Below, piece by piece: positions 1 to 61,451 of a stretch of 61,451 bases of DNA. The stretch's first letter is position 1, and each line of letters begins with the position of its first letter. The DNA comes from Bacteroidales bacterium (GTDB lineage Bacteria > Bacteroidota > Bacteroidia > Bacteroidales > Bacteroidaceae), in assembly GCA_030532685.1 (NCBI GenBank), contig JAUNKN010000007.1:1-61451 (forward strand), written 5' to 3'. Below the pieces are notes generated by a model. It saw nothing but the letters and a program-made list of their open reading frames with translations. It searched no databases and had not been told where the DNA came from. The translations under genes and the position numbers were made by a program.

Positions 1-66
1 CGGATTTATCTAATTATTTCCGCGAGATTATGAAATTAAGTCCGCGGGAATAATTAGATAAATCCG
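1..66. repeat. Long imperfect inverted repeat at the window edge
   Basis: Bases 1-24 and 43-66 are reverse complements with a single mismatch, separated by an 18-nt loop. The right arm ends in an ATCCGCGG motif, and the next bases (about 65-76) restart the pattern CGCGGAAATAAT, so the unit may be tandem and cut by the window edge. No coding sequence overlaps it. It could be the end of a repeat element or a terminator for a gene to the left; it differs from the ACGTAGG palindromes found later in the window. Confidence 0.7.
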
Positions 67-695
67 CGGAAATAATAAACTATCTTCTGACGTTCGTTTT
101 TCTATACGCAGGGTGAGTGCTTTTCCTATCTGTTGAAATGGAAGAGAAAGGGAGGAGAAGCAGGGAGGAAGCTTTAACTTGTTGTTTTGATAAGTAAGGT
201 GTGGGTGCAGAGGGGAGTGGGCGATGTGTCGTGTTTGTGTTTTTATAGTTAAATAGGTGAAATATACACACGGGAGGTACGGAGAAAAACGAAGAGGGTT
301 TGTATAAAAAATGAATTTATGGTGCGATATGCGTTCTTTTGTCGGACGGATGCCAAAGAGGGCTTTTTGTTATTTCTGCTCGACGAATTTCTACCTTGCC
401 CCGTGTTTTTTGTAAACTCGACTGTGTTTTTCTTTTCCAAAATCTCCTCGAGAATGTTTGTTTATTCTTCTTTTATTTATAATTGCGCGTGCACGATGGG
501 TTTTTCCTCCAAAATTCTGACGTTTTTCCTTGTTTAGTAAAAAACTTAATTTGGATTGCGAAAATCGTCACCAGATTTATTTGCTTACACGATTATTTCT
601 ATTAAATTTGCTGCGTCATTGTAGTGCCCTCTTCTCAAGAGGGCTGCTTCTCCCATGCAATAATAAAAACAAAATACAATATCTCAATCAAAACA
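67..695. other. Non-coding gap upstream of the fasciclin/SusCD locus
   Basis: This AT-rich stretch carries only short open frames with no recognisable domain or ribosome-binding context. A weak Bacteroidetes-type promoter may lie at 550-583 (TTTG at 550-553, 22-nt spacer, TTTATTTG at 576-583, one mismatch to TAnnTTTG). A small inverted repeat (CCCTCTTCTCAAGAGGG) lies at about 628-644, between that promoter and the start codon at 696. Confidence 0.4.
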
Positions 696-3600
696 ATGCG
701 TATGAATAACCGTTTTTGCAGGATGGGCACTTCTCTCTTCGGAGCGATGTTGCTGCTTTCGGCCAGCGGCCTTGCATACTCGTGCTCGGACGATTATGAT
801 TTGGACGAGCGCAAGCCTGATTTCTTGGGCGAGAGTATCTACGAAGAGCTGAAGAAAGGTTTCGATAATGGGAAGGTGTCCTTCAATACCACCATTCGTC
901 TTATCGACGACTTGGGCTACACGGATGTGATGGCCAAGACGGGTAGTAAGACTCTTTTTGTGGCGAGTGATGCTGCCTATGAGGAGTTCTTTAAGAACAA
1001 CAAGTGGGGAGTGCGCTCCTACGAGGAGCTGAACGACGCGCAAAAGCGTGTGCTCTTTAACGGAGCGCAGTTCAACAACGCCTACGTGATGGAGATGATG
1101 GCCAATGTCGAAGGTGGCGAGAAGAACCAATGCTTGCGCCAAAATACGGCTGCGGCTGCAACAGACAGCGTGCCCCTTTGGAAAGGTGCAATGCTGCCTA
1201 CTAACTATAACGAGGAAACCATTTTGCAAAATGGTCGCCCCGTCGACAAGGAAAAGAAATTCTGGGCGCGCCATGCTGCTAAGCCTCAAGGCATCTATAT
1301 GGCCATCGACGCGACTACGCCCATGATGACCCACTTCTTGGAAGGACAAATGAAAGAAAAGTCGATTTCCTACGACGACGTTGCTTTCATTTTGGGACGT
1401 AATGAGGTGAAGCCTGGAAAGTCTTTCGTCTTTGATGCCGAAGTGGTCAAGCAAGATGTGGTGTGCTTGAATGGTTATTTTCATCAGCTGGATCGCGTGC
1501 TCGTACCCCCCAGCAATATGGCCGAGGAAATTCGTCTAAATCCCTCTACTCAGATATTTAGCCATATCCTCGACCGTTTCAGTGCGCCCTATTATGATGG
1601 CAATCTGACAGCCAACTTCAAGGCTCTTTATGGTCTTGAAAAAACCGACTCGGTGTTTGAGAAACGCTATTTCTCGATTCACTCCGCTAAGGGACGTACG
1701 GTATTGGCTCCCGACGAAACGGCACTGAGTGCAACTTTCCCTCGCTTGAACTTCGACCCAGGTTGGAATGCACTGAGTGCGAGCACGACAGAAAGTAAGG
1801 AGCGCAACATGAGCGCGATGTTTGTGCCCAACGACGAGGCGCTCAAAGCCTATTTCTTGCAGGAAAACGGCCGCGTTCTGATGGAGCGCTATGCCACGAA
1901 GAAGCCCGTGACCGAAGAAAATTTGGTGTACAATATTGACCAAATCCCCTTGGATGTAATCCAGGCTTTGGTGAACAACTTGATGAAGAGCTCCTTCAAC
2001 GAAACGGTGCCTTCAAAGTATTTCACCATCATGAACGACGCTCGCGACCAGATGTTTACCATCAAAGACTATCCCACGGTCGAGAGCTATAAGAACGCAT
2101 TTGAAAAGGCTATTTTGGCCAATAATGGTGTGGTCTACGTGATGAAGAAGGTGATTTCGCCTGCCGACTATGCCTCGGTTATTGCTCCTGCTTTGTATAG
2201 CGACAGAGCCCAAGTGGTGCGTACGGTGGTGCGTGCAGACGATAGCTTTATTCAGGGTAACTCCTTCAACTCTGCACCTTTGAAGCAGTATTTCTCGACC
2301 TACTTGAAGGCCATGCAAAGCCGCTTCTCTTTCTTCATTCCTACCGATGACGGATTGAAAGATATTGGCTATGTAGACCCCGCAACGGTGGTGCAACTCA
2401 ATAAGAGCCGTCACCGCATTTATAGCTGGTCGCCTGGTCAAACAGGAGCTGCCAACGCTGTGAAGATTGGTGTAGACCAATTTGGCTACCTCTATGATGA
2501 AGCTACCGGACTTCGTGTCGAGACCGGGGCTCGTCCTACCGATAAGGACTCTCGCGCCGTGCAGGTTATTTCTTCGGGCAATGGCTTGGTGAAGAAAAAC
2601 TTGCTCATCGAAATGCTCAACCAGCACATCATTGTCCATGAGAACAACGACAAGGTGGGTGTGCAAGGCCAGCAAAAGTACTTCCTCTCTCGTATGGGAG
2701 CTCCTGTTGTCGTGAAGAAGTACGTCAAGAATGGCGATAATGTCGAGATGGAAGTAAACGGTGGCTATCAGGAACAACTTGCTGGTACGCCTGCCGCTCA
2801 CAATTGCCGCGTAGTAGAAACTTACGACCAGACAGGTGGTGAGGGTGGTTATGGTAATGGTATGACCTATTTTCTCGACCGTCCCATGCAGGCTACCACC
2901 AAGACCACCTATGCCCAAATTCTCGGCATGGAAGAGGGCGTGAAGTTCCGCGAACTTTGCATGGGAGTGAACGACGATTTGCTCCAAAAGGCTGGCTTCC
3001 GCGATGCTATCGATGCCTCTAAAATAAAGGACGATGAGAAAAAGAGAGAGTGGAAGCGCCTCACGTCTAAGTACAAGATTTTCTTGCGCGGTGACAACAA
3101 TACGACGGGCAATGGCGACTACAATGTACCCGACATTGACTCCAAGACGCCCAACCACCTCGTACGCTTCTTCAACAACTACCGCTACACGGTCTATGTG
3201 CCCAGCAATGCTGCTGTACAAGCCGAAATCGATAGAGGCCTGCCTACCTGGGAGAGCATTGAAGCTTTCCTCAACGAGAAGCTCCAAGAAGTGCCCAAAT
3301 TGACTGATAACAAGAGCAACCAAGCCGAAGTGGATCGCATCACGAAAGAAAATGAAGCGGTGAAGACTAAAGCTAAGGCTATGGTGGTGACCTTGGTGAA
3401 CTTCTTGAAGTATCACTTCCAAGACGAAAGTCTCTTTGTGGACAATGTGGAACGTACCGCTGCCTATATGACGGCTTGCGTCGATGAGGAAAGCAAGGTT
3501 TATGTGGCACTGGATGTGAAGCAAACTCCTGGTGCTTTGAATGTTACGGACAAAGCTGGACGCACGGTGAGTATCAATACTGCCAAGTGCAACCTCATGG

Positions 3601-3788
3601 CTCGCGACACGAATTTTGATGTTTTGGGCAATACGCCCAACTACATTCGCAGTAGTTCTTATGTCGTTGCTCACCAAATCGACAAGGCTTTGGTCTTCGA
3701 CAAGAAGCTGGCTGACAGCTACACCAATGCCTGGTCGAGCCTGAGCAGAGCTAAATCCTTTGTTGCCAAGTACAACCCCAAAGACTAA
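696..3788 (+). CDS. Multi-domain fasciclin (FAS1) surface lipoprotein
   Basis: A protein of 1030 residues starting at ATG 696. The frame is open from 624, but the start at 696 gives a normal N-terminus: basic MRMNNRF, then a hydrophobic stretch, then Cys followed by SDDYD. The acidic residues after Cys resemble the Bacteroidetes surface-export signal, although Tyr at -2 makes the lipobox non-canonical. FAS1-like repeats lie at roughly residues 45-265, 280-500, 500-720 and 735-1025; each has the TxFVxxDxAxxxF type of motif (TLFVASDAAYEEF, AMFVPNDEALKAYF, FFIPTDDGLKDIG, TVYVPSNAAVQAEI). FAS1 domains are usually adhesive. It lies 12 nt ahead of a susC-like gene, so it is probably an accessory outer-membrane lipoprotein of that transporter. 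The ligand is unknown. Confidence 0.85.
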   Translation: MRMNNRFCRMGTSLFGAMLLLSASGLAYSCSDDYDLDERKPDFLGESIYEELKKGFDNGKVSFNTTIRLIDDLGYTDVMAKTGSKTLFVASDAAYEEFFKNNKWGVRSYEELNDAQKRVLFNGAQFNNAYVMEMMANVEGGEKNQCLRQNTAAAATDSVPLWKGAMLPTNYNEETILQNGRPVDKEKKFWARHAAKPQGIYMAIDATTPMMTHFLEGQMKEKSISYDDVAFILGRNEVKPGKSFVFDAEVVKQDVVCLNGYFHQLDRVLVPPSNMAEEIRLNPSTQIFSHILDRFSAPYYDGNLTANFKALYGLEKTDSVFEKRYFSIHSAKGRTVLAPDETALSATFPRLNFDPGWNALSASTTESKERNMSAMFVPNDEALKAYFLQENGRVLMERYATKKPVTEENLVYNIDQIPLDVIQALVNNLMKSSFNETVPSKYFTIMNDARDQMFTIKDYPTVESYKNAFEKAILANNGVVYVMKKVISPADYASVIAPALYSDRAQVVRTVVRADDSFIQGNSFNSAPLKQYFSTYLKAMQSRFSFFIPTDDGLKDIGYVDPATVVQLNKSRHRIYSWSPGQTGAANAVKIGVDQFGYLYDEATGLRVETGARPTDKDSRAVQVISSGNGLVKKNLLIEMLNQHIIVHENNDKVGVQGQQKYFLSRMGAPVVVKKYVKNGDNVEMEVNGGYQEQLAGTPAAHNCRVVETYDQTGGEGGYGNGMTYFLDRPMQATTKTTYAQILGMEEGVKFRELCMGVNDDLLQKAGFRDAIDASKIKDDEKKREWKRLTSKYKIFLRGDNNTTGNGDYNVPDIDSKTPNHLVRFFNNYRYTVYVPSNAAVQAEIDRGLPTWESIEAFLNEKLQEVPKLTDNKSNQAEVDRITKENEAVKTKAKAMVVTLVNFLKYHFQDESLFVDNVERTAAYMTACVDEESKVYVALDVKQTPGALNVTDKAGRTVSINTAKCNLMARDTNFDVLGNTPNYIRSSSYVVAHQIDKALVFDKKLADSYTNAWSSLSRAKSFVAKYNPKD

Positions 3789-3800
3789 TCTCCCGCCATC

Positions 3801-6800
3801 ATGATAATCTCTAAGCATATTATAACCCCCGCTCTTGCACTTTGCTGTACAGTTGCCTTTGCACAGCAGAAGCGCATTTCGGGACACGTATTCAGTAAGA
3901 GCGATGGCCCCGTGGTCATGGCCAACGTGGTCGAGAAGGATAAGAGTAATCGTGTGGTATCGGCTGCACAGACCGATATGAGCGGTAACTTCTCGATGAC
4001 CATCAAGAATCCCGCCAACCGCCTCGAAATATCTTATATTGGCTACGAAACGGTAACGCTCTCCATCGGTGCACGTACTTCGTTTCGTGTCGAGATGCAC
4101 GACCGTCCTAGAACCTTTGATGCAGCTATCGTCAAGACAAAGCGTGTGGTGAAGAGCAATGGTCTGAGCATCCCCGAGCGTGAAATCTCGACGGCTACAC
4201 AAACCCTCAACATGGACAACATGGAGGGCCTTTCTTTCGAAACCGCTGGTGAAGCTCTGCAAGGACAAATTGCAGGTCTCGACATCGTGGCCAACTCTGG
4301 TAACCTGGGTGCTGGTACCTCAATGCGTATGCGTGGTGTAAGCTCCATCAACGGTAACCAAGAACCCCTCATTGTGGTAGACAACTACCCCTTGGAAAAC
4401 TACAATACCAACGAACTGGACCTTGGTAATTTGGAAAACCAAGAGCAATTTGCCAACCTGCTCCAGGTGGCTCCTGAGGATATTGCTACCATTAAGGTGC
4501 TGAAGGATGCCGCTGCTACGGCTATTTGGGGTGCTCGCGGTTCTAATGGTGTAATTGAGATTACTACGCGTCGTGGACGTCGTGGTAAGACTACCGTCAA
4601 CTTTAGCTATCGTTTCTCTGGTTCTTGGCAACCAGAGGGAATGAATATGCTCGATGGTGACGGCTACTCGATGATGCTCAAAGAGGCTTACTTCAATCCC
4701 AAACAAAGTGACAATGCTTCGAGCTTTGTGGAGTTGATGTACTTGCGTACGAGCCACCCTGCCTACTATGCCAACTATAATAAGAATACCGATTGGATTG
4801 GTGCGGTGACTCAAATGGGACAAACGCACAACTATGGTGTGAATATTTCTGGTGGTGGTGAAAAGGCTACTTTCCGTGTGTCGGGTACTTTTGATAACGA
4901 ACGAGGAACGATTATCAAGCAGAGCTTGAATCGTTTCACGACTCGTCTTGCCTTGGACTATTGGGTGAGCGACCGCATCAAGTTTACCTCTAACTTTGCC
5001 CTTACCTATACCAAGAACAACAAAAACTATGGTAATGACATCATGGGACGTGCCTATAAGGCAATGCCCAATATGGCCATTAACCGCTGGGAGTGGGATG
5101 CCGACCGTAAGGAATTCTTCGATACGGGCGACTTCTACTTGATGCCTCCTGCTGCTCCTGAAGCCTATAAGGCCGTGTTGCTCTCGAACAACTCGGGATG
5201 GAGTTCGCACTACTTGTCGGATATGGTGAGCAACGGTAACCCCGTGGCTATCGCCAATTTGGCTTGGGAGCGTTTGAGCACCTATACGATCAATCCTCAG
5301 TTCTCTATCGAGTACAAACTGTTGGGTAAGAACGATGAAGAAACTCAGCTCAACTATAAGGGTGATGTTTACATCAATGCTTACACGGAGTCGAAAGCTG
5401 CTTACAAACCACACGCACTTTCGTCTGATTCGTGGGACAAGGAGGTAGATATTACAGCCAACGACGAATTTAAGAACTTTGCTTTCACTACTCGTCACGA
5501 GCTGGTGTTCCGTCCTTACTTCGAGAACGAAAAACATGCTTTGCAGATGTTGGGACGTTTTGAGGTCAATAGCAGCAACTCTACTTCCCAAGGTTTGAAA
5601 TCTACGGGTATTTCTGGCGGTATCACCGACCCCACTGTGCCTGGTTTCTTGGCCAATAGTTATACCTCAACCGGACGCGGTCGCAGCATGAGTGCGACAG
5701 GTTCGGTGCACTATAGCTATGGCTCGAAGTATAGCTTTGACTTTACGATTCGTGCCGATGGTATGACAAAGTTTGGTGCAGGAAACAAATGGGGAGTATT
5801 CCCTGGTGTGTCTGCACGTTGGAATATTTCGGACGAAAACTTCTTCAAGCCTCTAACAAAGTACATCAATATGCTCTCTTTCCGTCCAGGTTGGGGTGTT
5901 AATGGTAATGCTTGGTTTGGCGAAGGCTTGATTTACAATAAGTATGGTTCCTATGGTTACTACGCTGGCACTCAGGGTATTGCTCCGAGCAACTTGCGTC
6001 TTACGCAAATACGCTGGGAGAAGACCTCTTCGTGGAACCTTGGTTTTGACTTGAAGCTCTTTGACGATTTGCTTCAATTTGACTTCAATGTCTACAAAAA
6101 GTACACAAGCGACTTGATGATGTCTAACGTACGTGTACCTTCTTCGACTGGTTTCAACTCCATTGCCAATGCTAACGTAGGTGCGCTCGAAAACACAGGT
6201 TGGGAGCTCTACTTCCATACTAAGCCCATTTTCAAAGTGGGTAAGTTTGATGTGACCCTTCGTGCCAACTTGGCTCAAAACTTGAACCTCATCACGGAGA
6301 TGGACGCAAGCGTATTGGCTTCGATGAACGGAGAATACAACTATGATAACGAAAGCTACATGAGCCGTGTACAAATCGGTCATGCTTTGGGTGGAATTTA
6401 TGGTTTCCGTTACAAGGGCATCTATGCTTATGACTATGATCACTCTGGGTATTTCCAAAATCCAGAACGCAATAAGTACACTGATGCCGATGGCAATCCC
6501 AACATCGCTTCTGCTTATGCTGGAACTCCCAAGGGGACAGCGCCTATTGCTCGCGATGCTCAAGGAAATGTGATCTATGACAAGGCGGGTAATCCTCTGC
6601 CTATGATGTTCAACTATGGTGGTAAAAACTACCGCTTTGAAGGTGGTGATGTGATGTATGAAGACGTCAACCATGACGGTCAAATAGACGAGTTGGACAT
6701 CGTTTACTTGGGCTCTTCCAATCCTAAATTCAATGGTGGTTTTGGCTTTGACTTCCGTTATGGCCGCTGGACTTTGAAGACAAACTTCAACTTCCGTGTG

Positions 6801-7220
6801 GGCAACATGGTGGTGAACAAGGCCAAGATGGCTGCCGAGAGCATGCGTACGAACAACAACCAATTGGCTTCGGTGAACTGGCGCTGGCGCAAGAATGGGG
6901 ATGTGACTGAAATTCCTCGTGCCAAGAATGCTAACGCTGGTGTTTCTTACAATGCGCTCAGCTCCGATCGCTATGTGGAGGCTGCCGACTTCTTGCGTTT
7001 CCAGTATGTACAGCTCGGCTACTCAATCGATCCTAAGAAACTCAAACGATATGGATTGACGAACTTGCGTATCTCGGCTTCTGGTAATAACCTGATCTTC
7101 TGGACGAAGTATTCAGGAGTAGATCCAGAGCACAGCCAGAGCGGTTACTCTCCTGCTTTTGACAACTCGAAGACTCCTCGTTCGCGCTCTTTTACTTTCA
7201 GCTTGAATTTTGGATTTTAA
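3801..7220 (+). CDS. SusC/RagA-like TonB-dependent outer-membrane transporter
   Basis: A protein of 1139 residues with a signal peptide ending near AFAQQ, a carboxypeptidase-regulatory-like beta-sandwich (about residues 24-110; GHVFSKSDGPVVMANVV...), a plug domain (about 125-255; ALQGQIAGLDIV, MRMRGVSSINGNQEPLIVVD, WGARGSNGVIEITTRRG) and a 22-strand-type barrel ending in an aromatic residue (SFTFSLNFGF). An EF-hand-like loop DVNHDGQIDELD sits near residue 953, as in many SusC proteins. There is no STN domain, so signalling to an anti-sigma factor is not expected. The usual VVxGYGxQ stretch before the plug is replaced by KTKRVVKSNG. It pairs with the SusD-like gene 63 nt downstream. The substrate is unknown. 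Confidence 0.93.
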   Translation: MIISKHIITPALALCCTVAFAQQKRISGHVFSKSDGPVVMANVVEKDKSNRVVSAAQTDMSGNFSMTIKNPANRLEISYIGYETVTLSIGARTSFRVEMHDRPRTFDAAIVKTKRVVKSNGLSIPEREISTATQTLNMDNMEGLSFETAGEALQGQIAGLDIVANSGNLGAGTSMRMRGVSSINGNQEPLIVVDNYPLENYNTNELDLGNLENQEQFANLLQVAPEDIATIKVLKDAAATAIWGARGSNGVIEITTRRGRRGKTTVNFSYRFSGSWQPEGMNMLDGDGYSMMLKEAYFNPKQSDNASSFVELMYLRTSHPAYYANYNKNTDWIGAVTQMGQTHNYGVNISGGGEKATFRVSGTFDNERGTIIKQSLNRFTTRLALDYWVSDRIKFTSNFALTYTKNNKNYGNDIMGRAYKAMPNMAINRWEWDADRKEFFDTGDFYLMPPAAPEAYKAVLLSNNSGWSSHYLSDMVSNGNPVAIANLAWERLSTYTINPQFSIEYKLLGKNDEETQLNYKGDVYINAYTESKAAYKPHALSSDSWDKEVDITANDEFKNFAFTTRHELVFRPYFENEKHALQMLGRFEVNSSNSTSQGLKSTGISGGITDPTVPGFLANSYTSTGRGRSMSATGSVHYSYGSKYSFDFTIRADGMTKFGAGNKWGVFPGVSARWNISDENFFKPLTKYINMLSFRPGWGVNGNAWFGEGLIYNKYGSYGYYAGTQGIAPSNLRLTQIRWEKTSSWNLGFDLKLFDDLLQFDFNVYKKYTSDLMMSNVRVPSSTGFNSIANANVGALENTGWELYFHTKPIFKVGKFDVTLRANLAQNLNLITEMDASVLASMNGEYNYDNESYMSRVQIGHALGGIYGFRYKGIYAYDYDHSGYFQNPERNKYTDADGNPNIASAYAGTPKGTAPIARDAQGNVIYDKAGNPLPMMFNYGGKNYRFEGGDVMYEDVNHDGQIDELDIVYLGSSNPKFNGGFGFDFRYGRWTLKTNFNFRVGNMVVNKAKMAAESMRTNNNQLASVNWRWRKNGDVTEIPRAKNANAGVSYNALSSDRYVEAADFLRFQYVQLGYSIDPKKLKRYGLTNLRISASGNNLIFWTKYSGVDPEHSQSGYSPAFDNSKTPRSRSFTFSLNFGF

Positions 7221-7252
7221 ACAAAAGTAGTTCGTAGATAGCATCATGTAAA

Positions 7253-7269
7253 AGTGTCGTTAAGACACT
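7253..7269 (+). other. Small hairpin between susC-like and susD-like genes
   Basis: AGTGTC-GTTAA-GACACT forms a 6-bp stem with a 5-nt loop about 15 nt before the downstream start codon. It may modulate expression of the SusD-like gene relative to the SusC-like gene, but it is short enough to be chance. Confidence 0.3.
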
Positions 7270-7283
7270 CAAACTAATACATC

Positions 7284-9263
7284 ATGAAAAGAAATTTCTT
7301 CAAAATGTTCCTCCTTGCTGGAGCCACAGCTTTGACAGGTATCTTCGCTTCGTGCGAAGATTACCTCACGCTGTATCCTACAGACTCTATTACGGGAGAG
7401 GACTTCTGGACCACAAGCAATGACGTGAACAACGTTCGTGCGGCGGCTTATTACCAGCTCACACAGTGTGAAAAGAACATTGTGGACTGGGGAGAGTTGC
7501 GCTCGGACAACGTAACGCTCAATGATCCTAAAAAGACAGAATACCGTTTCTTGCAGGAAGGAGTATTGCAACCCATTGAAGGGATGTTTAGTTGGGCGAA
7601 TATGTACAAAGGCATCAACCTTTGTAATGAGGTGTTGGAAAATGGCCAACGCATGATCGACCAAAATATCGACCCTTCTTTCACGCGCAACAATTGGCTT
7701 TCGATCAAAGCCGAAATGATTTCGCTTCGTGCACTCTATTATTTCTACCTCGTACGTGCTTATCGCAATGTTCCTTTGGTGATGAAGTCGGTAAGTACTG
7801 ATAAGGAAGCTTTGGAGGCACGTGTGGAAGCTACTCCTGGACATGTGATTTTGGACACGATGATTCAACAAGTCAAGGAAGCTCAAGCTTATGCAAACCA
7901 GGCTTACGGTTCGATCATAGATGATAAGGGGCGCTGGACAGTGACTTCTATGAATGCGTTGCTGGCCGATATGTCCATGTGGAGAGCTTGCATGGTGATG
8001 GGAGCTAGAACGAAAGCTGGCTTGGCCAGTGACTCTAGCTTCTTGATTAAAAATAAAGAGGGAGTAACCCTTACTGCCGATCAAGAAAAAGCATTGAGTA
8101 CAGAACTGCTTTTGAATACGGTAAAGTATTGCGACGCAGTGCTGAATCGTATGAAGAATGAGTATGACACTCGTGTCAAAACTCAATTCTTTGCTACGGA
8201 AAAAGAGCGTACGCAGCCTTTCCCTTTATATCAAAATGCGGAGACGGAAGCTTTCCTTGTAACAGATATTCCTTATAGAGAAGTGTTTGGAGAAAAAAAC
8301 TCGTTTGAAAGTGTTTTTGAACTGCAGCACGATGCCAACAATAACCGTAATAGTACTTTTTCTACCTATTATTATGGTAATCCTGACGGATCGTTTAGAG
8401 CAGGAATTATGGTGGCCAACCCCGCTTTGTTCTCTGTAGCCACTTCGGTCGATCCCATTAAAGGCTATGGTAAAACCGATATGCGCTTCTTGAGTTACGG
8501 ATTGTATGACTTGGGAAGTAGTACTTTCTCCAATACGACCCCAATTATCAAGGGAGTAACAAAGGGCATGATTTCTGCCGATCGCAAGGATATGCTCAAA
8601 GGAACATCTTCGTTGTATGTTTTCCGTAATCACAACGCGATGGATGCGAGCTGGCCTATTTATCGCTTGGCCGATATCATGTTGATGAAGGCCGAAGCAA
8701 TTGCTCGCTTGCGCACCAGCTATATCGGAAATAATACGTATAGTGCTAGAGAGGCTTATCTCTTGGTAGACCAGCTTTTTGCTCGTAACAATCCAGGTGT
8801 AGACTCTATTGATAATCAGTCTACAGAGTACAGTATCCGTTTGCGTCAACGTTCTGATGTAGAACGCAAGGCTTGGTCGACACTCACAGGAGCTGAGCAA
8901 CAGACCATTAACGAACAATTGGCACAACGTCACCCCGGATTCTCTGGTGCTACGGGATCGTCTGCATTGCTTCACTGCATTTATGCTGAGCGTCAACGTG
9001 AGTTCTTGGGAGAAGGTAAGCGTTGGTTCGATCTCGTTCGTGAGTGTGAGTTCCGTGCCCATAAAGATGCTACCAAAGATGTGTTGAACGACTGGATGAA
9101 TGCTTCGAGTATTGTTCGTAACCGCTTACGTACATATTGGTCGCTCTACAATCCGATTCACTCTGAGGAGCTCAAAGTAAATAGTCCCAAGTATGGCAAT
9201 AAGAATGGTAAGCTTGTGCAAAATGAGGCTTGGGAAATCTATATGCCTAAAATGTCCAACTAA
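7284..9263 (+). CDS. SusD/RagB-like outer-membrane substrate-binding lipoprotein
   Basis: A lipoprotein of 659 residues (lipobox TGIFASC followed by EDYLTLYPTDSI). The start of the mature protein, CEDYLTLYPTD, is typical of SusD, as are the early VRAAAYYQL helix and the C-terminal ERQREFLGEGKRWFDLVR motif (about residues 570-590). SusD proteins cap the SusC barrel at the cell surface and contribute to ligand capture. It directly follows the susC-like gene and is 11 nt ahead of a second FAS1 lipoprotein, so these are almost certainly cotranscribed. No PUL enzyme is near, so the cargo may be a peptide, glycoprotein or other ligand and not a plant glycan; that part is inference. Confidence 0.93.
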   Translation: MKRNFFKMFLLAGATALTGIFASCEDYLTLYPTDSITGEDFWTTSNDVNNVRAAAYYQLTQCEKNIVDWGELRSDNVTLNDPKKTEYRFLQEGVLQPIEGMFSWANMYKGINLCNEVLENGQRMIDQNIDPSFTRNNWLSIKAEMISLRALYYFYLVRAYRNVPLVMKSVSTDKEALEARVEATPGHVILDTMIQQVKEAQAYANQAYGSIIDDKGRWTVTSMNALLADMSMWRACMVMGARTKAGLASDSSFLIKNKEGVTLTADQEKALSTELLLNTVKYCDAVLNRMKNEYDTRVKTQFFATEKERTQPFPLYQNAETEAFLVTDIPYREVFGEKNSFESVFELQHDANNNRNSTFSTYYYGNPDGSFRAGIMVANPALFSVATSVDPIKGYGKTDMRFLSYGLYDLGSSTFSNTTPIIKGVTKGMISADRKDMLKGTSSLYVFRNHNAMDASWPIYRLADIMLMKAEAIARLRTSYIGNNTYSAREAYLLVDQLFARNNPGVDSIDNQSTEYSIRLRQRSDVERKAWSTLTGAEQQTINEQLAQRHPGFSGATGSSALLHCIYAERQREFLGEGKRWFDLVRECEFRAHKDATKDVLNDWMNASSIVRNRLRTYWSLYNPIHSEELKVNSPKYGNKNGKLVQNEAWEIYMPKMSN

Positions 9264-9274
9264 CGAAGACAGCC

Positions 9275-11416
9275 ATGAAAAGAAATAGCCTTTCCATCAA
9301 GACCCTTATGAACTATTGCGGTGCAATGGTTCTGGCCATTGGTTTGCTTTCTACAGTTCAAAGCTGTCAGGAAACCATCAATGAGGGTAACTTTGCAATT
9401 GCAAAGAATCCAACCATCGCAGAACATCTCTCTACTAATCCCGAGTATAGTAGCATCAAGGCTGTCTTTGACAAGGTGCGATTGGGCAATAAGAGCAATG
9501 CTTCTGTTTTGACTTCTGTGTTGGCTGCCCGTGGTAACTACACGATTTTTGCCCCTACGAACGAGGCTGTCGATAAATATCTCAAGAGTATCGGCAAGAA
9601 TAATGTATCAGAGCTTACCTACGAGCAAGCCCAGCTCATTGCTTACAGCTGTGTCATCGACAATGGAGCTGAAACCGCTTATACGCGCCCTGAATTCCCC
9701 CAAGAAGGTGGAGCTTTTGCCAAGACGGACTTGAGCGACCGCTCCATTACGTGCAAATTTGTTGCAGCCAATGTGGAGAAGAAAGAACCTGCTTATTACC
9801 TACTGAACGAAAAGGTAAAAGTTGTCGGTACTCAGGAAAAATTGAGCAATGGTTATCTTCACCCCGTAGAAACTGTGATCGCTCCTTCTAACGAAGGGAT
9901 AGCTGAATTGATTCAGGCAACTGAAAATATGCGCATCATGGGGGCACTTATTCGTGAAACCGGTTGGGCTGACAAACTTTCGGGCTTGCACTATGATCAA
10001 CAATATGAGAACGAGGAGCGCGACCAAATATGGCGTCTGCACCAGGTTTCTCCCTTCAATGTGGCGCAGCATCGCTATTTGTGCTACACGGGTTTTGTAG
10101 AAACAGATGACGTGTTCCAAAAAGAGTGGGGGATTCCTGCTCCGGTCTATGACGCTGCGACTAAGCAGGTGGCTAATTTCGCAGAGATTAAGGCTGCCCT
10201 CACGGCTAAGTGTGAAGCAATTTATGGTACTGAAGCTCAAGGAAACTTGGCGGATGAGGCTAATGCTGTGAACCGCTTTGTTGCTTATCACTTCTTGAAG
10301 GGTAAGATGGCGCATAACCAATTTGTACAACACTTTAATGAGTGGGGCTACAAGTATAAGGATATGAAGAATCCCCAGCAGTCCGAGTATTCCATTGATA
10401 TATGGGATTATTTTGTGACGGTGGGTTCTAAGCGAGCGCTCATGAAGATTACTCAAGATGCCAAGAATCGTAACATTTATATCAATCGTGTGTGCACCTA
10501 TAAGGTGAAGGAAAACTACGAGCAGGATCAAGTGTTGCGCGAAGGTATTCAAGTGCTTCCCGCCAATGTAGTAGGCGATAAAACTTACGACAATAACGCT
10601 AAGAACGGCTATTTCTTCCCCATCAATAAAATTTTGGTGATGGACCAAGAAACGGCTAAATTCTTGGGGAACGAGCGTATACGTTTTGACCTTACGACGA
10701 TGTTGCCCGAATTGCTTTCGTACGGCTGCCGTACTGATCGTAAATATACCTACTTCCCCAAGTTGACTTCTCCTCGTGAGGATGGAACTCGTGGCTACTT
10801 TGAGAATATCACCAACGAAAGCGAAGACACACGTTTGCTCTATCTCCACGCTTCGCACTATGGTGGAACAGGCTGGCGTGATTATCAAGGTGATGAGTTT
10901 ATGGTGGCAGGTGTTTATGACTTCGTTCTGAAACTTCCTCCTGTTCCCCTTGCTGGTACTTACGAAATACGTATGGGTATCACGAATAATGAACTTCGTG
11001 GTATGTGTCAGATTTATTTTGGAGATAGTCCTACGAATTTGACGCCTGCAGGTTTGCCTCTCGATATGCGTCAGCCTGCAGTAAACAATGATAATATCGG
11101 TTTCAAAGCAGATGGTAAAGATCCTGATGCCAATAATGAAATTGATAAGAACATGCGTAACCAGGGCTATATGAAATGTACCCAAATCTTCACGCAATGT
11201 GATGGAAAGGGTGATTCAAGTTGTCGCAACCTCGTAGGAGGTAACTACGCTTCTTTGCGTCGTATTATTACGACGGCTTATATGGAACCTGGAAAAACCT
11301 ATTATCTACGCTTTAAGAGCGCACTGGACAAGAGTGACTCGCAATTCTTCTCGGACTACTTTGAGATTGTACCTCGCAGTGTCTACAACGGAGAGGAAGC
11401 CGAAGATTTGTGGTAA
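9275..11416 (+). CDS. Fasciclin-domain lipoprotein with C-terminal extension
   Basis: A protein of 713 residues. The signal peptide ends in STVQSC, a likely lipidation site followed by QETINEGN. One clear FAS1 domain is at about residues 45-210 (VLTSVLAARGNYTIFAPTNE, then SNGYLHPVETVIAP), with a second probable FAS1 region to about residue 460. The C-terminal ~250 residues (for example GTYEIRMGITNNELRGMCQI) look like a separate beta-rich domain I cannot name. It begins 11 nt after the susD-like gene, so it belongs to that transporter group. The likely role is surface adhesion or ligand presentation to the SusCD complex. Confidence 0.82.
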   Translation: MKRNSLSIKTLMNYCGAMVLAIGLLSTVQSCQETINEGNFAIAKNPTIAEHLSTNPEYSSIKAVFDKVRLGNKSNASVLTSVLAARGNYTIFAPTNEAVDKYLKSIGKNNVSELTYEQAQLIAYSCVIDNGAETAYTRPEFPQEGGAFAKTDLSDRSITCKFVAANVEKKEPAYYLLNEKVKVVGTQEKLSNGYLHPVETVIAPSNEGIAELIQATENMRIMGALIRETGWADKLSGLHYDQQYENEERDQIWRLHQVSPFNVAQHRYLCYTGFVETDDVFQKEWGIPAPVYDAATKQVANFAEIKAALTAKCEAIYGTEAQGNLADEANAVNRFVAYHFLKGKMAHNQFVQHFNEWGYKYKDMKNPQQSEYSIDIWDYFVTVGSKRALMKITQDAKNRNIYINRVCTYKVKENYEQDQVLREGIQVLPANVVGDKTYDNNAKNGYFFPINKILVMDQETAKFLGNERIRFDLTTMLPELLSYGCRTDRKYTYFPKLTSPREDGTRGYFENITNESEDTRLLYLHASHYGGTGWRDYQGDEFMVAGVYDFVLKLPPVPLAGTYEIRMGITNNELRGMCQIYFGDSPTNLTPAGLPLDMRQPAVNNDNIGFKADGKDPDANNEIDKNMRNQGYMKCTQIFTQCDGKGDSSCRNLVGGNYASLRRIITTAYMEPGKTYYLRFKSALDKSDSQFFSDYFEIVPRSVYNGEEAEDLW

Positions 11417-11552
11417 ATCATTTGCTTAATGACGAGTTTAGAACAGTATCATCGTGACTTTCTAATTTTCAAATACAGGTTTCTATATGCCTGTTTTGAA
11501 TGATTGCCAACGATGAATGATGATTTTCGTCATTGAGTTTTAAGAATATCTC

Positions 11553-11587
11553 TGCACTACCTTTCTCCGTAACGAGAAGGTAGTGCA
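11553..11587 (+). terminator. Strong hairpin between two fasciclin genes
   Basis: TGCACTACCTTTCTC (11553-11567) pairs with GAGAAGGTAGTGCA (11574-11587), with one bulged T, and flanking TATCTC / GAGATA can lengthen the stem. No T-tract follows, and the next start codon lies about 38 nt downstream. It may be a partial terminator, a processing site or an mRNA-stability element that separates the first transporter group from the second. Confidence 0.6.
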
Positions 11588-11625
11588 AGGAGATAGCTTT
11601 TACTTCTGAAATAAAAACAGCAAAT

Positions 11626-13542
11626 ATGAAGAATATACTCGGTCAATGGCTGTCGCGCTGTGCGTTCGGCTTTGCTGCTTTGCTCTTGGCAACCGCTTGT
11701 ACGGATGACCATTTTGAGGTGAAGCAGTGGGCTGGTGGCGACAAGTCGCTTTGGGAAAATATAGAAGGCAACGCAGAACTGAGCGATTTTGCCGCGATTC
11801 TCAAACGCACGAAAGTGATGAAGGACGAGAACGATAAGTCCGCCTCTTTGCTTGCAAGCGAATTGCTTCACCAACCTCAAAGTTTTACGATTTGGGCACC
11901 ACTCAATGGAACCTATAATGCCAAAGCGTGGACGGATAAGCTGGATGAAGCAGAGATGCTCCGTAAGGAGGGTACCAACGCTTCACGTTCAGCTGCCCAA
12001 CGAAAGGAATGGGAGGTTTGGCATCAATTAGTTTCTAACCACCTTGCTCGCTTTAATTACGAAGGGATAGCTGCTAACAGTTATGTGCAGTTGCTCAATA
12101 GCAAGAAAAGCCTGCTCAATCCTCAGAGCTTTAATGGTGTCGCCTTGGCCGAAGGGCAAGTACATGCCAATAATGGCTCTTTGCATTTGCTCAAAGGACA
12201 ATCTCCTTTTGCGCATAATATCTACGATTATATTTTTGCGAAGGAGAGTACTTCTGAATTGGCTACCTATTTGAGCAATCCTCTCATTGCAAAGGAGGAT
12301 ACCGCTTGGAATCGCATGACTCCAGGTACGGTGAATGAATACGGAAAAATGGTGTACATTGATACACTCTTTAATCGTTATAATTTGCTCATTAATTCTT
12401 CAGGAGCATCTGTGCGCCATGAGGACTCTACTTACGTAGCCTTTATTCCTAGCAACAAGGCTTGGGAACAGGCTTTGGAAAAGATGAGTAAAATTTATAA
12501 GTATGGTAGTAGCTACAATTACAGCTGGGCTACTGGCTCTAACTTTCAGCAAACAGGAGCTTCTGCTTATAAACTCTCGACTAAAGTTCCTGGACAAACT
12601 TATACGCTTCGTGACTCCTTGCAGCGTTACAATAGTCGTGCTGACATTATTGAATCCATGTTTTTTGCGCCTTACATGATAGAGAATGGTGCTGTTATGG
12701 ACTCTGCTACTCTTATTAGCTATGTGATGCATGCCGATTCGCTTAAGTCAACGAATCGCGTGATATTCTACAATCCTGCTGCGAAGCCTGATGCTAAGAA
12801 TGCGACACTAAACCCTGCCTTACAAGGTTTGACGCCTTATCGCGCCTCCAACGGATATGTGTTCGAACTTGCCAATTATGCGTTTGACCCTGCATACAGT
12901 TTCTTGAAGCGCGACCAGTATGATTTGGCAAAGTCTCCCATGTATTACGTGGCCACAACGAACAATGTTTCTTCCCAATATGGTATGACCATCACTCTGA
13001 GCGAGTTTAACCACAATAAGTATCGTGAGAAGACCGATGAAAATGGCAATCCCGTGCTTGATGAGCAAGGAAAGCCTGTTTATGTTGGAGTTCAGGGGAC
13101 TATCGAGGGTAATAAGTACGTTCGTTTTGAAAACAACACTCAAAACAAGGAAGCAACTATAGATTTGCGTTTGCCTCGTGTATATAGCGCAGCTTATACT
13201 CTTAAGTTGATCGTTGCTCCTGCACAAATCAATACGGACTTTGTTCCTCCAACAACGACAGAGCATCAGTTGCTCAAGTTCCGTGCTCAAGTTATTTACG
13301 ACGATAACTCGACAGGTGCACGTGTTGAGATTGATGAACGAAAAGGACAATTTGATCCCAATAAAATCAATACAATTCAGCTTTGGGACCAGTTCGAATT
13401 TAAGAAGTGCTACGCAGGTTTGCCCGCAGACAAAGAATCTTTCCCACGTTTGCGCTTGACGCTTCTTCCCCAAGGGCCTACCAATAATTGTAAAGAGCTT
13501 AATATCGTAGCCCTTATCGTCGAACCTTATCGCGGCCAATAA
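11626..13542 (+). CDS. Fasciclin-like surface lipoprotein
   Basis: A protein of 638 residues with lipobox LLLATAC followed by TDDHFE, an acidic mature end typical of exported lipoproteins. FAS1-like features include FAAILKRTKVM, then QSFTIWAPLNGTYNAKAW (about residues 84-105), and a second unit with STYVAFIPSNKAWEQALEKM near residue 270. The C-terminal ~180 residues contain beta-rich sequence (AAYTLKLIVAPAQINTDF) and may be a distinct domain. It is followed 18 nt later by the second susC-like gene. The role is inferred to be an accessory surface protein of that transporter. Confidence 0.8.
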   Translation: MKNILGQWLSRCAFGFAALLLATACTDDHFEVKQWAGGDKSLWENIEGNAELSDFAAILKRTKVMKDENDKSASLLASELLHQPQSFTIWAPLNGTYNAKAWTDKLDEAEMLRKEGTNASRSAAQRKEWEVWHQLVSNHLARFNYEGIAANSYVQLLNSKKSLLNPQSFNGVALAEGQVHANNGSLHLLKGQSPFAHNIYDYIFAKESTSELATYLSNPLIAKEDTAWNRMTPGTVNEYGKMVYIDTLFNRYNLLINSSGASVRHEDSTYVAFIPSNKAWEQALEKMSKIYKYGSSYNYSWATGSNFQQTGASAYKLSTKVPGQTYTLRDSLQRYNSRADIIESMFFAPYMIENGAVMDSATLISYVMHADSLKSTNRVIFYNPAAKPDAKNATLNPALQGLTPYRASNGYVFELANYAFDPAYSFLKRDQYDLAKSPMYYVATTNNVSSQYGMTITLSEFNHNKYREKTDENGNPVLDEQGKPVYVGVQGTIEGNKYVRFENNTQNKEATIDLRLPRVYSAAYTLKLIVAPAQINTDFVPPTTTEHQLLKFRAQVIYDDNSTGARVEIDERKGQFDPNKINTIQLWDQFEFKKCYAGLPADKESFPRLRLTLLPQGPTNNCKELNIVALIVEPYRGQ

Positions 13543-13560
13543 GCCGTCATTTCCAAACAA

Positions 13561-16500
13561 ATGATGATTATGAAGATTGACAATCGTAATAATATGATGA
13601 GTGCTGCGCTGCGCTGTGGGTTGAGCCTATTTGTACTCTCTGGAACTTGTGTGCTGAATGTTCAGGCACAGGATATGGAGGACGGAGAGGCTGTGACAAC
13701 TCCTAAAAAGACTGTGGTACAACCGAAGCGATCCACCTACTCCATGAAGGAAATTAAGGGTGTGGTTTACGATGCTGCTACCAAGACTCCAATAGTAGGT
13801 GTACGCGTTCAGGCCTTAAACAATCGTTTTTATACAGCTCTGACTAATGAAGCTGGAGCTTACACGATAAGTGTACCGACTCACGTCACGGCTCTTTACA
13901 TTGCAACTGAAGGCTATAACGGTGTGCAGCTTGGCTTGCGTGACCAACAGTCTGTGGATGCATATCTGTTTAGTGACAATGTGAAGCCCTTGTATGCCAA
14001 TGGTACTCAGGTATTGCAAACTTCGACACTGACTCCTAAGACAACGAGTGCCGTAACGCTTGAAAATGATGTTGAAAATACACTCAATTCAACCGTACGT
14101 ACCATCAATCGTGGAGGACTCCCTGCTCAAGGAGCTGCGATGTTCATCAATGGTCTGAACTCACTCAATGCAAATGCTCAACCTCTCGTTGTAGTGGATG
14201 GGGTTATTTGGGATATGCAGTACGACCGTGGAACGATTCACGAAGGTTTCTTCAACAATGTGTTTAATCTTATTGATGTTGAAGATATTGACAACATAGA
14301 AGTGCTCCGTAATGGAACGGCTCTTTATGGCTCTGAAGGTGCCAATGGTGTGCTGAATATTACTACCAAGCGTGGAAAATCTTTGGCTACTCGTATCAAC
14401 ATTCGAGCTTATGGAGGGGTCGAGATGATGCCAAAGGGAACTTCTGTGATGAATGCCAACCAGTATCGCAATTATCTCACGGAATTCCTCGGTACTACCG
14501 CTGATGTAAAGGATTTAGCGTCTTCGATGAATATTCCTTTCCTCAATGAGGATAAGAACTATCTCTACTACAAGCAGTATCACAACGAAACAGACTGGCA
14601 GAAGGATTTGTACCAGACTGCTATGACTCAGAACTACCGTGTAGGAGTACAAGGTGGTGATGATATTGCAATGTATAACCTCTCGCTTGGATTTACTCAG
14701 GGAGAAGCAACAGCCAAGAACAACGATTTCAATCGCTTGAATATCCGCTTTAACACCGATATTCACCTGGCCAATAACTTTACTTCTCAATTGGACATTG
14801 CTTACGTACGTAATGCCTACAATCTTCGCGACAATGGATGGGCACAAAGTTATGCCAAGAAGAATATTTCTTCTCCCAATGTGTTGGGAACGATTCAGTC
14901 GCCTTTTGTCGACCCTTATGCCTATTATGTGGCTTATCTGGGGAACAACCGCTTAGGAATGGAGCATACAGATAAGGTATTGGCTGGTATGAACTATTTG
15001 GTCAACCCCTCTCTTCCTGCTTACGATCGTAGCAACCAGGCCGCTAATCCCTTCCTCTTCGCTGCAAACTTTGGCTACGAAGGGTTGGCCAATCCTTATT
15101 GGATTCTCAAGAACGGACACGGTGAGAATAAGAACTATCAAGAGCAAACTCAGTTTTTGCTGAATGTTGCGCCTAAGTACCAGTTCAATCCTTACCTTTC
15201 TATAAGCAACCGCTTCTCTTACGTCCTCAATCGTAGCAATGAGAAGTATTTTATGCCCAAGAGTGGTACTCCCCTCAAAGCTGTTGAAGGCTTGGGAAAT
15301 GTGCAGAGTGTGATTCGTTCACAGTTTGGTAAGGAAACTGCTTTGTTCAACGATTTCCGTATCAATTGGAAACGCAACTATGGTGCTCACGATTGGAATC
15401 TCTTCGGAGGTTTCCGTTTAGGTTCTTATAGCTACAGCAGCAGCAATGTCGGAGGTTACAACAATGACAACGACAAGATGCCTAACTTAGCTTACTCTTT
15501 GCAGTATTTGAGTTATGGTGGTGTCAATGACCGCTGGATCAACCTCAGCTATTATGCCAATGTTGACTACAATTACAAGAACCGCTATTTCCTTAAGCTT
15601 ATCACCAGCGCAGAAGCATCCTCACGTTTTGGTAAGTTAGCCGAAAGCGGTATCAAGGTTGCAGGTGTGAAGTGGGGCTTGTTCCCCTCTGTTCAAGGAG
15701 CTTGGGTTGTGAGCAATGAAAAATGGTTTAGCCCCTCCTTCATCGACTATCTGAAAATCTCAGGTGGCTATGAAGCTAGTGGCAATGACAATGTCGACTA
15801 CTACGCAGCCCGCACCTATTTCCACAACATTAAGTTCATGGATCGTGCCACTTCTTTGGAGTTAGCCAATATCCAGAATCCTAAGATTCAGTGGGAAAGG
15901 ACTCATCGTTTCAATCTCGGTGCACAAATCAATTTGCTGAACAACCGAGTTTCGTTGGGTGTAGATATTTATCGTTCGTTGACGACCAATCTGCTGACGC
16001 GTAAGACCGTGAGTGATATCACTGGCCTTGCCCAAATGTTGTCCAATGAAGGAGAAATGGCCAATACGGGCTTTAATGTAATGCTCAATACTGTGCTTGT
16101 TAATTCCAAGAACTGGAAATGGCAGTTGGGAGCAACGGTAGGGCATTACAAGAACGAGATAACAGCTCTGCCTAGTACTTCCAATAATCGCATTGAGACC
16201 TATCGTCTGGATGCTAAGGGAAACAAGATTCTGGATAGCAAGCAAATTATCCACGGCTACACCAATTCCATCTATGGTGATAAGAACATTCTTACCACAG
16301 TAGGCCAAGCTGCAGGAGTATTCTATGGTTATCAAACGGCAGGAGTATTCTCTACTACAGCCGAAGCTAAGGCGGCAGGCCTGAAATATCCTACGGGACT
16401 TTCTTCTCAGCCCTCACGCGATTTTAAGGCTGGAGATATTCACTTTGTCGATCAGAATGGTGATGGCTGGATTAGCGAAGCAGACATGGTGGTCATCGGC

Positions 16501-17007
16501 GATCCCAACCCCGATTTCTTTGGCAATATTTTCACCACTCTCTCCTGGAAACGTTTCACGCTCGATGTGAGTTTGAAGTATTCTCTGGGTGGCGACATTT
16601 ACAACTATAATCGTCGTCAGTTGGAAAGTGCCAATAACATTTGGAATCAGACAACTGCCATTGTGAATCGCTGGCGTTATGAAGGGCAGCAGACCGAAGT
16701 TCCTCGTGCAATGGCTGCTTCTTCTACACAGTGGGTGAACAATGAACGTTTCTCCGATCGTTGGATAGAGGATGGCTCATATCTTAAGCTCAAGAAAGTA
16801 CGCCTCACTTATGAGTTGCCCGTCAATCTTTCATGGTTGCAAGGCATTTCTCTTTGGGGCGAAGCCAACAATGTTGTAACGTTGAGTAAGTATCTTGGTG
16901 CCGATCCTGAAGTTTCAGTGGGCAATGCTGTCCTGATGCAAGGTATCGATGCTGGATTCTTACCTCAAAATCGCAACTTTAACCTTGGTGTGACTATCAA
17001 CCTCTAA
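13561..17007 (+). CDS. SusC/RagA-like TonB-dependent transporter, second copy
   Basis: A protein of 1148 residues. The signal peptide ends near VQAQDM; a ~35-residue linker precedes a carboxypeptidase-regulatory-like domain (about residues 62-140; IKGVVYDAATKTPIVGVRV). The plug domain is at about 170-290 (GGLPAQGAAMFINGLNSLNA, QPLVVVDGVIWD, ALYGSEGANGVLNITTKRG) and a barrel follows to a terminal NLGVTINL. An EF-hand-like loop, DQNGDGWISEADM, lies near residue 961. No STN domain is present. It is clearly diverged from the first SusC of the locus, so the two pairs probably recognise different ligands or different parts of one ligand. Alternative starts at 13570 and 13594 are possible. Confidence 0.93.
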   Translation: MMIMKIDNRNNMMSAALRCGLSLFVLSGTCVLNVQAQDMEDGEAVTTPKKTVVQPKRSTYSMKEIKGVVYDAATKTPIVGVRVQALNNRFYTALTNEAGAYTISVPTHVTALYIATEGYNGVQLGLRDQQSVDAYLFSDNVKPLYANGTQVLQTSTLTPKTTSAVTLENDVENTLNSTVRTINRGGLPAQGAAMFINGLNSLNANAQPLVVVDGVIWDMQYDRGTIHEGFFNNVFNLIDVEDIDNIEVLRNGTALYGSEGANGVLNITTKRGKSLATRINIRAYGGVEMMPKGTSVMNANQYRNYLTEFLGTTADVKDLASSMNIPFLNEDKNYLYYKQYHNETDWQKDLYQTAMTQNYRVGVQGGDDIAMYNLSLGFTQGEATAKNNDFNRLNIRFNTDIHLANNFTSQLDIAYVRNAYNLRDNGWAQSYAKKNISSPNVLGTIQSPFVDPYAYYVAYLGNNRLGMEHTDKVLAGMNYLVNPSLPAYDRSNQAANPFLFAANFGYEGLANPYWILKNGHGENKNYQEQTQFLLNVAPKYQFNPYLSISNRFSYVLNRSNEKYFMPKSGTPLKAVEGLGNVQSVIRSQFGKETALFNDFRINWKRNYGAHDWNLFGGFRLGSYSYSSSNVGGYNNDNDKMPNLAYSLQYLSYGGVNDRWINLSYYANVDYNYKNRYFLKLITSAEASSRFGKLAESGIKVAGVKWGLFPSVQGAWVVSNEKWFSPSFIDYLKISGGYEASGNDNVDYYAARTYFHNIKFMDRATSLELANIQNPKIQWERTHRFNLGAQINLLNNRVSLGVDIYRSLTTNLLTRKTVSDITGLAQMLSNEGEMANTGFNVMLNTVLVNSKNWKWQLGATVGHYKNEITALPSTSNNRIETYRLDAKGNKILDSKQIIHGYTNSIYGDKNILTTVGQAAGVFYGYQTAGVFSTTAEAKAAGLKYPTGLSSQPSRDFKAGDIHFVDQNGDGWISEADMVVIGDPNPDFFGNIFTTLSWKRFTLDVSLKYSLGGDIYNYNRRQLESANNIWNQTTAIVNRWRYEGQQTEVPRAMAASSTQWVNNERFSDRWIEDGSYLKLKKVRLTYELPVNLSWLQGISLWGEANNVVTLSKYLGADPEVSVGNAVLMQGIDAGFLPQNRNFNLGVTINL

Positions 17008-17055
17008 CCTGTTTCCTTTTCGATATTGGAAGAGAATATCTCTTCGAGTTTCTTC

Positions 17056-17101
17056 CCTCTTTTCTCTCGGATGCTTCCATAGGAGCACCGAGAGATAGAG
17101 G
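17056..17101 (+). terminator. Hairpin between second susC-like and susD-like genes
   Basis: CTCTCGGATGCT (17064-17075) pairs with AGCACCGAGAG (17084-17094) with one bulge, and outer CCTCT / AGAGG extends the stem to 17056-17101. It lies in the 142-nt gap before the SusD-like gene. No T-tract follows. It is a candidate attenuator or processing signal setting the SusC:SusD ratio. Confidence 0.55.
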
Positions 17102-17149
17102 AGAAAGAATCGAAAGTTCCTCTTTCTCATATCATCAATCACTGCAACC

Positions 17150-19429
17150 ATGAAGAAATCAATTCTTTCTCTGTTTTTTGCCCTCATCGGCATTAGCAGC
17201 CTAACCACTTCGTGCGAAGATATGCTCACGCCCGACTTGGATCGCTATGCCACTGAATTTACAGGCAAAGACACTGTGAACTTCTATCTGGGCATTGTGC
17301 GCAATCTGCAAGGTATGGTTGAGCAAAATGTTCTTCTGGGCGAGTTGCGTGGCGATCTCGTAGCTCCCACTGAATACGTGTCAGATTCCATCAATCAAAT
17401 CATCAATTTTGATTATACCAACCTTGAGGATGGTAAGAGTCTGCTGCTCAATCGTGCGGCCTACTATAAGGTCATCAATCAGTGCAATTTCTATTTGGCC
17501 AAAGCCGACTCTATGGCCATTAAGAACAATAACTACTATATGCGTCGCGAGCTGGCGCAAGTACAGCTCATTCGCGCTTGGACCTATTTACAATTAGTTC
17601 AAAACTATGGTAGTGTTCCCTTCATTGTCGCCCCTGTAGACAACTCCAATACAGGTTGGGAAACCAATCCTCCTTTGGGCATGGTAAACAACGACAATTT
17701 GCTCCAAAAACTCGAAGAGCATGGTGGTCTGAAGCAGGCCTACGCCTATAGCGAAACCTTGGGCTATCCTTCTTATGGAGAGTTCAACAATGGTGTAAGT
17801 AAGATCAATCACAAGTATATTATCTTCAATGCCAATCTCGTTTATGGCGATCTCTACCTGCATACCGCTAAAACACGCGAAGATTATGAGCGTGCGGCCC
17901 ACTACTACCATCGCTATTTGGACCGCGATTGTGTAGATTATGTAGCAGGAACAGCTACGGCTTTTCGCGTTCAGGAAGGTGCAGAGGAAAAATATCATGC
18001 CGCCACTTATGACTGGCTCTCGGGCTTGAGTTATGGCATTTCGAGTACCCCTACCTCTATCCGTTCCATGATTCCTTCGGCTTCCAACTCTTTCTTTGGA
18101 CAGATGCTCACACGCATTCCTCAAATCTATGGATTTGACGCTACATCGAGCAATAGCAGCACAACGACTATCCAGAAAGATCAAAGTGGTAAGGAGGTTA
18201 ATAAGACCACAACAACTGGTCGTATCAATCTTGTTCCCAACTATCGCAACCGTCAAGTAGAGCCTTCTTTGGCTTACACCAATTTGAGCGAAAGCCAAGA
18301 TTTTGTTTATAACGAAATCGATTTTTCGGGTAAGCAGACGAATATCAAATATCTGCCTTTAGGCGACCAGCGCATGTATGCTGCTGCTCCTCTCATTCAA
18401 ACAGAGGTGGGGCGTCTTCGCTTCATCCAGAAATTTGGTGCATCGTCCAGTCTCCTCAGCTCTCGTTCTGTAGGCTCTGTTTCTACCAGCTTTGCTTTCC
18501 GTTACGGTATCCCCCTCTACACGACGCGTCAAGTTTATTTGCGCTATGCCGAGGCTATCAATCGTGCCGGTTTCCCCCGTCACGCATTTGCTGTGATTCG
18601 TGATGGACTTAGTCCCGAATCGCTCCCCACTCTCGAGAGTGCTACGGTTCGCGATACGATATGGAAAGATCCAGTCAAGAAGGACGATATCGACAGTATT
18701 TATGTTATTACAGGATTGAAGGCATTCAACATTAGCGAAGGGGCCAACTACATTAGCTATGCCGAGCTTTCTCGTGCAGCAACGAAGCCTTTCCTTAACT
18801 TCAAAGAATTTGAAACGAAGCCTAATCAGGGTACTCGTGTTGTAGGTACTACAGCTAATAGCTTGACCACTTCCTATCGTATGCTTCGTGGCTACACCGA
18901 TGCCGACAGCCTCTTTACTTATGTGAGAGTTGTAGATGCTCGCAATGCCCAAGAAGCTTCTCGTAAGAGACAGCCCACTCCCCCCTCGTTCTTCACAGAG
19001 GAAGAACACAAGACGGGTCAAGAACCCGTGGGCTTCCATTATGAAAAGGGTGAAGCTACTGAAGAAACCGTAAGTTTCAAGAATGCTGAAGGTGGTTTGG
19101 TCGATGATAAGTGCATTGTTCAGAAAATCACCGCGACCGCAATTCTTCCCCCTCCCGCTAGCGACGATGAAATAGCTATCGTTGAGACGATTATCGCCGA
19201 TGAATTGGCCTTGGAAACAGCTTTCGATGGTTGTCGTTATTATGACCTGATGCGTATCGCTCGTCACCGCAACGCTGCTGGTCAGGATGGCAATAGTTGG
19301 TTGGCTTGGCTCATATCTCGCCGTTCAGAAGATTTCAAGCCCTATGAGCAGCCCACGAAAGTAGGTAGGCTGTTTGACTTCCTCAAGGACGAGAAAAACT
19401 GGTATTTACCTGCTCCCAAGAACGACTAA
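17150..19429 (+). CDS. SusD/RagB-like lipoprotein, second copy
   Basis: A protein of 759 residues, longer than most SusD proteins. The lipobox LTTSC is followed by EDMLTPDLDRYA, the typical SusD mature end. TPR-like helices are at about residues 90-160 (AAYYKVINQCNFYLAKAD, AQVQLIRAWTYLQLVQNYG). A Ser/Thr/Asn-rich insertion lies around residues 330-360 (SSNSSTTTIQKDQSGKEVNK). The C-terminal region keeps ELALETAFDGCRYYDLMRIA, equivalent to the ExAFEGxRWxDLxR motif. It is the partner of the upstream susC-like gene despite the hairpin-bearing 142-nt gap, and it is the last gene of the locus. Confidence 0.92.
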   Translation: MKKSILSLFFALIGISSLTTSCEDMLTPDLDRYATEFTGKDTVNFYLGIVRNLQGMVEQNVLLGELRGDLVAPTEYVSDSINQIINFDYTNLEDGKSLLLNRAAYYKVINQCNFYLAKADSMAIKNNNYYMRRELAQVQLIRAWTYLQLVQNYGSVPFIVAPVDNSNTGWETNPPLGMVNNDNLLQKLEEHGGLKQAYAYSETLGYPSYGEFNNGVSKINHKYIIFNANLVYGDLYLHTAKTREDYERAAHYYHRYLDRDCVDYVAGTATAFRVQEGAEEKYHAATYDWLSGLSYGISSTPTSIRSMIPSASNSFFGQMLTRIPQIYGFDATSSNSSTTTIQKDQSGKEVNKTTTTGRINLVPNYRNRQVEPSLAYTNLSESQDFVYNEIDFSGKQTNIKYLPLGDQRMYAAAPLIQTEVGRLRFIQKFGASSSLLSSRSVGSVSTSFAFRYGIPLYTTRQVYLRYAEAINRAGFPRHAFAVIRDGLSPESLPTLESATVRDTIWKDPVKKDDIDSIYVITGLKAFNISEGANYISYAELSRAATKPFLNFKEFETKPNQGTRVVGTTANSLTTSYRMLRGYTDADSLFTYVRVVDARNAQEASRKRQPTPPSFFTEEEHKTGQEPVGFHYEKGEATEETVSFKNAEGGLVDDKCIVQKITATAILPPPASDDEIAIVETIIADELALETAFDGCRYYDLMRIARHRNAAGQDGNSWLAWLISRRSEDFKPYEQPTKVGRLFDFLKDEKNWYLPAPKND

Positions 19430-19455
19430 TAGTCGTCTAACGTTCTTATTTAGCA

Positions 19456-19490
19456 CTGCCCTCAAACAGCTAATTTGCTGTTGAGGGCAG
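19456..19490 (+). terminator. Terminator-like hairpin after the SusCD/fasciclin locus
   Basis: CTGCCCTCAAACAGC pairs with GCTGTTGAGGGCAG, with one bulged A and a short AT loop, 26 nt after the last stop codon. There is no long T-run, but the position fits the end of the transporter operon. Confidence 0.6.
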
Positions 19491-19595
19491 CGTCTATTCT
19501 AAGGGCGGATTGTGCTTGGTGGCTAAAAAAAGCATTTCTTGTTCATTTTTCTTCTCTCAATCTACATTTTCCCAAATGATTTCAGAATGTAGCTT

Positions 19596-19603
19596 TATCT
19601 TTG
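19596..19603 (+). promoter_or_regulatory. Putative -7 promoter box for the PepSY-like gene
   Basis: TATCTTTG matches the Bacteroidetes -7 consensus TAnnTTTG exactly and lies 65 nt ahead of the start at 19669. No clear TTG is seen at the expected -33 spacing. Its presence argues that the longer reading frame opening at 19510 is not the real start. Confidence 0.45.
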
Positions 19604-19668
19604 CAATATCAAAAAGGACATCATCGTTCTTTTCCCCACTATTACCGACACAAAACACGAAAACTATT

Positions 19669-20106
19669 ATGTACAAGATGCTTCTTATGGCCGTTTTGGC
19701 CTTTGCCAGTGTCGCTCCTGCTCAAGCCGAAGATGACCGCCCCATTGCTTATCAGCAATTGCCTCAAGCTGCTCAGAATTTCGTAAGTCAGCATTTTAAG
19801 GGAAGCACTCCTTCCTTGACGAAAGAAGAACGAGGAGTTTTTCATCGTTCTTACGAAGTTCTCTTCACCAATGGGAACAAAATTGAGTTCGATCGTTCTG
19901 GCCGTTGGACCGACATTGATTGCCGCTACTCTCAAGTGCCCGCTTCGGTTGTACCTGTCCCCATTGCGCAATATGTGAAGCAGCATTTTCCCAATGTACG
20001 CATTGTGGAGCTGCAACGTGAGCGTCGTGGCTATAGTGTAGATTTGAGCAACAAGATTGAACTCGATTTCGACAAGCGTTTCCGTCTCACCAAGTGGGAC
20101 AACTAA
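19669..20106 (+). CDS. Secreted PepSY-like (DUF2874-type) protein
   Basis: A protein of 145 residues from ATG 19669; the frame is open from 19510, but this start gives a clean signal peptide (MYKMLLMAVLAFASVAPAQA, cleaved before EDDRP). The mature part shows two PepSY-like repeats with the pattern LPxxAQxFVxxHF ... FxxGxxIEFDRxGxW: LPQAAQNFVSQHFKG with GNKIEFDRSGRWTDID, and PIAQYVKQHFPNVRIVELQ with NKIELDFDKRFRLTKWD. Such proteins are periplasmic or secreted in Bacteroidetes and their function is unproven; inhibitor-like or envelope roles are suggested for the fold. It has its own promoter and terminator, so it appears monocistronic. Confidence 0.82.
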   Translation: MYKMLLMAVLAFASVAPAQAEDDRPIAYQQLPQAAQNFVSQHFKGSTPSLTKEERGVFHRSYEVLFTNGNKIEFDRSGRWTDIDCRYSQVPASVVPVPIAQYVKQHFPNVRIVELQRERRGYSVDLSNKIELDFDKRFRLTKWDN

Positions 20107-20147
20107 CTCTTCGCTTTTTTAGAGTGATTGAAAAACGAATGATTTGC

Positions 20148-20186
20148 CTCTCTCCTGTGTCGTTTAAGATACGGGAGAGAGTTTTT
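20148..20186 (+). terminator. Rho-independent terminator
   Basis: CTCTCTCCTGTGTC (20148-20161) pairs with GATACGGGAGAGAG (20168-20181) through 14 pairs, two of them G-U, and is followed by TTTTTCTT. It lies about 40 nt after the PepSY-like gene. Confidence 0.88.
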
Positions 20187-20244
20187 CTTGTCTATTTGGG
20201 GCTTTGTACTTTCTCTGACACCGCCAATTAAGTCGAGTATAAAG

Positions 20245-20275
20245 TTGCTGATGTCCTTAAAAATCACTACTTTTG
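20245..20275 (+). promoter_or_regulatory. Bacteroidetes promoter for the S9 peptidase
   Basis: TTG at 20245-20247, a 20-nt spacer and TACTTTTG at 20268-20275 match the -33/-7 consensus. The predicted transcript would begin near 20282, giving a leader of about 66 nt to the start at 20348. A second, weaker pair (TTG 20313-20315, TATCTTTA 20335-20342) would give an almost leaderless transcript and is less likely. Confidence 0.65.
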
Positions 20276-20347
20276 CTTGCGTTTTTGCACTTAATTTCCT
20301 CATAGCCCTTACTTGCGTTGCACATGGGGCTTTTTATCTTTACATCT

Positions 20348-22534
20348 ATGTCTTTAAAAACGATAATGGCAATTACAGCTCTCTCTTTGGCGAGTTTGGC
20401 TGCGGCTCCTTTGGCGCAAGCAGAGCCGTCTTCTTTCATCGGTCGCCAAACTGTTACTTTACACAGTGATCGCATGACTCCCGAAGCCCTCTGGGCTATG
20501 GGGCGTATTGGTACTGTGAATCTGAATGCCGAGGGTACACGCGCCGTATATAGTGTGAGTTATTACAGCGTCCAAGAAAATCGCTCTCATAGCGTACTCT
20601 ATACCTTAGACTTGCGTACGCGAAAAAGTCAGCAGCTCACCACTTCGTCCAAGAGCGAGGTCGGCGCAGTATGGATACGTACTCAAGCTGGACAAGAACG
20701 TATAGCTTATCTGACCAGTGAGAGTGGTAGTCAGCAACTTTGGACCATGGCAACCGATGGTAGCGATCGTCGTCAGGCGAGTTTTGAGGATAGTGATGTC
20801 ATCGACTTTCTCTTCTCTCCCGATGCTCGCCGCGTACTTTTAGTCAAGGAAGTTCCTCAACGCACCTCCATTCAAGAGAACGATGCTGACCTTCCTAAGG
20901 CTACAGGCATGGTGATCAATGAAATGATGTACAAGCATTGGGATCAGTATGTGACTACGGCTCCTCATCCTTTTGTTGCTGAATTTGATGGCGAACGCAC
21001 CAGCGCGGCTAAGGATTTGCTGGAAGGCGAACCTTTTGAGAGCCCGATGATGCCTTTTGGGGGTAACGAGCAGCTGGCTTGGAGTCCCGATGGGCAAAGT
21101 GTGGCTTATACTTGCCGCAAAAAGACGGGACGTGATTATGCCACTTCGACCGATAGCGACATCTTCCTCTACGATATCGCGACAGGGAAAACGCGTAATT
21201 TGTGCAAGCCCGAGGGGTGGACCGCTCCCACGACGACCGACTATACGCGTAGCTTGCGCGATCAAGACATCAATCGTCAAAAGCAGGATGCCAATGTCGG
21301 TTACGATCAAAACCCACAATTCTCACCCGATGGTCGCTATGTCGCTTGGACTAGTATGGAGCGCGATGGCTACGAGAGCGATCGCACGCGCCTTTGTGTG
21401 TACGAACTGAAAACAGGGAAAAAGCGATATGTGACAGAGCGTTTCGAGAGTGGCGTAGATGCTTTTGCATGGGCTCCTGATAGTCGCACACTCTACTTTA
21501 CGGGAGTGTGGCACGGTATGACCAATCTTTACCGTACCGACTTGAAAGGCAATCATCAGGCCATTACTCAGGAACAGGCCGACTATGTGCTTCTCGGTGT
21601 CTTGCCCAATGGCAAGCAGTTGCTCACCAAACGACATTCTATGGCCGCAGCCGATGAGATTTTCCTCGTCGACATCAGAGGCGGAAAAGCCACACAGCTT
21701 ACAGAAGAAAACAAGTGGTTCTATGACCATTTGGCTTTTGGCGAAGTTAAAGCTCGTTGGACAAAAGCAAAGGATGGAAAAGACCTTCATTCTTGGGTCA
21801 TTTATCCCCCACACTTTGATCCCAAAAAGAAGTATCCCACTTTGCTTTTTTGCGAGGGCGGTCCTCAGAGCCCGGTGTCGCAATTCTGGAGCTATCGCTG
21901 GAATTTTCAAATGATGGCCTCGCAAGGCTACATAATCATCGCACCTAACCGACGTGGTTTACCTGGTTTTGGCATGGAGTGGCTCGAAGAAATCAGCGGA
22001 GACTATACAGGACTCTGCATGCAGGACTATCTCTCGGCCATCGACGACTTGGCCAAAGAATCCTATGTCGATCGTGAACGATTGGGCTGTGTCGGAGCGA
22101 GTTTTGGAGGTTTTAGCGTCTATTGGTTAGCCGGCCACCACGAGGGCCGTTTCAAGGCTTTCATCGCTCATGATGGTATCTTCAATACCCAGCAGCAGTA
22201 TCTCGAAACAGAAGAGATGTGGTTTGCCAACTGGGACTTGGATGGTGCTCCTTGGCACAAGAATGCACAAGGAGAAATGGCCTCAGCCTATCGCGAATCG
22301 CCCCATCTCTATGTGGAGCGTTGGGACACTCCGATTCTCTGTATTAGTGGGCAGCGCGACTTCCGCATCGAGCATACGCAAACGCAGAGCGCCTTTAATG
22401 CAGCTCGTCTGCGTGGCGTTCCAGCACAAATGTTGCTCTTCCCCGACGAAAACCATTGGGTGTTGCGTCCTCAAAATGGTATTCTTTGGCAGCGTACATT
22501 CTTCCGTTGGCTCGACAAGTGGCTCAAAAAATAA
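20348..22534 (+). CDS. Prolyl oligopeptidase-family (S9) dipeptidyl-peptidase, DPP5-like
   Basis: A protein of 728 residues from ATG 20348; an in-frame ATG at 20318 is possible, but the later start gives the better signal peptide (MSLKTIMAITALSLASLAAA, cleavage near AQA-EPS). Residues ~45-480 form a WD/PD40-like propeller (AWSPDGQSVAYTC, QFSPDGRYVAWTS, AWAPDSRTLYFTG). The C-terminal alpha/beta hydrolase carries Ser585 in GASFGG, Asp671 in SGQRD and His703 in DENHW, a full catalytic triad. The layout matches periplasmic dipeptidyl-peptidases of oral Bacteroidetes (DPP5 type); whether it is exactly DPP5 is inference. An MFS transporter follows 21 nt later, suggesting peptide cleavage coupled to uptake. 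Confidence 0.9.
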   Translation: MSLKTIMAITALSLASLAAAPLAQAEPSSFIGRQTVTLHSDRMTPEALWAMGRIGTVNLNAEGTRAVYSVSYYSVQENRSHSVLYTLDLRTRKSQQLTTSSKSEVGAVWIRTQAGQERIAYLTSESGSQQLWTMATDGSDRRQASFEDSDVIDFLFSPDARRVLLVKEVPQRTSIQENDADLPKATGMVINEMMYKHWDQYVTTAPHPFVAEFDGERTSAAKDLLEGEPFESPMMPFGGNEQLAWSPDGQSVAYTCRKKTGRDYATSTDSDIFLYDIATGKTRNLCKPEGWTAPTTTDYTRSLRDQDINRQKQDANVGYDQNPQFSPDGRYVAWTSMERDGYESDRTRLCVYELKTGKKRYVTERFESGVDAFAWAPDSRTLYFTGVWHGMTNLYRTDLKGNHQAITQEQADYVLLGVLPNGKQLLTKRHSMAAADEIFLVDIRGGKATQLTEENKWFYDHLAFGEVKARWTKAKDGKDLHSWVIYPPHFDPKKKYPTLLFCEGGPQSPVSQFWSYRWNFQMMASQGYIIIAPNRRGLPGFGMEWLEEISGDYTGLCMQDYLSAIDDLAKESYVDRERLGCVGASFGGFSVYWLAGHHEGRFKAFIAHDGIFNTQQQYLETEEMWFANWDLDGAPWHKNAQGEMASAYRESPHLYVERWDTPILCISGQRDFRIEHTQTQSAFNAARLRGVPAQMLLFPDENHWVLRPQNGILWQRTFFRWLDKWLKK

Positions 22535-22555
22535 GCATAATACAACTTCATCTTT

Positions 22556-23893
22556 ATGACCCAGATTCAAAAACTCAATGACAGCGCGGCCATGCGCTGG
22601 GGAGCGCTTTTCATCGTAGCTTTTACGATGATGGCGGCCTACTATGTGAACGATGTGATGGCTCCACTCAAAACGATGCTTGCCGCCCAACTTAACTGGA
22701 CGAGCGATGAATATGGCACGTTTACGGGAGCTTATAGTTTTCTCAACGTCTTTTTCTTGATGCTCCTTTGGGGCGGGCTCATTCTTGACAAGATTGGAGT
22801 GCGCCTCACGGGTATTGCTGCTACACTCTTGATGGTTGCTGGCACGGCTGCCGAGTGGTATGCCCTCAATGTTTTGGGAGGTACAACGGTACAGGTGTTG
22901 GGTATGAAGCAAGACGTCTTTTTGGCTTCGGCTGGCTATGCAGTGTTTGGTGTAGGTGCAGAGGTGGCTGGTATCACTGTAACGAAGATCATTGCCCGTT
23001 GGTTTGCTGGCAAAGAAATGGCTTTGGCCATGGGCGTACAAGTCGCTTTGGCGCGTATTGGTTCGCAAGCAGCTTATGCCGTAGCGCTTCCTTTGGCCAA
23101 GAATACAGGCCTTACCACTCCCTTGCTCATTGGCCTCATTGTACTGGTGGGAGGCTTTGTTAGTTTCTTGGCTTTCACCTTGCTCGATAAGAAGCTGGAT
23201 GCTCAAATCAAGGCCGATACCACTGTGGCCGACGATGAGAAATTCTCCTTTGCCGATGTCCTGAATGTTGTGAAAAATCCAGGTTTTTGGCTCATCGCAT
23301 TGCTCTGTGTACTCTTTTATAGCTGTGTTTTCCCCTTCCAAAAGTATGCTACCGAACTCATGACGAGCAAATATGGAGTGAGCGAAAACCTCGCAGGCAC
23401 TTTTGTCGGACTTCCTGCTTTGGGAGCACTCATTCTCACACCTGTTTTTGGCGGTATGATCGACAAGCGTGGGCGTAGCGCCTCTATCATGGTGTTGGGT
23501 GCCGCTATGCTCATCGCCGTGCACGCGACCTATGCTATTCCTACGCTCCATGCCTCGGGCTTGGCTATCGCATTGATGATAGTATTGGGTATCGCCTTCT
23601 CCTTGGTTCCTTCGGCCATGTGGCCTGCAGTCGCTAAGATTTTCCCAGCTAAGCAATTGGGAACGGCCTATGCCCTCATCTTTTTGATTCAAAATGTTGG
23701 GCTTTGGGGAGTTCCTACGCTCATTGGCTATGTACTCGAGTCTTATTGCAAGACAGCAACAGGCTACGATTATACCTTGCCGATGATTATTTTCACCAGC
23801 CTGGCCACTTTGGCTTTGGTGGTCGCTTTGTTGCTCAAGGCTGCCGATAAGAAGTTTGGCTATAACTTAGAACTGCCCAATATCAAGCACTAA
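22556..23893 (+). CDS. MFS transporter, possibly MFSD1-like peptide carrier
   Basis: A protein of 445 residues with about 12 hydrophobic segments and an MFS loop 2-3 signature (FLMLLWGGLILDKIGVRLTG); a comparable loop (FGGMIDKRGRSASIMVL) lies in the second half. An insertion around residues 105-120 (GTTVQVLGMKQD) separates two early helices. It is cotranscribed with the S9 dipeptidyl-peptidase upstream. The N-terminal pattern recalls the MFSD1 branch, whose animal member carries dipeptides across the lysosomal membrane; from sequence reading alone this remains a hypothesis. An oxalate/formate-antiporter-type annotation is the alternative. An inner-membrane location is certain. Confidence 0.85.
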   Translation: MTQIQKLNDSAAMRWGALFIVAFTMMAAYYVNDVMAPLKTMLAAQLNWTSDEYGTFTGAYSFLNVFFLMLLWGGLILDKIGVRLTGIAATLLMVAGTAAEWYALNVLGGTTVQVLGMKQDVFLASAGYAVFGVGAEVAGITVTKIIARWFAGKEMALAMGVQVALARIGSQAAYAVALPLAKNTGLTTPLLIGLIVLVGGFVSFLAFTLLDKKLDAQIKADTTVADDEKFSFADVLNVVKNPGFWLIALLCVLFYSCVFPFQKYATELMTSKYGVSENLAGTFVGLPALGALILTPVFGGMIDKRGRSASIMVLGAAMLIAVHATYAIPTLHASGLAIALMIVLGIAFSLVPSAMWPAVAKIFPAKQLGTAYALIFLIQNVGLWGVPTLIGYVLESYCKTATGYDYTLPMIIFTSLATLALVVALLLKAADKKFGYNLELPNIKH

Positions 23894-23921
23894 GTTCACG
23901 TGAAATCCTGACTTACAAAAT

Positions 23922-23963
23922 GCCCCGAGGCTCACATTCGTGAGCCTCGGGGCGTTCATTTTT
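23922..23963 (+). terminator. Strong rho-independent terminator, possibly bidirectional
   Basis: GCCCCGAGGCTCAC and GTGAGCCTCGGGGC form a perfect 14-bp stem with an ATTC loop, followed by GTTCATTTTT. On the opposite strand the stem is followed by ATTTTG, so it could also stop convergent transcription from the kds operon. Confidence 0.92.
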
Positions 23964-24091
23964 AGCAGAGGAAAGTAGGAAAGCCAAGAAGAACGGTGAG
24001 AGAACTGTTCGATAGCTCGTGAGGCCTTCCCTCATGGATAACTCGTTCTTCTGTATCTGATTTTTAGGGAAATCTTTTTGAACCTTGGATT

Positions 24092-24112
24092 TTGCTCTTG
24101 AGGGAAGAGCAA
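24092..24112 (-). terminator. Hairpin downstream of the acyltransferase gene
   Basis: TTGCTCTT-GAGGG-AAGAGCAA is a perfect 8-bp stem 30 nt after the stop codon of the minus-strand acyltransferase. No T-tract follows on the minus strand, so it is a weak candidate by itself; the stem at 23922-23953 could finish termination. Confidence 0.4.
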
Positions 24113-24141
24113 GCTTCCCCCCACAAGGGCTCTGCGGCTTT

Positions 24142-25419
24142 TTACTCTTCTTCCTTGGGGTTGGAAGCCGCCAAAATATCTTTGATTGTTTGTAATGTGC
24201 CTTTCCCAAAGGCTACAATTCCGCGCCCCATGGCGATGAGCATTCGTACAAAGAGTTGATAGAGCATAATGCTCAGGCGCACGACGATGCGTAGCCAGTC
24301 GCTCGGAGTTTCGGTCTTAAAGTTGTGACGCTCACACAAGCGGCGCCAAGCCCATATCCAAAGCAATGGAACTGCTGTGCCCACGAGTGTGTAGAGCATC
24401 CAGAAGAAGTCGTCTTTGGCATGCTGCACAACGGGATGCCCTCCGACCATGCCCCAAGGCAGTCCATATACGCCCACTTTGAGTGCGCTCACCAGCTTAA
24501 AGGCTAAGAGGTGAAAGGCAAAGACGTAGAGAGTGTTGTCGCCCAAATAGAGTAGAGGACGGAGCACTTTGTCGGGGAGAAGTTGTAGGTAGTGGCTCAG
24601 CGCACGGAGGAGGAGAAAACCTGCCGTTCCTGCAACGAATAGCGCGTAGACACTTCCTATTCCTGCAGGACGCGTGCTCATCGACACGGGCAGCCAAATG
24701 ACGAGTGGAGTGAGAACGACGATTCCGGCTCCTAAGCCGAATAAAGGTTTGGCTATTGGAGTTGAAGGATTTTGGGTTTCGTCATGGCGAAGCAAAAAGC
24801 CGATACCCATGAAAGCCACTCCCATGAGCTCGCGATAGCCTCCTTGAGCTACCCCTGTGATTTTCAACTGATCGATGGCCAACCACGTGGCTAAGGCAAG
24901 CATTAGCACAATGATAGTTCCGACTTGCAGCATGCTTCCCCGCAGGCGTTGAAAACGAGTGCTGAGATAAAACAGTGCGAGAAAGGACAAACTGGAAAGC
25001 AAGAGGGCTCGGAAAAACCAAAATGCTCCTGCCAAGAAAGGATCGTAGCCCGACATGTTGAAAACAATGCTCCAAAGGTGCTGGGCGGCTTGCGCCCAAG
25101 AGTAGGGGTGTGTCACTCCTCCCGCGGCATTGCCATATTGCTCTGAGAGCAAACCCAGAGGAAACAACAGGTTGTGGAGCAAAAGAAAGAGAATACTCCA
25201 CCGTACAAAGGGGAAATATAGGCGTCGGAAACGAGACACGACAAAAGCTGTCTTGTCTTGTAAATAGCTCGTTTTGAACATGTAGCCTGCGAAGATGAAA
25301 AACACAGGGACATTGATCATATAGGCAAAGCGCCCCAAGTAGATGGGGGCCGAGGCATGGGCCAGCACAACGAGCAAAATGCCCAATCCTTTGAGTAGGG
25401 TGAAGGTCTTATCGCGCAT
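24142..25419 (-). CDS. Membrane acyltransferase (acyltransferase 3 / OafA-like family)
   Basis: A protein of 425 residues with about 10 transmembrane segments. The N-terminal KGLGILLVVLAHASAP segment holds the family's conserved His in the first helix, and NVPVFFIFAGYMFKTSY follows as in acyltransferase-3 proteins. The family transfers acyl groups, often acetyl, to sugars of LPS, O-antigen or capsule across the inner membrane. It begins 11 nt after kdsD on the same strand, so its target may be LPS core/lipid A or the polysaccharide made by the nearby cluster; this is inference. The C-terminal ~60 residues form a soluble or amphipathic tail ending in NPKEEE. Confidence 0.85.
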   Translation of the reverse strand: MRDKTFTLLKGLGILLVVLAHASAPIYLGRFAYMINVPVFFIFAGYMFKTSYLQDKTAFVVSRFRRLYFPFVRWSILFLLLHNLLFPLGLLSEQYGNAAGGVTHPYSWAQAAQHLWSIVFNMSGYDPFLAGAFWFFRALLLSSLSFLALFYLSTRFQRLRGSMLQVGTIIVLMLALATWLAIDQLKITGVAQGGYRELMGVAFMGIGFLLRHDETQNPSTPIAKPLFGLGAGIVVLTPLVIWLPVSMSTRPAGIGSVYALFVAGTAGFLLLRALSHYLQLLPDKVLRPLLYLGDNTLYVFAFHLLAFKLVSALKVGVYGLPWGMVGGHPVVQHAKDDFFWMLYTLVGTAVPLLWIWAWRRLCERHNFKTETPSDWLRIVVRLSIMLYQLFVRMLIAMGRGIVAFGKGTLQTIKDILAASNPKEEE

Positions 25420-25430
25420 AGTGTGAGAGC

Positions 25431-26381
25431 TTAGAACATGGTGCTAAAGGAGTCTACGATGCCTACAAGTAGACCTTGGTCGTCGACGACAAGCACAGAG
25501 TGAATTTTGCGCTGTTGAAAAATTTGGTCAATCTCGGCCACTTTTGTATCCGCTTGTACGGAAATGGGATGCGAAGTCATAAGGTCGGCCACGGTGTGGT
25601 GATAGAAGGTTTCGCCAAATCGTTCCATGCCTCGGCGCACATCGCCATCGGTGATGATTCCCGCAATGCGTTGTCCCTCCAAGGCAATGCAAAGCCCAAG
25701 GCGTCCGCTTGTCATGTGCACGAGTGCTTCGCCGAGTAACATTTGAGGGGCTACGATGGGGAGGGCATCGGTGTGCATCACATCGCGAGCGCGGGTGAGC
25801 AATCGGCGTCCGAGAGCCCCTCCAGGGTGATATTGGGCAAAGTCGTTGGCCTTGAAATCGCGAGCCACGATGAGGGCACAGGCCAGTGCATCGCCCAGTC
25901 CCAAGGTAGCTGTGGTGCTCGAGGTGGGGGCCAAGCCCATGGGGCAGGCTTCTCGTTCCACCGAAATGTCCAGATGCACCGTGCTGTATTGTGCCAAGAG
26001 CGATTGTGGATTGCCACTCATGCCGATGACGGGAATGCCTTTGGCCAGGAGATAAGGGAAAAAGCGCAGTAATTCGTCCGTTTGCCCCGAATTGCTGATG
26101 GCCAGCAATATGTCATTGTCGTCTATCACACCGAGGTCGCCATGAAAAGCATCGAGCGGATTGATAAAAAAGCTGGGAGTCCCCGTGCTCGATAGTGTAG
26201 CCGCTATTTTGGCTCCGATGTGTCCACTCTTGCCCACACCTGTCACGACGAGCTTGCCGCGGCTGTTGAGAATCAGCTCTACGGCGCGCTCCAAGTCTTC
26301 GCCTATCTTAGGAATGAGTGCCAGCAGAGCTTCGGCCTCGTCGCGTAGGCATTGTATGGCGGTTTCGATGATTTTTGACAT
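25431..26381 (-). CDS. kdsD: Arabinose-5-phosphate isomerase (KpsF/GutQ family)
   Basis: A protein of 316 residues. It interconverts ribulose 5-phosphate and arabinose 5-phosphate, the first committed step of Kdo synthesis. The N-terminal SIS domain (about residues 35-170) shows VVTGVGKSGHIGAKIAATLS, DAFHGDLGVI and LLAISNSGQTDELLRF. Two CBS motifs follow (about 200-316: ARDVMHTDALPIV; VADLMTSHPISVQADT). The length and domain order match the family. It lies 55 nt downstream of kdsA, so the two Kdo-pathway genes are probably cotranscribed. Confidence 0.95.
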   Translation of the reverse strand: MSKIIETAIQCLRDEAEALLALIPKIGEDLERAVELILNSRGKLVVTGVGKSGHIGAKIAATLSSTGTPSFFINPLDAFHGDLGVIDDNDILLAISNSGQTDELLRFFPYLLAKGIPVIGMSGNPQSLLAQYSTVHLDISVEREACPMGLAPTSSTTATLGLGDALACALIVARDFKANDFAQYHPGGALGRRLLTRARDVMHTDALPIVAPQMLLGEALVHMTSGRLGLCIALEGQRIAGIITDGDVRRGMERFGETFYHHTVADLMTSHPISVQADTKVAEIDQIFQQRKIHSVLVVDDQGLLVGIVDSFSTMF

Positions 26382-26436
26382 AAAGAAAAGAATTTGAGAG
26401 CGTACGAAATGGTGAGTGACAGTCGTGTGCTCAACA

Positions 26437-27189
26437 CTACAAAAGGCTTTGAATCACCTGCTCCAAATCACGCAGGTAGAGCATATTGGGGCCATCGCTC
26501 AGGGCTTCGTCGGGCGAAGGGTGGGTCTCGAAGAAATAGCCTTGAGCTCCAAAAGCCTTGGCAGCCAATGCCATGGCTGGCACAAATTGGCGGTCGCCAC
26601 TGGTGGTGCCACCTCCACCTCCTGGTCGCTGCACGGAATGGGTGCAATCCATAATTACACGGTCGGCCCATTGGGCCATAATGGGGAGGTTGCGGAAGTC
26701 GACCACCAGATTGTTGTAGCCAAAGGTCGAACCGCGCTCGCTGAGCCACACTTCGCGCGCTCCTGCTTCTCGACATTTCTCTACGGGAAAGCGCATGTCT
26801 TCGCCCGAGAGAAATTGTGCCTTCTTCACATTGACCACGCGCCCTGTGCGTGCGGCGGCTACCAAAAGGTCGGTTTGACGACACAGAAAAGCGGGGATTT
26901 GCAACACATCGACCACTTGTCCCGCTGCTTCGGCTTGGTAGGCTTCGTGAATGTCGGTGGTGAGCGGGAGCTGATAGCGGCTACCTACATCGGCCAGCAT
27001 TTGTAATCCGCGCTCCAAACCTGGCCCTCTAAAGGAGGAAAGGGAGGTGCGGTTGGCCTTGTCGAAGGAGGCTTTGAAAATGATGTCGACGTGTAGGCGT
27101 TCTCGCAGGGCTACCAGATGAGTCGCTACTTCGTCGAGGAGCGATGCGCTCTCAATGACGCAGGGGCCGGTGATAAATATAGGCTTCAT
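26437..27189 (-). CDS. kdsA: 2-dehydro-3-deoxyphosphooctonate aldolase (Kdo-8-P synthase)
   Basis: A protein of 250 residues from the ATG whose A is at 27189. The frame is open to 27270, but the leading residues are not family-like, whereas MKPIFITGPCVIESASLL is. It condenses phosphoenolpyruvate with arabinose 5-phosphate. Conserved stretches include FKASFDKANRTS, FLCRQTDLL, VNVKKAQFLSGEDM and ETHPSPDEALSDGPNM. Cys in GPCVIES, together with the His, Glu and Asp ligands, fits the metal-dependent class II of KdsA; class I enzymes have Asn here. It is the first gene of kdsA-kdsD-acyltransferase. Confidence 0.95.
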   Translation of the reverse strand: MKPIFITGPCVIESASLLDEVATHLVALRERLHVDIIFKASFDKANRTSLSSFRGPGLERGLQMLADVGSRYQLPLTTDIHEAYQAEAAGQVVDVLQIPAFLCRQTDLLVAAARTGRVVNVKKAQFLSGEDMRFPVEKCREAGAREVWLSERGSTFGYNNLVVDFRNLPIMAQWADRVIMDCTHSVQRPGGGGGTTSGDRQFVPAMALAAKAFGAQGYFFETHPSPDEALSDGPNMLYLRDLEQVIQSLL

Positions 27190-27307
27190 AGGAATATATT
27201 CAAAAAAAGAGGAGGCTCCCGCCACGCTTTGCGACGAGATGCGCATGGCACTAAAGTACAAAACGAGCATAGGCGCTCCACGTCATGCGCATGGGAAGGA
27301 GTTAGTG

Positions 27308-27315
27308 CAAAGTTA
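27308..27315 (-). promoter_or_regulatory. Putative -7 promoter box for kdsA
   Basis: On the minus strand the bases read TAACTTTG, an exact TAnnTTTG match followed by CAC, about 119 nt upstream of kdsA. No good TTG is seen 19-21 nt further upstream, so this is a partial match. Confidence 0.45.
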
Positions 27316-27518
27316 CGGATAAATTTCCATTTCTCAGCATCTCCTTGCTGCGAGCAGGAAGGAAGCTCTCAAAATTGAGGACAAGAGTTTGACAGGTAGC
27401 GACATGAGGACTTTTTCCGCCTCGACATACTCTTGCGGAATGGCGAAAATATGAGGGAAAAAGTGCCCTGCAATGCCAACGGGCATCTGCTTGAAAACAA
27501 ACAGGGAAGGAAAAAAAA

Positions 27519-27580
27519 CTACGTGGGAAGAAAAAAATCCTACGTGCGTCGTAGAAATTTCTACGTCCCACGTAGGATTT
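27519..27580. repeat. Dispersed ACGTAGG palindrome, copy 1
   Basis: Bases 27535-27580 form a 46-nt near-perfect palindrome (two 23-nt arms, two mismatches; arms begin AAATCCTACGTG and end CACGTAGGATTT; centre TAGAAATTTCTA). The flank CTACGTGGGAAG at 27519-27530 repeats part of it. On the minus strand the palindrome is followed by TTTTTTTC, so it can act as a terminator for the wecA-like gene that ends 92 nt upstream. Relatives lie at 43649, 51205 and 61385. Confidence 0.85.
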
Positions 27581-27671
27581 TAGGGATAGGGTGCCGTGAT
27601 AAGCACCACGCGTGATAGAAAGAGCTGCGGCGGCTTGCTCTGATTTTGTTTCCGTATCTATCGGAAGAAAA

Positions 27672-28772
27672 CTACTGCACAGTGCGTCGCTTCTGGCGCA
27701 TTTTGAGCCATCCCACGAAGAGAGCGAAGAGCAAAATGCTACTCAACAACACCCAAGTAGGGTGGAGCGGAGTTCGATGCAGTGCAAGGCAGCTCCCAAC
27801 AATGATAATGCCTTGCAAAAGAAGGATGAGCAAAAGCGATTGGCGCATGGAGAAGCCTGCATCGAGGCAAAGATGGTGCAGATGGGTGCGATCGGGGGTG
27901 AATATCCCGACACCGCGACGCCAGCGTGCCACCGCGACGCGTATCAAATCGAAAATGGGGACAGCGACTAAGGAGAGAGCAGTGCTAAATGCCTCGGGGC
28001 GATAAGAAAGCACAGTAGGATTGTCCATGGCATACTTAAAGGCCAAATAGGCTAAGGTATAGCCGAGCACGAGACTCCCCGTATCGCCCATGAAGGTCTT
28101 AGTGCCTCGCTCCACACTTCCCCAAAGGTTGAAGTAGAGAAAGGCAAGGATACTACCAATGAGCGAAACGGCCAAAAAGGTGTAGGCCACGACCTGAAGC
28201 TGCCAAAAGAGAATGCCGAAAACCGCGAGAGCCATGATGCCCAGCGAGGAAGAAAGCCCGTCAATGCCGTCGATGAGATTATAGGCATTGACGATGAGCA
28301 AACAGGCAAATACGGTGAGAGGATAGCCAATCCATATTGGGATAGCGCCGATGCCAAAGAGACCATGCAGGTCGTTAATGTAAAGGCCACAAAGTGGAAA
28401 GAGAAGGCTTGTAAGGAGCTGTACGATGAATTTGACACTCGCGCGTACGCCAAAAATGTCGTCTAGAATGCCCACCAAATAGTTGATGAGTAGCCCCGTC
28501 ATGATCACAACGGTGGAAAACCGAATGGTGATGGCTTCCTGCTGTGGGAAAATGAGCTGCAATACCAGTGTTCCTCCGCCCATGGCAACAAGAATGGAAG
28601 GGGCAAAGAGTAATCCACCCAAACGAGGAATGCGCGCCGTATGCACTTTGCGTGCGTCGGGCTGATCATAGAGACCGCGCCGCTGACACAAACGGAGTAG
28701 CCACGGCATGACGCAAAAAGTGGCTAAGAAGCTGAATAGCAGTGGGGCGATAAGAAAGAGAAAATGGGGCAT
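27672..28772 (-). CDS. WecA-like undecaprenyl-phosphate N-acetylhexosaminyl-1-phosphate transferase
   Basis: A protein of 366 residues with about 10-11 transmembrane helices, of the MraY/WecA/TagO family. Family motifs are visible: ARKVHTARIPRLGGL, GILDDIFGVRAS (Asp-Asp), NAYNLIDGIDGLSSSL (catalytic Asp region), FMGDTGSLVLGY and the cytoplasmic DRTHLHH loop. It starts a glycan on undecaprenyl phosphate from a UDP-N-acetylhexosamine. It is the last gene of the polysaccharide cluster, which also encodes a second, unrelated initiating enzyme at its head. MraY itself is unlikely, because that gene sits in the cell-wall cluster in known genomes. Confidence 0.9.
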   Translation of the reverse strand: MPHFLFLIAPLLFSFLATFCVMPWLLRLCQRRGLYDQPDARKVHTARIPRLGGLLFAPSILVAMGGGTLVLQLIFPQQEAITIRFSTVVIMTGLLINYLVGILDDIFGVRASVKFIVQLLTSLLFPLCGLYINDLHGLFGIGAIPIWIGYPLTVFACLLIVNAYNLIDGIDGLSSSLGIMALAVFGILFWQLQVVAYTFLAVSLIGSILAFLYFNLWGSVERGTKTFMGDTGSLVLGYTLAYLAFKYAMDNPTVLSYRPEAFSTALSLVAVPIFDLIRVAVARWRRGVGIFTPDRTHLHHLCLDAGFSMRQSLLLILLLQGIIIVGSCLALHRTPLHPTWVLLSSILLFALFVGWLKMRQKRRTVQ

Positions 28773-28868
28773 TGAGAGCTAAGTATTTCCGAAATCTGAG
28801 TGGCTATGAAATGTGCAGGAAAAGGGACAAGAATGAGGGGGAAATCTTTGACAGAGAGCCTTAGGAGA

Positions 28869-29205
28869 TTAAGGGAACAACAGCTCGTAGCATTCACGCA
28901 TTTGTAGACGCACAATGTGCTTGGTAAAGTGGTGTTCGACGCGAGGTCGTGCATTCTCCACTAAACATTGGCGTCCTGCTGAGTGTGTAAGCAGCTTATC
29001 GAGAGCTTGGGTTGAAATTTTATATCACGATGAGGAACGACTATTCCTATTTCGTTACGAAGGTTCCCCTGTTTACATCAGTTCCTTCGGTGTAGAAGGA
29101 CACAGAGAGGGGCCTTGTGTGTATCGCTTCGGCAAGCTCTACTCCAAAGGCTTCGTTGCGAGTGATGGAGAGAAAAGCAAAGACATCGGCTGCGAGGAAA
29201 TGGGC
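28869..29205 (-). pseudogene. Decayed 3' part of a GT4 glycosyltransferase
   Basis: Directly after the stop codon of the next glycosyltransferase, and in the same frame, the minus strand reads AHFLAADVFAF, SITRNEAFGVELAEA and SFYTEGTDVN before a stop. The E-x7-E motif EAFGVELAE is the nucleotide-sugar-binding signature of GT4 enzymes. In another frame the sequence resumes as ALDKLLTHSAGRQCLVEN, ARPRVEHHFTKHIVRL and ECYELLFP, then TAA at 28869. This is the C-terminal half of a GT4 protein with at least one frameshift and one stop. Its N-terminal half is missing, replaced exactly by the neighbouring intact gene. The intervening plus-strand open frame (28915-29316) is a shadow. Confidence 0.8.
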
Positions 29206-30324
29206 TTAAAAACTATTAGAGAGCAATCGTTCATACTCCTTGATGACGTTTTTAATATCAAATTTCTCTTCGGCAAGCCTGCGGCTGTGATGTCCCATAT
29301 TGTTCTGTTGGGATAATTCGAGTTCCGTGTATCGACGCATCGCTTTTGCCAAAGCTTGGCTATCTCGAACAGGAACAAGAAAACCGTTCTTCCCATCCTC
29401 CACAATCTCTCGACAACCTGGGATGTCGGTCGTGATGATAGGTTTTCCTAAAGCACAAGCTTCCATTAGAGAGCGGTTCATCCCCTCATGATAAGATGGT
29501 AAAACAATCACGACTCCTTGTCGGCTCATGATATCCAAAGGATTTTTTGAAAAACCGAGATGTTGAATATAACCCGCTTTTACATCTTTATCGATTGTCG
29601 TACGACTAACAGCCGTGGGATAACTTTCATCGATAGGTCCTAAGAGCCCAAATTCTGCATTTATTCCTTCTTTTTTCAAACTTGCAGCGGCTTCGACGAA
29701 CTCTTTATAGCCTTTGTCATAAATCGCGCGTGCAACCATTAAGAAGGTTGGAGCTATCTTTGTGGATTGTGGGGGCGAAGGTAATATCTTTTTCGTGTCT
29801 ATTCCTTCACCGCTTTCGAGTAGTATCAATTTGTCTTCTTGTACGAACTTTTCTGTGAGAAGAGTGTTGCGGTTATCTGTGTTCAGTACAAATACCTTCA
29901 CCGCGAACTGCAAAGCAAAACGATAGAGACGTTTGGCGAGAGAACTTAGGAGTCTTTTTTGAGAGAAGATGTATCCCAACCCTGCAATCATGGCTACGCT
30001 CTTGATCCCTGTAATTTTTGCAGCGATGGAACCATAAATATTGGGTTTTATGGTGTAATGAAATATCCAATCGGGACGTTCTTTCTGGTATATGGCTATG
30101 AGTCGCAGTAGGTATAGCAAATCGCCCAAAGGATTTTGAGCGGCACGATTTAGTTTAATTGGAATGAAACGCACGTAATGGGGTAATTCTGTTTTCAATT
30201 CCGTGGTTTCATCTGTTGGACTAATAAGAACGATTTCATGACCACATTGATGAAAATGGTCGAGTATACCTCCCCGGAAGTTGATCATTCCCCAGCTCGT
30301 GTTATCGCAGAAAAGTAGTTTCAT
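29206..30324 (-). CDS. GT4-family glycosyltransferase
   Basis: A protein of 372 residues with two Rossmann-like halves. The N-terminal half begins MKLLFCDNTSWGMINFRGG. The C-terminal donor domain has FLMVARAIYDKGYKEF, FGLLGPIDE, VVIVLPSYHEGMNRSLMEAC (the EGMNRSLME form of E-x7-E) and IITTDIPGCREIVEDGKNGF. It resembles capsule/O-unit enzymes that add a hexose or N-acetylhexosamine to a lipid-linked acceptor; donor and linkage cannot be read from sequence. It is 52 nt downstream of a GT2 gene and abuts the glycosyltransferase remnant on its 3' side. Confidence 0.9.
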   Translation of the reverse strand: MKLLFCDNTSWGMINFRGGILDHFHQCGHEIVLISPTDETTELKTELPHYVRFIPIKLNRAAQNPLGDLLYLLRLIAIYQKERPDWIFHYTIKPNIYGSIAAKITGIKSVAMIAGLGYIFSQKRLLSSLAKRLYRFALQFAVKVFVLNTDNRNTLLTEKFVQEDKLILLESGEGIDTKKILPSPPQSTKIAPTFLMVARAIYDKGYKEFVEAAASLKKEGINAEFGLLGPIDESYPTAVSRTTIDKDVKAGYIQHLGFSKNPLDIMSRQGVVIVLPSYHEGMNRSLMEACALGKPIITTDIPGCREIVEDGKNGFLVPVRDSQALAKAMRRYTELELSQQNNMGHHSRRLAEEKFDIKNVIKEYERLLSNSF

Positions 30325-30376
30325 GAATCAAAGTGTGATGAGTTGAAAAGGAATATCGGATAGCAGGGAAGAAAGG

Positions 30377-31192
30377 TTATGGCTGGTGGTGATGGAATGG
30401 CCAATAGTTGCGCCAGCCGTGGCGAATGATACGTTTGAGATCCGGTCCGAAATGATCGAGCAATCGTTTCACGCGGTCTTGTAGCCAAAGTCCCCAATAG
30501 AAGAGGAATGCTTCGGAGGCGGTTCCGCCGTTGCGAGGTAAGAGTTGGCGGTATTCCTCACTTTTTCGACCAAAGTCGTGGCTGGTGACTCCGCCTATAC
30601 GAAATTTGGCGACTTCAAAATCGCAGTGTTTCATGCGTGCGCCGTTTCGTTGAAATCGGAGGAGGAGATCGAGATCCATGGCATAGCGACACTCCTCCTT
30701 GTAGCCTCCCCAACGGGCATAAGCTTCGGGGGTAACAAAGACCCCTTGGTGACACACATGTCCCCAAATAGGGATGCGGGAAAAGCGCAGTGTGGGCACC
30801 TCTCTCAGTGTGAGATTGGTTTGGTCGTTCCAAATGAGTAGATTAGCGCGATAGACGTCGATACCAGGCTCATAGGCTTCGTTGAGGCGTTGCAGAGTGT
30901 TGGGAAGCATCACATCGTCGGCGTTGAGAATGCCGATAATCTGGCCTGTGGCTTGCTCTATGCCTTTGTTGAAGGCGTGGCTGATGCCTCGATCGGGCTC
31001 GCTTACGAAGTAGGAGAGATGTTGCCGGTAGCGCTCCACGATGCTTTGCGTTCCATCGGTCGATGCACCATCGATGATGATGTATTCCAGGTTCTCATAA
31101 GCCTGACTCAGCACACTTTCTATCGTTTCGGCGATAGTGGCAGCACTATTGTAGGCGATGGTGATGATGGATATTTTGATGGGAGGAGGCAT
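30377..31192 (-). CDS. GT2-family glycosyltransferase (WcaA-like)
   Basis: A protein of 271 residues with a GT-A fold. KISIITIAYNSAATIAETIE opens the domain, YIIIDGASTDGTQSIV gives the nucleotide-binding Asp, and GILNADDVML holds the DxD-like metal-binding motif. EPDRGISHAFNKGIEQATG and the later HQGVFVTPEAY are typical of the WcaA/colanic type. The C-terminal ~60 residues are basic and probably sit at the membrane. It starts 4 nt after the preceding glycosyltransferase, so translation is probably coupled. Confidence 0.9.
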   Translation of the reverse strand: MPPPIKISIITIAYNSAATIAETIESVLSQAYENLEYIIIDGASTDGTQSIVERYRQHLSYFVSEPDRGISHAFNKGIEQATGQIIGILNADDVMLPNTLQRLNEAYEPGIDVYRANLLIWNDQTNLTLREVPTLRFSRIPIWGHVCHQGVFVTPEAYARWGGYKEECRYAMDLDLLLRFQRNGARMKHCDFEVAKFRIGGVTSHDFGRKSEEYRQLLPRNGGTASEAFLFYWGLWLQDRVKRLLDHFGPDLKRIIRHGWRNYWPFHHHQP

Positions 31193-31196
31193 GAGC

Positions 31197-32099
31197 TTAA
31201 TAGGTATTGAGGAGGAGCGCGATGCGGAACATTCGCTGAGTGGCGGGATGTGAGCAGCGCAAACGGGAATCGCTCAGCAGTGCGAGACGAGCCTTGAAGC
31301 TCCGCTTGGCTTCGACGAAGTCGTGGAGCAGATTTCGGGTTTCGTCTTTGAGGTGAGGTGCATAGCCTTTCCATATCTCTATGGCCATATGAGAGCGTAA
31401 CTCTTGTTGGTGTAGGATGCGGTGCAGGCGTTTCTTCCAATCTCCCCAGAATTGTGATTTAGGACTTCCCACGACATTTCCGCTATGTTGGCGATAGAGA
31501 ATGTGTGGAGTCGGATCGAACACTACCTGACTGCCGAGAGCCAAGGCTAATGCATAGAGATAGACGTCGTGTATTTCGATGTGTTGAGGTGTGTGTCGAT
31601 TGACCCATTGGCGCAAATCGTGATTGAGTACCATGGTGTTGCCGCCCACAAAGTAGTGAATGAGAGCTTCCCCTAAGGTCCTACAGGGGGTGAGAGGAAC
31701 ATAGGGTAATGGCTGCAAGTGACTATCGACGGGAAGGGTCTGTCCAAAATAGAGTGCGGGAGTCGCTTGGGGAGCATTGGCTAGATGTTGAATAGCAGTG
31801 GAGAGCTTCTGAGGCAACCAAACATCGTCTTGGTCGGCCAGGGCATAGTAGTCGGCTTGAGGAGCGTCGCGAAGTAGAGATAGAAAGCTCTGTGCGGGAC
31901 CTACATTTTCACCCTGATACCAGTTGAGGCGACCGCATTCTTGCTGTTGTTGGAGGAAATCTTGTGTGCCATCGGTGGAACCATCATCGCGCACCAAGAG
32001 TTCGACCTGCACATCCGTTTGTTGGAGAATGGAATCGACTTGTTCCGCGAGATAGGTTGTACCATTATAGGTGGACATCAATACCAGTACTTTCTTCAT
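31197..32099 (-). CDS. GT2-family glycosyltransferase (rhamnosyltransferase-like)
   Basis: A protein of 300 residues. MKKVLVLMSTYNGTTYLAEQ, VELLVRDDGSTDGTQDFL and YYALADQDDVWLPQKL are characteristic of the GT2 branch that contains rhamnosyl- and related transferases of O-antigen and capsule clusters. The start lies inside the upstream wzy-like gene (35-nt overlap) and is fixed by the conserved N-terminal strand, so coupled translation is likely. Donor sugar is not determined; no dTDP-rhamnose genes lie in the window. Confidence 0.88.
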   Translation of the reverse strand: MKKVLVLMSTYNGTTYLAEQVDSILQQTDVQVELLVRDDGSTDGTQDFLQQQQECGRLNWYQGENVGPAQSFLSLLRDAPQADYYALADQDDVWLPQKLSTAIQHLANAPQATPALYFGQTLPVDSHLQPLPYVPLTPCRTLGEALIHYFVGGNTMVLNHDLRQWVNRHTPQHIEIHDVYLYALALALGSQVVFDPTPHILYRQHSGNVVGSPKSQFWGDWKKRLHRILHQQELRSHMAIEIWKGYAPHLKDETRNLLHDFVEAKRSFKARLALLSDSRLRCSHPATQRMFRIALLLNTY

Positions 32100-33288
32100 G
32101 GATAGCGCTTACTTTTTGTTGAACTTGCTCGCAATAGGAGTAGGCCGAGAGTATTACGACCATACCTGTGGAGGATAACAATAGAGGATTGGTACCAGCA
32201 ATGAGGAGATAGATAATATAGGAGAAAATGATGCCTTGGGTGAGGTGGTTATGTCGATAGCGAAACAAACGAACAAGTGGCAAGAGGAAGATGCTCATGA
32301 TGGGGATGGAGAACAAACCGTAGTTGCGCAGTAGCTCGAGATAGGTCCACTCGGTGATAGAAGTCATTCGACCAAATCCCGCTGAGTAGAACGATGTGGC
32401 TGGTCCTTGCCCTATGAGGAGGTATTCGGGATGTGCCTCGAAGAGTTCCTTGTAAGAGAAGAGATGAGCATATTTGATAAGGTTGGAGGCTTCGGAGGTT
32501 TCGCTGGCCAACAGCAAGATGAAAAAAAGGAAGAAGAGTCCCAAAAGGCTGATGAGAGGAAGCAAGATGTACTTACTGGCTCGGGTCTTGATGATACGAT
32601 AGAAAGCAGCGATGCCAAGCAATGCAAAGGGTAGGAGCATAGTGGAGCGCGAACCACTGACGATGAAGGCGAAAGAGAGGAAAAAACCTAAGAAGTAGTA
32701 GAGACGTCGCTTGCTTGGAGCATTTAGTGTCTTGTAGTAGACTAAATAGAGCGAAAAGGTCATGGCCACGAGTGTCTTTCCATACATACCAAAAAACTTG
32801 AATCCCAAGAAGGAGCGGCGAGACATCATAATCACATCGCCGTGCTCCCGAACATAGTACCAAATGGCACGCTCGAAAATAGGATTGGAAACGGCCAAGC
32901 TGAAGAGTAGTACGAGAGAGAAAGTGGTGATGAGTGAGGGGACGATGTTGATCTTGATAAAATCGAAGTTTCGGACGTAGAGCAACAGAATCAATGGGGC
33001 AATGCTCTTGAAAGTAGACGAAAGGACTTTATCGTCGATGGTATTGCCCTGTAGTTCGGCCAAAAGATAGCCCATGAGCATGCTCAAAGCGATGATTAGG
33101 AGGTGCGGTAGATAGTGCCAATCAGGCTTGTAGACTAATATGCAAAATCCGAGGAGCAGGGCAAAGACCTTGTCTTTCATGTGTAACACGGTATTGGTCG
33201 GATCGAGCAGTACAACGGTCAAGAAGAGAAACAGTAGACTGTTTCCCATCCATTGCGTGAGAGTGGAACGACTCAGTTTAAGTGTCAT
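32065..33288 (-). CDS. Wzy-like polysaccharide polymerase / O-antigen ligase-family membrane protein
   Basis: A protein of 407 residues with about 10-11 transmembrane helices. A large hydrophilic loop lies at about residues 265-320 (ASNLIKYAHLFSYKELFEAH, YLLIGQGPATSF). The IGQGPA segment resembles the GxG-type loop of the Wzy/WaaL family. In a cluster with Wzx- and Wzz-like proteins it is best read as the polymerase that joins repeat units on the periplasmic side. Sequence conservation in this family is too weak to exclude a ligase role. Confidence 0.78.
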   Translation of the reverse strand: MTLKLSRSTLTQWMGNSLLFLFLTVVLLDPTNTVLHMKDKVFALLLGFCILVYKPDWHYLPHLLIIALSMLMGYLLAELQGNTIDDKVLSSTFKSIAPLILLLYVRNFDFIKINIVPSLITTFSLVLLFSLAVSNPIFERAIWYYVREHGDVIMMSRRSFLGFKFFGMYGKTLVAMTFSLYLVYYKTLNAPSKRRLYYFLGFFLSFAFIVSGSRSTMLLPFALLGIAAFYRIIKTRASKYILLPLISLLGLFFLFFILLLASETSEASNLIKYAHLFSYKELFEAHPEYLLIGQGPATSFYSAGFGRMTSITEWTYLELLRNYGLFSIPIMSIFLLPLVRLFRYRHNHLTQGIIFSYIIYLLIAGTNPLLLSSTGMVVILSAYSYCEQVQQKVSAIHEESTGIDVHL

Positions 33289-33318
33289 GAAAGTGTGGAA
33301 AAGTAGGGCTTAGACAGG

Positions 33319-34371
33319 CTATTGGGGAGAGGGCGATGGCGAAAAGAGCAAACGGAGATAGAACCAAATGGCCGTTCCGAAGAATCCTATAAGTAGGAAA
33401 GAGAGGAGAAGCAGTATTTTACGCGGAGAGGTGGCTTTGTTTGCCACATAGGCATCTTCTACTGTGGTAAAGACGGGAGTACGCTCTTGAACTTTTCCTT
33501 CGGCAACAACGACTTGTTGCTTCATCTGCGAGTAAGCTGTATAGGCCGCTTGCATTTCGTTCTCAAGGTCGGTGATTTTGCTACTGTAGGCTACAAGGGA
33601 GGGAGAGAGATGTGAATCGGCGTAGTCGACATAGCGTTTCTGTAAAGTCAGATACTTTTTGTGGAGTTGTTTTTCGAGGGAAGTGTAATAAGCCAAGTTG
33701 TTACGGACTTTGCTGGTGCGATACTCTGTGATAAAATCCTGCAAATAGCGGCGAGCGGCTTCGACCATTATCTTGGCGACAAGAGGATCTTGAGCATAGG
33801 CTTTGAGGGAAATCACACCAGAATCGTCATTGACACTACACTCTACGGTACCTTTCATTCCCTTCACAAGGGACTCTTGCTCAGGGGTAAGAAAGGCAGG
33901 ATTGAACCGTTGTCTGTCGGAGAGAGAATGTGTAGTTTTCTTCGTGAAGAGGGATTTTATCCCTTTGAAAAAAAACTTTATGGCTGCCGACCACCACGTA
34001 TCGCGTTCCTCTGCTTGAGCGTAGGCCATAAAAGTACGATACTGTTTACCTTCGTTTGTCGTAACGGGAGTGTAGAGCAGATCGATGAGAAATTTATTGG
34101 AGGCGACAACATCGGGATAGAGCGAAGGGCCTATGGCATCCTCGCTATTGCTAAGATTGAGCCCTGCCAAAGAAGCCAACGAACCGACGCTACCTCCTAA
34201 GGCTCCTTCTTTGGGAGCTTCGGAAACCAATCGTACGGTGGAGGTGTAGACTTTGGGAATGCTAAAAGCTATAATCACTCCCAAAATGATGGCGATGGTA
34301 CTATTGATATAGAACCACCGTTGGTTTTGCTTGAAATGTTGGATAAGCTCTTTTAGGCTAAACTCGTACAT
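33319..34371 (-). CDS. Wzz/GumC-type chain-length determinant
   Basis: A protein of 350 residues from the ATG at 34371; an upstream in-frame ATG (34407) gives a less plausible N-terminus. MYEFSLKELIQHFKQNQRWF leads into a first membrane helix (INSTIAIILGVIIAFSI). The periplasmic region has the Wzz motif YTSTVRLVSEAPKEG and a coiled coil at about 210-300. A second helix (ILLLLSFLLIGFFGTAIWFY) is near the C-terminus. No tyrosine-kinase domain is attached. It regulates polymer length together with the Wzy-like protein encoded 30 nt downstream. Confidence 0.88.
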   Translation of the reverse strand: MYEFSLKELIQHFKQNQRWFYINSTIAIILGVIIAFSIPKVYTSTVRLVSEAPKEGALGGSVGSLASLAGLNLSNSEDAIGPSLYPDVVASNKFLIDLLYTPVTTNEGKQYRTFMAYAQAEERDTWWSAAIKFFFKGIKSLFTKKTTHSLSDRQRFNPAFLTPEQESLVKGMKGTVECSVNDDSGVISLKAYAQDPLVAKIMVEAARRYLQDFITEYRTSKVRNNLAYYTSLEKQLHKKYLTLQKRYVDYADSHLSPSLVAYSSKITDLENEMQAAYTAYSQMKQQVVVAEGKVQERTPVFTTVEDAYVANKATSPRKILLLLSFLLIGFFGTAIWFYLRLLFSPSPSPQ

Positions 34372-34432
34372 AAAACGTAAATGGATGAGGCGAACAATGA
34401 AAGCCAATGGAGATAAAGTATGAAGGAGGCTT

Positions 34433-35155
34433 TTATCGGAGTTTGCGGAGACGACGCTTCACACCTTTCATCTTGGAATGAAACCAGCTACGAAGGAGTG
34501 TGAAAAGGCCATAATTCCGATAGACTACGCGAAAGGCTTCTCGCCCATAAGCGCGATTGTTGGAGATACCTTGTTGGTCGTGAAAGGCGATGACGTGATG
34601 TGACAATCGCACGTTGATTTTGGCTTGATAGAGTCGCTGGTTGAGATCGAAATCGCCGTAAACTTTGTAGCGTATGTCGTAGCGGTATTGACGAAAGAGA
34701 TCGGTGCGGTAACAGCAACCTTGGTGAGGTAGGGTGTTGTAGAGTATCAAACGATTGTCCCATAGAGGGGGATGTACTTGTTCTTTTTCTTCAAGAACAG
34801 GGAAGGCCAACAAATCGATACCATCTTTTTGGGCTTGCTCCAACTCGCCCCAAGGTACATCGAGGAGAGCATCGCCAGCGTTGATGTTGAGAACAAAATG
34901 TCCGTGAGCATGATGTAAGGCTTCGTTCATGGCTTGGTAAATCCCACCATCGACAGCGCTGTGAGTATAATCTATCACTGAAGAATAGCGAGCTATAATC
35001 TCTTGAGTTCCATCTGTGCTTCCACCATCCAAAATGATGTACTCCATAGTCGGAGTCTTTAGCTGCTGAATGCTGCGCAAGGTCTGTTCTATCTCGTCTG
35101 CTGCATTGCGCACTACGGTAACGATGCTAAGCAGAATGTTCTTCTTTGTGGTCAT
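34433..35155 (-). CDS. GT2-family glycosyltransferase
   Basis: A protein of 240 residues with GT-A motifs ILLSIVTVVRNAADEIEQTL, MEYIILDGGSTDGTQEII and FVLNINAGDALLDVPW (NAGD in place of a strict DxD), followed by HQGCCYRTDLFRQY. It belongs to the short WcaA/WcaE-like group that works on lipid-linked repeat units. It overlaps the end of the wzx-like gene by 29 nt. The C-terminal tail is very basic (KMKGVKRRLRKLR), suggesting membrane-surface binding. Confidence 0.88.
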   Translation of the reverse strand: MTTKKNILLSIVTVVRNAADEIEQTLRSIQQLKTPTMEYIILDGGSTDGTQEIIARYSSVIDYTHSAVDGGIYQAMNEALHHAHGHFVLNINAGDALLDVPWGELEQAQKDGIDLLAFPVLEEKEQVHPPLWDNRLILYNTLPHQGCCYRTDLFRQYRYDIRYKVYGDFDLNQRLYQAKINVRLSHHVIAFHDQQGISNNRAYGREAFRVVYRNYGLFTLLRSWFHSKMKGVKRRLRKLR

Positions 35156-36584
35156 GGCGAAGGAGACGTTGGCGGAGTTTTTGATAATCGGTGGGGAAAA
35201 GGACGCAGAAGAGTACAGTGCTACCTATTCCCATAAGGAGAATTTGCAAGAGCAGAGCGGTGAGATGAGAACTGAAGCTGGCACCTGCGAAATAGACGGC
35301 CGTCGACCAAATGCCCAAGGGGAATATACTACGCAGGGCATCGCTCATTTGCAGATGCAGTGAATAGTACTTGAGGTAGGGGTGGCTGTAGTTGGCATTA
35401 AGCAAGAGAGAGGCAAAGGCAATGAAGACGATGCCCCAAAGCAATGCAATCATACCCCACTGGATGCAGAGCGCAATGATGGCTATAGCCGAGAGTTTTT
35501 TCGACAATTCTATATTAAAGAACAGTTGCGATTTTCCATAAGCCTGCAAGACATTTTGGTGAAGTACAATCAGGGGCTGTAGCAAGGCCGAAAAGCAGAG
35601 GATGCGGAGTATAGGAATTGAATCTGTCCATTGATAGCCTACCAAAGTGAGCACAAGGTGTTCAGCTGTGGCCCATGTGGTAAAGGCCAATAGACTACCA
35701 AAGAAAGCAGAGTATTGGTACTGGCGTCGGAAAGTGTTGGCGAAGACTTGCTCGTCGTCTTTATATCCTGCAAAAAGCGGCAAAGATACTCGCTGCAGAA
35801 CCATAGCGAAGTTGATGGCTAAGGTCGAGGAAAATTGTTCTGCTCGCGTATAAAGCCCGAGTTGGCGAGGGGTGTAGACCTTACCAATGACGAAGTAGTA
35901 AACATTGTTGTACAAACTATCGAGGAGACCAGACAGCAGAATACGAGAGCCGAAAGAGAAGAGTTCTTTGGCACTTTGCAAGGAGAAACGGAATTGTGGT
36001 AGTAGCCGTATCTGCAACCATAAGAGGACAGTGTAGAGGCTTTGACGTACCAACTGTTGCACCACTATGGACCAAATACCATAGTCGTTATATACCATCA
36101 GAAGAGCAATGATTGAGCCTGTAATGGATGCCGTGAGCGAAGCTTTGGCTTGCGATTTGAAGTCCATCGCCTTGGTGAGTCGGGTGCGCGGCACCACTGC
36201 TAAACTTGCCAAGATGATAATGAGCCCTACGATGCGAGCTACCTCTTTCAGCTCGGGTAGAGCGTAATAAACGGCTAGCAACGGAGCTATGGCATAGAAA
36301 ACCGCATAGACGACAATGCCGCAACTTACGTTGATTGCAAAAGTAGTGTGATATTCTATTTCCTCTACCTCCACTTTTCTAATCAGGGCGTTGGAAAAAC
36401 CACCATCTACGATAACATTAGAGATTGCTACCATAAACAGCGTTAATCCCACCAGAGCAAATTCTTCGGGCGATAATTTGTTGGCCAAGAGGATGCCTAC
36501 AATAAAGTTAATGCCTGTGCCAGCTAAATTGTCCATAAAGCTCCAGCTGACACCTTTGAAGAAGTTACCCTGTTCTTGTTTCAT
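35127..36584 (-). CDS. Wzx-like polysaccharide flippase (MOP/MVF superfamily)
   Basis: A protein of 485 residues with about 14 transmembrane segments. The N-terminus QGNFFKGVSWSFMDNLAGTG and the following GILLANKLSPEEFALVGL are typical of the polysaccharide-synthesis flippase branch. A central loop LYTRAEQFSSTLAINFAMVL and VSLPLFAGYKDD match the family pattern. It flips undecaprenyl-linked repeat units to the periplasmic face. It sits between the SLBB export gene and a GT2 gene in one operon. Confidence 0.92.
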   Translation of the reverse strand: MKQEQGNFFKGVSWSFMDNLAGTGINFIVGILLANKLSPEEFALVGLTLFMVAISNVIVDGGFSNALIRKVEVEEIEYHTTFAINVSCGIVVYAVFYAIAPLLAVYYALPELKEVARIVGLIIILASLAVVPRTRLTKAMDFKSQAKASLTASITGSIIALLMVYNDYGIWSIVVQQLVRQSLYTVLLWLQIRLLPQFRFSLQSAKELFSFGSRILLSGLLDSLYNNVYYFVIGKVYTPRQLGLYTRAEQFSSTLAINFAMVLQRVSLPLFAGYKDDEQVFANTFRRQYQYSAFFGSLLAFTTWATAEHLVLTLVGYQWTDSIPILRILCFSALLQPLIVLHQNVLQAYGKSQLFFNIELSKKLSAIAIIALCIQWGMIALLWGIVFIAFASLLLNANYSHPYLKYYSLHLQMSDALRSIFPLGIWSTAVYFAGASFSSHLTALLLQILLMGIGSTVLFCVLFPTDYQKLRQRLLRHDHKEEHSA

Positions 36585-36595
36585 AGAAAGATTGG

Positions 36596-39130
36596 CTATC
36601 TGAGGAGGCTGACCATCAATACACCGAGGGTGGCAATACTACTTGCGATCGATACGAGAGCCGTGATGTTCAGTGGCGAACGCTTTTCGCGTTGAGGCAC
36701 TACGATATTACTACCAGGTTGTATGGTTTTGGAGGAGCGCACGCGGTTGACCGTACCGTTTTTGTGTATGGCAAAGGCGCGACCTTTCTTTGCCTTCAAA
36801 CTATAACCGCCACATTGGTCGATGTAGTAAGACAATGAAGCCCCAGGTTTGTAAACAACGGTGTTGGGATACATCACCTCACCACTAATCGATACCGTAT
36901 TGTCGTACTGTGGAATAATCAAACGATCGCCCTCTTGAAGAATCAAATCCCAGCGGTCGTCGTTCGGATGGGAAAGCGCACGATCCAAGTTAATACCTAC
37001 GTTGCTTTGCTCCTTGATGGGAATTTTCTCGAGGTCAATAGAGTCGTTGAGTGTGGCTATTTTATGTATCTCTTGTTGTTTCTTTTTCTCTTCTTCTTTG
37101 ATGAGGCGTTGCAAGCGAGCTCCTTGCAGATAAGCCTGTGAAGTGAAGCCACCTGCCACTTTTACCAAATCCGAGAGGCGATAGTTCTTCTTGGTGATGG
37201 GATAAACTCCTGCGAAGTTTACCTCTCCCTCAATACGAACATGTTGTTGTTCTACGTAACCAGGAGAAGTACGTACAAATACCTCGTCGAAAGGAGAAAG
37301 GAGGAAGCCTGCTTGTCCATCGATCACAAAACCATCTTTGATAGAAAACGAGTAAAGCTGTGCAACCTGTTCGCCTGCGGTCGTTGCTTTGCGGTCGCGA
37401 TAGCGGCGAGCCACGTCGACTTTTGCCAAGCTCGCACGGTCAGTTAGCCCTCCCGCTTGCAGGATAAAGCTTTCCACAGTCATGCTGTCGGCGTAGTTAT
37501 AAGTGCCAGGATAGCGCACTTCGCCTTCTATTTTGAGTGTCAGCTCCTCGTGCAAATCCTTTTGTGAAGGGATAAACACGATGTCCTCGTTTTTCAAGGC
37601 TTGATCCACTTCTTCGTTGTTCATCAAAGCCTTGATATTAAATTCCAAGACTGACAACGTGCGATTGGGCTTGCGGCGGTGGATAATACCTCTATTTGTC
37701 ATAGCGTCCTCGCTCAATCCGCCTGCCGCGTTGATGAGCTGTCGCAACGTCGAAATATTACCATCCATTTGATATTGCCCTGGGCGTTTCACGGCTCCGC
37801 GCAGTTCGACAAGATTGGAATAGCGATTGAGTACCGAGTCCACGCTTAGCGAGTCGGCATCGGCTAGCTGGAAGGTTCCTCGTTCAAATTCGTTGAGAGT
37901 GTAGACACTCATCACTCCGCCTTTTTTACGAATGAGACGTACGACCTCTTCATAGGCATCGCCCGTGAAACCACCAGCATATTTGAGCAAAGTACTTACG
38001 CTCTCATTGCTTTTCATTTCGTAGAACATTGGGCGTTTCACTTTTCCCGTTACATTGACTAAGCAGTCGTATGGGCCAACCGTGATTACATCGCCCGAGG
38101 CCAAGCGGACGTTACCGCGCAAATTGCCGTTGAGAATGTAGTCATAAAGGTCTACTGTAGATACGGTTCGTCCACCACGCTGCACCTTGATGGAACGCAT
38201 CGTACCAATTTCATTCGTGCCACCTGCCATATACAGCGCATGGAATACGGTCGCAAAGGACGACAGTGTGTAAGTGCCTGGGTGACGCACTTCTCCCATG
38301 ACGTGAACCGTGATGGTTTTGGTCTGTCCTACGGTGAGGCGTATTTGGGAGCCCCCATATCTACTACCGAGCGTTGAACGTAAATGCTTGTTGGCTTGGC
38401 TCACTGTCATACCACTCACTTGAACTGGCCCAAAATCCTCCAGATGAATGGCCCCTTCGGGCGATACCGTGGCTTGATATTGTTTTTGCGATGCTCCCCA
38501 CACATCTACAAACACAGCATCTCCTGGTCCTAAACGATAGTCAGCAGGTGTGGCAATGTTCATTTCGGGTTCAAAGGTAAGCTCTTTGTTGTTGAAGATG
38601 TCGCGTCCAAACACCTTCTTCTCTTCTTTTTTATTCTTGTGCTCCTTCTGCCACTTCTCTTGCATCAAGTCGAGCGAATCGGGGTAGAACTTGCGTAACT
38701 CCTCGTCAAAATCCTCTTCCCGTTGCATGCGCAGCTGTTCGCGTTGAAAGGTGGTGAGTTGAGTCTCATCTTGACGCGAGTTACGTACTTTGCGTGTTGG
38801 GAAGTAGGTGTTGGAGCTTTTCTTTTCTTCGTATTTCGTGTTGTTTTGTCGTAAGCGGCTGGAGGTTTTCTTGTCCAATCCAGAGATATTTCTTGCGCCT
38901 ACGACCTCTTGCTGCTCTTGCTTGCGAAACTTTCTTTCTATTTGGCGCAAACGTTCGATGGACACACCTCGCTCCATGAGCTGTGTCACTATCTTTGCGC
39001 GAGACACATTGTTGGATTGTGCCTTGATGATAAACTCGGTAATTTGGCTATCCGACATGGTGGACTGTGCCTTAACTACAACGCTAAAGCACACAAGAAG
39101 GAGGAAGGAAAGCAAGCAAAATCTTTTCAT
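36596..39130 (-). CDS. Multi-SLBB polysaccharide export protein (Wza-like)
   Basis: A protein of 844 residues. The signal peptide ends near VVKAQ and is followed by a charged, coiled-coil-prone region (residues ~25-170). A Poly_export domain begins near residue 195 (DYRLGPGDAVFVDVWGASQ), followed by a series of SLBB-type repeats (VMGEVRHPGTYTL, VTGKVKRPMFYEM, LRGAVKRPGQYQM, IEGEVRYPGTYNY, IEGEVNFAGVYPI, ISGEVMYPNTVVY). It ends with a hydrophobic helix (ALVSIASSIATLGVLMVSLL). The protein should form the periplasmic/outer-membrane export channel. It is over twice the length of E. coli Wza because of the extra SLBB repeats, as is common in Bacteroidetes. Confidence 0.92.
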   Translation of the reverse strand: MKRFCLLSFLLLVCFSVVVKAQSTMSDSQITEFIIKAQSNNVSRAKIVTQLMERGVSIERLRQIERKFRKQEQQEVVGARNISGLDKKTSSRLRQNNTKYEEKKSSNTYFPTRKVRNSRQDETQLTTFQREQLRMQREEDFDEELRKFYPDSLDLMQEKWQKEHKNKKEEKKVFGRDIFNNKELTFEPEMNIATPADYRLGPGDAVFVDVWGASQKQYQATVSPEGAIHLEDFGPVQVSGMTVSQANKHLRSTLGSRYGGSQIRLTVGQTKTITVHVMGEVRHPGTYTLSSFATVFHALYMAGGTNEIGTMRSIKVQRGGRTVSTVDLYDYILNGNLRGNVRLASGDVITVGPYDCLVNVTGKVKRPMFYEMKSNESVSTLLKYAGGFTGDAYEEVVRLIRKKGGVMSVYTLNEFERGTFQLADADSLSVDSVLNRYSNLVELRGAVKRPGQYQMDGNISTLRQLINAAGGLSEDAMTNRGIIHRRKPNRTLSVLEFNIKALMNNEEVDQALKNEDIVFIPSQKDLHEELTLKIEGEVRYPGTYNYADSMTVESFILQAGGLTDRASLAKVDVARRYRDRKATTAGEQVAQLYSFSIKDGFVIDGQAGFLLSPFDEVFVRTSPGYVEQQHVRIEGEVNFAGVYPITKKNYRLSDLVKVAGGFTSQAYLQGARLQRLIKEEEKKKQQEIHKIATLNDSIDLEKIPIKEQSNVGINLDRALSHPNDDRWDLILQEGDRLIIPQYDNTVSISGEVMYPNTVVYKPGASLSYYIDQCGGYSLKAKKGRAFAIHKNGTVNRVRSSKTIQPGSNIVVPQREKRSPLNITALVSIASSIATLGVLMVSLLR

Positions 39131-39133
39131 AAC

Positions 39134-39808
39134 TTAGCCTTTAAGTACAGCCCAAAAAGTATTGAAAATAATGGTCAGATCGGTTGTGAACGATTGTTTG
39201 TCGAGATACTCCAAATCCATTTCCAAACGGCGAAGCATTTTTTCCATCGTATCGGTATAACCATTGTAGATGGTGGCTTCGGAGGTAATCCCTGGTCGAG
39301 TAGCATAGAGTCGTGTGTACCGAGGATCGTGTTGGAGTATTTGGTCGATGAAGTATTGGCGCTCAGGACGATAGCCCACAAAGGACATTTCACCTTTTAG
39401 CACGTTCCATAGTTGAGGCATTTCGTCGAGGTTGTGTCGTCTGAGCCATCGTCCTATGGGGGTGAAGCGCTCTGGAGCCGTTGTATGGTTGGTGAGTTGG
39501 GGCCCCTCTTTCTCGGCATCAATGGGCATGGTACGAAATTTGATGATTCGAAAGGGTTTCCCACCCAGTCCTATGCGTTCTTGTGTATAGAAAGCAGGCC
39601 CTGGAGTCGTGAGCTTTTGAATAAGAATGATAATGAGGAAAACGGGCCACAAACACAACAGCCCCACACAAGCCATCACAACATCGAAGATGCGCTTGGA
39701 GTGGGGGAGAGTGGTGGACTTCGCTGGCCGTTGATACATGCTGAGTGTTTCCGTAGGTATAGGTCGCAAGGGAGAATTTGCGAGCAGAGGTTGTTGGTGT
39801 TTTCCCAT
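39134..39808 (-). CDS. Polyprenyl-phosphate hexose-1-phosphate transferase (bacterial sugar transferase, WcaJ-like)
   Basis: A protein of 224 residues with one hydrophobic re-entrant/TM segment (VVMACVGLLCLWPVFLIIIL), followed by the catalytic domain. Motifs are TTPGPAFYTQERIGLGGKPF, IIKFRTMPIDAE, LRRHNLDEMPQLWNVLKGEM and SFVGYRPERQYF, and an ATRPGITSEATI region near the end. This is the short PglC-like catalytic form without extra N-terminal TM helices. It would start the repeat unit at the head of the cluster, 3 nt ahead of the export gene. Start alternatives exist at the internal Met of MYQRPAK. Confidence 0.92.
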   Translation of the reverse strand: MGKHQQPLLANSPLRPIPTETLSMYQRPAKSTTLPHSKRIFDVVMACVGLLCLWPVFLIIILIQKLTTPGPAFYTQERIGLGGKPFRIIKFRTMPIDAEKEGPQLTNHTTAPERFTPIGRWLRRHNLDEMPQLWNVLKGEMSFVGYRPERQYFIDQILQHDPRYTRLYATRPGITSEATIYNGYTDTMEKMLRRLEMDLEYLDKQSFTTDLTIIFNTFWAVLKG

Positions 39809-39856
39809 TAAACGCAGGAAAGGGGCACTTTATTGTATGCGTGTGTGGGAAGATGA

Positions 39857-39895
39857 CACAAAAAGAAAGAAGCGCGTCCGTGTGCAGGGCGCGCT
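39857..39895 (-). terminator. Terminator of the rny operon
   Basis: AGCGCGTCC (39871-39879) pairs with GGGCGCGCT (39887-39895) through a 7-nt loop. On the minus strand it is followed by a T-rich run (TTCTTTCTTTTT). It lies 33 nt after the rny stop and just before the polysaccharide cluster, separating the two transcription units. Confidence 0.75.
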
Positions 39896-39927
39896 CCTTT
39901 TGTCTAGTGGTCAGGAGGGAGCCTGTT

Positions 39928-41469
39928 TTACTTCGCGTAGCTCACGGAGCGAGTTTCGCGAATGACGGTAATCTTCACCTGACCTGGATAGGTCATTTCG
40001 TTTTGGATACGGTTGGCTATATTGTTCGACAAGTTTTCGATTTCTCTGTCGTCAATCTTGTCGGCCCCAACGATGACGCGCAATTCGCGACCAGCTTGAA
40101 TGGCATAGGTCTTTACCACACCAGGGTAGCTCATCGCGATGTTTTCCAAATCATTGAGGCGCTTCACATAGGCTTCGACGATTTCCCGGCGAGCACCAGG
40201 ACGTGCGCCAGAGATGGCGTCGCATACTTGTACGATGGGCGAGAGTAGAGTGGTCATCTCCATCTCATCGTGGTGAGCACCAATAGCATTGACCACATCG
40301 GGCTTTTCCTTGTATTTTTCGGCAATCTTGGCGCCATAGAGAGCGTGGGGGAGTTCGGTCTCTTCATCGGGCACCTTACCGATGTCGTGGAGAAGGCCTG
40401 CGCGCTTGGCCTTTTTGGGGTTGAGCCCCAGTTCGGCAGCCATAATGCCACAGAGATTGGCTGTTTCGCGTGCGTGTTGCAGTAGGTTTTGCCCATAGGA
40501 TGAGCGGTACTTCATTTTGCCCACGATACGGATGAGCTCGGGATGCAAACCATGAATGCCTAAATCGATGGCCGTGCGTTTGCCCGTCTCAATCACTTCT
40601 TCTTCGACTTGTTTCGTCACCTTGGCTACGACCTCTTCGATACGAGCGGGGTGAATGCGCCCGTCGGAAATGAGATTGTGCAAGGCTAAACGGCAAATCT
40701 CGCGGCGCACAGGGTCGAAAGCACTAATGACGATGGCCTCGGGAGTGTCGTCTACCACGATTTCTACGCCAGTAGCGGCTTCGAGGGCACGGATGTTACG
40801 ACCTTCGCGACCAATGATGCGTCCCTTGATTTCGTCGTTGTCGATGTGGAACACGGTGACGCTATTTTCAATGGCTGTTTCGGTGGCCACGCGCTGAATG
40901 GTCTGGATAACGATGCGCTTAGCCTCCTTGTTGGCATTGATTTTGGCCTCGTCCATGATCTCGTTGATGTAGCTTTGGGCACGGGTTTGTGCCTCGGCTT
41001 TCAATCCTTCGATAAGGCGGTTTTTAGCGTCTTCGGCCGAGAGACCGGAAAGTTCTTCGAGTTTCTCGATTTCGCGCTGCTGCATTTTGCTGATTTCTTC
41101 CTCCTTGAGCGCGATGAGTTGCTCTTGAGTCTTGAGGCGACCAGCTTGAGAGTCGAGTTCTTGCTTGCGGCGTCCCAACTCTTCTTGGCGTTGGTTGATG
41201 CCCAGTTCTCGTTGCTTCAGCTTGTTCTCCGTTTGTACAATGCGCTGGTTGCGCTGTTGTACTTCTTTTTCGAGTTCGGCTTTCTTGTTGAGAAATTTCT
41301 CTTTTACTTCTAGCAGCTTTTTTTCTTTGATGACTTCGGCTTCTTTTTCGGCCTCTTGCATGCGCTTGTCGAGCATGCTGGTGAGGACATATCGGAAAAG
41401 CCCAAAACCGAGTGCCGCGCCTGCGATGAGAGCTACGACGACTAAGATGATGAGTGTGAAATTGATCAT
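39928..41469 (-). CDS. rny: Ribonuclease Y
   Basis: A protein of 513 residues. The N-terminal transmembrane helix ([20 protein letters not shown]) is followed by a long Lys/Glu/Gln-rich coiled coil (~25-195), a KH domain (~205-270; [19 protein letters not shown]) and an HD domain ([20 protein letters not shown] near residue 360; later GAHHDEMEM). It is a membrane-anchored endoribonuclease that starts mRNA decay. Length and order match the family. It is the last gene of the unknown gene-coiled coil-zapA-rny operon. Confidence 0.96.
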
Positions 41470-41527
41470 GTAGGGGAATGTAGAATGGTAGTGCGGGGCC
41501 AGTGGCTACACCGCGAGTGTCGGAGTA

Positions 41528-41833
41528 TTAGTGGCTGTCTTCGCCCAAGGCTTCTTCCAGCTCGTGGGTGAGCTGGCTGAGGGCTTCGACATAGGGCCGA
41601 GTGTCGTTTTTTTCTTGCATTTGGAACACCTGCAAGGCCAAATCAAGCATCACCACGGCACTATAGCGCTCTTCCGTCTGGTTGGGAGCGCTGGTACGAT
41701 ATTGCGTGAGACGCTTGTTGATATAGTCGGCTGCATCGCGATAGAGCTTTTCTTGGTCGCGCGCTACGGTGAGTGGGTGGAGCTGATTGCCGATGAGGAG
41801 TCGGATGACAAACTTGTCGCTCGCTTCTGCCAT
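41528..41833 (-). CDS. zapA: Cell division protein ZapA
   Basis: A protein of 101 residues with the ZapA pattern FVIRLLIGNQLHPLTVARDQEKLYR, then AADYINKRLTQYR, and a C-terminal coiled coil (ALSQLTHELEEAL). ZapA binds FtsZ and bundles filaments at the division ring. It lies 15 nt after a coiled-coil gene and 58 nt before rny. Confidence 0.9.
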   Translation of the reverse strand: MAEASDKFVIRLLIGNQLHPLTVARDQEKLYRDAADYINKRLTQYRTSAPNQTEERYSAVVMLDLALQVFQMQEKNDTRPYVEALSQLTHELEEALGEDSH

Positions 41834-41848
41834 AGTTTATAGAGGAGT

Positions 41849-42121
41849 TTATACGTTGAGCATGGCAATGCACTTGTCCACTTCGCGAATGAGCTTGGCA
41901 AGGCGTCGCTGTGCAGCTTCGGTATCGGCCGAGGAGATTTCTATCATTTTGGCCATTTTGAGCATATTGTATTTTTGCTCCAATTCGGCCACTTGGGCGT
42001 TGCGTTCCTTGAGTTGTGCTTGCAGCTCTTCGTTTTGTCGGGCAACGCTGTTGTGCCGCATAATCAGTTGGCGCACGCGCGCTTGAAACTGATGGAGGGT
42101 CTTAGCTTCTTCTGCTGTCAT
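41849..42121 (-). CDS. Small coiled-coil protein, ZapB-like by context
   Basis: A protein of 90 residues, nearly all predicted helix. A heptad region ARQNEELQAQLKERNAQVAE runs through the middle, followed by LEQKYNMLKMAKMIEIS and a C-terminal AAQRRLAKLIREVDKCIAML. No enzyme motif is visible. It lies immediately upstream of zapA in an operon, where other Bacteroidales also carry a short coiled-coil gene, so a ZapB-like structural role at the Z-ring is a reasonable inference. Confidence 0.8.
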   Translation of the reverse strand: MTAEEAKTLHQFQARVRQLIMRHNSVARQNEELQAQLKERNAQVAELEQKYNMLKMAKMIEISSADTEAAQRRLAKLIREVDKCIAMLNV

Positions 42122-42153
42122 TGCTCGATGTCGAAAGAAGGGTGAGGAGAATG

Positions 42154-42795
42154 TTACTCGGTCGCGGTGGAGTCTTTGGGCTTTTCTTTCTTAGAAAGCA
42201 GGACGATATTGTAGACAAAATCGGTCATCCACTCTTGCGAATAGCCCAACTGCTTTTGATAAGCGCGCACGTTCATCACGCTTTGCTGGATGCCTGCGTC
42301 GTTCCAAGAGTTTTTGGAGAAAATCTCCTTCACTGCTTTGCTCGTCAGGTTGCGTAGTGTGCCCTTGAGAAAGCCGGGGAGACGATATTTCCAACTCACG
42401 ATATTGGTCATCAGGGTGAGGAGTTCTTGCGAAAATCCTTGAAACTGATAGAGATAGCTCTGCATGTCGTTGGCCGTTTTGCAGCGACGTTTGATGCTAC
42501 TTTCTATTTCGCTACAAAAGCTCTCGGGCAAACCGTAAATTTCGCAGAGCATCTTCTTGCAGCGTGCTTTCTCGCCAGGCCCGATACGATTGTTGATAGT
42601 GGGCACTTTAAGCGTTTGCTTGAACACGCGCAGGTCAGGGAGAGCGCGCAAATCACGGATACCCAAGTGGGTAGCCATGATGGCTTGGTAGTACACACGG
42701 ATGAGGGTCATAAAGTCCTCCGTTCCACCGACACGAGTGCCCGTTTCGGAGTCTGAAGAGGATTTGCGACCGAATATGTTAGAGAAAAATCCCAT
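42154..42795 (-). CDS. Conserved protein of unknown function at the head of the zapA-rny operon
   Basis: A protein of 213 residues from the ATG at 42795 (MGFFSNIFGRKSSS...); the frame is open to 42906, but the promoter at 42895-42925 makes the later start more likely. It is soluble, basic and helix-rich (DFMTLIRVYYQAIMATHLGI, CKKMLCEIYGLPESFCSEIE, MTDFVYNIVLLSKKEK). No signal peptide or TM segment and no recognised domain. It starts the operon that ends in zapA and rny, so a cell-division or RNA-related role is possible but unproven. Confidence 0.8.
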   Translation of the reverse strand: MGFFSNIFGRKSSSDSETGTRVGGTEDFMTLIRVYYQAIMATHLGIRDLRALPDLRVFKQTLKVPTINNRIGPGEKARCKKMLCEIYGLPESFCSEIESSIKRRCKTANDMQSYLYQFQGFSQELLTLMTNIVSWKYRLPGFLKGTLRNLTSKAVKEIFSKNSWNDAGIQQSVMNVRAYQKQLGYSQEWMTDFVYNIVLLSKKEKPKDSTATE

Positions 42796-42894
42796 AACTT
42801 TTGCTTGAATAGGCTGATGTTTGTAGTATGGCAAATGGGCGTATATCAGACTCTTAAACCTAGAGCCTTGAAAAACGCCTTTAAGATTGAGTTG

Positions 42895-42925
42895 CAAATA
42901 TACCATTTATTCGTGATTTTGCCAA
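42895..42925 (-). promoter_or_regulatory. Promoter of the unknown gene-zapA-rny operon
   Basis: On the minus strand TTG (42925-42923), a 20-nt spacer and TATATTTG (42902-42895) match the Bacteroidetes -33/-7 consensus. The predicted start of transcription is near 42888, giving a leader of about 95 nt to the ATG at 42795. Confidence 0.68.
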
Positions 42926-43282
42926 GGCGGTTATTAAAAAAACGGCTCTATAATGTTACGGGTGGATAAGCGATTTTGAGGACTCTATAAGGCCTTTTCT
43001 CCTTTTGTTTTTTTTGAGTTCTATACCTTCATCCGAGCTATGTGCTCTTTTTTCTTCTTGCTTCTCATCTACTTTGGGGCATCTTTTTTCGTAGAAGAGT
43101 TTAGACCGAACTCAGGTTATTATAAAGGCCTTCGGGCTGGAAAAATACGTGGTTTTGAGTTTTACCGGACAGCAATAATTTTCTTACTTCCCCAATTTTT
43201 ATTGGAGAAATCGGTAGACTCTGGTGCTCTCTCAAAATCGAAGTACAAGAAACATCATTTTCTATTGGCGATGAGAGATTTT

Positions 43283-43707
43283 CGCGCGCGCGTACGCGTC
43301 TTCCTTATATGATTGTGTTTTTTGCTTCCACACCTCCACGAGAGATGGCAAATTGCTGTTTTTTAGTGAATTGTGGAGTGGAAGCAAGTGAAAAATACTT
43401 CCATTACTTCCACGATTCTTGCATGTGTCGTTGTGGAAGGGAGTGGAGGAATCGTGGAAGCACAGTGGAGGCAAAATGAGAGACTCTTTTCTATGATTTC
43501 GCTTTGTTTTCAGGATGTTACGATACTCTTTTGCAAAACCTGTGGAAGATGTATGCCCAAAAATAAAAGTATAAGGGGAAAACGCGCGCGCGTGCGCGAG
43601 GAAGAGAAGGTGAGAGGGAGAGATGAAAAAAAGTGGGACGCAGAAAAACCGCGCTGCGAGCTACACAAATCTACGTGGGTCGTAGAATGATGTAGTTCGC
43701 AGCGCGG
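43283..43707. repeat. Composite intergenic repeat element, copy A
   Basis: Parts in order: an alternating purine/pyrimidine tract (43283-43299); TATGATTGTG, a T-run and GCTTCCAC (43308-43332); scattered CTTCCAC / GTGGAAG / GTGGAGG motifs (43327-43460, 43541-43549); a second alternating tract (43582-43598); a purine-rich spacer; and a 59-nt hairpin with 27-nt arms (43649-43675 and 43681-43707; outer 11 bp CCGCGCTGCGA perfect, inner arms 12 of 16). The same order occurs at 50851-51259. The left end resembles the reverse complement of the right end of the other copy. No protein is encoded. Confidence 0.75.
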
Positions 43708-43727
43708 AGTTTGTCAAAGAGCAATCC

Positions 43728-43764
43728 AAGATGTAGAAAGTGCTGTTCGACTTTCTAACATCTT
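43728..43764 (-). terminator. Hairpin after purine nucleoside phosphorylase
   Basis: AAGATGTAGAAAGT (43728-43741) pairs with ACTTTCTAACATCTT (43750-43764), with one extra base. It is 17 nt after the stop codon. The T-run (TTTT) follows on the plus side, so on the minus strand it may act with the 43649-43707 palindrome, which is followed by TTTTTC on that strand. Confidence 0.5.
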
Positions 43765-43780
43765 TTCGGACATTGGAATT

Positions 43781-44596
43781 TTAGGCTTCGCTACGCTTAA
43801 TCATTTCGCGCATGATTTCGGCCATAAGAGGTTGTACGGCATTGGCCGCTACTTGAACTTCCTCATGGCTCACTTCCACGATTTTGCCTTCCACGCCCAA
43901 GTCGGTGATGATGGAGATACCAAAACACTTGATGCCGCTGTGGCGAGCCACAATGACTTCGGGCACAGTGCTCATACCCACGGCTTGCCCACCGAGGATG
44001 TGATACATCTTGTATTCGGCGGGAGTTTCAAAGGTAGGACCGCTCACGCCTACATAGACACCTTCGACAGTGCGAATGCCCTTTTCCTTGGCAATTTGAC
44101 GAGCCAAATCGAGGAGACCGCGGTCGTAGGCTTCGCTCATGTCAGGGAAACGAGGGCCTGTGGGGAAATTCTTGCCACGGAGGGGATGCTCGGGGAAGAA
44201 ATTGATGTGGTCGGTGATGAGCATGAGGTCGCCTATCTCAAAGTGAGGCTCCATACCGCCTGCGGCATTGGAAACGAAGAGGGTAGTGATGCCCAATTCG
44301 TGCATGACGCGAATGGGGAAGGTTACCTCCTTCATCGAATAGCCCTCGTAGTAGTGAAAGCGGCCTTGCATAGCCAATACGTCCTTGCCACCTAAGCGAC
44401 CGAAGATGAGTGCTCCTGAGTGCCCTTCGACGGTGGAGATGGGGAAGTGGGGAATGTCGCTGTAAGAGAAGCGGTCTACCACTTCAATTTCTTCGGCCAA
44501 ACGTCCAAGACCTGTGCCCAAGATGATGGCGGTGGTGGGACGAAGAGCGGTATGACTTTGGAGCCAAGTGGCGGTTTCTTTGATAAGTTCAAACAT
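43781..44596 (-). CDS. Purine nucleoside phosphorylase (trimeric, PNP/MTAP family)
   Basis: A protein of 271 residues from the ATG at 44596, which overlaps the end of lpxK by 8 nt; a longer frame from 44635 is less likely. It performs phosphorolysis of purine nucleosides. Motifs: ILGTGLGRLAEEI, ISTVEGHSGALIFGRL, MQGRFHYYEGYSM, VSNAAGGMEP, VSGPTFETPAEYKM and AVGMSTVPEVIVARHSG. The base-contacting Asn of human PNP (ITN) is Asp here (SIITDLGVEG), as in MTAP-like enzymes, which may widen base specificity. It is the last gene of the lipoprotein-xth-sppA-lpxK operon. Confidence 0.92.
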   Translation of the reverse strand: MFELIKETATWLQSHTALRPTTAIILGTGLGRLAEEIEVVDRFSYSDIPHFPISTVEGHSGALIFGRLGGKDVLAMQGRFHYYEGYSMKEVTFPIRVMHELGITTLFVSNAAGGMEPHFEIGDLMLITDHINFFPEHPLRGKNFPTGPRFPDMSEAYDRGLLDLARQIAKEKGIRTVEGVYVGVSGPTFETPAEYKMYHILGGQAVGMSTVPEVIVARHSGIKCFGISIITDLGVEGKIVEVSHEEVQVAANAVQPLMAEIMREMIKRSEA

Positions 44597-45581
44597 AGTT
44601 GTATAAGGTTTTGATAAAATGTTCGGATTGTCCAAAAAGGAATTCGGGCTGGATGCTCACACTGTGCAAACGAGCTAAGATCTCGGGGGGGAGTTGGAGT
44701 TCGGCCAGTCGCACGGCGTCCTTATCGGTCGTGAGGATATGCTCGTGTTCCATTGCTCGTGCTTGGATGTGTCGGGCATCGGCATCGGTGAAGCGATGGT
44801 GGTCGGGATAGCACAAATGTTCCAATTCTACACCTTGGATTTGAAGATGCCGTACGAGAGCTTCGGGGTGAGCGATGCCGGTGATGAGAAGGGCACGCTG
44901 CATGGGAGGGAGTGGAGCGTAGGCAATGCGACTGAAGAAGAACGCTTGCTCCTTGTGGGTGCGCAAGTGCTGAGTGAGCTCTTGAGCTTCTTTTTCGGAT
45001 AGATTTTCGGGACAGCGCGTTACGATGACAATTTGTGCTCTACGGGCTCCTTTCATGGGCTCGCGCAGGCGGCCTGCGGGAAGGAGTGAATCCCTATGAT
45101 AGGGGCGTGCATAGTCCGTGAGGACAATGGAGAGCGAGGGTTGCACCCAGCGATGTTGAAAAGCATCGTCCAAAAGGATGAGGTCGAGCTCGGGGTGAGC
45201 TTGGCGCATGAGGCGGATGCCTTGGTTGCGATTTTCGCACACCGCACACTGTAGCTTCTCATGGGGCAAGCGTAGGCGCATTTGCAAAGGCTCATCGCCT
45301 ACTTGACTGGCCGAGCAGTCTGCTTCGACCCAAAGAAATCCGTGGGTGTTGCGCCCATATCCGCGAGAGAGAATGCCCACTTGTTTGCCTGCTTTGAGCA
45401 GCAAGCGGGCGATGAACTCCGTGTGAGGAGTCTTTCCTGTGCCTCCTACCGCTAAGTTGCCTATGCACACGATGGGCAAGTCATGTTGCTCACTGCGCAG
45501 CACTCCGCAATCGAAGAGCCAGTTGCGCAGTGCTACGCCCCAACCAAATAGCCAAGAGAGAGGTAGGAGAAAGTGTTTCAT
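44589..45581 (-). CDS. lpxK: Tetraacyldisaccharide 4'-kinase
   Basis: A protein of 330 residues. It phosphorylates the 4' position of the lipid A precursor at the inner-membrane face. An N-terminal helix (FLLPLSWLFGWGVALRNWLF) anchors it. The P-loop GNLAVGGTGKTPHTEFIARL is followed by LSRGYGRNTHGF, VGDEPLQMRLRL and LDLILLDDAFQHRWV (the DDxxQ motif). Start and stop overlap the neighbours (4 nt with sppA, 8 nt with the phosphorylase), so translation is coupled. It fits with the Kdo genes elsewhere in the window. Confidence 0.95.
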   Translation of the reverse strand: MKHFLLPLSWLFGWGVALRNWLFDCGVLRSEQHDLPIVCIGNLAVGGTGKTPHTEFIARLLLKAGKQVGILSRGYGRNTHGFLWVEADCSASQVGDEPLQMRLRLPHEKLQCAVCENRNQGIRLMRQAHPELDLILLDDAFQHRWVQPSLSIVLTDYARPYHRDSLLPAGRLREPMKGARRAQIVIVTRCPENLSEKEAQELTQHLRTHKEQAFFFSRIAYAPLPPMQRALLITGIAHPEALVRHLQIQGVELEHLCYPDHHRFTDADARHIQARAMEHEHILTTDKDAVRLAELQLPPEILARLHSVSIQPEFLFGQSEHFIKTLYNYV

Positions 45582-47383
45582 CGCAGGTGGAGCAGATAAG
45601 GACTACGTGCTTGTAGGTAGTTGCCTTGCTGAATCGTGGTGATGAATTGCAAGCTTTCGTAGTGTACTCCCAACATTTGACGCAGTTTGCGTTCCATATA
45701 GCTATCTGCATCGGCCGTGTGTGAGAGCTCTTCGAGCCAGCTTTTTTGTGCAGGATAGTTGTTGACGCTGTAGGTGTTGAGCTTGGCGAGTTTGGCAGCA
45801 TGCACCACGGCATCTTGGAGCGAACCGAGACGGTCCACAAGTCCGAGTTTCAATGCTTGATTGCCTGTCCACACGCGTCCTTGTCCTATCTTGTCTACTT
45901 GTTCGATGGTCATCTTCTTCCCTGCAGCACTGCGGCCTTCGGCCACGCGAGTAATGAAGAGCTTGTAGCCACGATTGACATGAGCTTGAAGCGCTGCTCC
46001 TTCTTGTGCGTTGAAAGGACGCGAGGGAATACCGAAGAAACCACCTCCGCCAAAGTCAGACGATTCGTTGGTCTTCACGACATCGAAGTTCAAACCTAAT
46101 TTTTCAGTGAGCAGTTGGCTGGCTTCGGGAATGAGCCCGAAAATACCGATAGAGCCGGTGAGCGTGGCGCGTTCGGCAAAAATATAGTTGGCTCCACAGC
46201 TCATGTAGTAGCCTCCTGAAGCTGCGAGATCGCTCATCGACACAACGACAGGTTTCTTCTTTTTCAATAGTTGGATAGCGCGCCACATTTGTTCGCTGGC
46301 ATAGGCACTACCACCTCCCGAATTGATGCGGAGTACCACGGCTTTTACTTCGTCGTCGTTGGCCAGTTGGTCAAGGTCTTTCACGACCTTGTCGCCCACT
46401 ATTTCCTCTTCGCTGCTCAGGGCGGAGTTGCCCGAAGGGGAGTCTACAATGTCGCCACTGGCATAATAGATTGCAACTTTCTCGCTTGTGCTCTTGTCCT
46501 CTTTTTCGAGGGTTGCGGCATCGGCAACTGCGACCAGTTTGGGGGCTTCGTTCTTTAAGCGTTTGCGAAGTTCATCGCGCACTTGATCTACGTAGACAAG
46601 GTCGTCCACGAGCTTCAAGCGTTTGTAGCTGGGCACATCGGCCAAAACCATGTAGCGGTTGGCATAGCTATTGAGGCTGTCGGCCGAAAGTTGGCGGGAT
46701 TGTGCTACCTCTTTGACCATTCCTTGCCAAATGTCGCCAATGAACGAAGCTACTTGTTCGCGGTTGGCATCGCTCATCTTATGAAGAATGAAAGGCTCGA
46801 CAGCGCTCTTATAGGTTCCTACCTTGAAGACCTGAGCCTTGACGCCTACTTTTTCAAGCAACCCCGTCCAAAAAATAGGCTGCGAGGCAATGCCGTGCCA
46901 ATCGAGCATACCACTGGGATTGAGCAAGAGGCGATCGGCGACAGAAGCAACGTAATAGGCGCCTTGAGAATACTGATCGGCATAGGCTACAATCCACTTT
47001 TTGGACTGCTTGAAGTCTTTGAGTTCTCGACGCAGGGCTTCGAGGGTAGCATAGTGAGCATCTACGTCGCCTCCTTCGAGGTAAATTCCTTCGATTTTAT
47101 CATTGGTCTTGGCGACACGAATGGCCGAAATCAGTTCGTTGAGGCCTTGTACGCCTTCGTCCTCTTGTCCTAAAAGTTCGGCAAAAGGGTTGCTTTCTGC
47201 ACTGCGCTCAGCGATGGTGCCACTGAGGTGAATGTGCAACACACTACCTTTTTCAATGCTGGCAGAGCCACTGTCCAAGGCGCTGATAGCACTCACCATA
47301 ATAAGGAAGAGTAGCCCGCTGAATAGTGCCACGAGAGAACAGCCTAACATTGAGGCTGCTGTGTATTTTAGAAAGTCTTTCAT
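45578..47383 (-). CDS. sppA: Signal peptide peptidase SppA, long (67-kDa type) form
   Basis: A protein of 601 residues, membrane-anchored by an N-terminal helix (LVALFSGLLFLIMVSAISAL). It has two tandem ClpP-like halves. The N-terminal half supplies the catalytic Lys (VFKVGTYKSAVEPF). The C-terminal half holds the nucleophile Ser in VVSMSDLAASGGYYMSCGA, followed by ERATLTGSIGIFG. It degrades cleaved signal peptides in the inner membrane. It lies 31 nt after the exonuclease gene. Confidence 0.95.
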   Translation of the reverse strand: MKDFLKYTAASMLGCSLVALFSGLLFLIMVSAISALDSGSASIEKGSVLHIHLSGTIAERSAESNPFAELLGQEDEGVQGLNELISAIRVAKTNDKIEGIYLEGGDVDAHYATLEALRRELKDFKQSKKWIVAYADQYSQGAYYVASVADRLLLNPSGMLDWHGIASQPIFWTGLLEKVGVKAQVFKVGTYKSAVEPFILHKMSDANREQVASFIGDIWQGMVKEVAQSRQLSADSLNSYANRYMVLADVPSYKRLKLVDDLVYVDQVRDELRKRLKNEAPKLVAVADAATLEKEDKSTSEKVAIYYASGDIVDSPSGNSALSSEEEIVGDKVVKDLDQLANDDEVKAVVLRINSGGGSAYASEQMWRAIQLLKKKKPVVVSMSDLAASGGYYMSCGANYIFAERATLTGSIGIFGLIPEASQLLTEKLGLNFDVVKTNESSDFGGGGFFGIPSRPFNAQEGAALQAHVNRGYKLFITRVAEGRSAAGKKMTIEQVDKIGQGRVWTGNQALKLGLVDRLGSLQDAVVHAAKLAKLNTYSVNNYPAQKSWLEELSHTADADSYMERKLRQMLGVHYESLQFITTIQQGNYLQARSPYLLHLR

Positions 47384-47414
47384 GAATAGTTGAGTCGAGA
47401 TGAAGATGTGAAAT

Positions 47415-48167
47415 TTAGTCTATGACGAGTTCTACGGGACAGTGGTCGCTGCCCATGATTTCGGGGTGAATGCAAGCACTTTTGAGTCGAGAATTGAGGC
47501 GTTCGGAGGAGACAAAATAGTCGATACGCCAACCCGCGTTGCGTGCACGGGCGCCACCCCGATAGCTCCACCAAGAGTAGGCTCCCGTTGTGTCTGGATG
47601 GAAGTGACGGAATGTGTCGGTGAAGCCTGCTTCCAACAAACGACCGAACTTTTCGCGTTCTTCATCGGTGAAACCTGCATTTCGGCGATTGGTCTTGGGA
47701 TTTTTAAGGTCAATTTCTTGGTGAGCCACGTTGAGATCGCCACAAATAATCACAGGTTTTTTTTGGTCCAACTGCACGACGTATTCGCGGAATGCATCTT
47801 CCCAAGTCATACGATAGTCCAAACGGCGCAGTTCGTCCTGTGAGTTGGGCACGTAGACTGTGATGAGATAGTAGTCCTCAAATTCGAGCGTTACGACACG
47901 CCCCTCTTGGTCGTGTTCTTCCTTCCCAATACCATAGGCCACGCTGAGCGGCTGGAGGCGCGTGTAAATACAAGTCCCCGAATAGCCTTTCTTCTGGGCA
48001 TAATCCCAAAAACTTTGATAGCCCTCAAATTCCATATCGATTTGCCCCTTTTGCAATTTCGTTTCTTGCAGGCAAAAGCAGTCGGCATCCAATTGGGCAA
48101 AAATTTCTTCAAAGCCCTTTTCGCGACAAGCGCGCAGGCCATTTACATTCCAAGAGATAAATTTCAT
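47415..48167 (-). CDS. xth: Exodeoxyribonuclease III / AP endonuclease
   Basis: A protein of 250 residues, full length for the ExoA/XthA family. Metal and catalytic motifs are complete: SWNVNGLRACREKGF, CLQETKLQ, VYVPNSQ, ICGDLNVAHQEID, NAGWRIDYFV and GSDHCPVEL. It repairs abasic sites and 3' blocks. It lies 24 nt after a small lipoprotein gene and 31 nt before sppA. Confidence 0.96.
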   Translation of the reverse strand: MKFISWNVNGLRACREKGFEEIFAQLDADCFCLQETKLQKGQIDMEFEGYQSFWDYAQKKGYSGTCIYTRLQPLSVAYGIGKEEHDQEGRVVTLEFEDYYLITVYVPNSQDELRRLDYRMTWEDAFREYVVQLDQKKPVIICGDLNVAHQEIDLKNPKTNRRNAGFTDEEREKFGRLLEAGFTDTFRHFHPDTTGAYSWWSYRGGARARNAGWRIDYFVSSERLNSRLKSACIHPEIMGSDHCPVELVID

Positions 48168-48191
48168 GTTCTACGATTGGCAGAGGGGAGT

Positions 48192-48656
48192 TTATTGAGT
48201 GGGGCGGGCCACGATTTTGTAGCGTTCACGGCCTTGGGCTACGAGGCTATCAGCATCGAGCCACAAAATCTTTACCGTGTCGGGCTGAGCAATGGAGTTG
48301 AGAATAAGGTGTCCGTTGCTGATGAGATAATCGGCCGTAAGTGCTTTGACTTGAGTGAGGTTGATGGCTGTGACGAGACTTTGCGAACTATCGGTGGTGG
48401 TGAAAGCAAATTCGTCGCCAGGGTTTACGTCGCCATAAATCGTGGCGTCGACGCCAGCATTGCTGCTACGCATCAAAGAGAGGGTATCGCCCTTCTCTGT
48501 TTGAACGGCAAAAGTGCTCATGCCAAAATCGTCGATACAAGTGCCGAACAAAGTGCTATCGGTGGGCTGCGTTGAGGAATTGGCTTCTTCGCTTTTGGTG
48601 TTTTTGCAAGCCGTCGCGAAGATGAGCAGAAATAAGGGAAGGAGTATTTTTTTCAT
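48192..48656 (-). CDS. Small lipoprotein of unknown function
   Basis: A protein of 154 residues from the ATG at 48656 (MKKILLPLFLLIFATACKNT); the frame is open further upstream, but the promoter at 48679-48709 excludes most of that. The lipobox is FATAC, followed by KNTKSEEAN. The mature part is small and beta-rich (FGMSTFAVQTEKGDTLSLM, GDEFAFTTTDSSQSLV), with Asp/Gly-rich turns. No enzyme motif is recognised. It is the promoter-proximal gene of the xth-sppA-lpxK-phosphorylase operon and divergent from rpsA. Confidence 0.82.
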   Translation of the reverse strand: MKKILLPLFLLIFATACKNTKSEEANSSTQPTDSTLFGTCIDDFGMSTFAVQTEKGDTLSLMRSSNAGVDATIYGDVNPGDEFAFTTTDSSQSLVTAINLTQVKALTADYLISNGHLILNSIAQPDTVKILWLDADSLVAQGRERYKIVARPTQ

Positions 48657-48678
48657 ATTGAGTCCTGTTTCTGACCAG

Positions 48679-48709
48679 CAAATGTACATAAAAAGTGTAG
48701 ATGCGACAA
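48679..48709 (-). promoter_or_regulatory. Promoter of the lipoprotein-xth-sppA-lpxK operon
   Basis: On the minus strand TTG (48709-48707), a 20-nt spacer and TACATTTG (48686-48679) fit the Bacteroidetes consensus exactly. The predicted transcript start near 48672 leaves a leader of about 16 nt to the ATG at 48656. Confidence 0.7.
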
Positions 48710-48781
48710 GAAAAGTGGGAGAAAGCCTCATTTTCACGCAAATAAAACAAGAAGAAATACAACAAGATAAATAAAAAGTCG

Positions 48782-48789
48782 TAACTTTG
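48782..48789 (+). promoter_or_regulatory. Putative -7 promoter box of rpsA
   Basis: TAACTTTG is an exact -7 match followed by CACGCG, 122 nt before the rpsA start. The -33 region is A-rich without TTG. The ~115-nt leader contains GC-rich possible stem sequence (about 48810-48872) that could carry S1 autoregulation; that is inference. Confidence 0.5.
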
Positions 48790-48910
48790 CACGCGAAACT
48801 GCAGACTACTGCGTGGAGGGTGCAGCCCGATTTCTCCAATATGGGACGCTCTCACGGGGAGGACTGCGGTCATTTTTATTTATCACTTTTTATTCATCAA
48901 CCTAACATTA

Positions 48911-50704
48911 ATGGAGAAATTTACAAACGTTGCTCCCCTGGCCGATTTCGACTGGGATGCATTTGAAACTGGTGCAGTTGCTGGTACCGCAAGCCGCGAA
49001 AACCAAGAAGCCGCCTACGACAAGACCCTCAACAACGTGCACGAGCACGAAGTGGCCGAGGGCACTGTAACCAACATCACCAAGCGTGAAGTTGTGGTAC
49101 GTATCGGCTCGAAGAGCGATGGTATCATCTCTGTCAACGAGTTCAAGTACAATCCCGAACTCGCCATTGGTGACACCGTTGAAGTGTATGTTGAAAGCCT
49201 CGAAGACAACCGCGGTCAGCTCGTTCTTTCGCACAAGAAGGCTCGTGCTGCCAAGGCTTGGGATCGCATCAACGAAGCACTCGAAAACAAGGAAATCATC
49301 AAGGGCTTCATCAAGTGCCGCACGAAGGGTGGTATGATCGTAGACGTATTTGGTCTCGAAGCCTTCTTGCCTGGTTCGCAAATCGACGTGAAGCCCATTC
49401 GCGACTACGACGTGTTCGTTGGCAAGACGATGGAATTCCAAGTTGTTAAGATCAACCAAGAGTACAAGAACGTTGTGGTAAGCCACAAGGCACTCATCGA
49501 AGCCGAACTCGAAGCTCAAAAGCAAGAAATCATCGGCAAGCTCGAGAAGGGTCAAGTGCTCGAAGGTACTGTCAAGAACATCACCAACTATGGCGTATTT
49601 ATCGACCTTGGCGGTGTGGATGGTCTCGTACACATCACCGACCTCTCTTGGGGCCGCGTGAGCAACCCCCGCGAGGTGGTGCAAGACGAGCAAAAGCTCA
49701 ACGTCGTTATCCTCGATTTCGACGAAGAGAAGAAGCGCATCGCTCTTGGTATCAAGCAGCTCACTCCCCATCCTTGGGATGCCCTCGATGCTAACCTCAA
49801 TGTTGGCGATAAGGTTAAGGGCCGCGTAGTGGTGATGGCCGACTACGGTGCATTCGTAGAAGTAGCTCCTGGTGTTGAAGGTCTCATCCACGTGAGCGAA
49901 ATGTCTTGGAGCCAGCACCTCCGTTCTGCTCAAGACTTCCTCAAGGTAGGCGACGAGGTAGAAGCCGTGATTCTCACGCTCGACCGTGCCGACCGCAAGA
50001 TGAGCCTCGGTGTGAAGCAACTCAAGGCCGATCCTTGGGCTGACATCGAAGAGAAGTACCCCGTAGGTTCTCAGCACAACGCTCGCGTTCGCAACTTCAC
50101 CAACTTTGGTGTATTTGTAGAACTCGAGGAAGGTGTGGATGGTCTCATTCACATCTCAGACCTCTCTTGGACCAAGAAGGTGAAGCACCCCAGCGAGTTC
50201 ACGCAAATTGGTGCTCAAATCGACGTTAAGGTGCTCGAGATCGACAAGGAAAACCGTCGTCTCTCTCTCGGTCACAAGCAACTCGAAGAGAACCCCTGGA
50301 GCCAATACGAAGCTGAATTCACCGAAGGTTCTGTACACCAAGGTGTCATCAGCGAACTCACCGACAAGGGCGCTGTGATCACGCTCGAACATGGTGTAGA
50401 AGGTTTCGCTACTCCTAAGCACCTCGTGAAGCAAGATGGCTCTAAGGCTCAACAGGGCGAAACCATCGAAGTGAAGGTGCTCGAATTCAACAAGGATAGC
50501 AAGCGCATCTTCGTTTCGCACACTCGCATCTTCGACGAGAATGCAGGTGGTAAGGAAGGCCGTGGCGAGAAGAAGGCAGGCCGTCGTGCAGCTGCTCCCC
50601 GCAAGGAGGAAACAGTGAATATCCAAAATCAGGCTGCTGCTACTACTCTCGGCGACAACGATGCTCTCGCTGCTCTTAAGGCAATGATGGAGCAAGGCAA
50701 ATAA
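48911..50704 (+). CDS. rpsA: 30S ribosomal protein S1
   Basis: A protein of 597 residues with six S1 (OB-fold) repeats. Two N-terminal repeats (from ~35 and ~120) bind the ribosome; four more follow (from ~205, 290, 377 and 465), with the repeated pattern GxVxxxxxxGxFVxLxxGVxGLIHxSxLSW: for example VKNITNYGVFIDLGGVDGLV, VVMADYGAFVEVAPGVEGLI and VRNFTNFGVFVELEEGVDGL. A basic, disordered tail (GRGEKKAGRRAAAPRKEE) follows. The codon choice looks highly expressed. A strong terminator follows, so the gene is monocistronic. Confidence 0.97.
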   Translation: MEKFTNVAPLADFDWDAFETGAVAGTASRENQEAAYDKTLNNVHEHEVAEGTVTNITKREVVVRIGSKSDGIISVNEFKYNPELAIGDTVEVYVESLEDNRGQLVLSHKKARAAKAWDRINEALENKEIIKGFIKCRTKGGMIVDVFGLEAFLPGSQIDVKPIRDYDVFVGKTMEFQVVKINQEYKNVVVSHKALIEAELEAQKQEIIGKLEKGQVLEGTVKNITNYGVFIDLGGVDGLVHITDLSWGRVSNPREVVQDEQKLNVVILDFDEEKKRIALGIKQLTPHPWDALDANLNVGDKVKGRVVVMADYGAFVEVAPGVEGLIHVSEMSWSQHLRSAQDFLKVGDEVEAVILTLDRADRKMSLGVKQLKADPWADIEEKYPVGSQHNARVRNFTNFGVFVELEEGVDGLIHISDLSWTKKVKHPSEFTQIGAQIDVKVLEIDKENRRLSLGHKQLEENPWSQYEAEFTEGSVHQGVISELTDKGAVITLEHGVEGFATPKHLVKQDGSKAQQGETIEVKVLEFNKDSKRIFVSHTRIFDENAGGKEGRGEKKAGRRAAAPRKEETVNIQNQAAATTLGDNDALAALKAMMEQGK

Positions 50705-50744
50705 TAGGCCAATGCTCTGAACCTATAGTTCGCAACATTTAGAT

Positions 50745-50786
50745 AAGGCTGCGTCAAAATCTTCGGATTTTGATTGCAGCCTTTTT
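50745..50786 (+). terminator. Rho-independent terminator of rpsA
   Basis: AAGGCTGCGTCAAAATC pairs with GATTTTGATTGCAGCCTT around a TTCG tetraloop, with one bulge, and is followed by TTTTTCG. It lies 40 nt after the stop codon. Confidence 0.9.
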
Positions 50787-50850
50787 CGTATTGAACGATG
50801 TTGGCTATTGTGGATAGAGTAGCATGGGGAATTCCGAAAAAAAACGTGCC

Positions 50851-51259
50851 TACGCGCGCGCGTACTCTACATTGGTTCTGTTTTTTACTTCCATTGCTTC
50901 CACAGAGATTGCTAAAACTTTGAAAAACAAAGACTTGCCTTTGTAGGTGGAAGAGAGGAAAGGGTATTTGTTGTCTTCCATTCTTTCTATATCTCGATAG
51001 AGAGGAAGAGGGAGGAGTGTGGAAGCAATCAGTAGTTTGCTTCCACTGTTTAAATTCCAGTAAAACAGCATTTTATCCTGTCTTGTGGAAGGCGTGGAAG
51101 TAAAAAACACAAAATCATAGGGGGCGCGTGCATGCGTACGCGCGTAACAAGGAAGAAGGGAGTAAAAGAAGAACGCAAAAAAGAACTTGGGAGAGAGAAA
51201 AATAAAACTCGCAGCGCGGATATTTTACGTGGGACGTAGGATTTTCGCGCTGCGAGTTT
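50851..51259. repeat. Composite intergenic repeat element, copy B
   Basis: Parts in order: alternating tract TACGCGCGCGCGTAC (50851-50865); TTCTG, a T-run and ACTTCCATTGCTTCCAC (50876-50903); internal GTGGAAG/CTTCCAC motifs; GTGGAAG, an A-run and CACAAAATCATAG (51094-51120); a 23-nt alternating tract (51124-51146); a purine-rich spacer; and a 55-nt palindrome (51205-51218 and 51246-51259 are perfect 14-nt arms AAACTCGCAGCGCG / CGCGCTGCGAGTTT; the core contains ACGTGGGACGTAGGATTTT). The right T-run/CTTCCAC end is the inverted form of the left end, so the inner ~300 nt has terminal inverted repeats. Confidence 0.75.
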
Positions 51260-51378
51260 CGTATGTGAAGTTGGAGGAGAGAACAAAGAACATCTTAGAG
51301 GGACGAAAATATTATGTAAGAAAACTTGTAGAATGGGAGGGCTGAGGCGAAGAATGGAGGAATAAAATCCTGTTTTTG

Positions 51379-51410
51379 TTTGGGAAAATCTTAAAGAATG
51401 AGTAATTTTG
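51379..51410 (+). promoter_or_regulatory. Promoter of the C10 protease
   Basis: TTTG (51379-51382), a 20-nt spacer and TAATTTTG (51403-51410) match the full Bacteroidetes consensus. Transcription would begin near 51417 and give a ~293-nt leader. A second, weaker pair (TTTG 51485-51488, TAGCTTTT 51510-51517) could give a shorter leader. Confidence 0.65.
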
Positions 51411-51709
51411 CGCAGACTATGTATCAAATTCGATGCGTAACTTAAAAGGAAGGCTCAAGGAAGGCTCGATTTCCTATTTTATACTTTGGGAAAAGGTCTA
51501 TCGTGAAAGTAGCTTTTCTCGTGAGGTATGCAGAGTAGCACTTGTCTTTCAAAAGCGAGATTTATGTCCGATTGAATAGCAAGCGAGTTTCACTTCGACA
51601 AAACGGATCGGAGAATCTCTCGTGACTTCAATCGTTGGCTCTTTTGAGCTTTGTTCTTTCAGTTGAAAATAGTTCTCAAATTTCTATATCAAACGATAGC
51701 TTCATACCG

Positions 51710-54307
51710 ATGAAACTCAAGTACCTTTTGGTCGCACTCTGTGCTTTTTCGTATTCTTGGAGCAGTCAAGCTGCCCCTGTGAGCAAAGCGAAAGCCATGC
51801 AATTGGCTTCCCGCTATGTACGCTTGTCCTCTAACAAGAAACTGCATCCTGCTCAGTTCAAAGCCGCTCCTGGTGCAACTCCTGCCTACTACATCTTTAA
51901 CGACAAGGAGCAGAAAGGCTTTGTTATCGTTTCGGGCGACGACCGAACCGCCCCGATTTTGGGGTATGCTTCTGCTGGGCATCTCAACTTGAACCAACTG
52001 CCCGAACAGTTGCTCACATTGCTGGCTACTCATACCGACCAGCTGGAAAAGACGAAAGCGATGCCTTTCGCGCCCGGTCTTCCCACGCCTACGCCCAAAC
52101 CCAACCCTAAGGCAGTGAAAGGACCTTTGCTTCGTTCGTATTGGAACCAGAATGCCCCTTACAACAATTTGACTCCTCTCATTGGAAAGGAGCGCACAGT
52201 GACAGGCTGTGTAGGTACGGCCATGGCGCAACTCATGTACTACCACAAGTGGCCACTTCGAGGAAAAGGCTCGCACAGCTATTCGGCCAATGTCGGGCAT
52301 CTTTCGGTCAATTTTGCCGAATCGGTCTATGACTGGGCAAACATGCTCCCCAGGTATGTATATAGCGAGTCTGATGGGTTAGACCCTCGGCCTCGTCGTC
52401 CGCTTTGGAACGATGTGGAGGCGCAAGCTGTGGCCAAACTGATGCTCGATGCAGGGGTTGCCATAGGCACAAGATATGCGTTGAGCGATGTAGGGAGTGG
52501 TTCCAATGTGGGTGCTGCCGCAAAAGCACTGACCGACAATTTTGGCTATCATACCCAAACGCTCTATCGTAACAACACGCCTACTCATGAATTCTTGACG
52601 GCAATTAAACAGGAACTTGATGCCAGCAATCCTATACTGATGGTAGGCTCGCACGAAACCTCGGGACATGCTTGGGTGATAGATGGTTATGATGAAAATG
52701 GCTATTTACATGTCAATTGGGGCTGGGGAGGAATGAGCAACGGCTATTTTGCCCTCAGTTTCATGAGTCCTGACGATGCCGGCATTGGTGGCTTTGTAGG
52801 TGGTTACAACCAAGGGCAGGTGATAGTCCTTGCACATCCTAACAAAGAAGGAACAGAAGGTTTTGGCAATGAAACAAGCGTGTGTGCTTACCTTCAGCCC
52901 AATGCAGGGCTTCGATTTGAGACCGCAACGACCGATGTCGAGCAACGCAAGTTGAGCATTAAGGTGACACGGCTCGGAAAAAGGAAAGACCCTTCCTACA
53001 AAGCAAAAGTCGCGCTGGCCTTGCGCAATGAGCGAGGAGAGCAGTTGCACATTTTTGAGCACACGGACAATCTTGAAGGAAAGGAGCTCAATGCGGTGTA
53101 CAATGATTTCACGATGAGCCTTTCGCTTCCTGTGCTTGCCGATGGAGAGTACACATTGCACACCTTGTGCAAGTCTGCTCAACAGCCCGAAGATAAATGG
53201 CGAGTTGCAGGCAAAGACCTTCCTCTTCGCTTTTCGGTACATGCCGGAAAAGTGCTGCTTCCTGCTGAAGCACATCAAAAAGGAGTCGCTTTGAGTTTGC
53301 TGGCACCCCCTCAACAGCTCACTCCACTCTGGAAAGGCGAAGCGACGAGCCTCCAGCTTTCCATTGCCAACCCTACTCCCTATGATACAGAATTTGGCAA
53401 CATTGTGTTGCGCCTGAAACGAAACGGAGAGAGCAAGGAAGTTGTAGTGACACAATTTCGTTTCCACGATCACAGCCGCTACGATGGCATCGTTTCCCTC
53501 AGCTCGGCACTTCCTAATCCTTTGGAGGTGGGCGTCTATGACGTCGAATTCCTGTTTCGCCGCACGGGAGTGGAGCATGTCATAGCCAACCCTTTTGCGC
53601 CGTGTCAAGTAGAAGTACTCGAGAGTGCAGGCAAACCTATCCTTACCTTGGCGCAGGACTATCAGAGTCGAAATGGAACCAGCCGCAGCGTCAGCTTCAA
53701 GCAAGGAGAATACGACTGGATGGGCGAACGTGTAGCGTTGAAAAAACTCAATCCACAAGGACTTACCTTACACAGCATTCTTTACAATAAGAGCGATGTT
53801 CTCTTCAATGGCAAGCTGGCTTTTGCACTTGTTCATCCACAAACTGGAGCAAGATATGCCTTGGAAACCAAAGAGAATGCCGAAGTTCGTCCTCAAGCAT
53901 TAAGCGACCTCGTAGTCGAACTGTCTCGTCAACTTCTGGAGCAACTTCCCAAAAATGAACGACTCGAATTGCGTATCTTTGCGACCATAGATGGTGTGGA
54001 GCGCGAGGTATGGGGCAATGGCGTATATCGTCGTGCACTCGTATTGAGCGATGCCGACGACTCTCCCGTGACACATATTTCTACCCTCCACCAAGAGGTG
54101 GTTTCGCTACACGTTGGTGCCCAGCAGCTCGTGCTGCGTGGGGTGCGTAAGGGCGAACGAGTGCAAATTGTTGCGCTGACAGGAAAAGTGCTGTATCAAA
54201 CAGCGGTCGCAACACCTTCAGAATGGAGTTTGCCTATTGCTGGGCTACCTGCAGGAAGCTATGTGCTGCGAGTAGGAACGTATGCTTGCAAGTTCTTCGT
54301 CCCTTAG
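51710..54307 (+). CDS. Secreted C10-family cysteine protease (streptopain/interpain-like) with T9SS sorting domain
   Basis: A protein of 865 residues from ATG 51710 (MKLKYLLVALCAFSYSWSSQ, signal cleavage near QAAP); the frame is open from 51635, but that start lacks a signal peptide. The prodomain is at ~20-130 (AKAMQLASRYVRLS, GFVIVSGDDRTAPILGY). In the catalytic domain (~140-385), Cys167 lies in TVTGCVGTAMAQLMYYHKWP and His320 in GHAWVIDGYDENGYLHVNWG. Two or more beta-sandwich modules follow. The final ~80 residues (VQIVALTGKVLYQT, LPAGSYVLRVGTYACKFFVP) are a type A T9SS sorting domain. The architecture matches interpain A-like enzymes of Prevotella. Confidence 0.92.
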   Translation: MKLKYLLVALCAFSYSWSSQAAPVSKAKAMQLASRYVRLSSNKKLHPAQFKAAPGATPAYYIFNDKEQKGFVIVSGDDRTAPILGYASAGHLNLNQLPEQLLTLLATHTDQLEKTKAMPFAPGLPTPTPKPNPKAVKGPLLRSYWNQNAPYNNLTPLIGKERTVTGCVGTAMAQLMYYHKWPLRGKGSHSYSANVGHLSVNFAESVYDWANMLPRYVYSESDGLDPRPRRPLWNDVEAQAVAKLMLDAGVAIGTRYALSDVGSGSNVGAAAKALTDNFGYHTQTLYRNNTPTHEFLTAIKQELDASNPILMVGSHETSGHAWVIDGYDENGYLHVNWGWGGMSNGYFALSFMSPDDAGIGGFVGGYNQGQVIVLAHPNKEGTEGFGNETSVCAYLQPNAGLRFETATTDVEQRKLSIKVTRLGKRKDPSYKAKVALALRNERGEQLHIFEHTDNLEGKELNAVYNDFTMSLSLPVLADGEYTLHTLCKSAQQPEDKWRVAGKDLPLRFSVHAGKVLLPAEAHQKGVALSLLAPPQQLTPLWKGEATSLQLSIANPTPYDTEFGNIVLRLKRNGESKEVVVTQFRFHDHSRYDGIVSLSSALPNPLEVGVYDVEFLFRRTGVEHVIANPFAPCQVEVLESAGKPILTLAQDYQSRNGTSRSVSFKQGEYDWMGERVALKKLNPQGLTLHSILYNKSDVLFNGKLAFALVHPQTGARYALETKENAEVRPQALSDLVVELSRQLLEQLPKNERLELRIFATIDGVEREVWGNGVYRRALVLSDADDSPVTHISTLHQEVVSLHVGAQQLVLRGVRKGERVQIVALTGKVLYQTAVATPSEWSLPIAGLPAGSYVLRVGTYACKFFVP

Positions 54308-54331
54308 CCATTTTCTTATGGTCTTGAACTA

Positions 54332-54380
54332 ACAAAGAGTGCTACATGGATAAGCTTTCCATGTAGCACTCTTTGTTTTT
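54332..54380 (+). terminator. Very strong terminator between convergent genes
   Basis: A perfect 19-bp stem: left arm 54332-54350 (ACAAAGAGTGCTACATGGA), loop TAAGCTT, right arm 54358-54376, followed by TTTT and ATTG. It lies 24 nt after the protease stop and can also protect the convergent prfC transcript. Confidence 0.93.
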
Positions 54381-54439
54381 ATTGAATAGAGGGAGAAGAA
54401 AGTAGCATAGCTTTCTCTCCTTTTTTATTGTCGAAGGCT

Positions 54440-56011
54440 CTAAAACTCGCTCGTGAAGTGGAAGCGTATGCCCTTGAAGTCTTGTTGCGCCATTTGGAGT
54501 ACGTAGCCCGAATCGGCTAAGAATACATCGCGTCCCTCGCGGTCTTTAGCCATGTATTGGTACTTGCGCTTCTTGAATTGCTCCAATTCGGCAGGGTCGT
54601 CGCTATCTATCCAACAAGCCTTGTAGAGACTGATGGGTTCCCAGCGGCATTTGGCGCCATATTCGTTTTCGAGACGATATTGGATAACTTCAAATTGCAG
54701 TTGTCCCACCGTACCGATAATTTTTCGGCCATTGAATTCATTGACAAATAGCTGAGCCACTCCTTCGTCCATGAGCTGGTCGATGCCACGTTGCAACTGC
54801 TTCGTTTTCATGGGGTCGGCATTTTCGATGTACTTGAACATCTCGGGCGAGAAAGAAGGAAGACCACGGAAGTGCATCACTTCGCCTTCGGTCAGCGTGT
54901 CGCCTATCTTGAAGATGCCGTTGTCGGGAAGGCCGATGATGTCGCCGGGCCAAGCCTCGTCGATGGTTTCTTTGCGCTGGGCCATGAATTGTGTAGGCGA
55001 GGAGAAACGCACCGATTTTCCATTGCGAACGTGCAGATAGGGAGCGTTGCGCACAAATTTCCCCGAGCACACCTTGCAAAACGCGATGCAGGAGCGGTGA
55101 TTAGGGTCGATGTTGGCCGTGATTTTGAAGATAAAGCCAGAGAACTTTTTCTCTTCGGGATCGACCATACGCTCTTCAGCTTGCGTGGGGCGAGGAGCAG
55201 GAGCGATTTGTACGAAGCAATCGAGCAACTCTTTCACGCCGAAATTGTTGAGGGCCGAACCGAAAAACACGGGGGCAATGTCGGCATCGAGATAGGTTTG
55301 CACGTCAAATTCGGGATATACCCCGTCGATGAGTTCCAAATCTTCGCGCAACTTCGCGGCATCGCTTTCGCCCACGTTGGCCTCGAGTTCACCTGCGGCA
55401 TGGATGTCTACGGCCACTTTTTCAGTGACCTTCTGTTTGTCGGCAGCGAAAAGATTGAGCTGCTGCTCGTAAATGTTGTACACCCCCTTGAAGCGCTGCC
55501 CCTGGTTGATGGGCCAAGAGAGTGGGCGAACGCCAATTTGCAATTCTTCTTCCAGCTCGTCGAGCAAATCGAAAGGATCGCGTCCTTCGCGGTCCATCTT
55601 GTTCACATAGATGATGACGGGAGTTTTGCGCATGCGGCACACCGTCATGAGTTTGCGCGTTTGTGCTTCCACACCCTTTGCTCCGTCCACCACGATGATG
55701 GCACTATCTACTGCGGTGAGCGTACGGAAGGTGTCTTCGGCAAAATCTTGGTGACCAGGTGTGTCGAGGATGTTCACCTTGTAGCCTTCGTAGTCAAACT
55801 CCATCACCGAGGTGGTCACGGAGATACCACGCTGCTTTTCAATTTCCATCCAGTCGGAAGTGGCCGTCTTCTTGATTTTATTGCTTTTCACGGCGCCTGC
55901 CACTTGGATTTGACCTCCAAAAAGCAGGAGCTTTTCGGTCAGAGTGGTTTTACCTGCGTCGGGGTGAGAGATGATGGCAAAGGTGCGTCGTCGCGCGATT
56001 TCTGGATTCAT
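54440..56011 (-). CDS. prfC: Peptide chain release factor 3
   Basis: A protein of 523 residues. It is a translational GTPase that recycles RF1/RF2. G motifs: [47 protein letters not shown] and [18 protein letters not shown]. The C-terminal RF3 domain is present ([34 protein letters not shown]). It starts 5 nt after the tamB stop, so it is cotranscribed with an envelope gene. Confidence 0.97.
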
Positions 56012-56016
56012 ATATC

Positions 56017-59000
56017 TTATTTCGGTTGTTTCGTTTGTGGTTTTCGTTTACGACGGAAGAGGTCGAGGAAACTGCTGAAGTCTCGTTTCAGCTGGACACC
56101 AAGGCCCTGCGTCGTAAGCGTAGATTTGGAGAAATAGCGATCGTTTGTTTCGCTATAAGCCTTCAGGCTGACATTGCCTGTGGGAGTGAGTAAATAGTGC
56201 ACATCGAAGTCGCCTACGAAATTGGTAGTGGCGGCTTCTCGCTCATGGTAGCCCACCTTTCCGTTCACCAAGAGGCGATTGTTGAGCAGGCGTCCCGAGA
56301 GTAGACCGTCCACTTCCATGTCGTTCCAGCCCAATTGACCTGTCGCTACGTTGGCTCCCAAACTCCAGTTGCTGGTACCCAGTGCATTGCTCAGGATATT
56401 GGTGAGTTGTGAGGACAAGGTGCTGGCCAGCAGCGACTTCATCATGACTTCCGATTGTGACTGCTGAGCCCCGCCCTGCGTAGCGGCATAATTGTAGGTG
56501 AAGAAGCGTCCCACACCGAGCAGGTAGAGTACTTGCATGGTGCGATCTTCGTCCGAGGCAATGAGTTGGCGCACCATCGCCTTTTCGTCTTCGCCCACGT
56601 TGGGAAGGTCAAAATCCAAGGCGAGCTGCATATTGCTCACTTTGCCCGAGAAGTCGATGAGGCAGTTTACGGGTGTCGTATTGTTGGTAAAGCCTGCTCC
56701 GAAATTGAGGTCGGCCAGCGAAGCCGAATTGACCATGTAGGAGGCATGCACATCGACCTCGGCATCGAGTGGATCGCCTGCAAAATTGACCGTCCCATTG
56801 GGCAGGAGGGTGAAGGTCTTTTTGATGATGTTTTGAATGCTCAAATCATAAGTGCCTCGCCGCACAGTGTAGGTGCCAAACATTTGGAAACCTCCCTTGT
56901 TGTAGTAGCTGGCCTGAATGGGTCCTTCGCCGTGCACCGTGATGACATCGCCACTTTTGATGTCGGTGATCATGCGTAGCGTACTGCTGGGGCGAACATC
57001 GACCTCCATATTCAGTCGGATGTCGGTTTTACTTTCCGTCTCACGCTGACTGAGGAGAAGACGCGCCATCTGTTCGTGCAGCAAACTGTCTTGAGATTCA
57101 CTGTTTTGTAGTGTTAAGAGTTGCTGGTCGGCCTCTTCTGGTTTGTCCAAAATATAAGTGAGCGTGCTCCCACCCTCAGTGACCACGCTGATATTGGCAT
57201 TCATCTGTCCCGGATGGCCTATTATGCGCACGTCGCCCGAGCCAAAGGCCGTCGCATAAAAAGGCATATCCACCTCGTAAGGACGATCGTAGAGCTTGAT
57301 GTGTTGTCCCGTCACCGAGAAATCGTAGCTCATGTCGTGCAGATGTCTGTGTCGCAACACGCCTTGCACACTACCGCTGCCTTGAAGGCTATCGGTGAGT
57401 TGTGCATTGAGCAGGCGAAAAGCACCTGGCTCTACGACAATGTCGGCATCGTGAGCATGATAAGTAACGCCCGTGATCGGCACATGAAGTGAAGCTGTAG
57501 CACGCTCGCGCCCTTCAAAGTCGATGGCTTTGAAGCTGCCAAACACGCGACAGTGTCCCGATGCACGACCTCGAATGTCTTGGAAAATATCGGTGATGTA
57601 GTGGTTGAGAAAGTCGACAGGCGTGTTTTCACCCTCTACCAGCAAGTCGATTTTCTTGTGTCCCAGGCCTATTTCGCCCTTGACCTTCGTGAAGGCATTC
57701 TTTCCCTCGCTCATGAGTGCATCGAGGTGTATGCTTTGGTCTGCTCCCTCGAAACGTCCTGTAATTTGGGCACGTCCCAAAGGAGTATTGTTGAAGTGAA
57801 ATTGAGGTATATCGAGTTGAGCAGTCAGTAGGGGCGCGCCTCCTTCGTCGGGGCGCAACAAGCCATTGCCTGTGGCGCGTCCCTTAAAAGTAACGACTTC
57901 CAAACCCGTGAGTAGATTGATGGCACTCACGTCCACTTTGCGTAGCAGGAGGGCTATGCCTGAGCTATTCTGTGCATAAGCCCCCGAGAGCGACACCATC
58001 TGATCGCTGTGAGCCAGCGTAAAGTTGGTGATGTCCAACTGCCCATTGTCAAAGCGTATGTTGCTGGGGTGCACATTCCATGTGTTGCCATAGATGGTGA
58101 AACTCGTAGGCAGGATATCGGCATCGAAGCGTAGTTTACCTCCTCCTTGAGGGAGTTGTAGTGTGGTGCGCGTTTCGAGTTTACCGTAAAAGAACTGATG
58201 CGCCAAGTCACGCCATTGCAGTTCGGCATATAGCTTGTCGTTTTCCGTATGTGCCGTTACTTCGAGGGCAATGTTGCTCTTGGCGGCAGGCTTCTGCGCT
58301 TTGGCCAGTAGGGTGAGCTTGTTCTGCTCGTTGCGCACAGCTATCGAAGCCTGATGCAAGGTCGCTGCTCCGATGGACAATTCGGGCGCTGAAGCCGTGA
58401 GGCGTAGTCCTTCTCCATTGGTCGCGAGGGAGCCTTCGATTTCTACTGTTTGAGGAGTTGAGAGGTCAAGGCGAGCAATGCGACGCAAGAAGTCACTGCG
58501 GTGCAAATGGAGAGCGAAAGATAGCGTGGGCGCAGCCACAGCGCGTGGATGCAAGGGGAGAGCCTTGTCGTTGACTTGTTGGGTGAGCGCTTCGATTTGG
58601 TTGAGAATCGTGGCACGCAGGCCTGAGGGCGAAAGCACACCGCTGAGGTCCATATCTGCAAAATCGGAACGCAATCGCAACTGAGTGCCCGCTTCTTGAG
58701 GAGTGGCGCTTAGGGAGAGGCGGTGGAGGTGGTAGGGAGGCTGTTCGGGTTCGTTCATCACCAGATTGCGCAGCTCGATGTTTCCCTCGGGTTGGTGTAG
58801 GGAGAGCGAGGGAATCTCGGCCTCGGCCTCAAAAGCAAAGGTGGCAGGCCCCCAATAGTGGCTCAAGCCCCAAGCCGCAGGCGAGAATCGTTGCACTTGA
58901 GTTTTGAGTTGCAGGTGGCTTGGTTGCCACTGGGCATTGACGTGTGCAGCAGCCTTCAAGTCCAGTTGCGTTTGTACATCGCGCGAGTTCAAGTGTAGCT

Positions 59001-60447
59001 GTGCTTGTCCGTCGCGCAAACTTCCCTCGGCCATAAGGTCTTTCACGTTTTTGCCGCGCAGTTGCATGCTGGGCACACTGAGGCGAAAATCTCCCTCGGG
59101 CTGAGTCTTGCTCCAATCAACCTGTCCGCTAAATTCCAATTGCGCTTGGCTCGGCATCCATTCGTGCTGCAAGAGCTGCGAGGGCGATAAATTGCGAGAG
59201 GAGAGCTTACCCCGTATTTGTTGAGCCTGATAGGCCACATCGGCTTGTATCTCTCCAAGCGTAGAGAAGATTTCGCCCTGAAAATGACTACGTCCTTGTG
59301 CCTCGTAGCGGCCTTTGCCTTGTAGGCGAACATCTCCGAGCTTTTGGAGCAAAGGAGGATAGGTTTTTTGCCCAAAAGCAGCGTAGAGTGCCGAGGCTAA
59401 GTGGGAGCGAAGCTGTAGTGCTGCTCGCGAGGCTTTGGCTTGTTTTAATTTCCCTTTCTCCATAGCGAGAATGAAATCGCCACGCAGTGCAAAAGCATCG
59501 GTTTGACTTTGTAGGTCAAATTGGGAGAGACGAATGCTTCCCGGCGCAAGCGCATAGTGCGTGTTGAGGTGCAGCACTTGCTGCACTTGTTTCAACTGAG
59601 GGAGGAAGGGGAGAATATCGCGCGTAGACAAGCGGGCATCGCGCAAATCGCCTTGCACGTGCAAGGTGCGTAGCATTTGCGGGAGCGAATCGCCTTCGTA
59701 ACGAGCCACGATACGCTTTTGGCGCAAACGGGAGTGGGGGGTGAGCAAGGCCAAGTCCTGAACGACGGCTTCTTTGCGGTTGGCCGCGATGCACAGTTGT
59801 AGGTCGCGCAACTCGAGTCCACAGGCTTCGCGAGCAGCAAGGCGTCGCACGCGGAGATTCAAGCTGTCGGGGGTGAGCGTTTTCAGGCTCACATTGGCGT
59901 CAATGTCCTTGAGGTCGAGGTGGTGAGGCGAAAATCTCCCAGCCAATGGCCGTGGGTGGTGCAGAGCATCGTAGCTCAACCGGCAACGCCGCAAGATGAG
60001 CGAATTGATGCGCAGGTCCAAACGCGAAGGACTTTTCTCCTCACTTTTGAAAGCGTCGAGGAGATACTGAAAGTTGGTTGGGCTCTTTGCCGAAGTCTTG
60101 TAGAGCTGAATGTCGGTGTCGATGAGCGCAATGTTGCGCAGGGCAATGCGTCCCTGAAGGAGAGGGGCTATTTGCACCTTGGCCATGAGCAGGTGGCTCT
60201 GTAGGAGTGTTTTGCCTTGCTGGTCTTTGAGCAGCACGTCGTGTAGGTGCACACTATTGAGCAAGCCTATTTCAACGCGCCCTATTTGCACCTCGCTACG
60301 GAGCAACTGCCCCAGCTGCTGCTCCGTTTGGTGGGCCACAAACTGCTGTACCCTCGGGTGGTCGAGGGCAAACACGAGCAGGGCATAGGCCACGATGAGA
60401 AAACCTAAGGTGCTTTGAAAAAAGAGGCGTAGACGCTTGCGGAGCAT
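56017..60447 (-). CDS. tamB: TamB-family inter-membrane transport protein (DUF490)
   Basis: A protein of 1476 residues with a signal anchor ([20 protein letters not shown]) followed by the N-terminal [20 protein letters not shown] pattern. A very long beta-rich (taco-shaped) middle region follows. The C-terminal DUF490 domain is at ~1080-1476 ([58 protein letters not shown]). The family spans the periplasm and serves lipid transport or outer-membrane protein assembly. Its ATG overlaps the stop of the upstream beta-barrel gene (TAATG). No TamA/Omp85 gene is adjacent. Confidence 0.93.
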
Positions 60448-61166
60448 TATCGCTTCAGGTCGATGAGATAAGTGAGTTTAGCCATGATGGTGGCATGGGC
60501 CGAACGGCTAAAAGGGTCTTTCTTGGCGTTGTGAAAAATATCGGCCAGGCCATAATAGTAACGGGCGTCGAGCAAAAAACGCCCAATTCCCGTGCCCAAT
60601 TCCAGCCCTAATCCAGCCGTGATACCATAGTCGATGCGACGATCCAAGCTTTTGCCATATTGCAGATAAGCGTCGTTGGTACGATCGGGCACAGTGGTTT
60701 GTTGTGCTGTGCGTGTGGTCCACTGCTCGGAGCGCATCTCTTTGTCGGCAAAGGCATAGCCCACTTGCGGTCCTAAGAGCAGAAATCCCTTGACACCGTT
60801 CTGCTCCTTGCCCAGTGCTAAGCTGGTGAGCAAGGGTACTTGGATGTAGTGAATGTCGCGCTGGTAGGTGTCGGGGAGCTTGTTGCCGATGTAGGAGTGT
60901 ATATCCTCCGTCCAGCCGAGTCGTGCATAGTTCACTTCCATTTGGACTGCGGCGAGCAGAGCAAAATACTTTTCGCTCGTGAAACGCGCCGTGATGCCAA
61001 AAGTGGGGGCTTGATGCTGCACTTGTCGCACGGTGGGGGTGAAGGTTACTCGCGAAAGAGTCCAGCCTCCATTGAGGCCCACAGCCCACTCATTGCGAGG
61101 CGAACCCACTTGAGCTTGCACGGAAAGTGCGAAAAGAAGTAGAAAGACAGAGAGAAAATGGCGCAT
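60447..61166 (-). CDS. Outer-membrane beta-barrel protein (PorT-family fold)
   Basis: A protein of 239 residues from the ATG at 61166 (MRHFLSVFLLLFALSVQAQ, cleavage after QAQ); an in-frame ATG at 61181 is an alternative and the longer frame to 61262 is unlikely. Beta strands follow the OMP_b-brl_2 pattern: EWAVGLNGGWTLSRVTF, TFGITARFTSEKYFALLAAV, YIQVPLLTSLALG, KGFLLLGPQVGYAFA, DYGITAGLGLELGTGIG and FLLDARYYYGLADIFHNA. It is translationally coupled to tamB. It may be a small porin, an assembly partner or PorT-related; a T9SS role cannot be claimed from the fold alone. Confidence 0.83.
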   Translation of the reverse strand: MRHFLSVFLLLFALSVQAQVGSPRNEWAVGLNGGWTLSRVTFTPTVRQVQHQAPTFGITARFTSEKYFALLAAVQMEVNYARLGWTEDIHSYIGNKLPDTYQRDIHYIQVPLLTSLALGKEQNGVKGFLLLGPQVGYAFADKEMRSEQWTTRTAQQTTVPDRTNDAYLQYGKSLDRRIDYGITAGLGLELGTGIGRFLLDARYYYGLADIFHNAKKDPFSRSAHATIMAKLTYLIDLKR

Positions 61167-61235
61167 GGAAAGACGATACATTTTGTGCGCGAAGATACGG
61201 AAAAAAGCGCACTTTCTCTCCATACCTATAATATA

Positions 61236-61251
61236 AATGCACGCGCGCGTG
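61236..61251. repeat. Alternating C/G tract upstream of the beta-barrel gene
   Basis: ATGCACGCGCGCGTGG contains the palindrome CACGCGCGCGTG. It resembles the alternating tracts that bound the composite elements at 43.3 and 50.9 kb and, like them, lies within a few hundred nt of an ACGTAGG repeat (61385). Confidence 0.5.
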
Positions 61252-61268
61252 GTTTTCGCCATAGTGGC

Positions 61269-61300
61269 TTTGTCGCTCTCAAAAGAATTTGCTAATTTTG
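61269..61300 (+). promoter_or_regulatory. Promoter reading out of the right end of the window
   Basis: TTTG (61269-61272), a 20-nt spacer and TAATTTTG (61293-61300) is a perfect -33/-7 match on the plus strand. It points toward a gene beyond the window; the ACGTAGG repeat at 61385-61451 would be in its leader or end its transcript. Confidence 0.6.
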
Positions 61301-61384
61301 CTTCGTTTTTTGTGTCGTGCTTGGCTCAAGTAGCCTTGGGCTTGTCGTGGCGGGAAAATGCAGGTTGCGCAGTTGGATTTTCTG

Positions 61385-61451
61385 CTTCCCACGTAAAAAA
61401 TCCTACGTCCCACGCAGATTTTTTTTCTTCCCACGTAGAAAATCCTACGTC
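61385..61451. repeat. Tandem ACGTAGG repeat, copy 4 (runs off the window)
   Basis: A 25-nt unit beginning CTTCCCACGTA and ending AAAATCCTACGTC occurs at 61385-61409 and 61427-61451 with one mismatch, 42 nt apart. The spacer has CCACGCAG and a T8 run. Its reverse complement aligns with the repeat at 27519-27580, including the T/A tract and CTTCCCACGTAG flank, so it is the same family in the opposite orientation. Confidence 0.75.

Follow-up and report, generated by a model that had tools for sequence, protein, structure and literature searches.

What is a stretch of 425 nt that encodes no protein, consists of simple modules set in a row, and comes back 7.5 kb further on? This question is raised by positions 43283-43707 of a contig from a Bacteroidales bacterium (GenBank assembly GCA_030532685.1, contig JAUNKN010000007.1). 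The entire contig, 61,451 nucleotides long, is the window analysed here; it is contig 24 of a draft genome (G000) of 1,867,492 bases in 54 contigs, which is 85.5% complete. A preliminary description of the window had taken the stretch for a composite non-coding repeat with ordered modules and had proposed three natures for it: a MITE-like mobile element, a structured RNA or a DNA-architecture element. Our analysis bears out the composite repeat, as all modules are present in this copy (A) and their order is seen again in a second copy (B) at 50851-51259. Among the three natures, a DNA-architecture element would fit best. The form of it that we prefer, at a chance we put at about even, is a docking site maintained by the host, where a putative protein X and an IHF-type protein would bend the DNA, pair the two arms of the element and perhaps anchor chromosome loops.

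Copies and copy number

Each arm of an element carries 7-nt words, which we call X words. The features of the two copies in the window are given in Table 1. Copy A is somewhat decayed, a point that we count against the docking site; its right arm has one of the two words, and the IHF-like candidates in its right half all show 2 mismatches. The arms of its hairpin are 32 nt long and 81% complementary, and the hairpin sequence also occurs alone at other places. Genes for a phosphorylase (43781-44635) and an S1-domain protein (48911-50704) lie nearby in the window, and dnaN and a sigma-70 factor gene are also among the genes that neighbour elements. Past copy B lies a gene for a C10-family peptidase with a Spi inhibitor-type propeptide (window 51635-54307).

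Table 1. Features of copies A and B, in positions of the window
Feature	Position	Strand	Remark
Copy A, core from left to right C/G tract	43283..43598	.	own-genome search and arm pairing; right arm decayed
Copy A, left alternating C/G tract	43283..43299	.	Z-forming type
Copy A, left arm	43318..43339	+	T-run and two direct X words
Copy A, T-run	43318-43325	+	
Copy A, left X words	43325-43331, 43333-43339	+	CTTCCAC, CCTCCAC
Copy A, IHF-like site	43349..43361	.	2 mismatches; 9 bp past arm, the register of the family
Copy A, interior X words	43378..43471	.	GTGGARG at 43378, 43433, 43443, 43454, 43465; CTTCCAY at 43398, 43407
Copy A, right-arm X word	43542..43548	-	sole intact one of two
Copy A, right alternating C/G tract	43582..43598	.	
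Copy A, purine-rich spacer	43599..43643	+	
Copy A, one-sided accessory hairpin	43644..43712	.	CCGCGCTGCGAGC..CTACGTGGGTCGTAG..GCAGCGCGG
Copy B, core	50851..51146	.	better preserved than copy A
Copy B, left alternating C/G tract	50851..50865	.	
Copy B, left arm	50881..50903	+	T-run, CTTCCAT 50888, CTTCCAC 50897 (9-bp spacing)
Copy B, left IHF-like site	50913..50925	.	1 mismatch
Copy B, interior X words	50947..51046		50947 (-), 50975 (+), 51019 (-), 51040 (+)
Copy B, right IHF-like site	51063..51075	.	2 mismatches; mirror register
Copy B, right arm	51085..51107	-	X words 51085 and 51094, A-run
Copy B, right alternating C/G tract	51124..51146	.	read by eye
Copy B, purine-rich spacer	51147..51204	+	
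Copy B, accessory hairpin	51205..51259	.	

A nucleotide search of G000 with the 425-nt sequence gave 23 matches, copy A itself counted and several covering the hairpin only. This indicates a family beyond the two loci. Furthermore, a 21-nt arm pattern with at most 3 mismatches has 74 sites in G000 and its reversed form has none, which rules out chance low complexity. A profile search with R1, a sequence-only model built from 41 arms, gave 128 matches at E<=1. When nhmmer arm matches were paired by script with a floor of 7 bits, 49 two-armed copies were resolved within 58 stretches of G000. The element is about 300 bp in size, lies between genes and is present in about 50 copies. According to a crude ORF script, 45 of the 49 copies have no overlap of more than 30 nt with a called ORF and four overlap one, and none of 33 copies in three other genomes has such an overlap.

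Anatomy of the element

Read from the outside inward, a half-element consists of a C/G tract of alternating purine and pyrimidine, about 15 nt (often with CCCTATA) and a T-run ending in GC or AC. In G000 the T-run is followed by two direct X words (CYTCCAY), mostly 9 bp apart, and next inward stands an IHF-like site, set off from this pair by about 9 nt, and then a reversed X word at +35 to +38 and a forward one at about +58. The centre is variable, and the second half mirrors the first. GC-rich alternating runs 10 nt or longer were found at 83 of 98 arms in G000 and in 6 of 177 control windows, although this frequency is partly built in because the arm model contains the C/G tract. Such a run is present at 40 of 40 arms in G003 and G007 and at 25 of 26 in G010, three other genomes of the genus. 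The G000 copies contain 195 interior X words (shuffle mean 4.4); the reversed word is found 35-38 nt past the arm in 73 of 98 halves, and the forward word peaks at 57-59 nt, with lesser groups near 68, 79 and 90. In G003 and G007, as far as their copies were read, there are no interior X words, and we count this against the docking site.

The consensus of IHF is WATCAANNNNTTR. With at most 1 mismatch, it occurs just inside 43 of 98 arms in G000, mostly in a single register, compared with 5.7 in shuffled sequences and 2.2 in flanks. At the same threshold it was found at 7 of 25 arms in G010 (0.7 shuffled), 7 of 11 in G011 and 3 of 6 in G026, and pooling 20 arms of G011, G026, G051 and G017 gave 10 sites versus 1.0 shuffled. 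Two counts argue against the docking site: none of three arms in G051 and G017 has the site, and it is weak in G003 and G007 (6 of 40 arms, 2.6 shuffled).

The preliminary description had included the hairpin among the ordered modules. The order of the core stands, and the hairpin as a fixed part does not. Counted with hand-chosen words, a palindrome array within 230 bp on one side accompanies only 18 of the 49 copies in G000 (23 of 815 background windows), 11 of 13 in G010 (0 of 156), 6 of 10 in G003 (0 of 110) and 3 of 10 in G007 (0 of 111); in none of these 82 copies are both sides flanked. On reading, the accessory arrays hold CTAC/GTAG (G000, G010) or CGTC (G003), and no such tagged palindrome was seen in the core. 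Arrays of the CTACGTGGGACGTAG type also stand at 27513-27581 and 61353-61451 of the window with no core element alongside. The second of them reaches the end of the contig, contigs C1 and C23 likewise end near such repeats, and a lone C/G tract lies near it at 61237-61251. At the start of the contig (window 1-76) there is a strong inverted repeat with 24-nt arms, 96% complementary, whose sequence is unlike the element.

Helical phasing and the two halves

The inner distances between the arms in G000 are not continuous but cluster at 155-158, 164-170, 176-180, 186-190, 200-202, 207-210 and 240-241 bp. A Rayleigh test of the 49 distances, scanned over 5-20 bp, gave a best period of 10.40 bp (R 0.714, reached by none of 4000 uniform nulls). 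Restricting the set to copies whose two arms both score 20 bits or more (n = 33) gave R 0.801 at 10.35 bp, and unique lengths only (n = 23) gave R 0.596 at 10.5 bp (3 of 4000 nulls). One turn of B-DNA is 10.4 bp. The phasing in G000 points to duplex DNA and a protein. G007 also peaks at 10.40 bp (R 0.698, 41 pairs). Two results are counted against the docking site: G003, its set of lengths taken without the unpaired arm at 1464844, peaks at 11.30 bp (R 0.732; 0.617 at 10.35 bp; 42 pairs), and among distances below 260 bp the peak lies at 11.70 bp in G003 and G007 alike. The periods in these two genomes are less informative because a single length class near 188 dominates both. G010, with 13 pairs, gave a best period of 5.15 bp, which is also listed against the docking site but says little.

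These results bear on the proposal of a structured RNA, or of a transcribed hairpin that would act as a regulator, terminator or attenuator. Single-strand folding is strong in both copies (z -7.74 in A and -9.72 in B), but the mirror symmetry alone would yield this. Over the 16 positions of the X-word pair, agreement between the left and right ends of a G000 copy is close to independence (1986 of 5000 permutations as high). A weak excess of left-right likeness, which like the folding speaks for RNA, exists outside the words: in the spacer from tract to T-run, 25 of 5000 permutations reached it (177 of 5000 when only the 38 better copies are used), and in tract plus spacer, 63 of 5000 (699 of 5000 for those 38). 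In G003 and G007, on the other hand, the halves of one copy mostly resemble each other less than permuted halves do, which argues against an RNA hairpin and suggests two differing types of end per element. The quantisation of lengths at 10.4 bp also counts against RNA, Rfam at the gathering score has no match in the window, and the flanking genes of the 49 G000 copies follow no rule of orientation (29 tandem, 10 divergent, 4 convergent, 6 unassigned). Therefore, despite the folding, the structured RNA was set aside for its lack of co-variation between X words and for the quantisation, and we consider it very improbable. A terminator or promoter element was rejected on the orientation of the genes, with the 6 of 49 unassigned. 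The element of locus L108 (from about 3231 in G000:C46) stands upstream of an ORF resembling type II Cas9 by eye.

Placement along the chromosome

There are 34 neighbour intervals among 55 centres in G000, which were entered by hand and include single-arm copies. None is below 5.6 kb, whereas uniform placement, with intergenic limits ignored, gives a mean of 10.2 intervals below 5 kb (0 of 5000 nulls as few). Intervals of 7.5-11.2 kb make up 19 of the 34 (null mean 4.6; 0 of 5000 nulls as many). The coefficient of variation of all 34 is 0.71 (48 of 5000 nulls), and on contig 50, which has 13 copies, it is 0.18 (0 of 20000 nulls). Weak single matches (E 0.1-1) on C34, C35, C36, C38, C42 (88.9 kb) and C44 (0.7 kb) were omitted from this set; the match on C42, if real, would produce one interval slightly below 5 kb. 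The smallest interval in G003 is 11.5 kb (0 of 5000 nulls).

Such spacing would also be expected of a non-autonomous mobile element, a MITE- or REPIN-like population with target immunity. On this view, a transposase or recombinase provided in trans would take the part of X and bind the arms; target immunity would give the regular spacing, with which the 5.6 kb or more between centres agrees, and a demand of the synaptic complex on loop size would give the phasing. We regard this explanation as rather unlikely, though it is the most serious rival. In G003, GC skew over 40 samples puts the inferred origin at about 1.7-1.8 Mb and the terminus at about 0.28 Mb. The finding that 34 of 43 copies lie within 1.06-2.44 Mb, roughly the origin half, argues against a mobile element. 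Between about 2.20 and 2.55 Mb of G003:C6 the sign of the skew is unexpected, as with an inversion, a large insert or an assembly error, and no arm site is listed there save at 2.55 Mb.

Relatives and the change of the word

With at most 1 mismatch, the word of G000 is absent outside G000 among 58 genomes of the genus. The layout is found with a differing word, and in high copy, in G003, G007, G010 and G011 by the models R1 and R2. R2 at E<=0.001 has at least 82 matches in G000, 86 in G003, 95 in G007, 93 in G010 and 67 in G011. At this threshold it matched eight of the 58 genomes, only these five in number. Patchiness of this kind does not suit a general essential system and was counted against the docking site, although some relatives may carry words that R2 misses. 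It is, together with the high copy number and the intergenic position, a trait expected of mobile elements.

The words themselves are as follows. G010 has CCTTCAC twice, G003 and G007 have the pair CTTTCAC-AA-CCTTCAC, and G011 has CTTTCAC-TG-CCTTCGC. Usually one end per G011 locus matches the model, so the other end deviates. A single exact 22-mer accounts for 78 of 85 arm sites in G003, and one for 71 of 89 in G007. Weak matches led to CAATCAC twice in six of seven loci in G026 (the seventh, L290, has the C/G tract and no words), and single loci have GCTTCAC twice in G051 and CTGTCAC twice in G017. These loci, read at one end, show tract, T-run, two words, spacer and reversed word. In L181 of G017 (about 1480-1860) two elements stand a few hundred bases apart, with the words CTGTCAC and CTGCCAT. 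A pattern without any word, a C/G tract and then a T-run, exceeds its reversed control in all five carriers, and also in G012 (43 versus 2), G017 (24 versus 3) and G026 (17 versus 4), where overlapping matches are counted more than once. G012, which has no match to either arm model, is probably a further carrier with another word. Beyond the 43 counted copies, G003:C6 has an arm-like series of C/G tract, spacer and T-run at about 1402721, possibly a decayed copy.

Outside the genus, no carrier was found by R2 at E<=1e-4: 5 of 399 family genomes (30 genera) matched, all within the genus, in a search with strict filters in which 13 candidates per genome were scored. The exact arm pattern of G000 matched its own genome and one stray among 301 family genomes. 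Among 84,980 species genomes, a collection that may omit near relatives of the window, this exact word gave 2 matches, both judged unrelated on reading. A phage origin was rejected, as two exact arm patterns had no match in viral contigs.

Elements of G000 and G010 may share positions. When 20 loci were examined, 4 of 13 two-armed G010 copies had a flanking gene in common with a G000 element at 63% identity or more, and three of the four are consistent in orientation, as read. About one is expected by chance on a rough estimate, and this is only a hint.

Constraint on the arms

G003 and G007 allow the same loci to be compared between two species. In a sample of 32 of 43 G003 copies and 32 of about 45 G007 copies, 17 of the 32 G003 loci have a G007 counterpart whose flanking DNA matches in a consistent orientation; nine match on both flanks and eight rest on one flank only, and the G007 locus L150 was matched twice, by L137 and L140 of G003. 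The mean identity over the 17 loci is 98.8% in the arms, a value conditional on both arms having at most 4 mismatches to the consensus so that decayed arms are missed, 78% in the tracts, 60% in the interior and 52% in the non-coding flank. Randomly paired interiors align at 28%. The lengths differ by 0-2 bp at 12 of the 17 loci and by 20 or 21 bp at two; the remaining three differ by 65, 214 and 227 bp, and the two above 200 bp may not be true counterparts. Within these limits, which we also list against the docking site, the arms and the distance between them appear to be conserved while the remainder decays. The matched loci, with arms kept (conditional on the consensus) and interiors decayed, speak against a mobile element. 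In G003 and G007 (L135-L154, L244-L283) the elements are mostly polar, with spacers of the TACAG type versus the CCCTGC/CCCTAG type, and one half often contains TTTCGGACA..TTAACA or GTAWTAGGAAC..GTTC.

Duplication and possible transposition or recombination

Some elements are recent duplicates. The pairs L137/L140, L160/L163, L161/L167 and L136/L143 have the core and about 120-195 bp on one side in common. In three aligned within-species pairs the palindrome array sits in the copied flank, and the opposite edge coincides with the outer end of a C/G tract. The joint duplication of element and one-sided array, sharply bounded on the outside at the tract (L137/L140, L160/L163, L161/L167), favours a mobile element, for which copying of the whole unit is expected, and counts against the docking site. 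The two types of end in G003 and G007 elements are also as transposons can have them. RAYT/REP populations show species-specific words, according to the parts of the source available to us (PMC2817692), as the words do here. However, the X words at the two ends of one G000 copy are no more alike than across copies, by the permutations given above. Furthermore, the 85 arm sites of G003 make up 42 pairs and one arm without a partner; every pair spans less than 700 bp, so this nearly complete chromosome yielded no parent that bears a gene. No clear target-site duplication was seen by eye in the three paralogue alignments, in which the array side has no defined end.

The suggestion of a MITE-like element thus holds in one part: element and array are copied as a unit. 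It fails in others, since the ends within a copy do not match (tract plus spacer in G003 and G007 are less alike than permuted), G003 has no autonomous parent with the same ends, and many loci are common to two species. A classical MITE was rejected on the ends and the parent. A mobile origin of the elements is nevertheless likely, even if the sites are now maintained by the host.

Tyrosine recombination offers another reading, in which the elements would be attachment-like sites and segments between copies would be inverted or moved. Paired direct words beside IHF-like sites resemble arm-type sites, and two types of end fit att sites. The neighbouring duplicates L137/L140 (G003), L160/L163 and L161/L167 (G010) are inverted, 11-16 kb apart, with the arrays facing inward, and the gene order of L137/L140 versus L150 of G007 fits an inversion. 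Ordinary homologous recombination, however, accounts for the L137/L140 inversion as well. In addition, an unsystematic look recognised no common core or crossover site among the copies, and the interiors of matched G003 and G007 loci diverge. We hold the recombinase reading to be quite improbable.

Comparison with known systems

In the attP intasomes of lambda and CTnDOT, tandem arm-type sites adjoin IHF bends. The elements differ in that dozens of copies occur per chromosome, no core was recognised and no attached integrase was seen. The sites of MatP (matS), SlmA and Noc number in the tens, are dispersed and are distributed unevenly from origin to terminus, but each is a single short palindrome, whereas the element combines multiple sites in helical phase. 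Correia elements of Neisseria are short intergenic repeats with inverted ends and an IHF site. In these, the terminal repeats are near-identical and TA is duplicated at the target; the ends of the present elements are unmatched and their boundaries fuzzy.

A further likeness is to BIME-1/RIB of E. coli, which are dispersed intergenic REP pairs with inverted arms around an IHF site, and for which a role in chromosome organisation was suggested in the parts of the source available (PMC2817692). An IHF-like site between inverted arms is found here too, by consensus only, in the 43 of 98 G000 halves. The arms of BIME-1/RIB are REP palindromes, whereas ours are paired direct 7-mers, and the accessible parts of that paper make no mention of C/G tracts, a fixed multi-site register or 10-kb spacing (PMC2817692). 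In REPIN/RAYT systems, repeat words are kept as populations within a genome (PMC8049555, PMC3733652), and a REP/REPIN is a palindrome of 20-40 nt tagged GTAG or CGTC (PMC3733652), as far as the portions at hand of these papers state. REPINs are thus short palindromes, whereas the present elements are units of about 300 bp whose words do not co-vary as pairs. BrickBuilt (MITE239) of Porphyromonas gingivalis is likewise an intergenic composite repeat of Bacteroidales, built of tandem modules; according to the sections consulted, its terminal repeats are 12 nt long and resemble those of IS5-family elements, its tandem bricks measure 23 nt, one strain has 19 copies, and target-site duplications occur in some cases (PMC4596501). 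None of the terminal repeats listed in those sections matches our arms by eye (PMC4596501). The preliminary description knew of no family with this layout, and none was found in Rfam for the window or in the literature searched, which was accessible in part.

Model and implications

The preferred docking site rests on what the sequences show within the limits given above: the order of modules with its interior words and IHF-like sites, the number of copies, the helical quantisation, the spacing, the constrained arms at matched loci, the uniform 22-mer of G003 and a word that changes under a constant layout. From these we infer protein X, binding by IHF or HU, formation of Z-DNA, pairing of arms and anchoring of the chromosome. 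In this model, the postulated X would bind sequence-specifically to the pair of direct words in either arm, and in most carriers to interior words too. Just inward of each arm, at a fixed site, an IHF/HU-type protein would bend the DNA, and this bending would join the two arms, kept on the same helical face. The outer alternating C/G tracts would absorb or fix negative supercoiling. The 45-55 intergenic sites in a genome, most of them separated by 6-12 kb or more, would anchor loops or topological domains, and the set of sites and protein X would change together from species to species.

A stronger statement is more tentative, and we think it somewhat less probable than its negation: that about 50 phased two-armed sites bound supercoiled loops roughly every 10 kb, with the word replaced genome-wide as the binding protein evolves. 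If true, bacteria would offer an instance in which an architectural protein and its sites throughout the genome co-evolve rapidly. If the function turns out to be REP/RIB-like, the elements would belong with that known kind of repeat, and if they are mobile elements, they would still be of an unusual type, phased, spaced and with arms apparently under selection. Whether bacterial chromosomes have loop or domain boundaries defined by sequence is a long-standing question. For it, the elements are a countable, spaced and clearly bounded set of candidates in several related species, and the natural recoding of the recognition word could reveal the partner protein.
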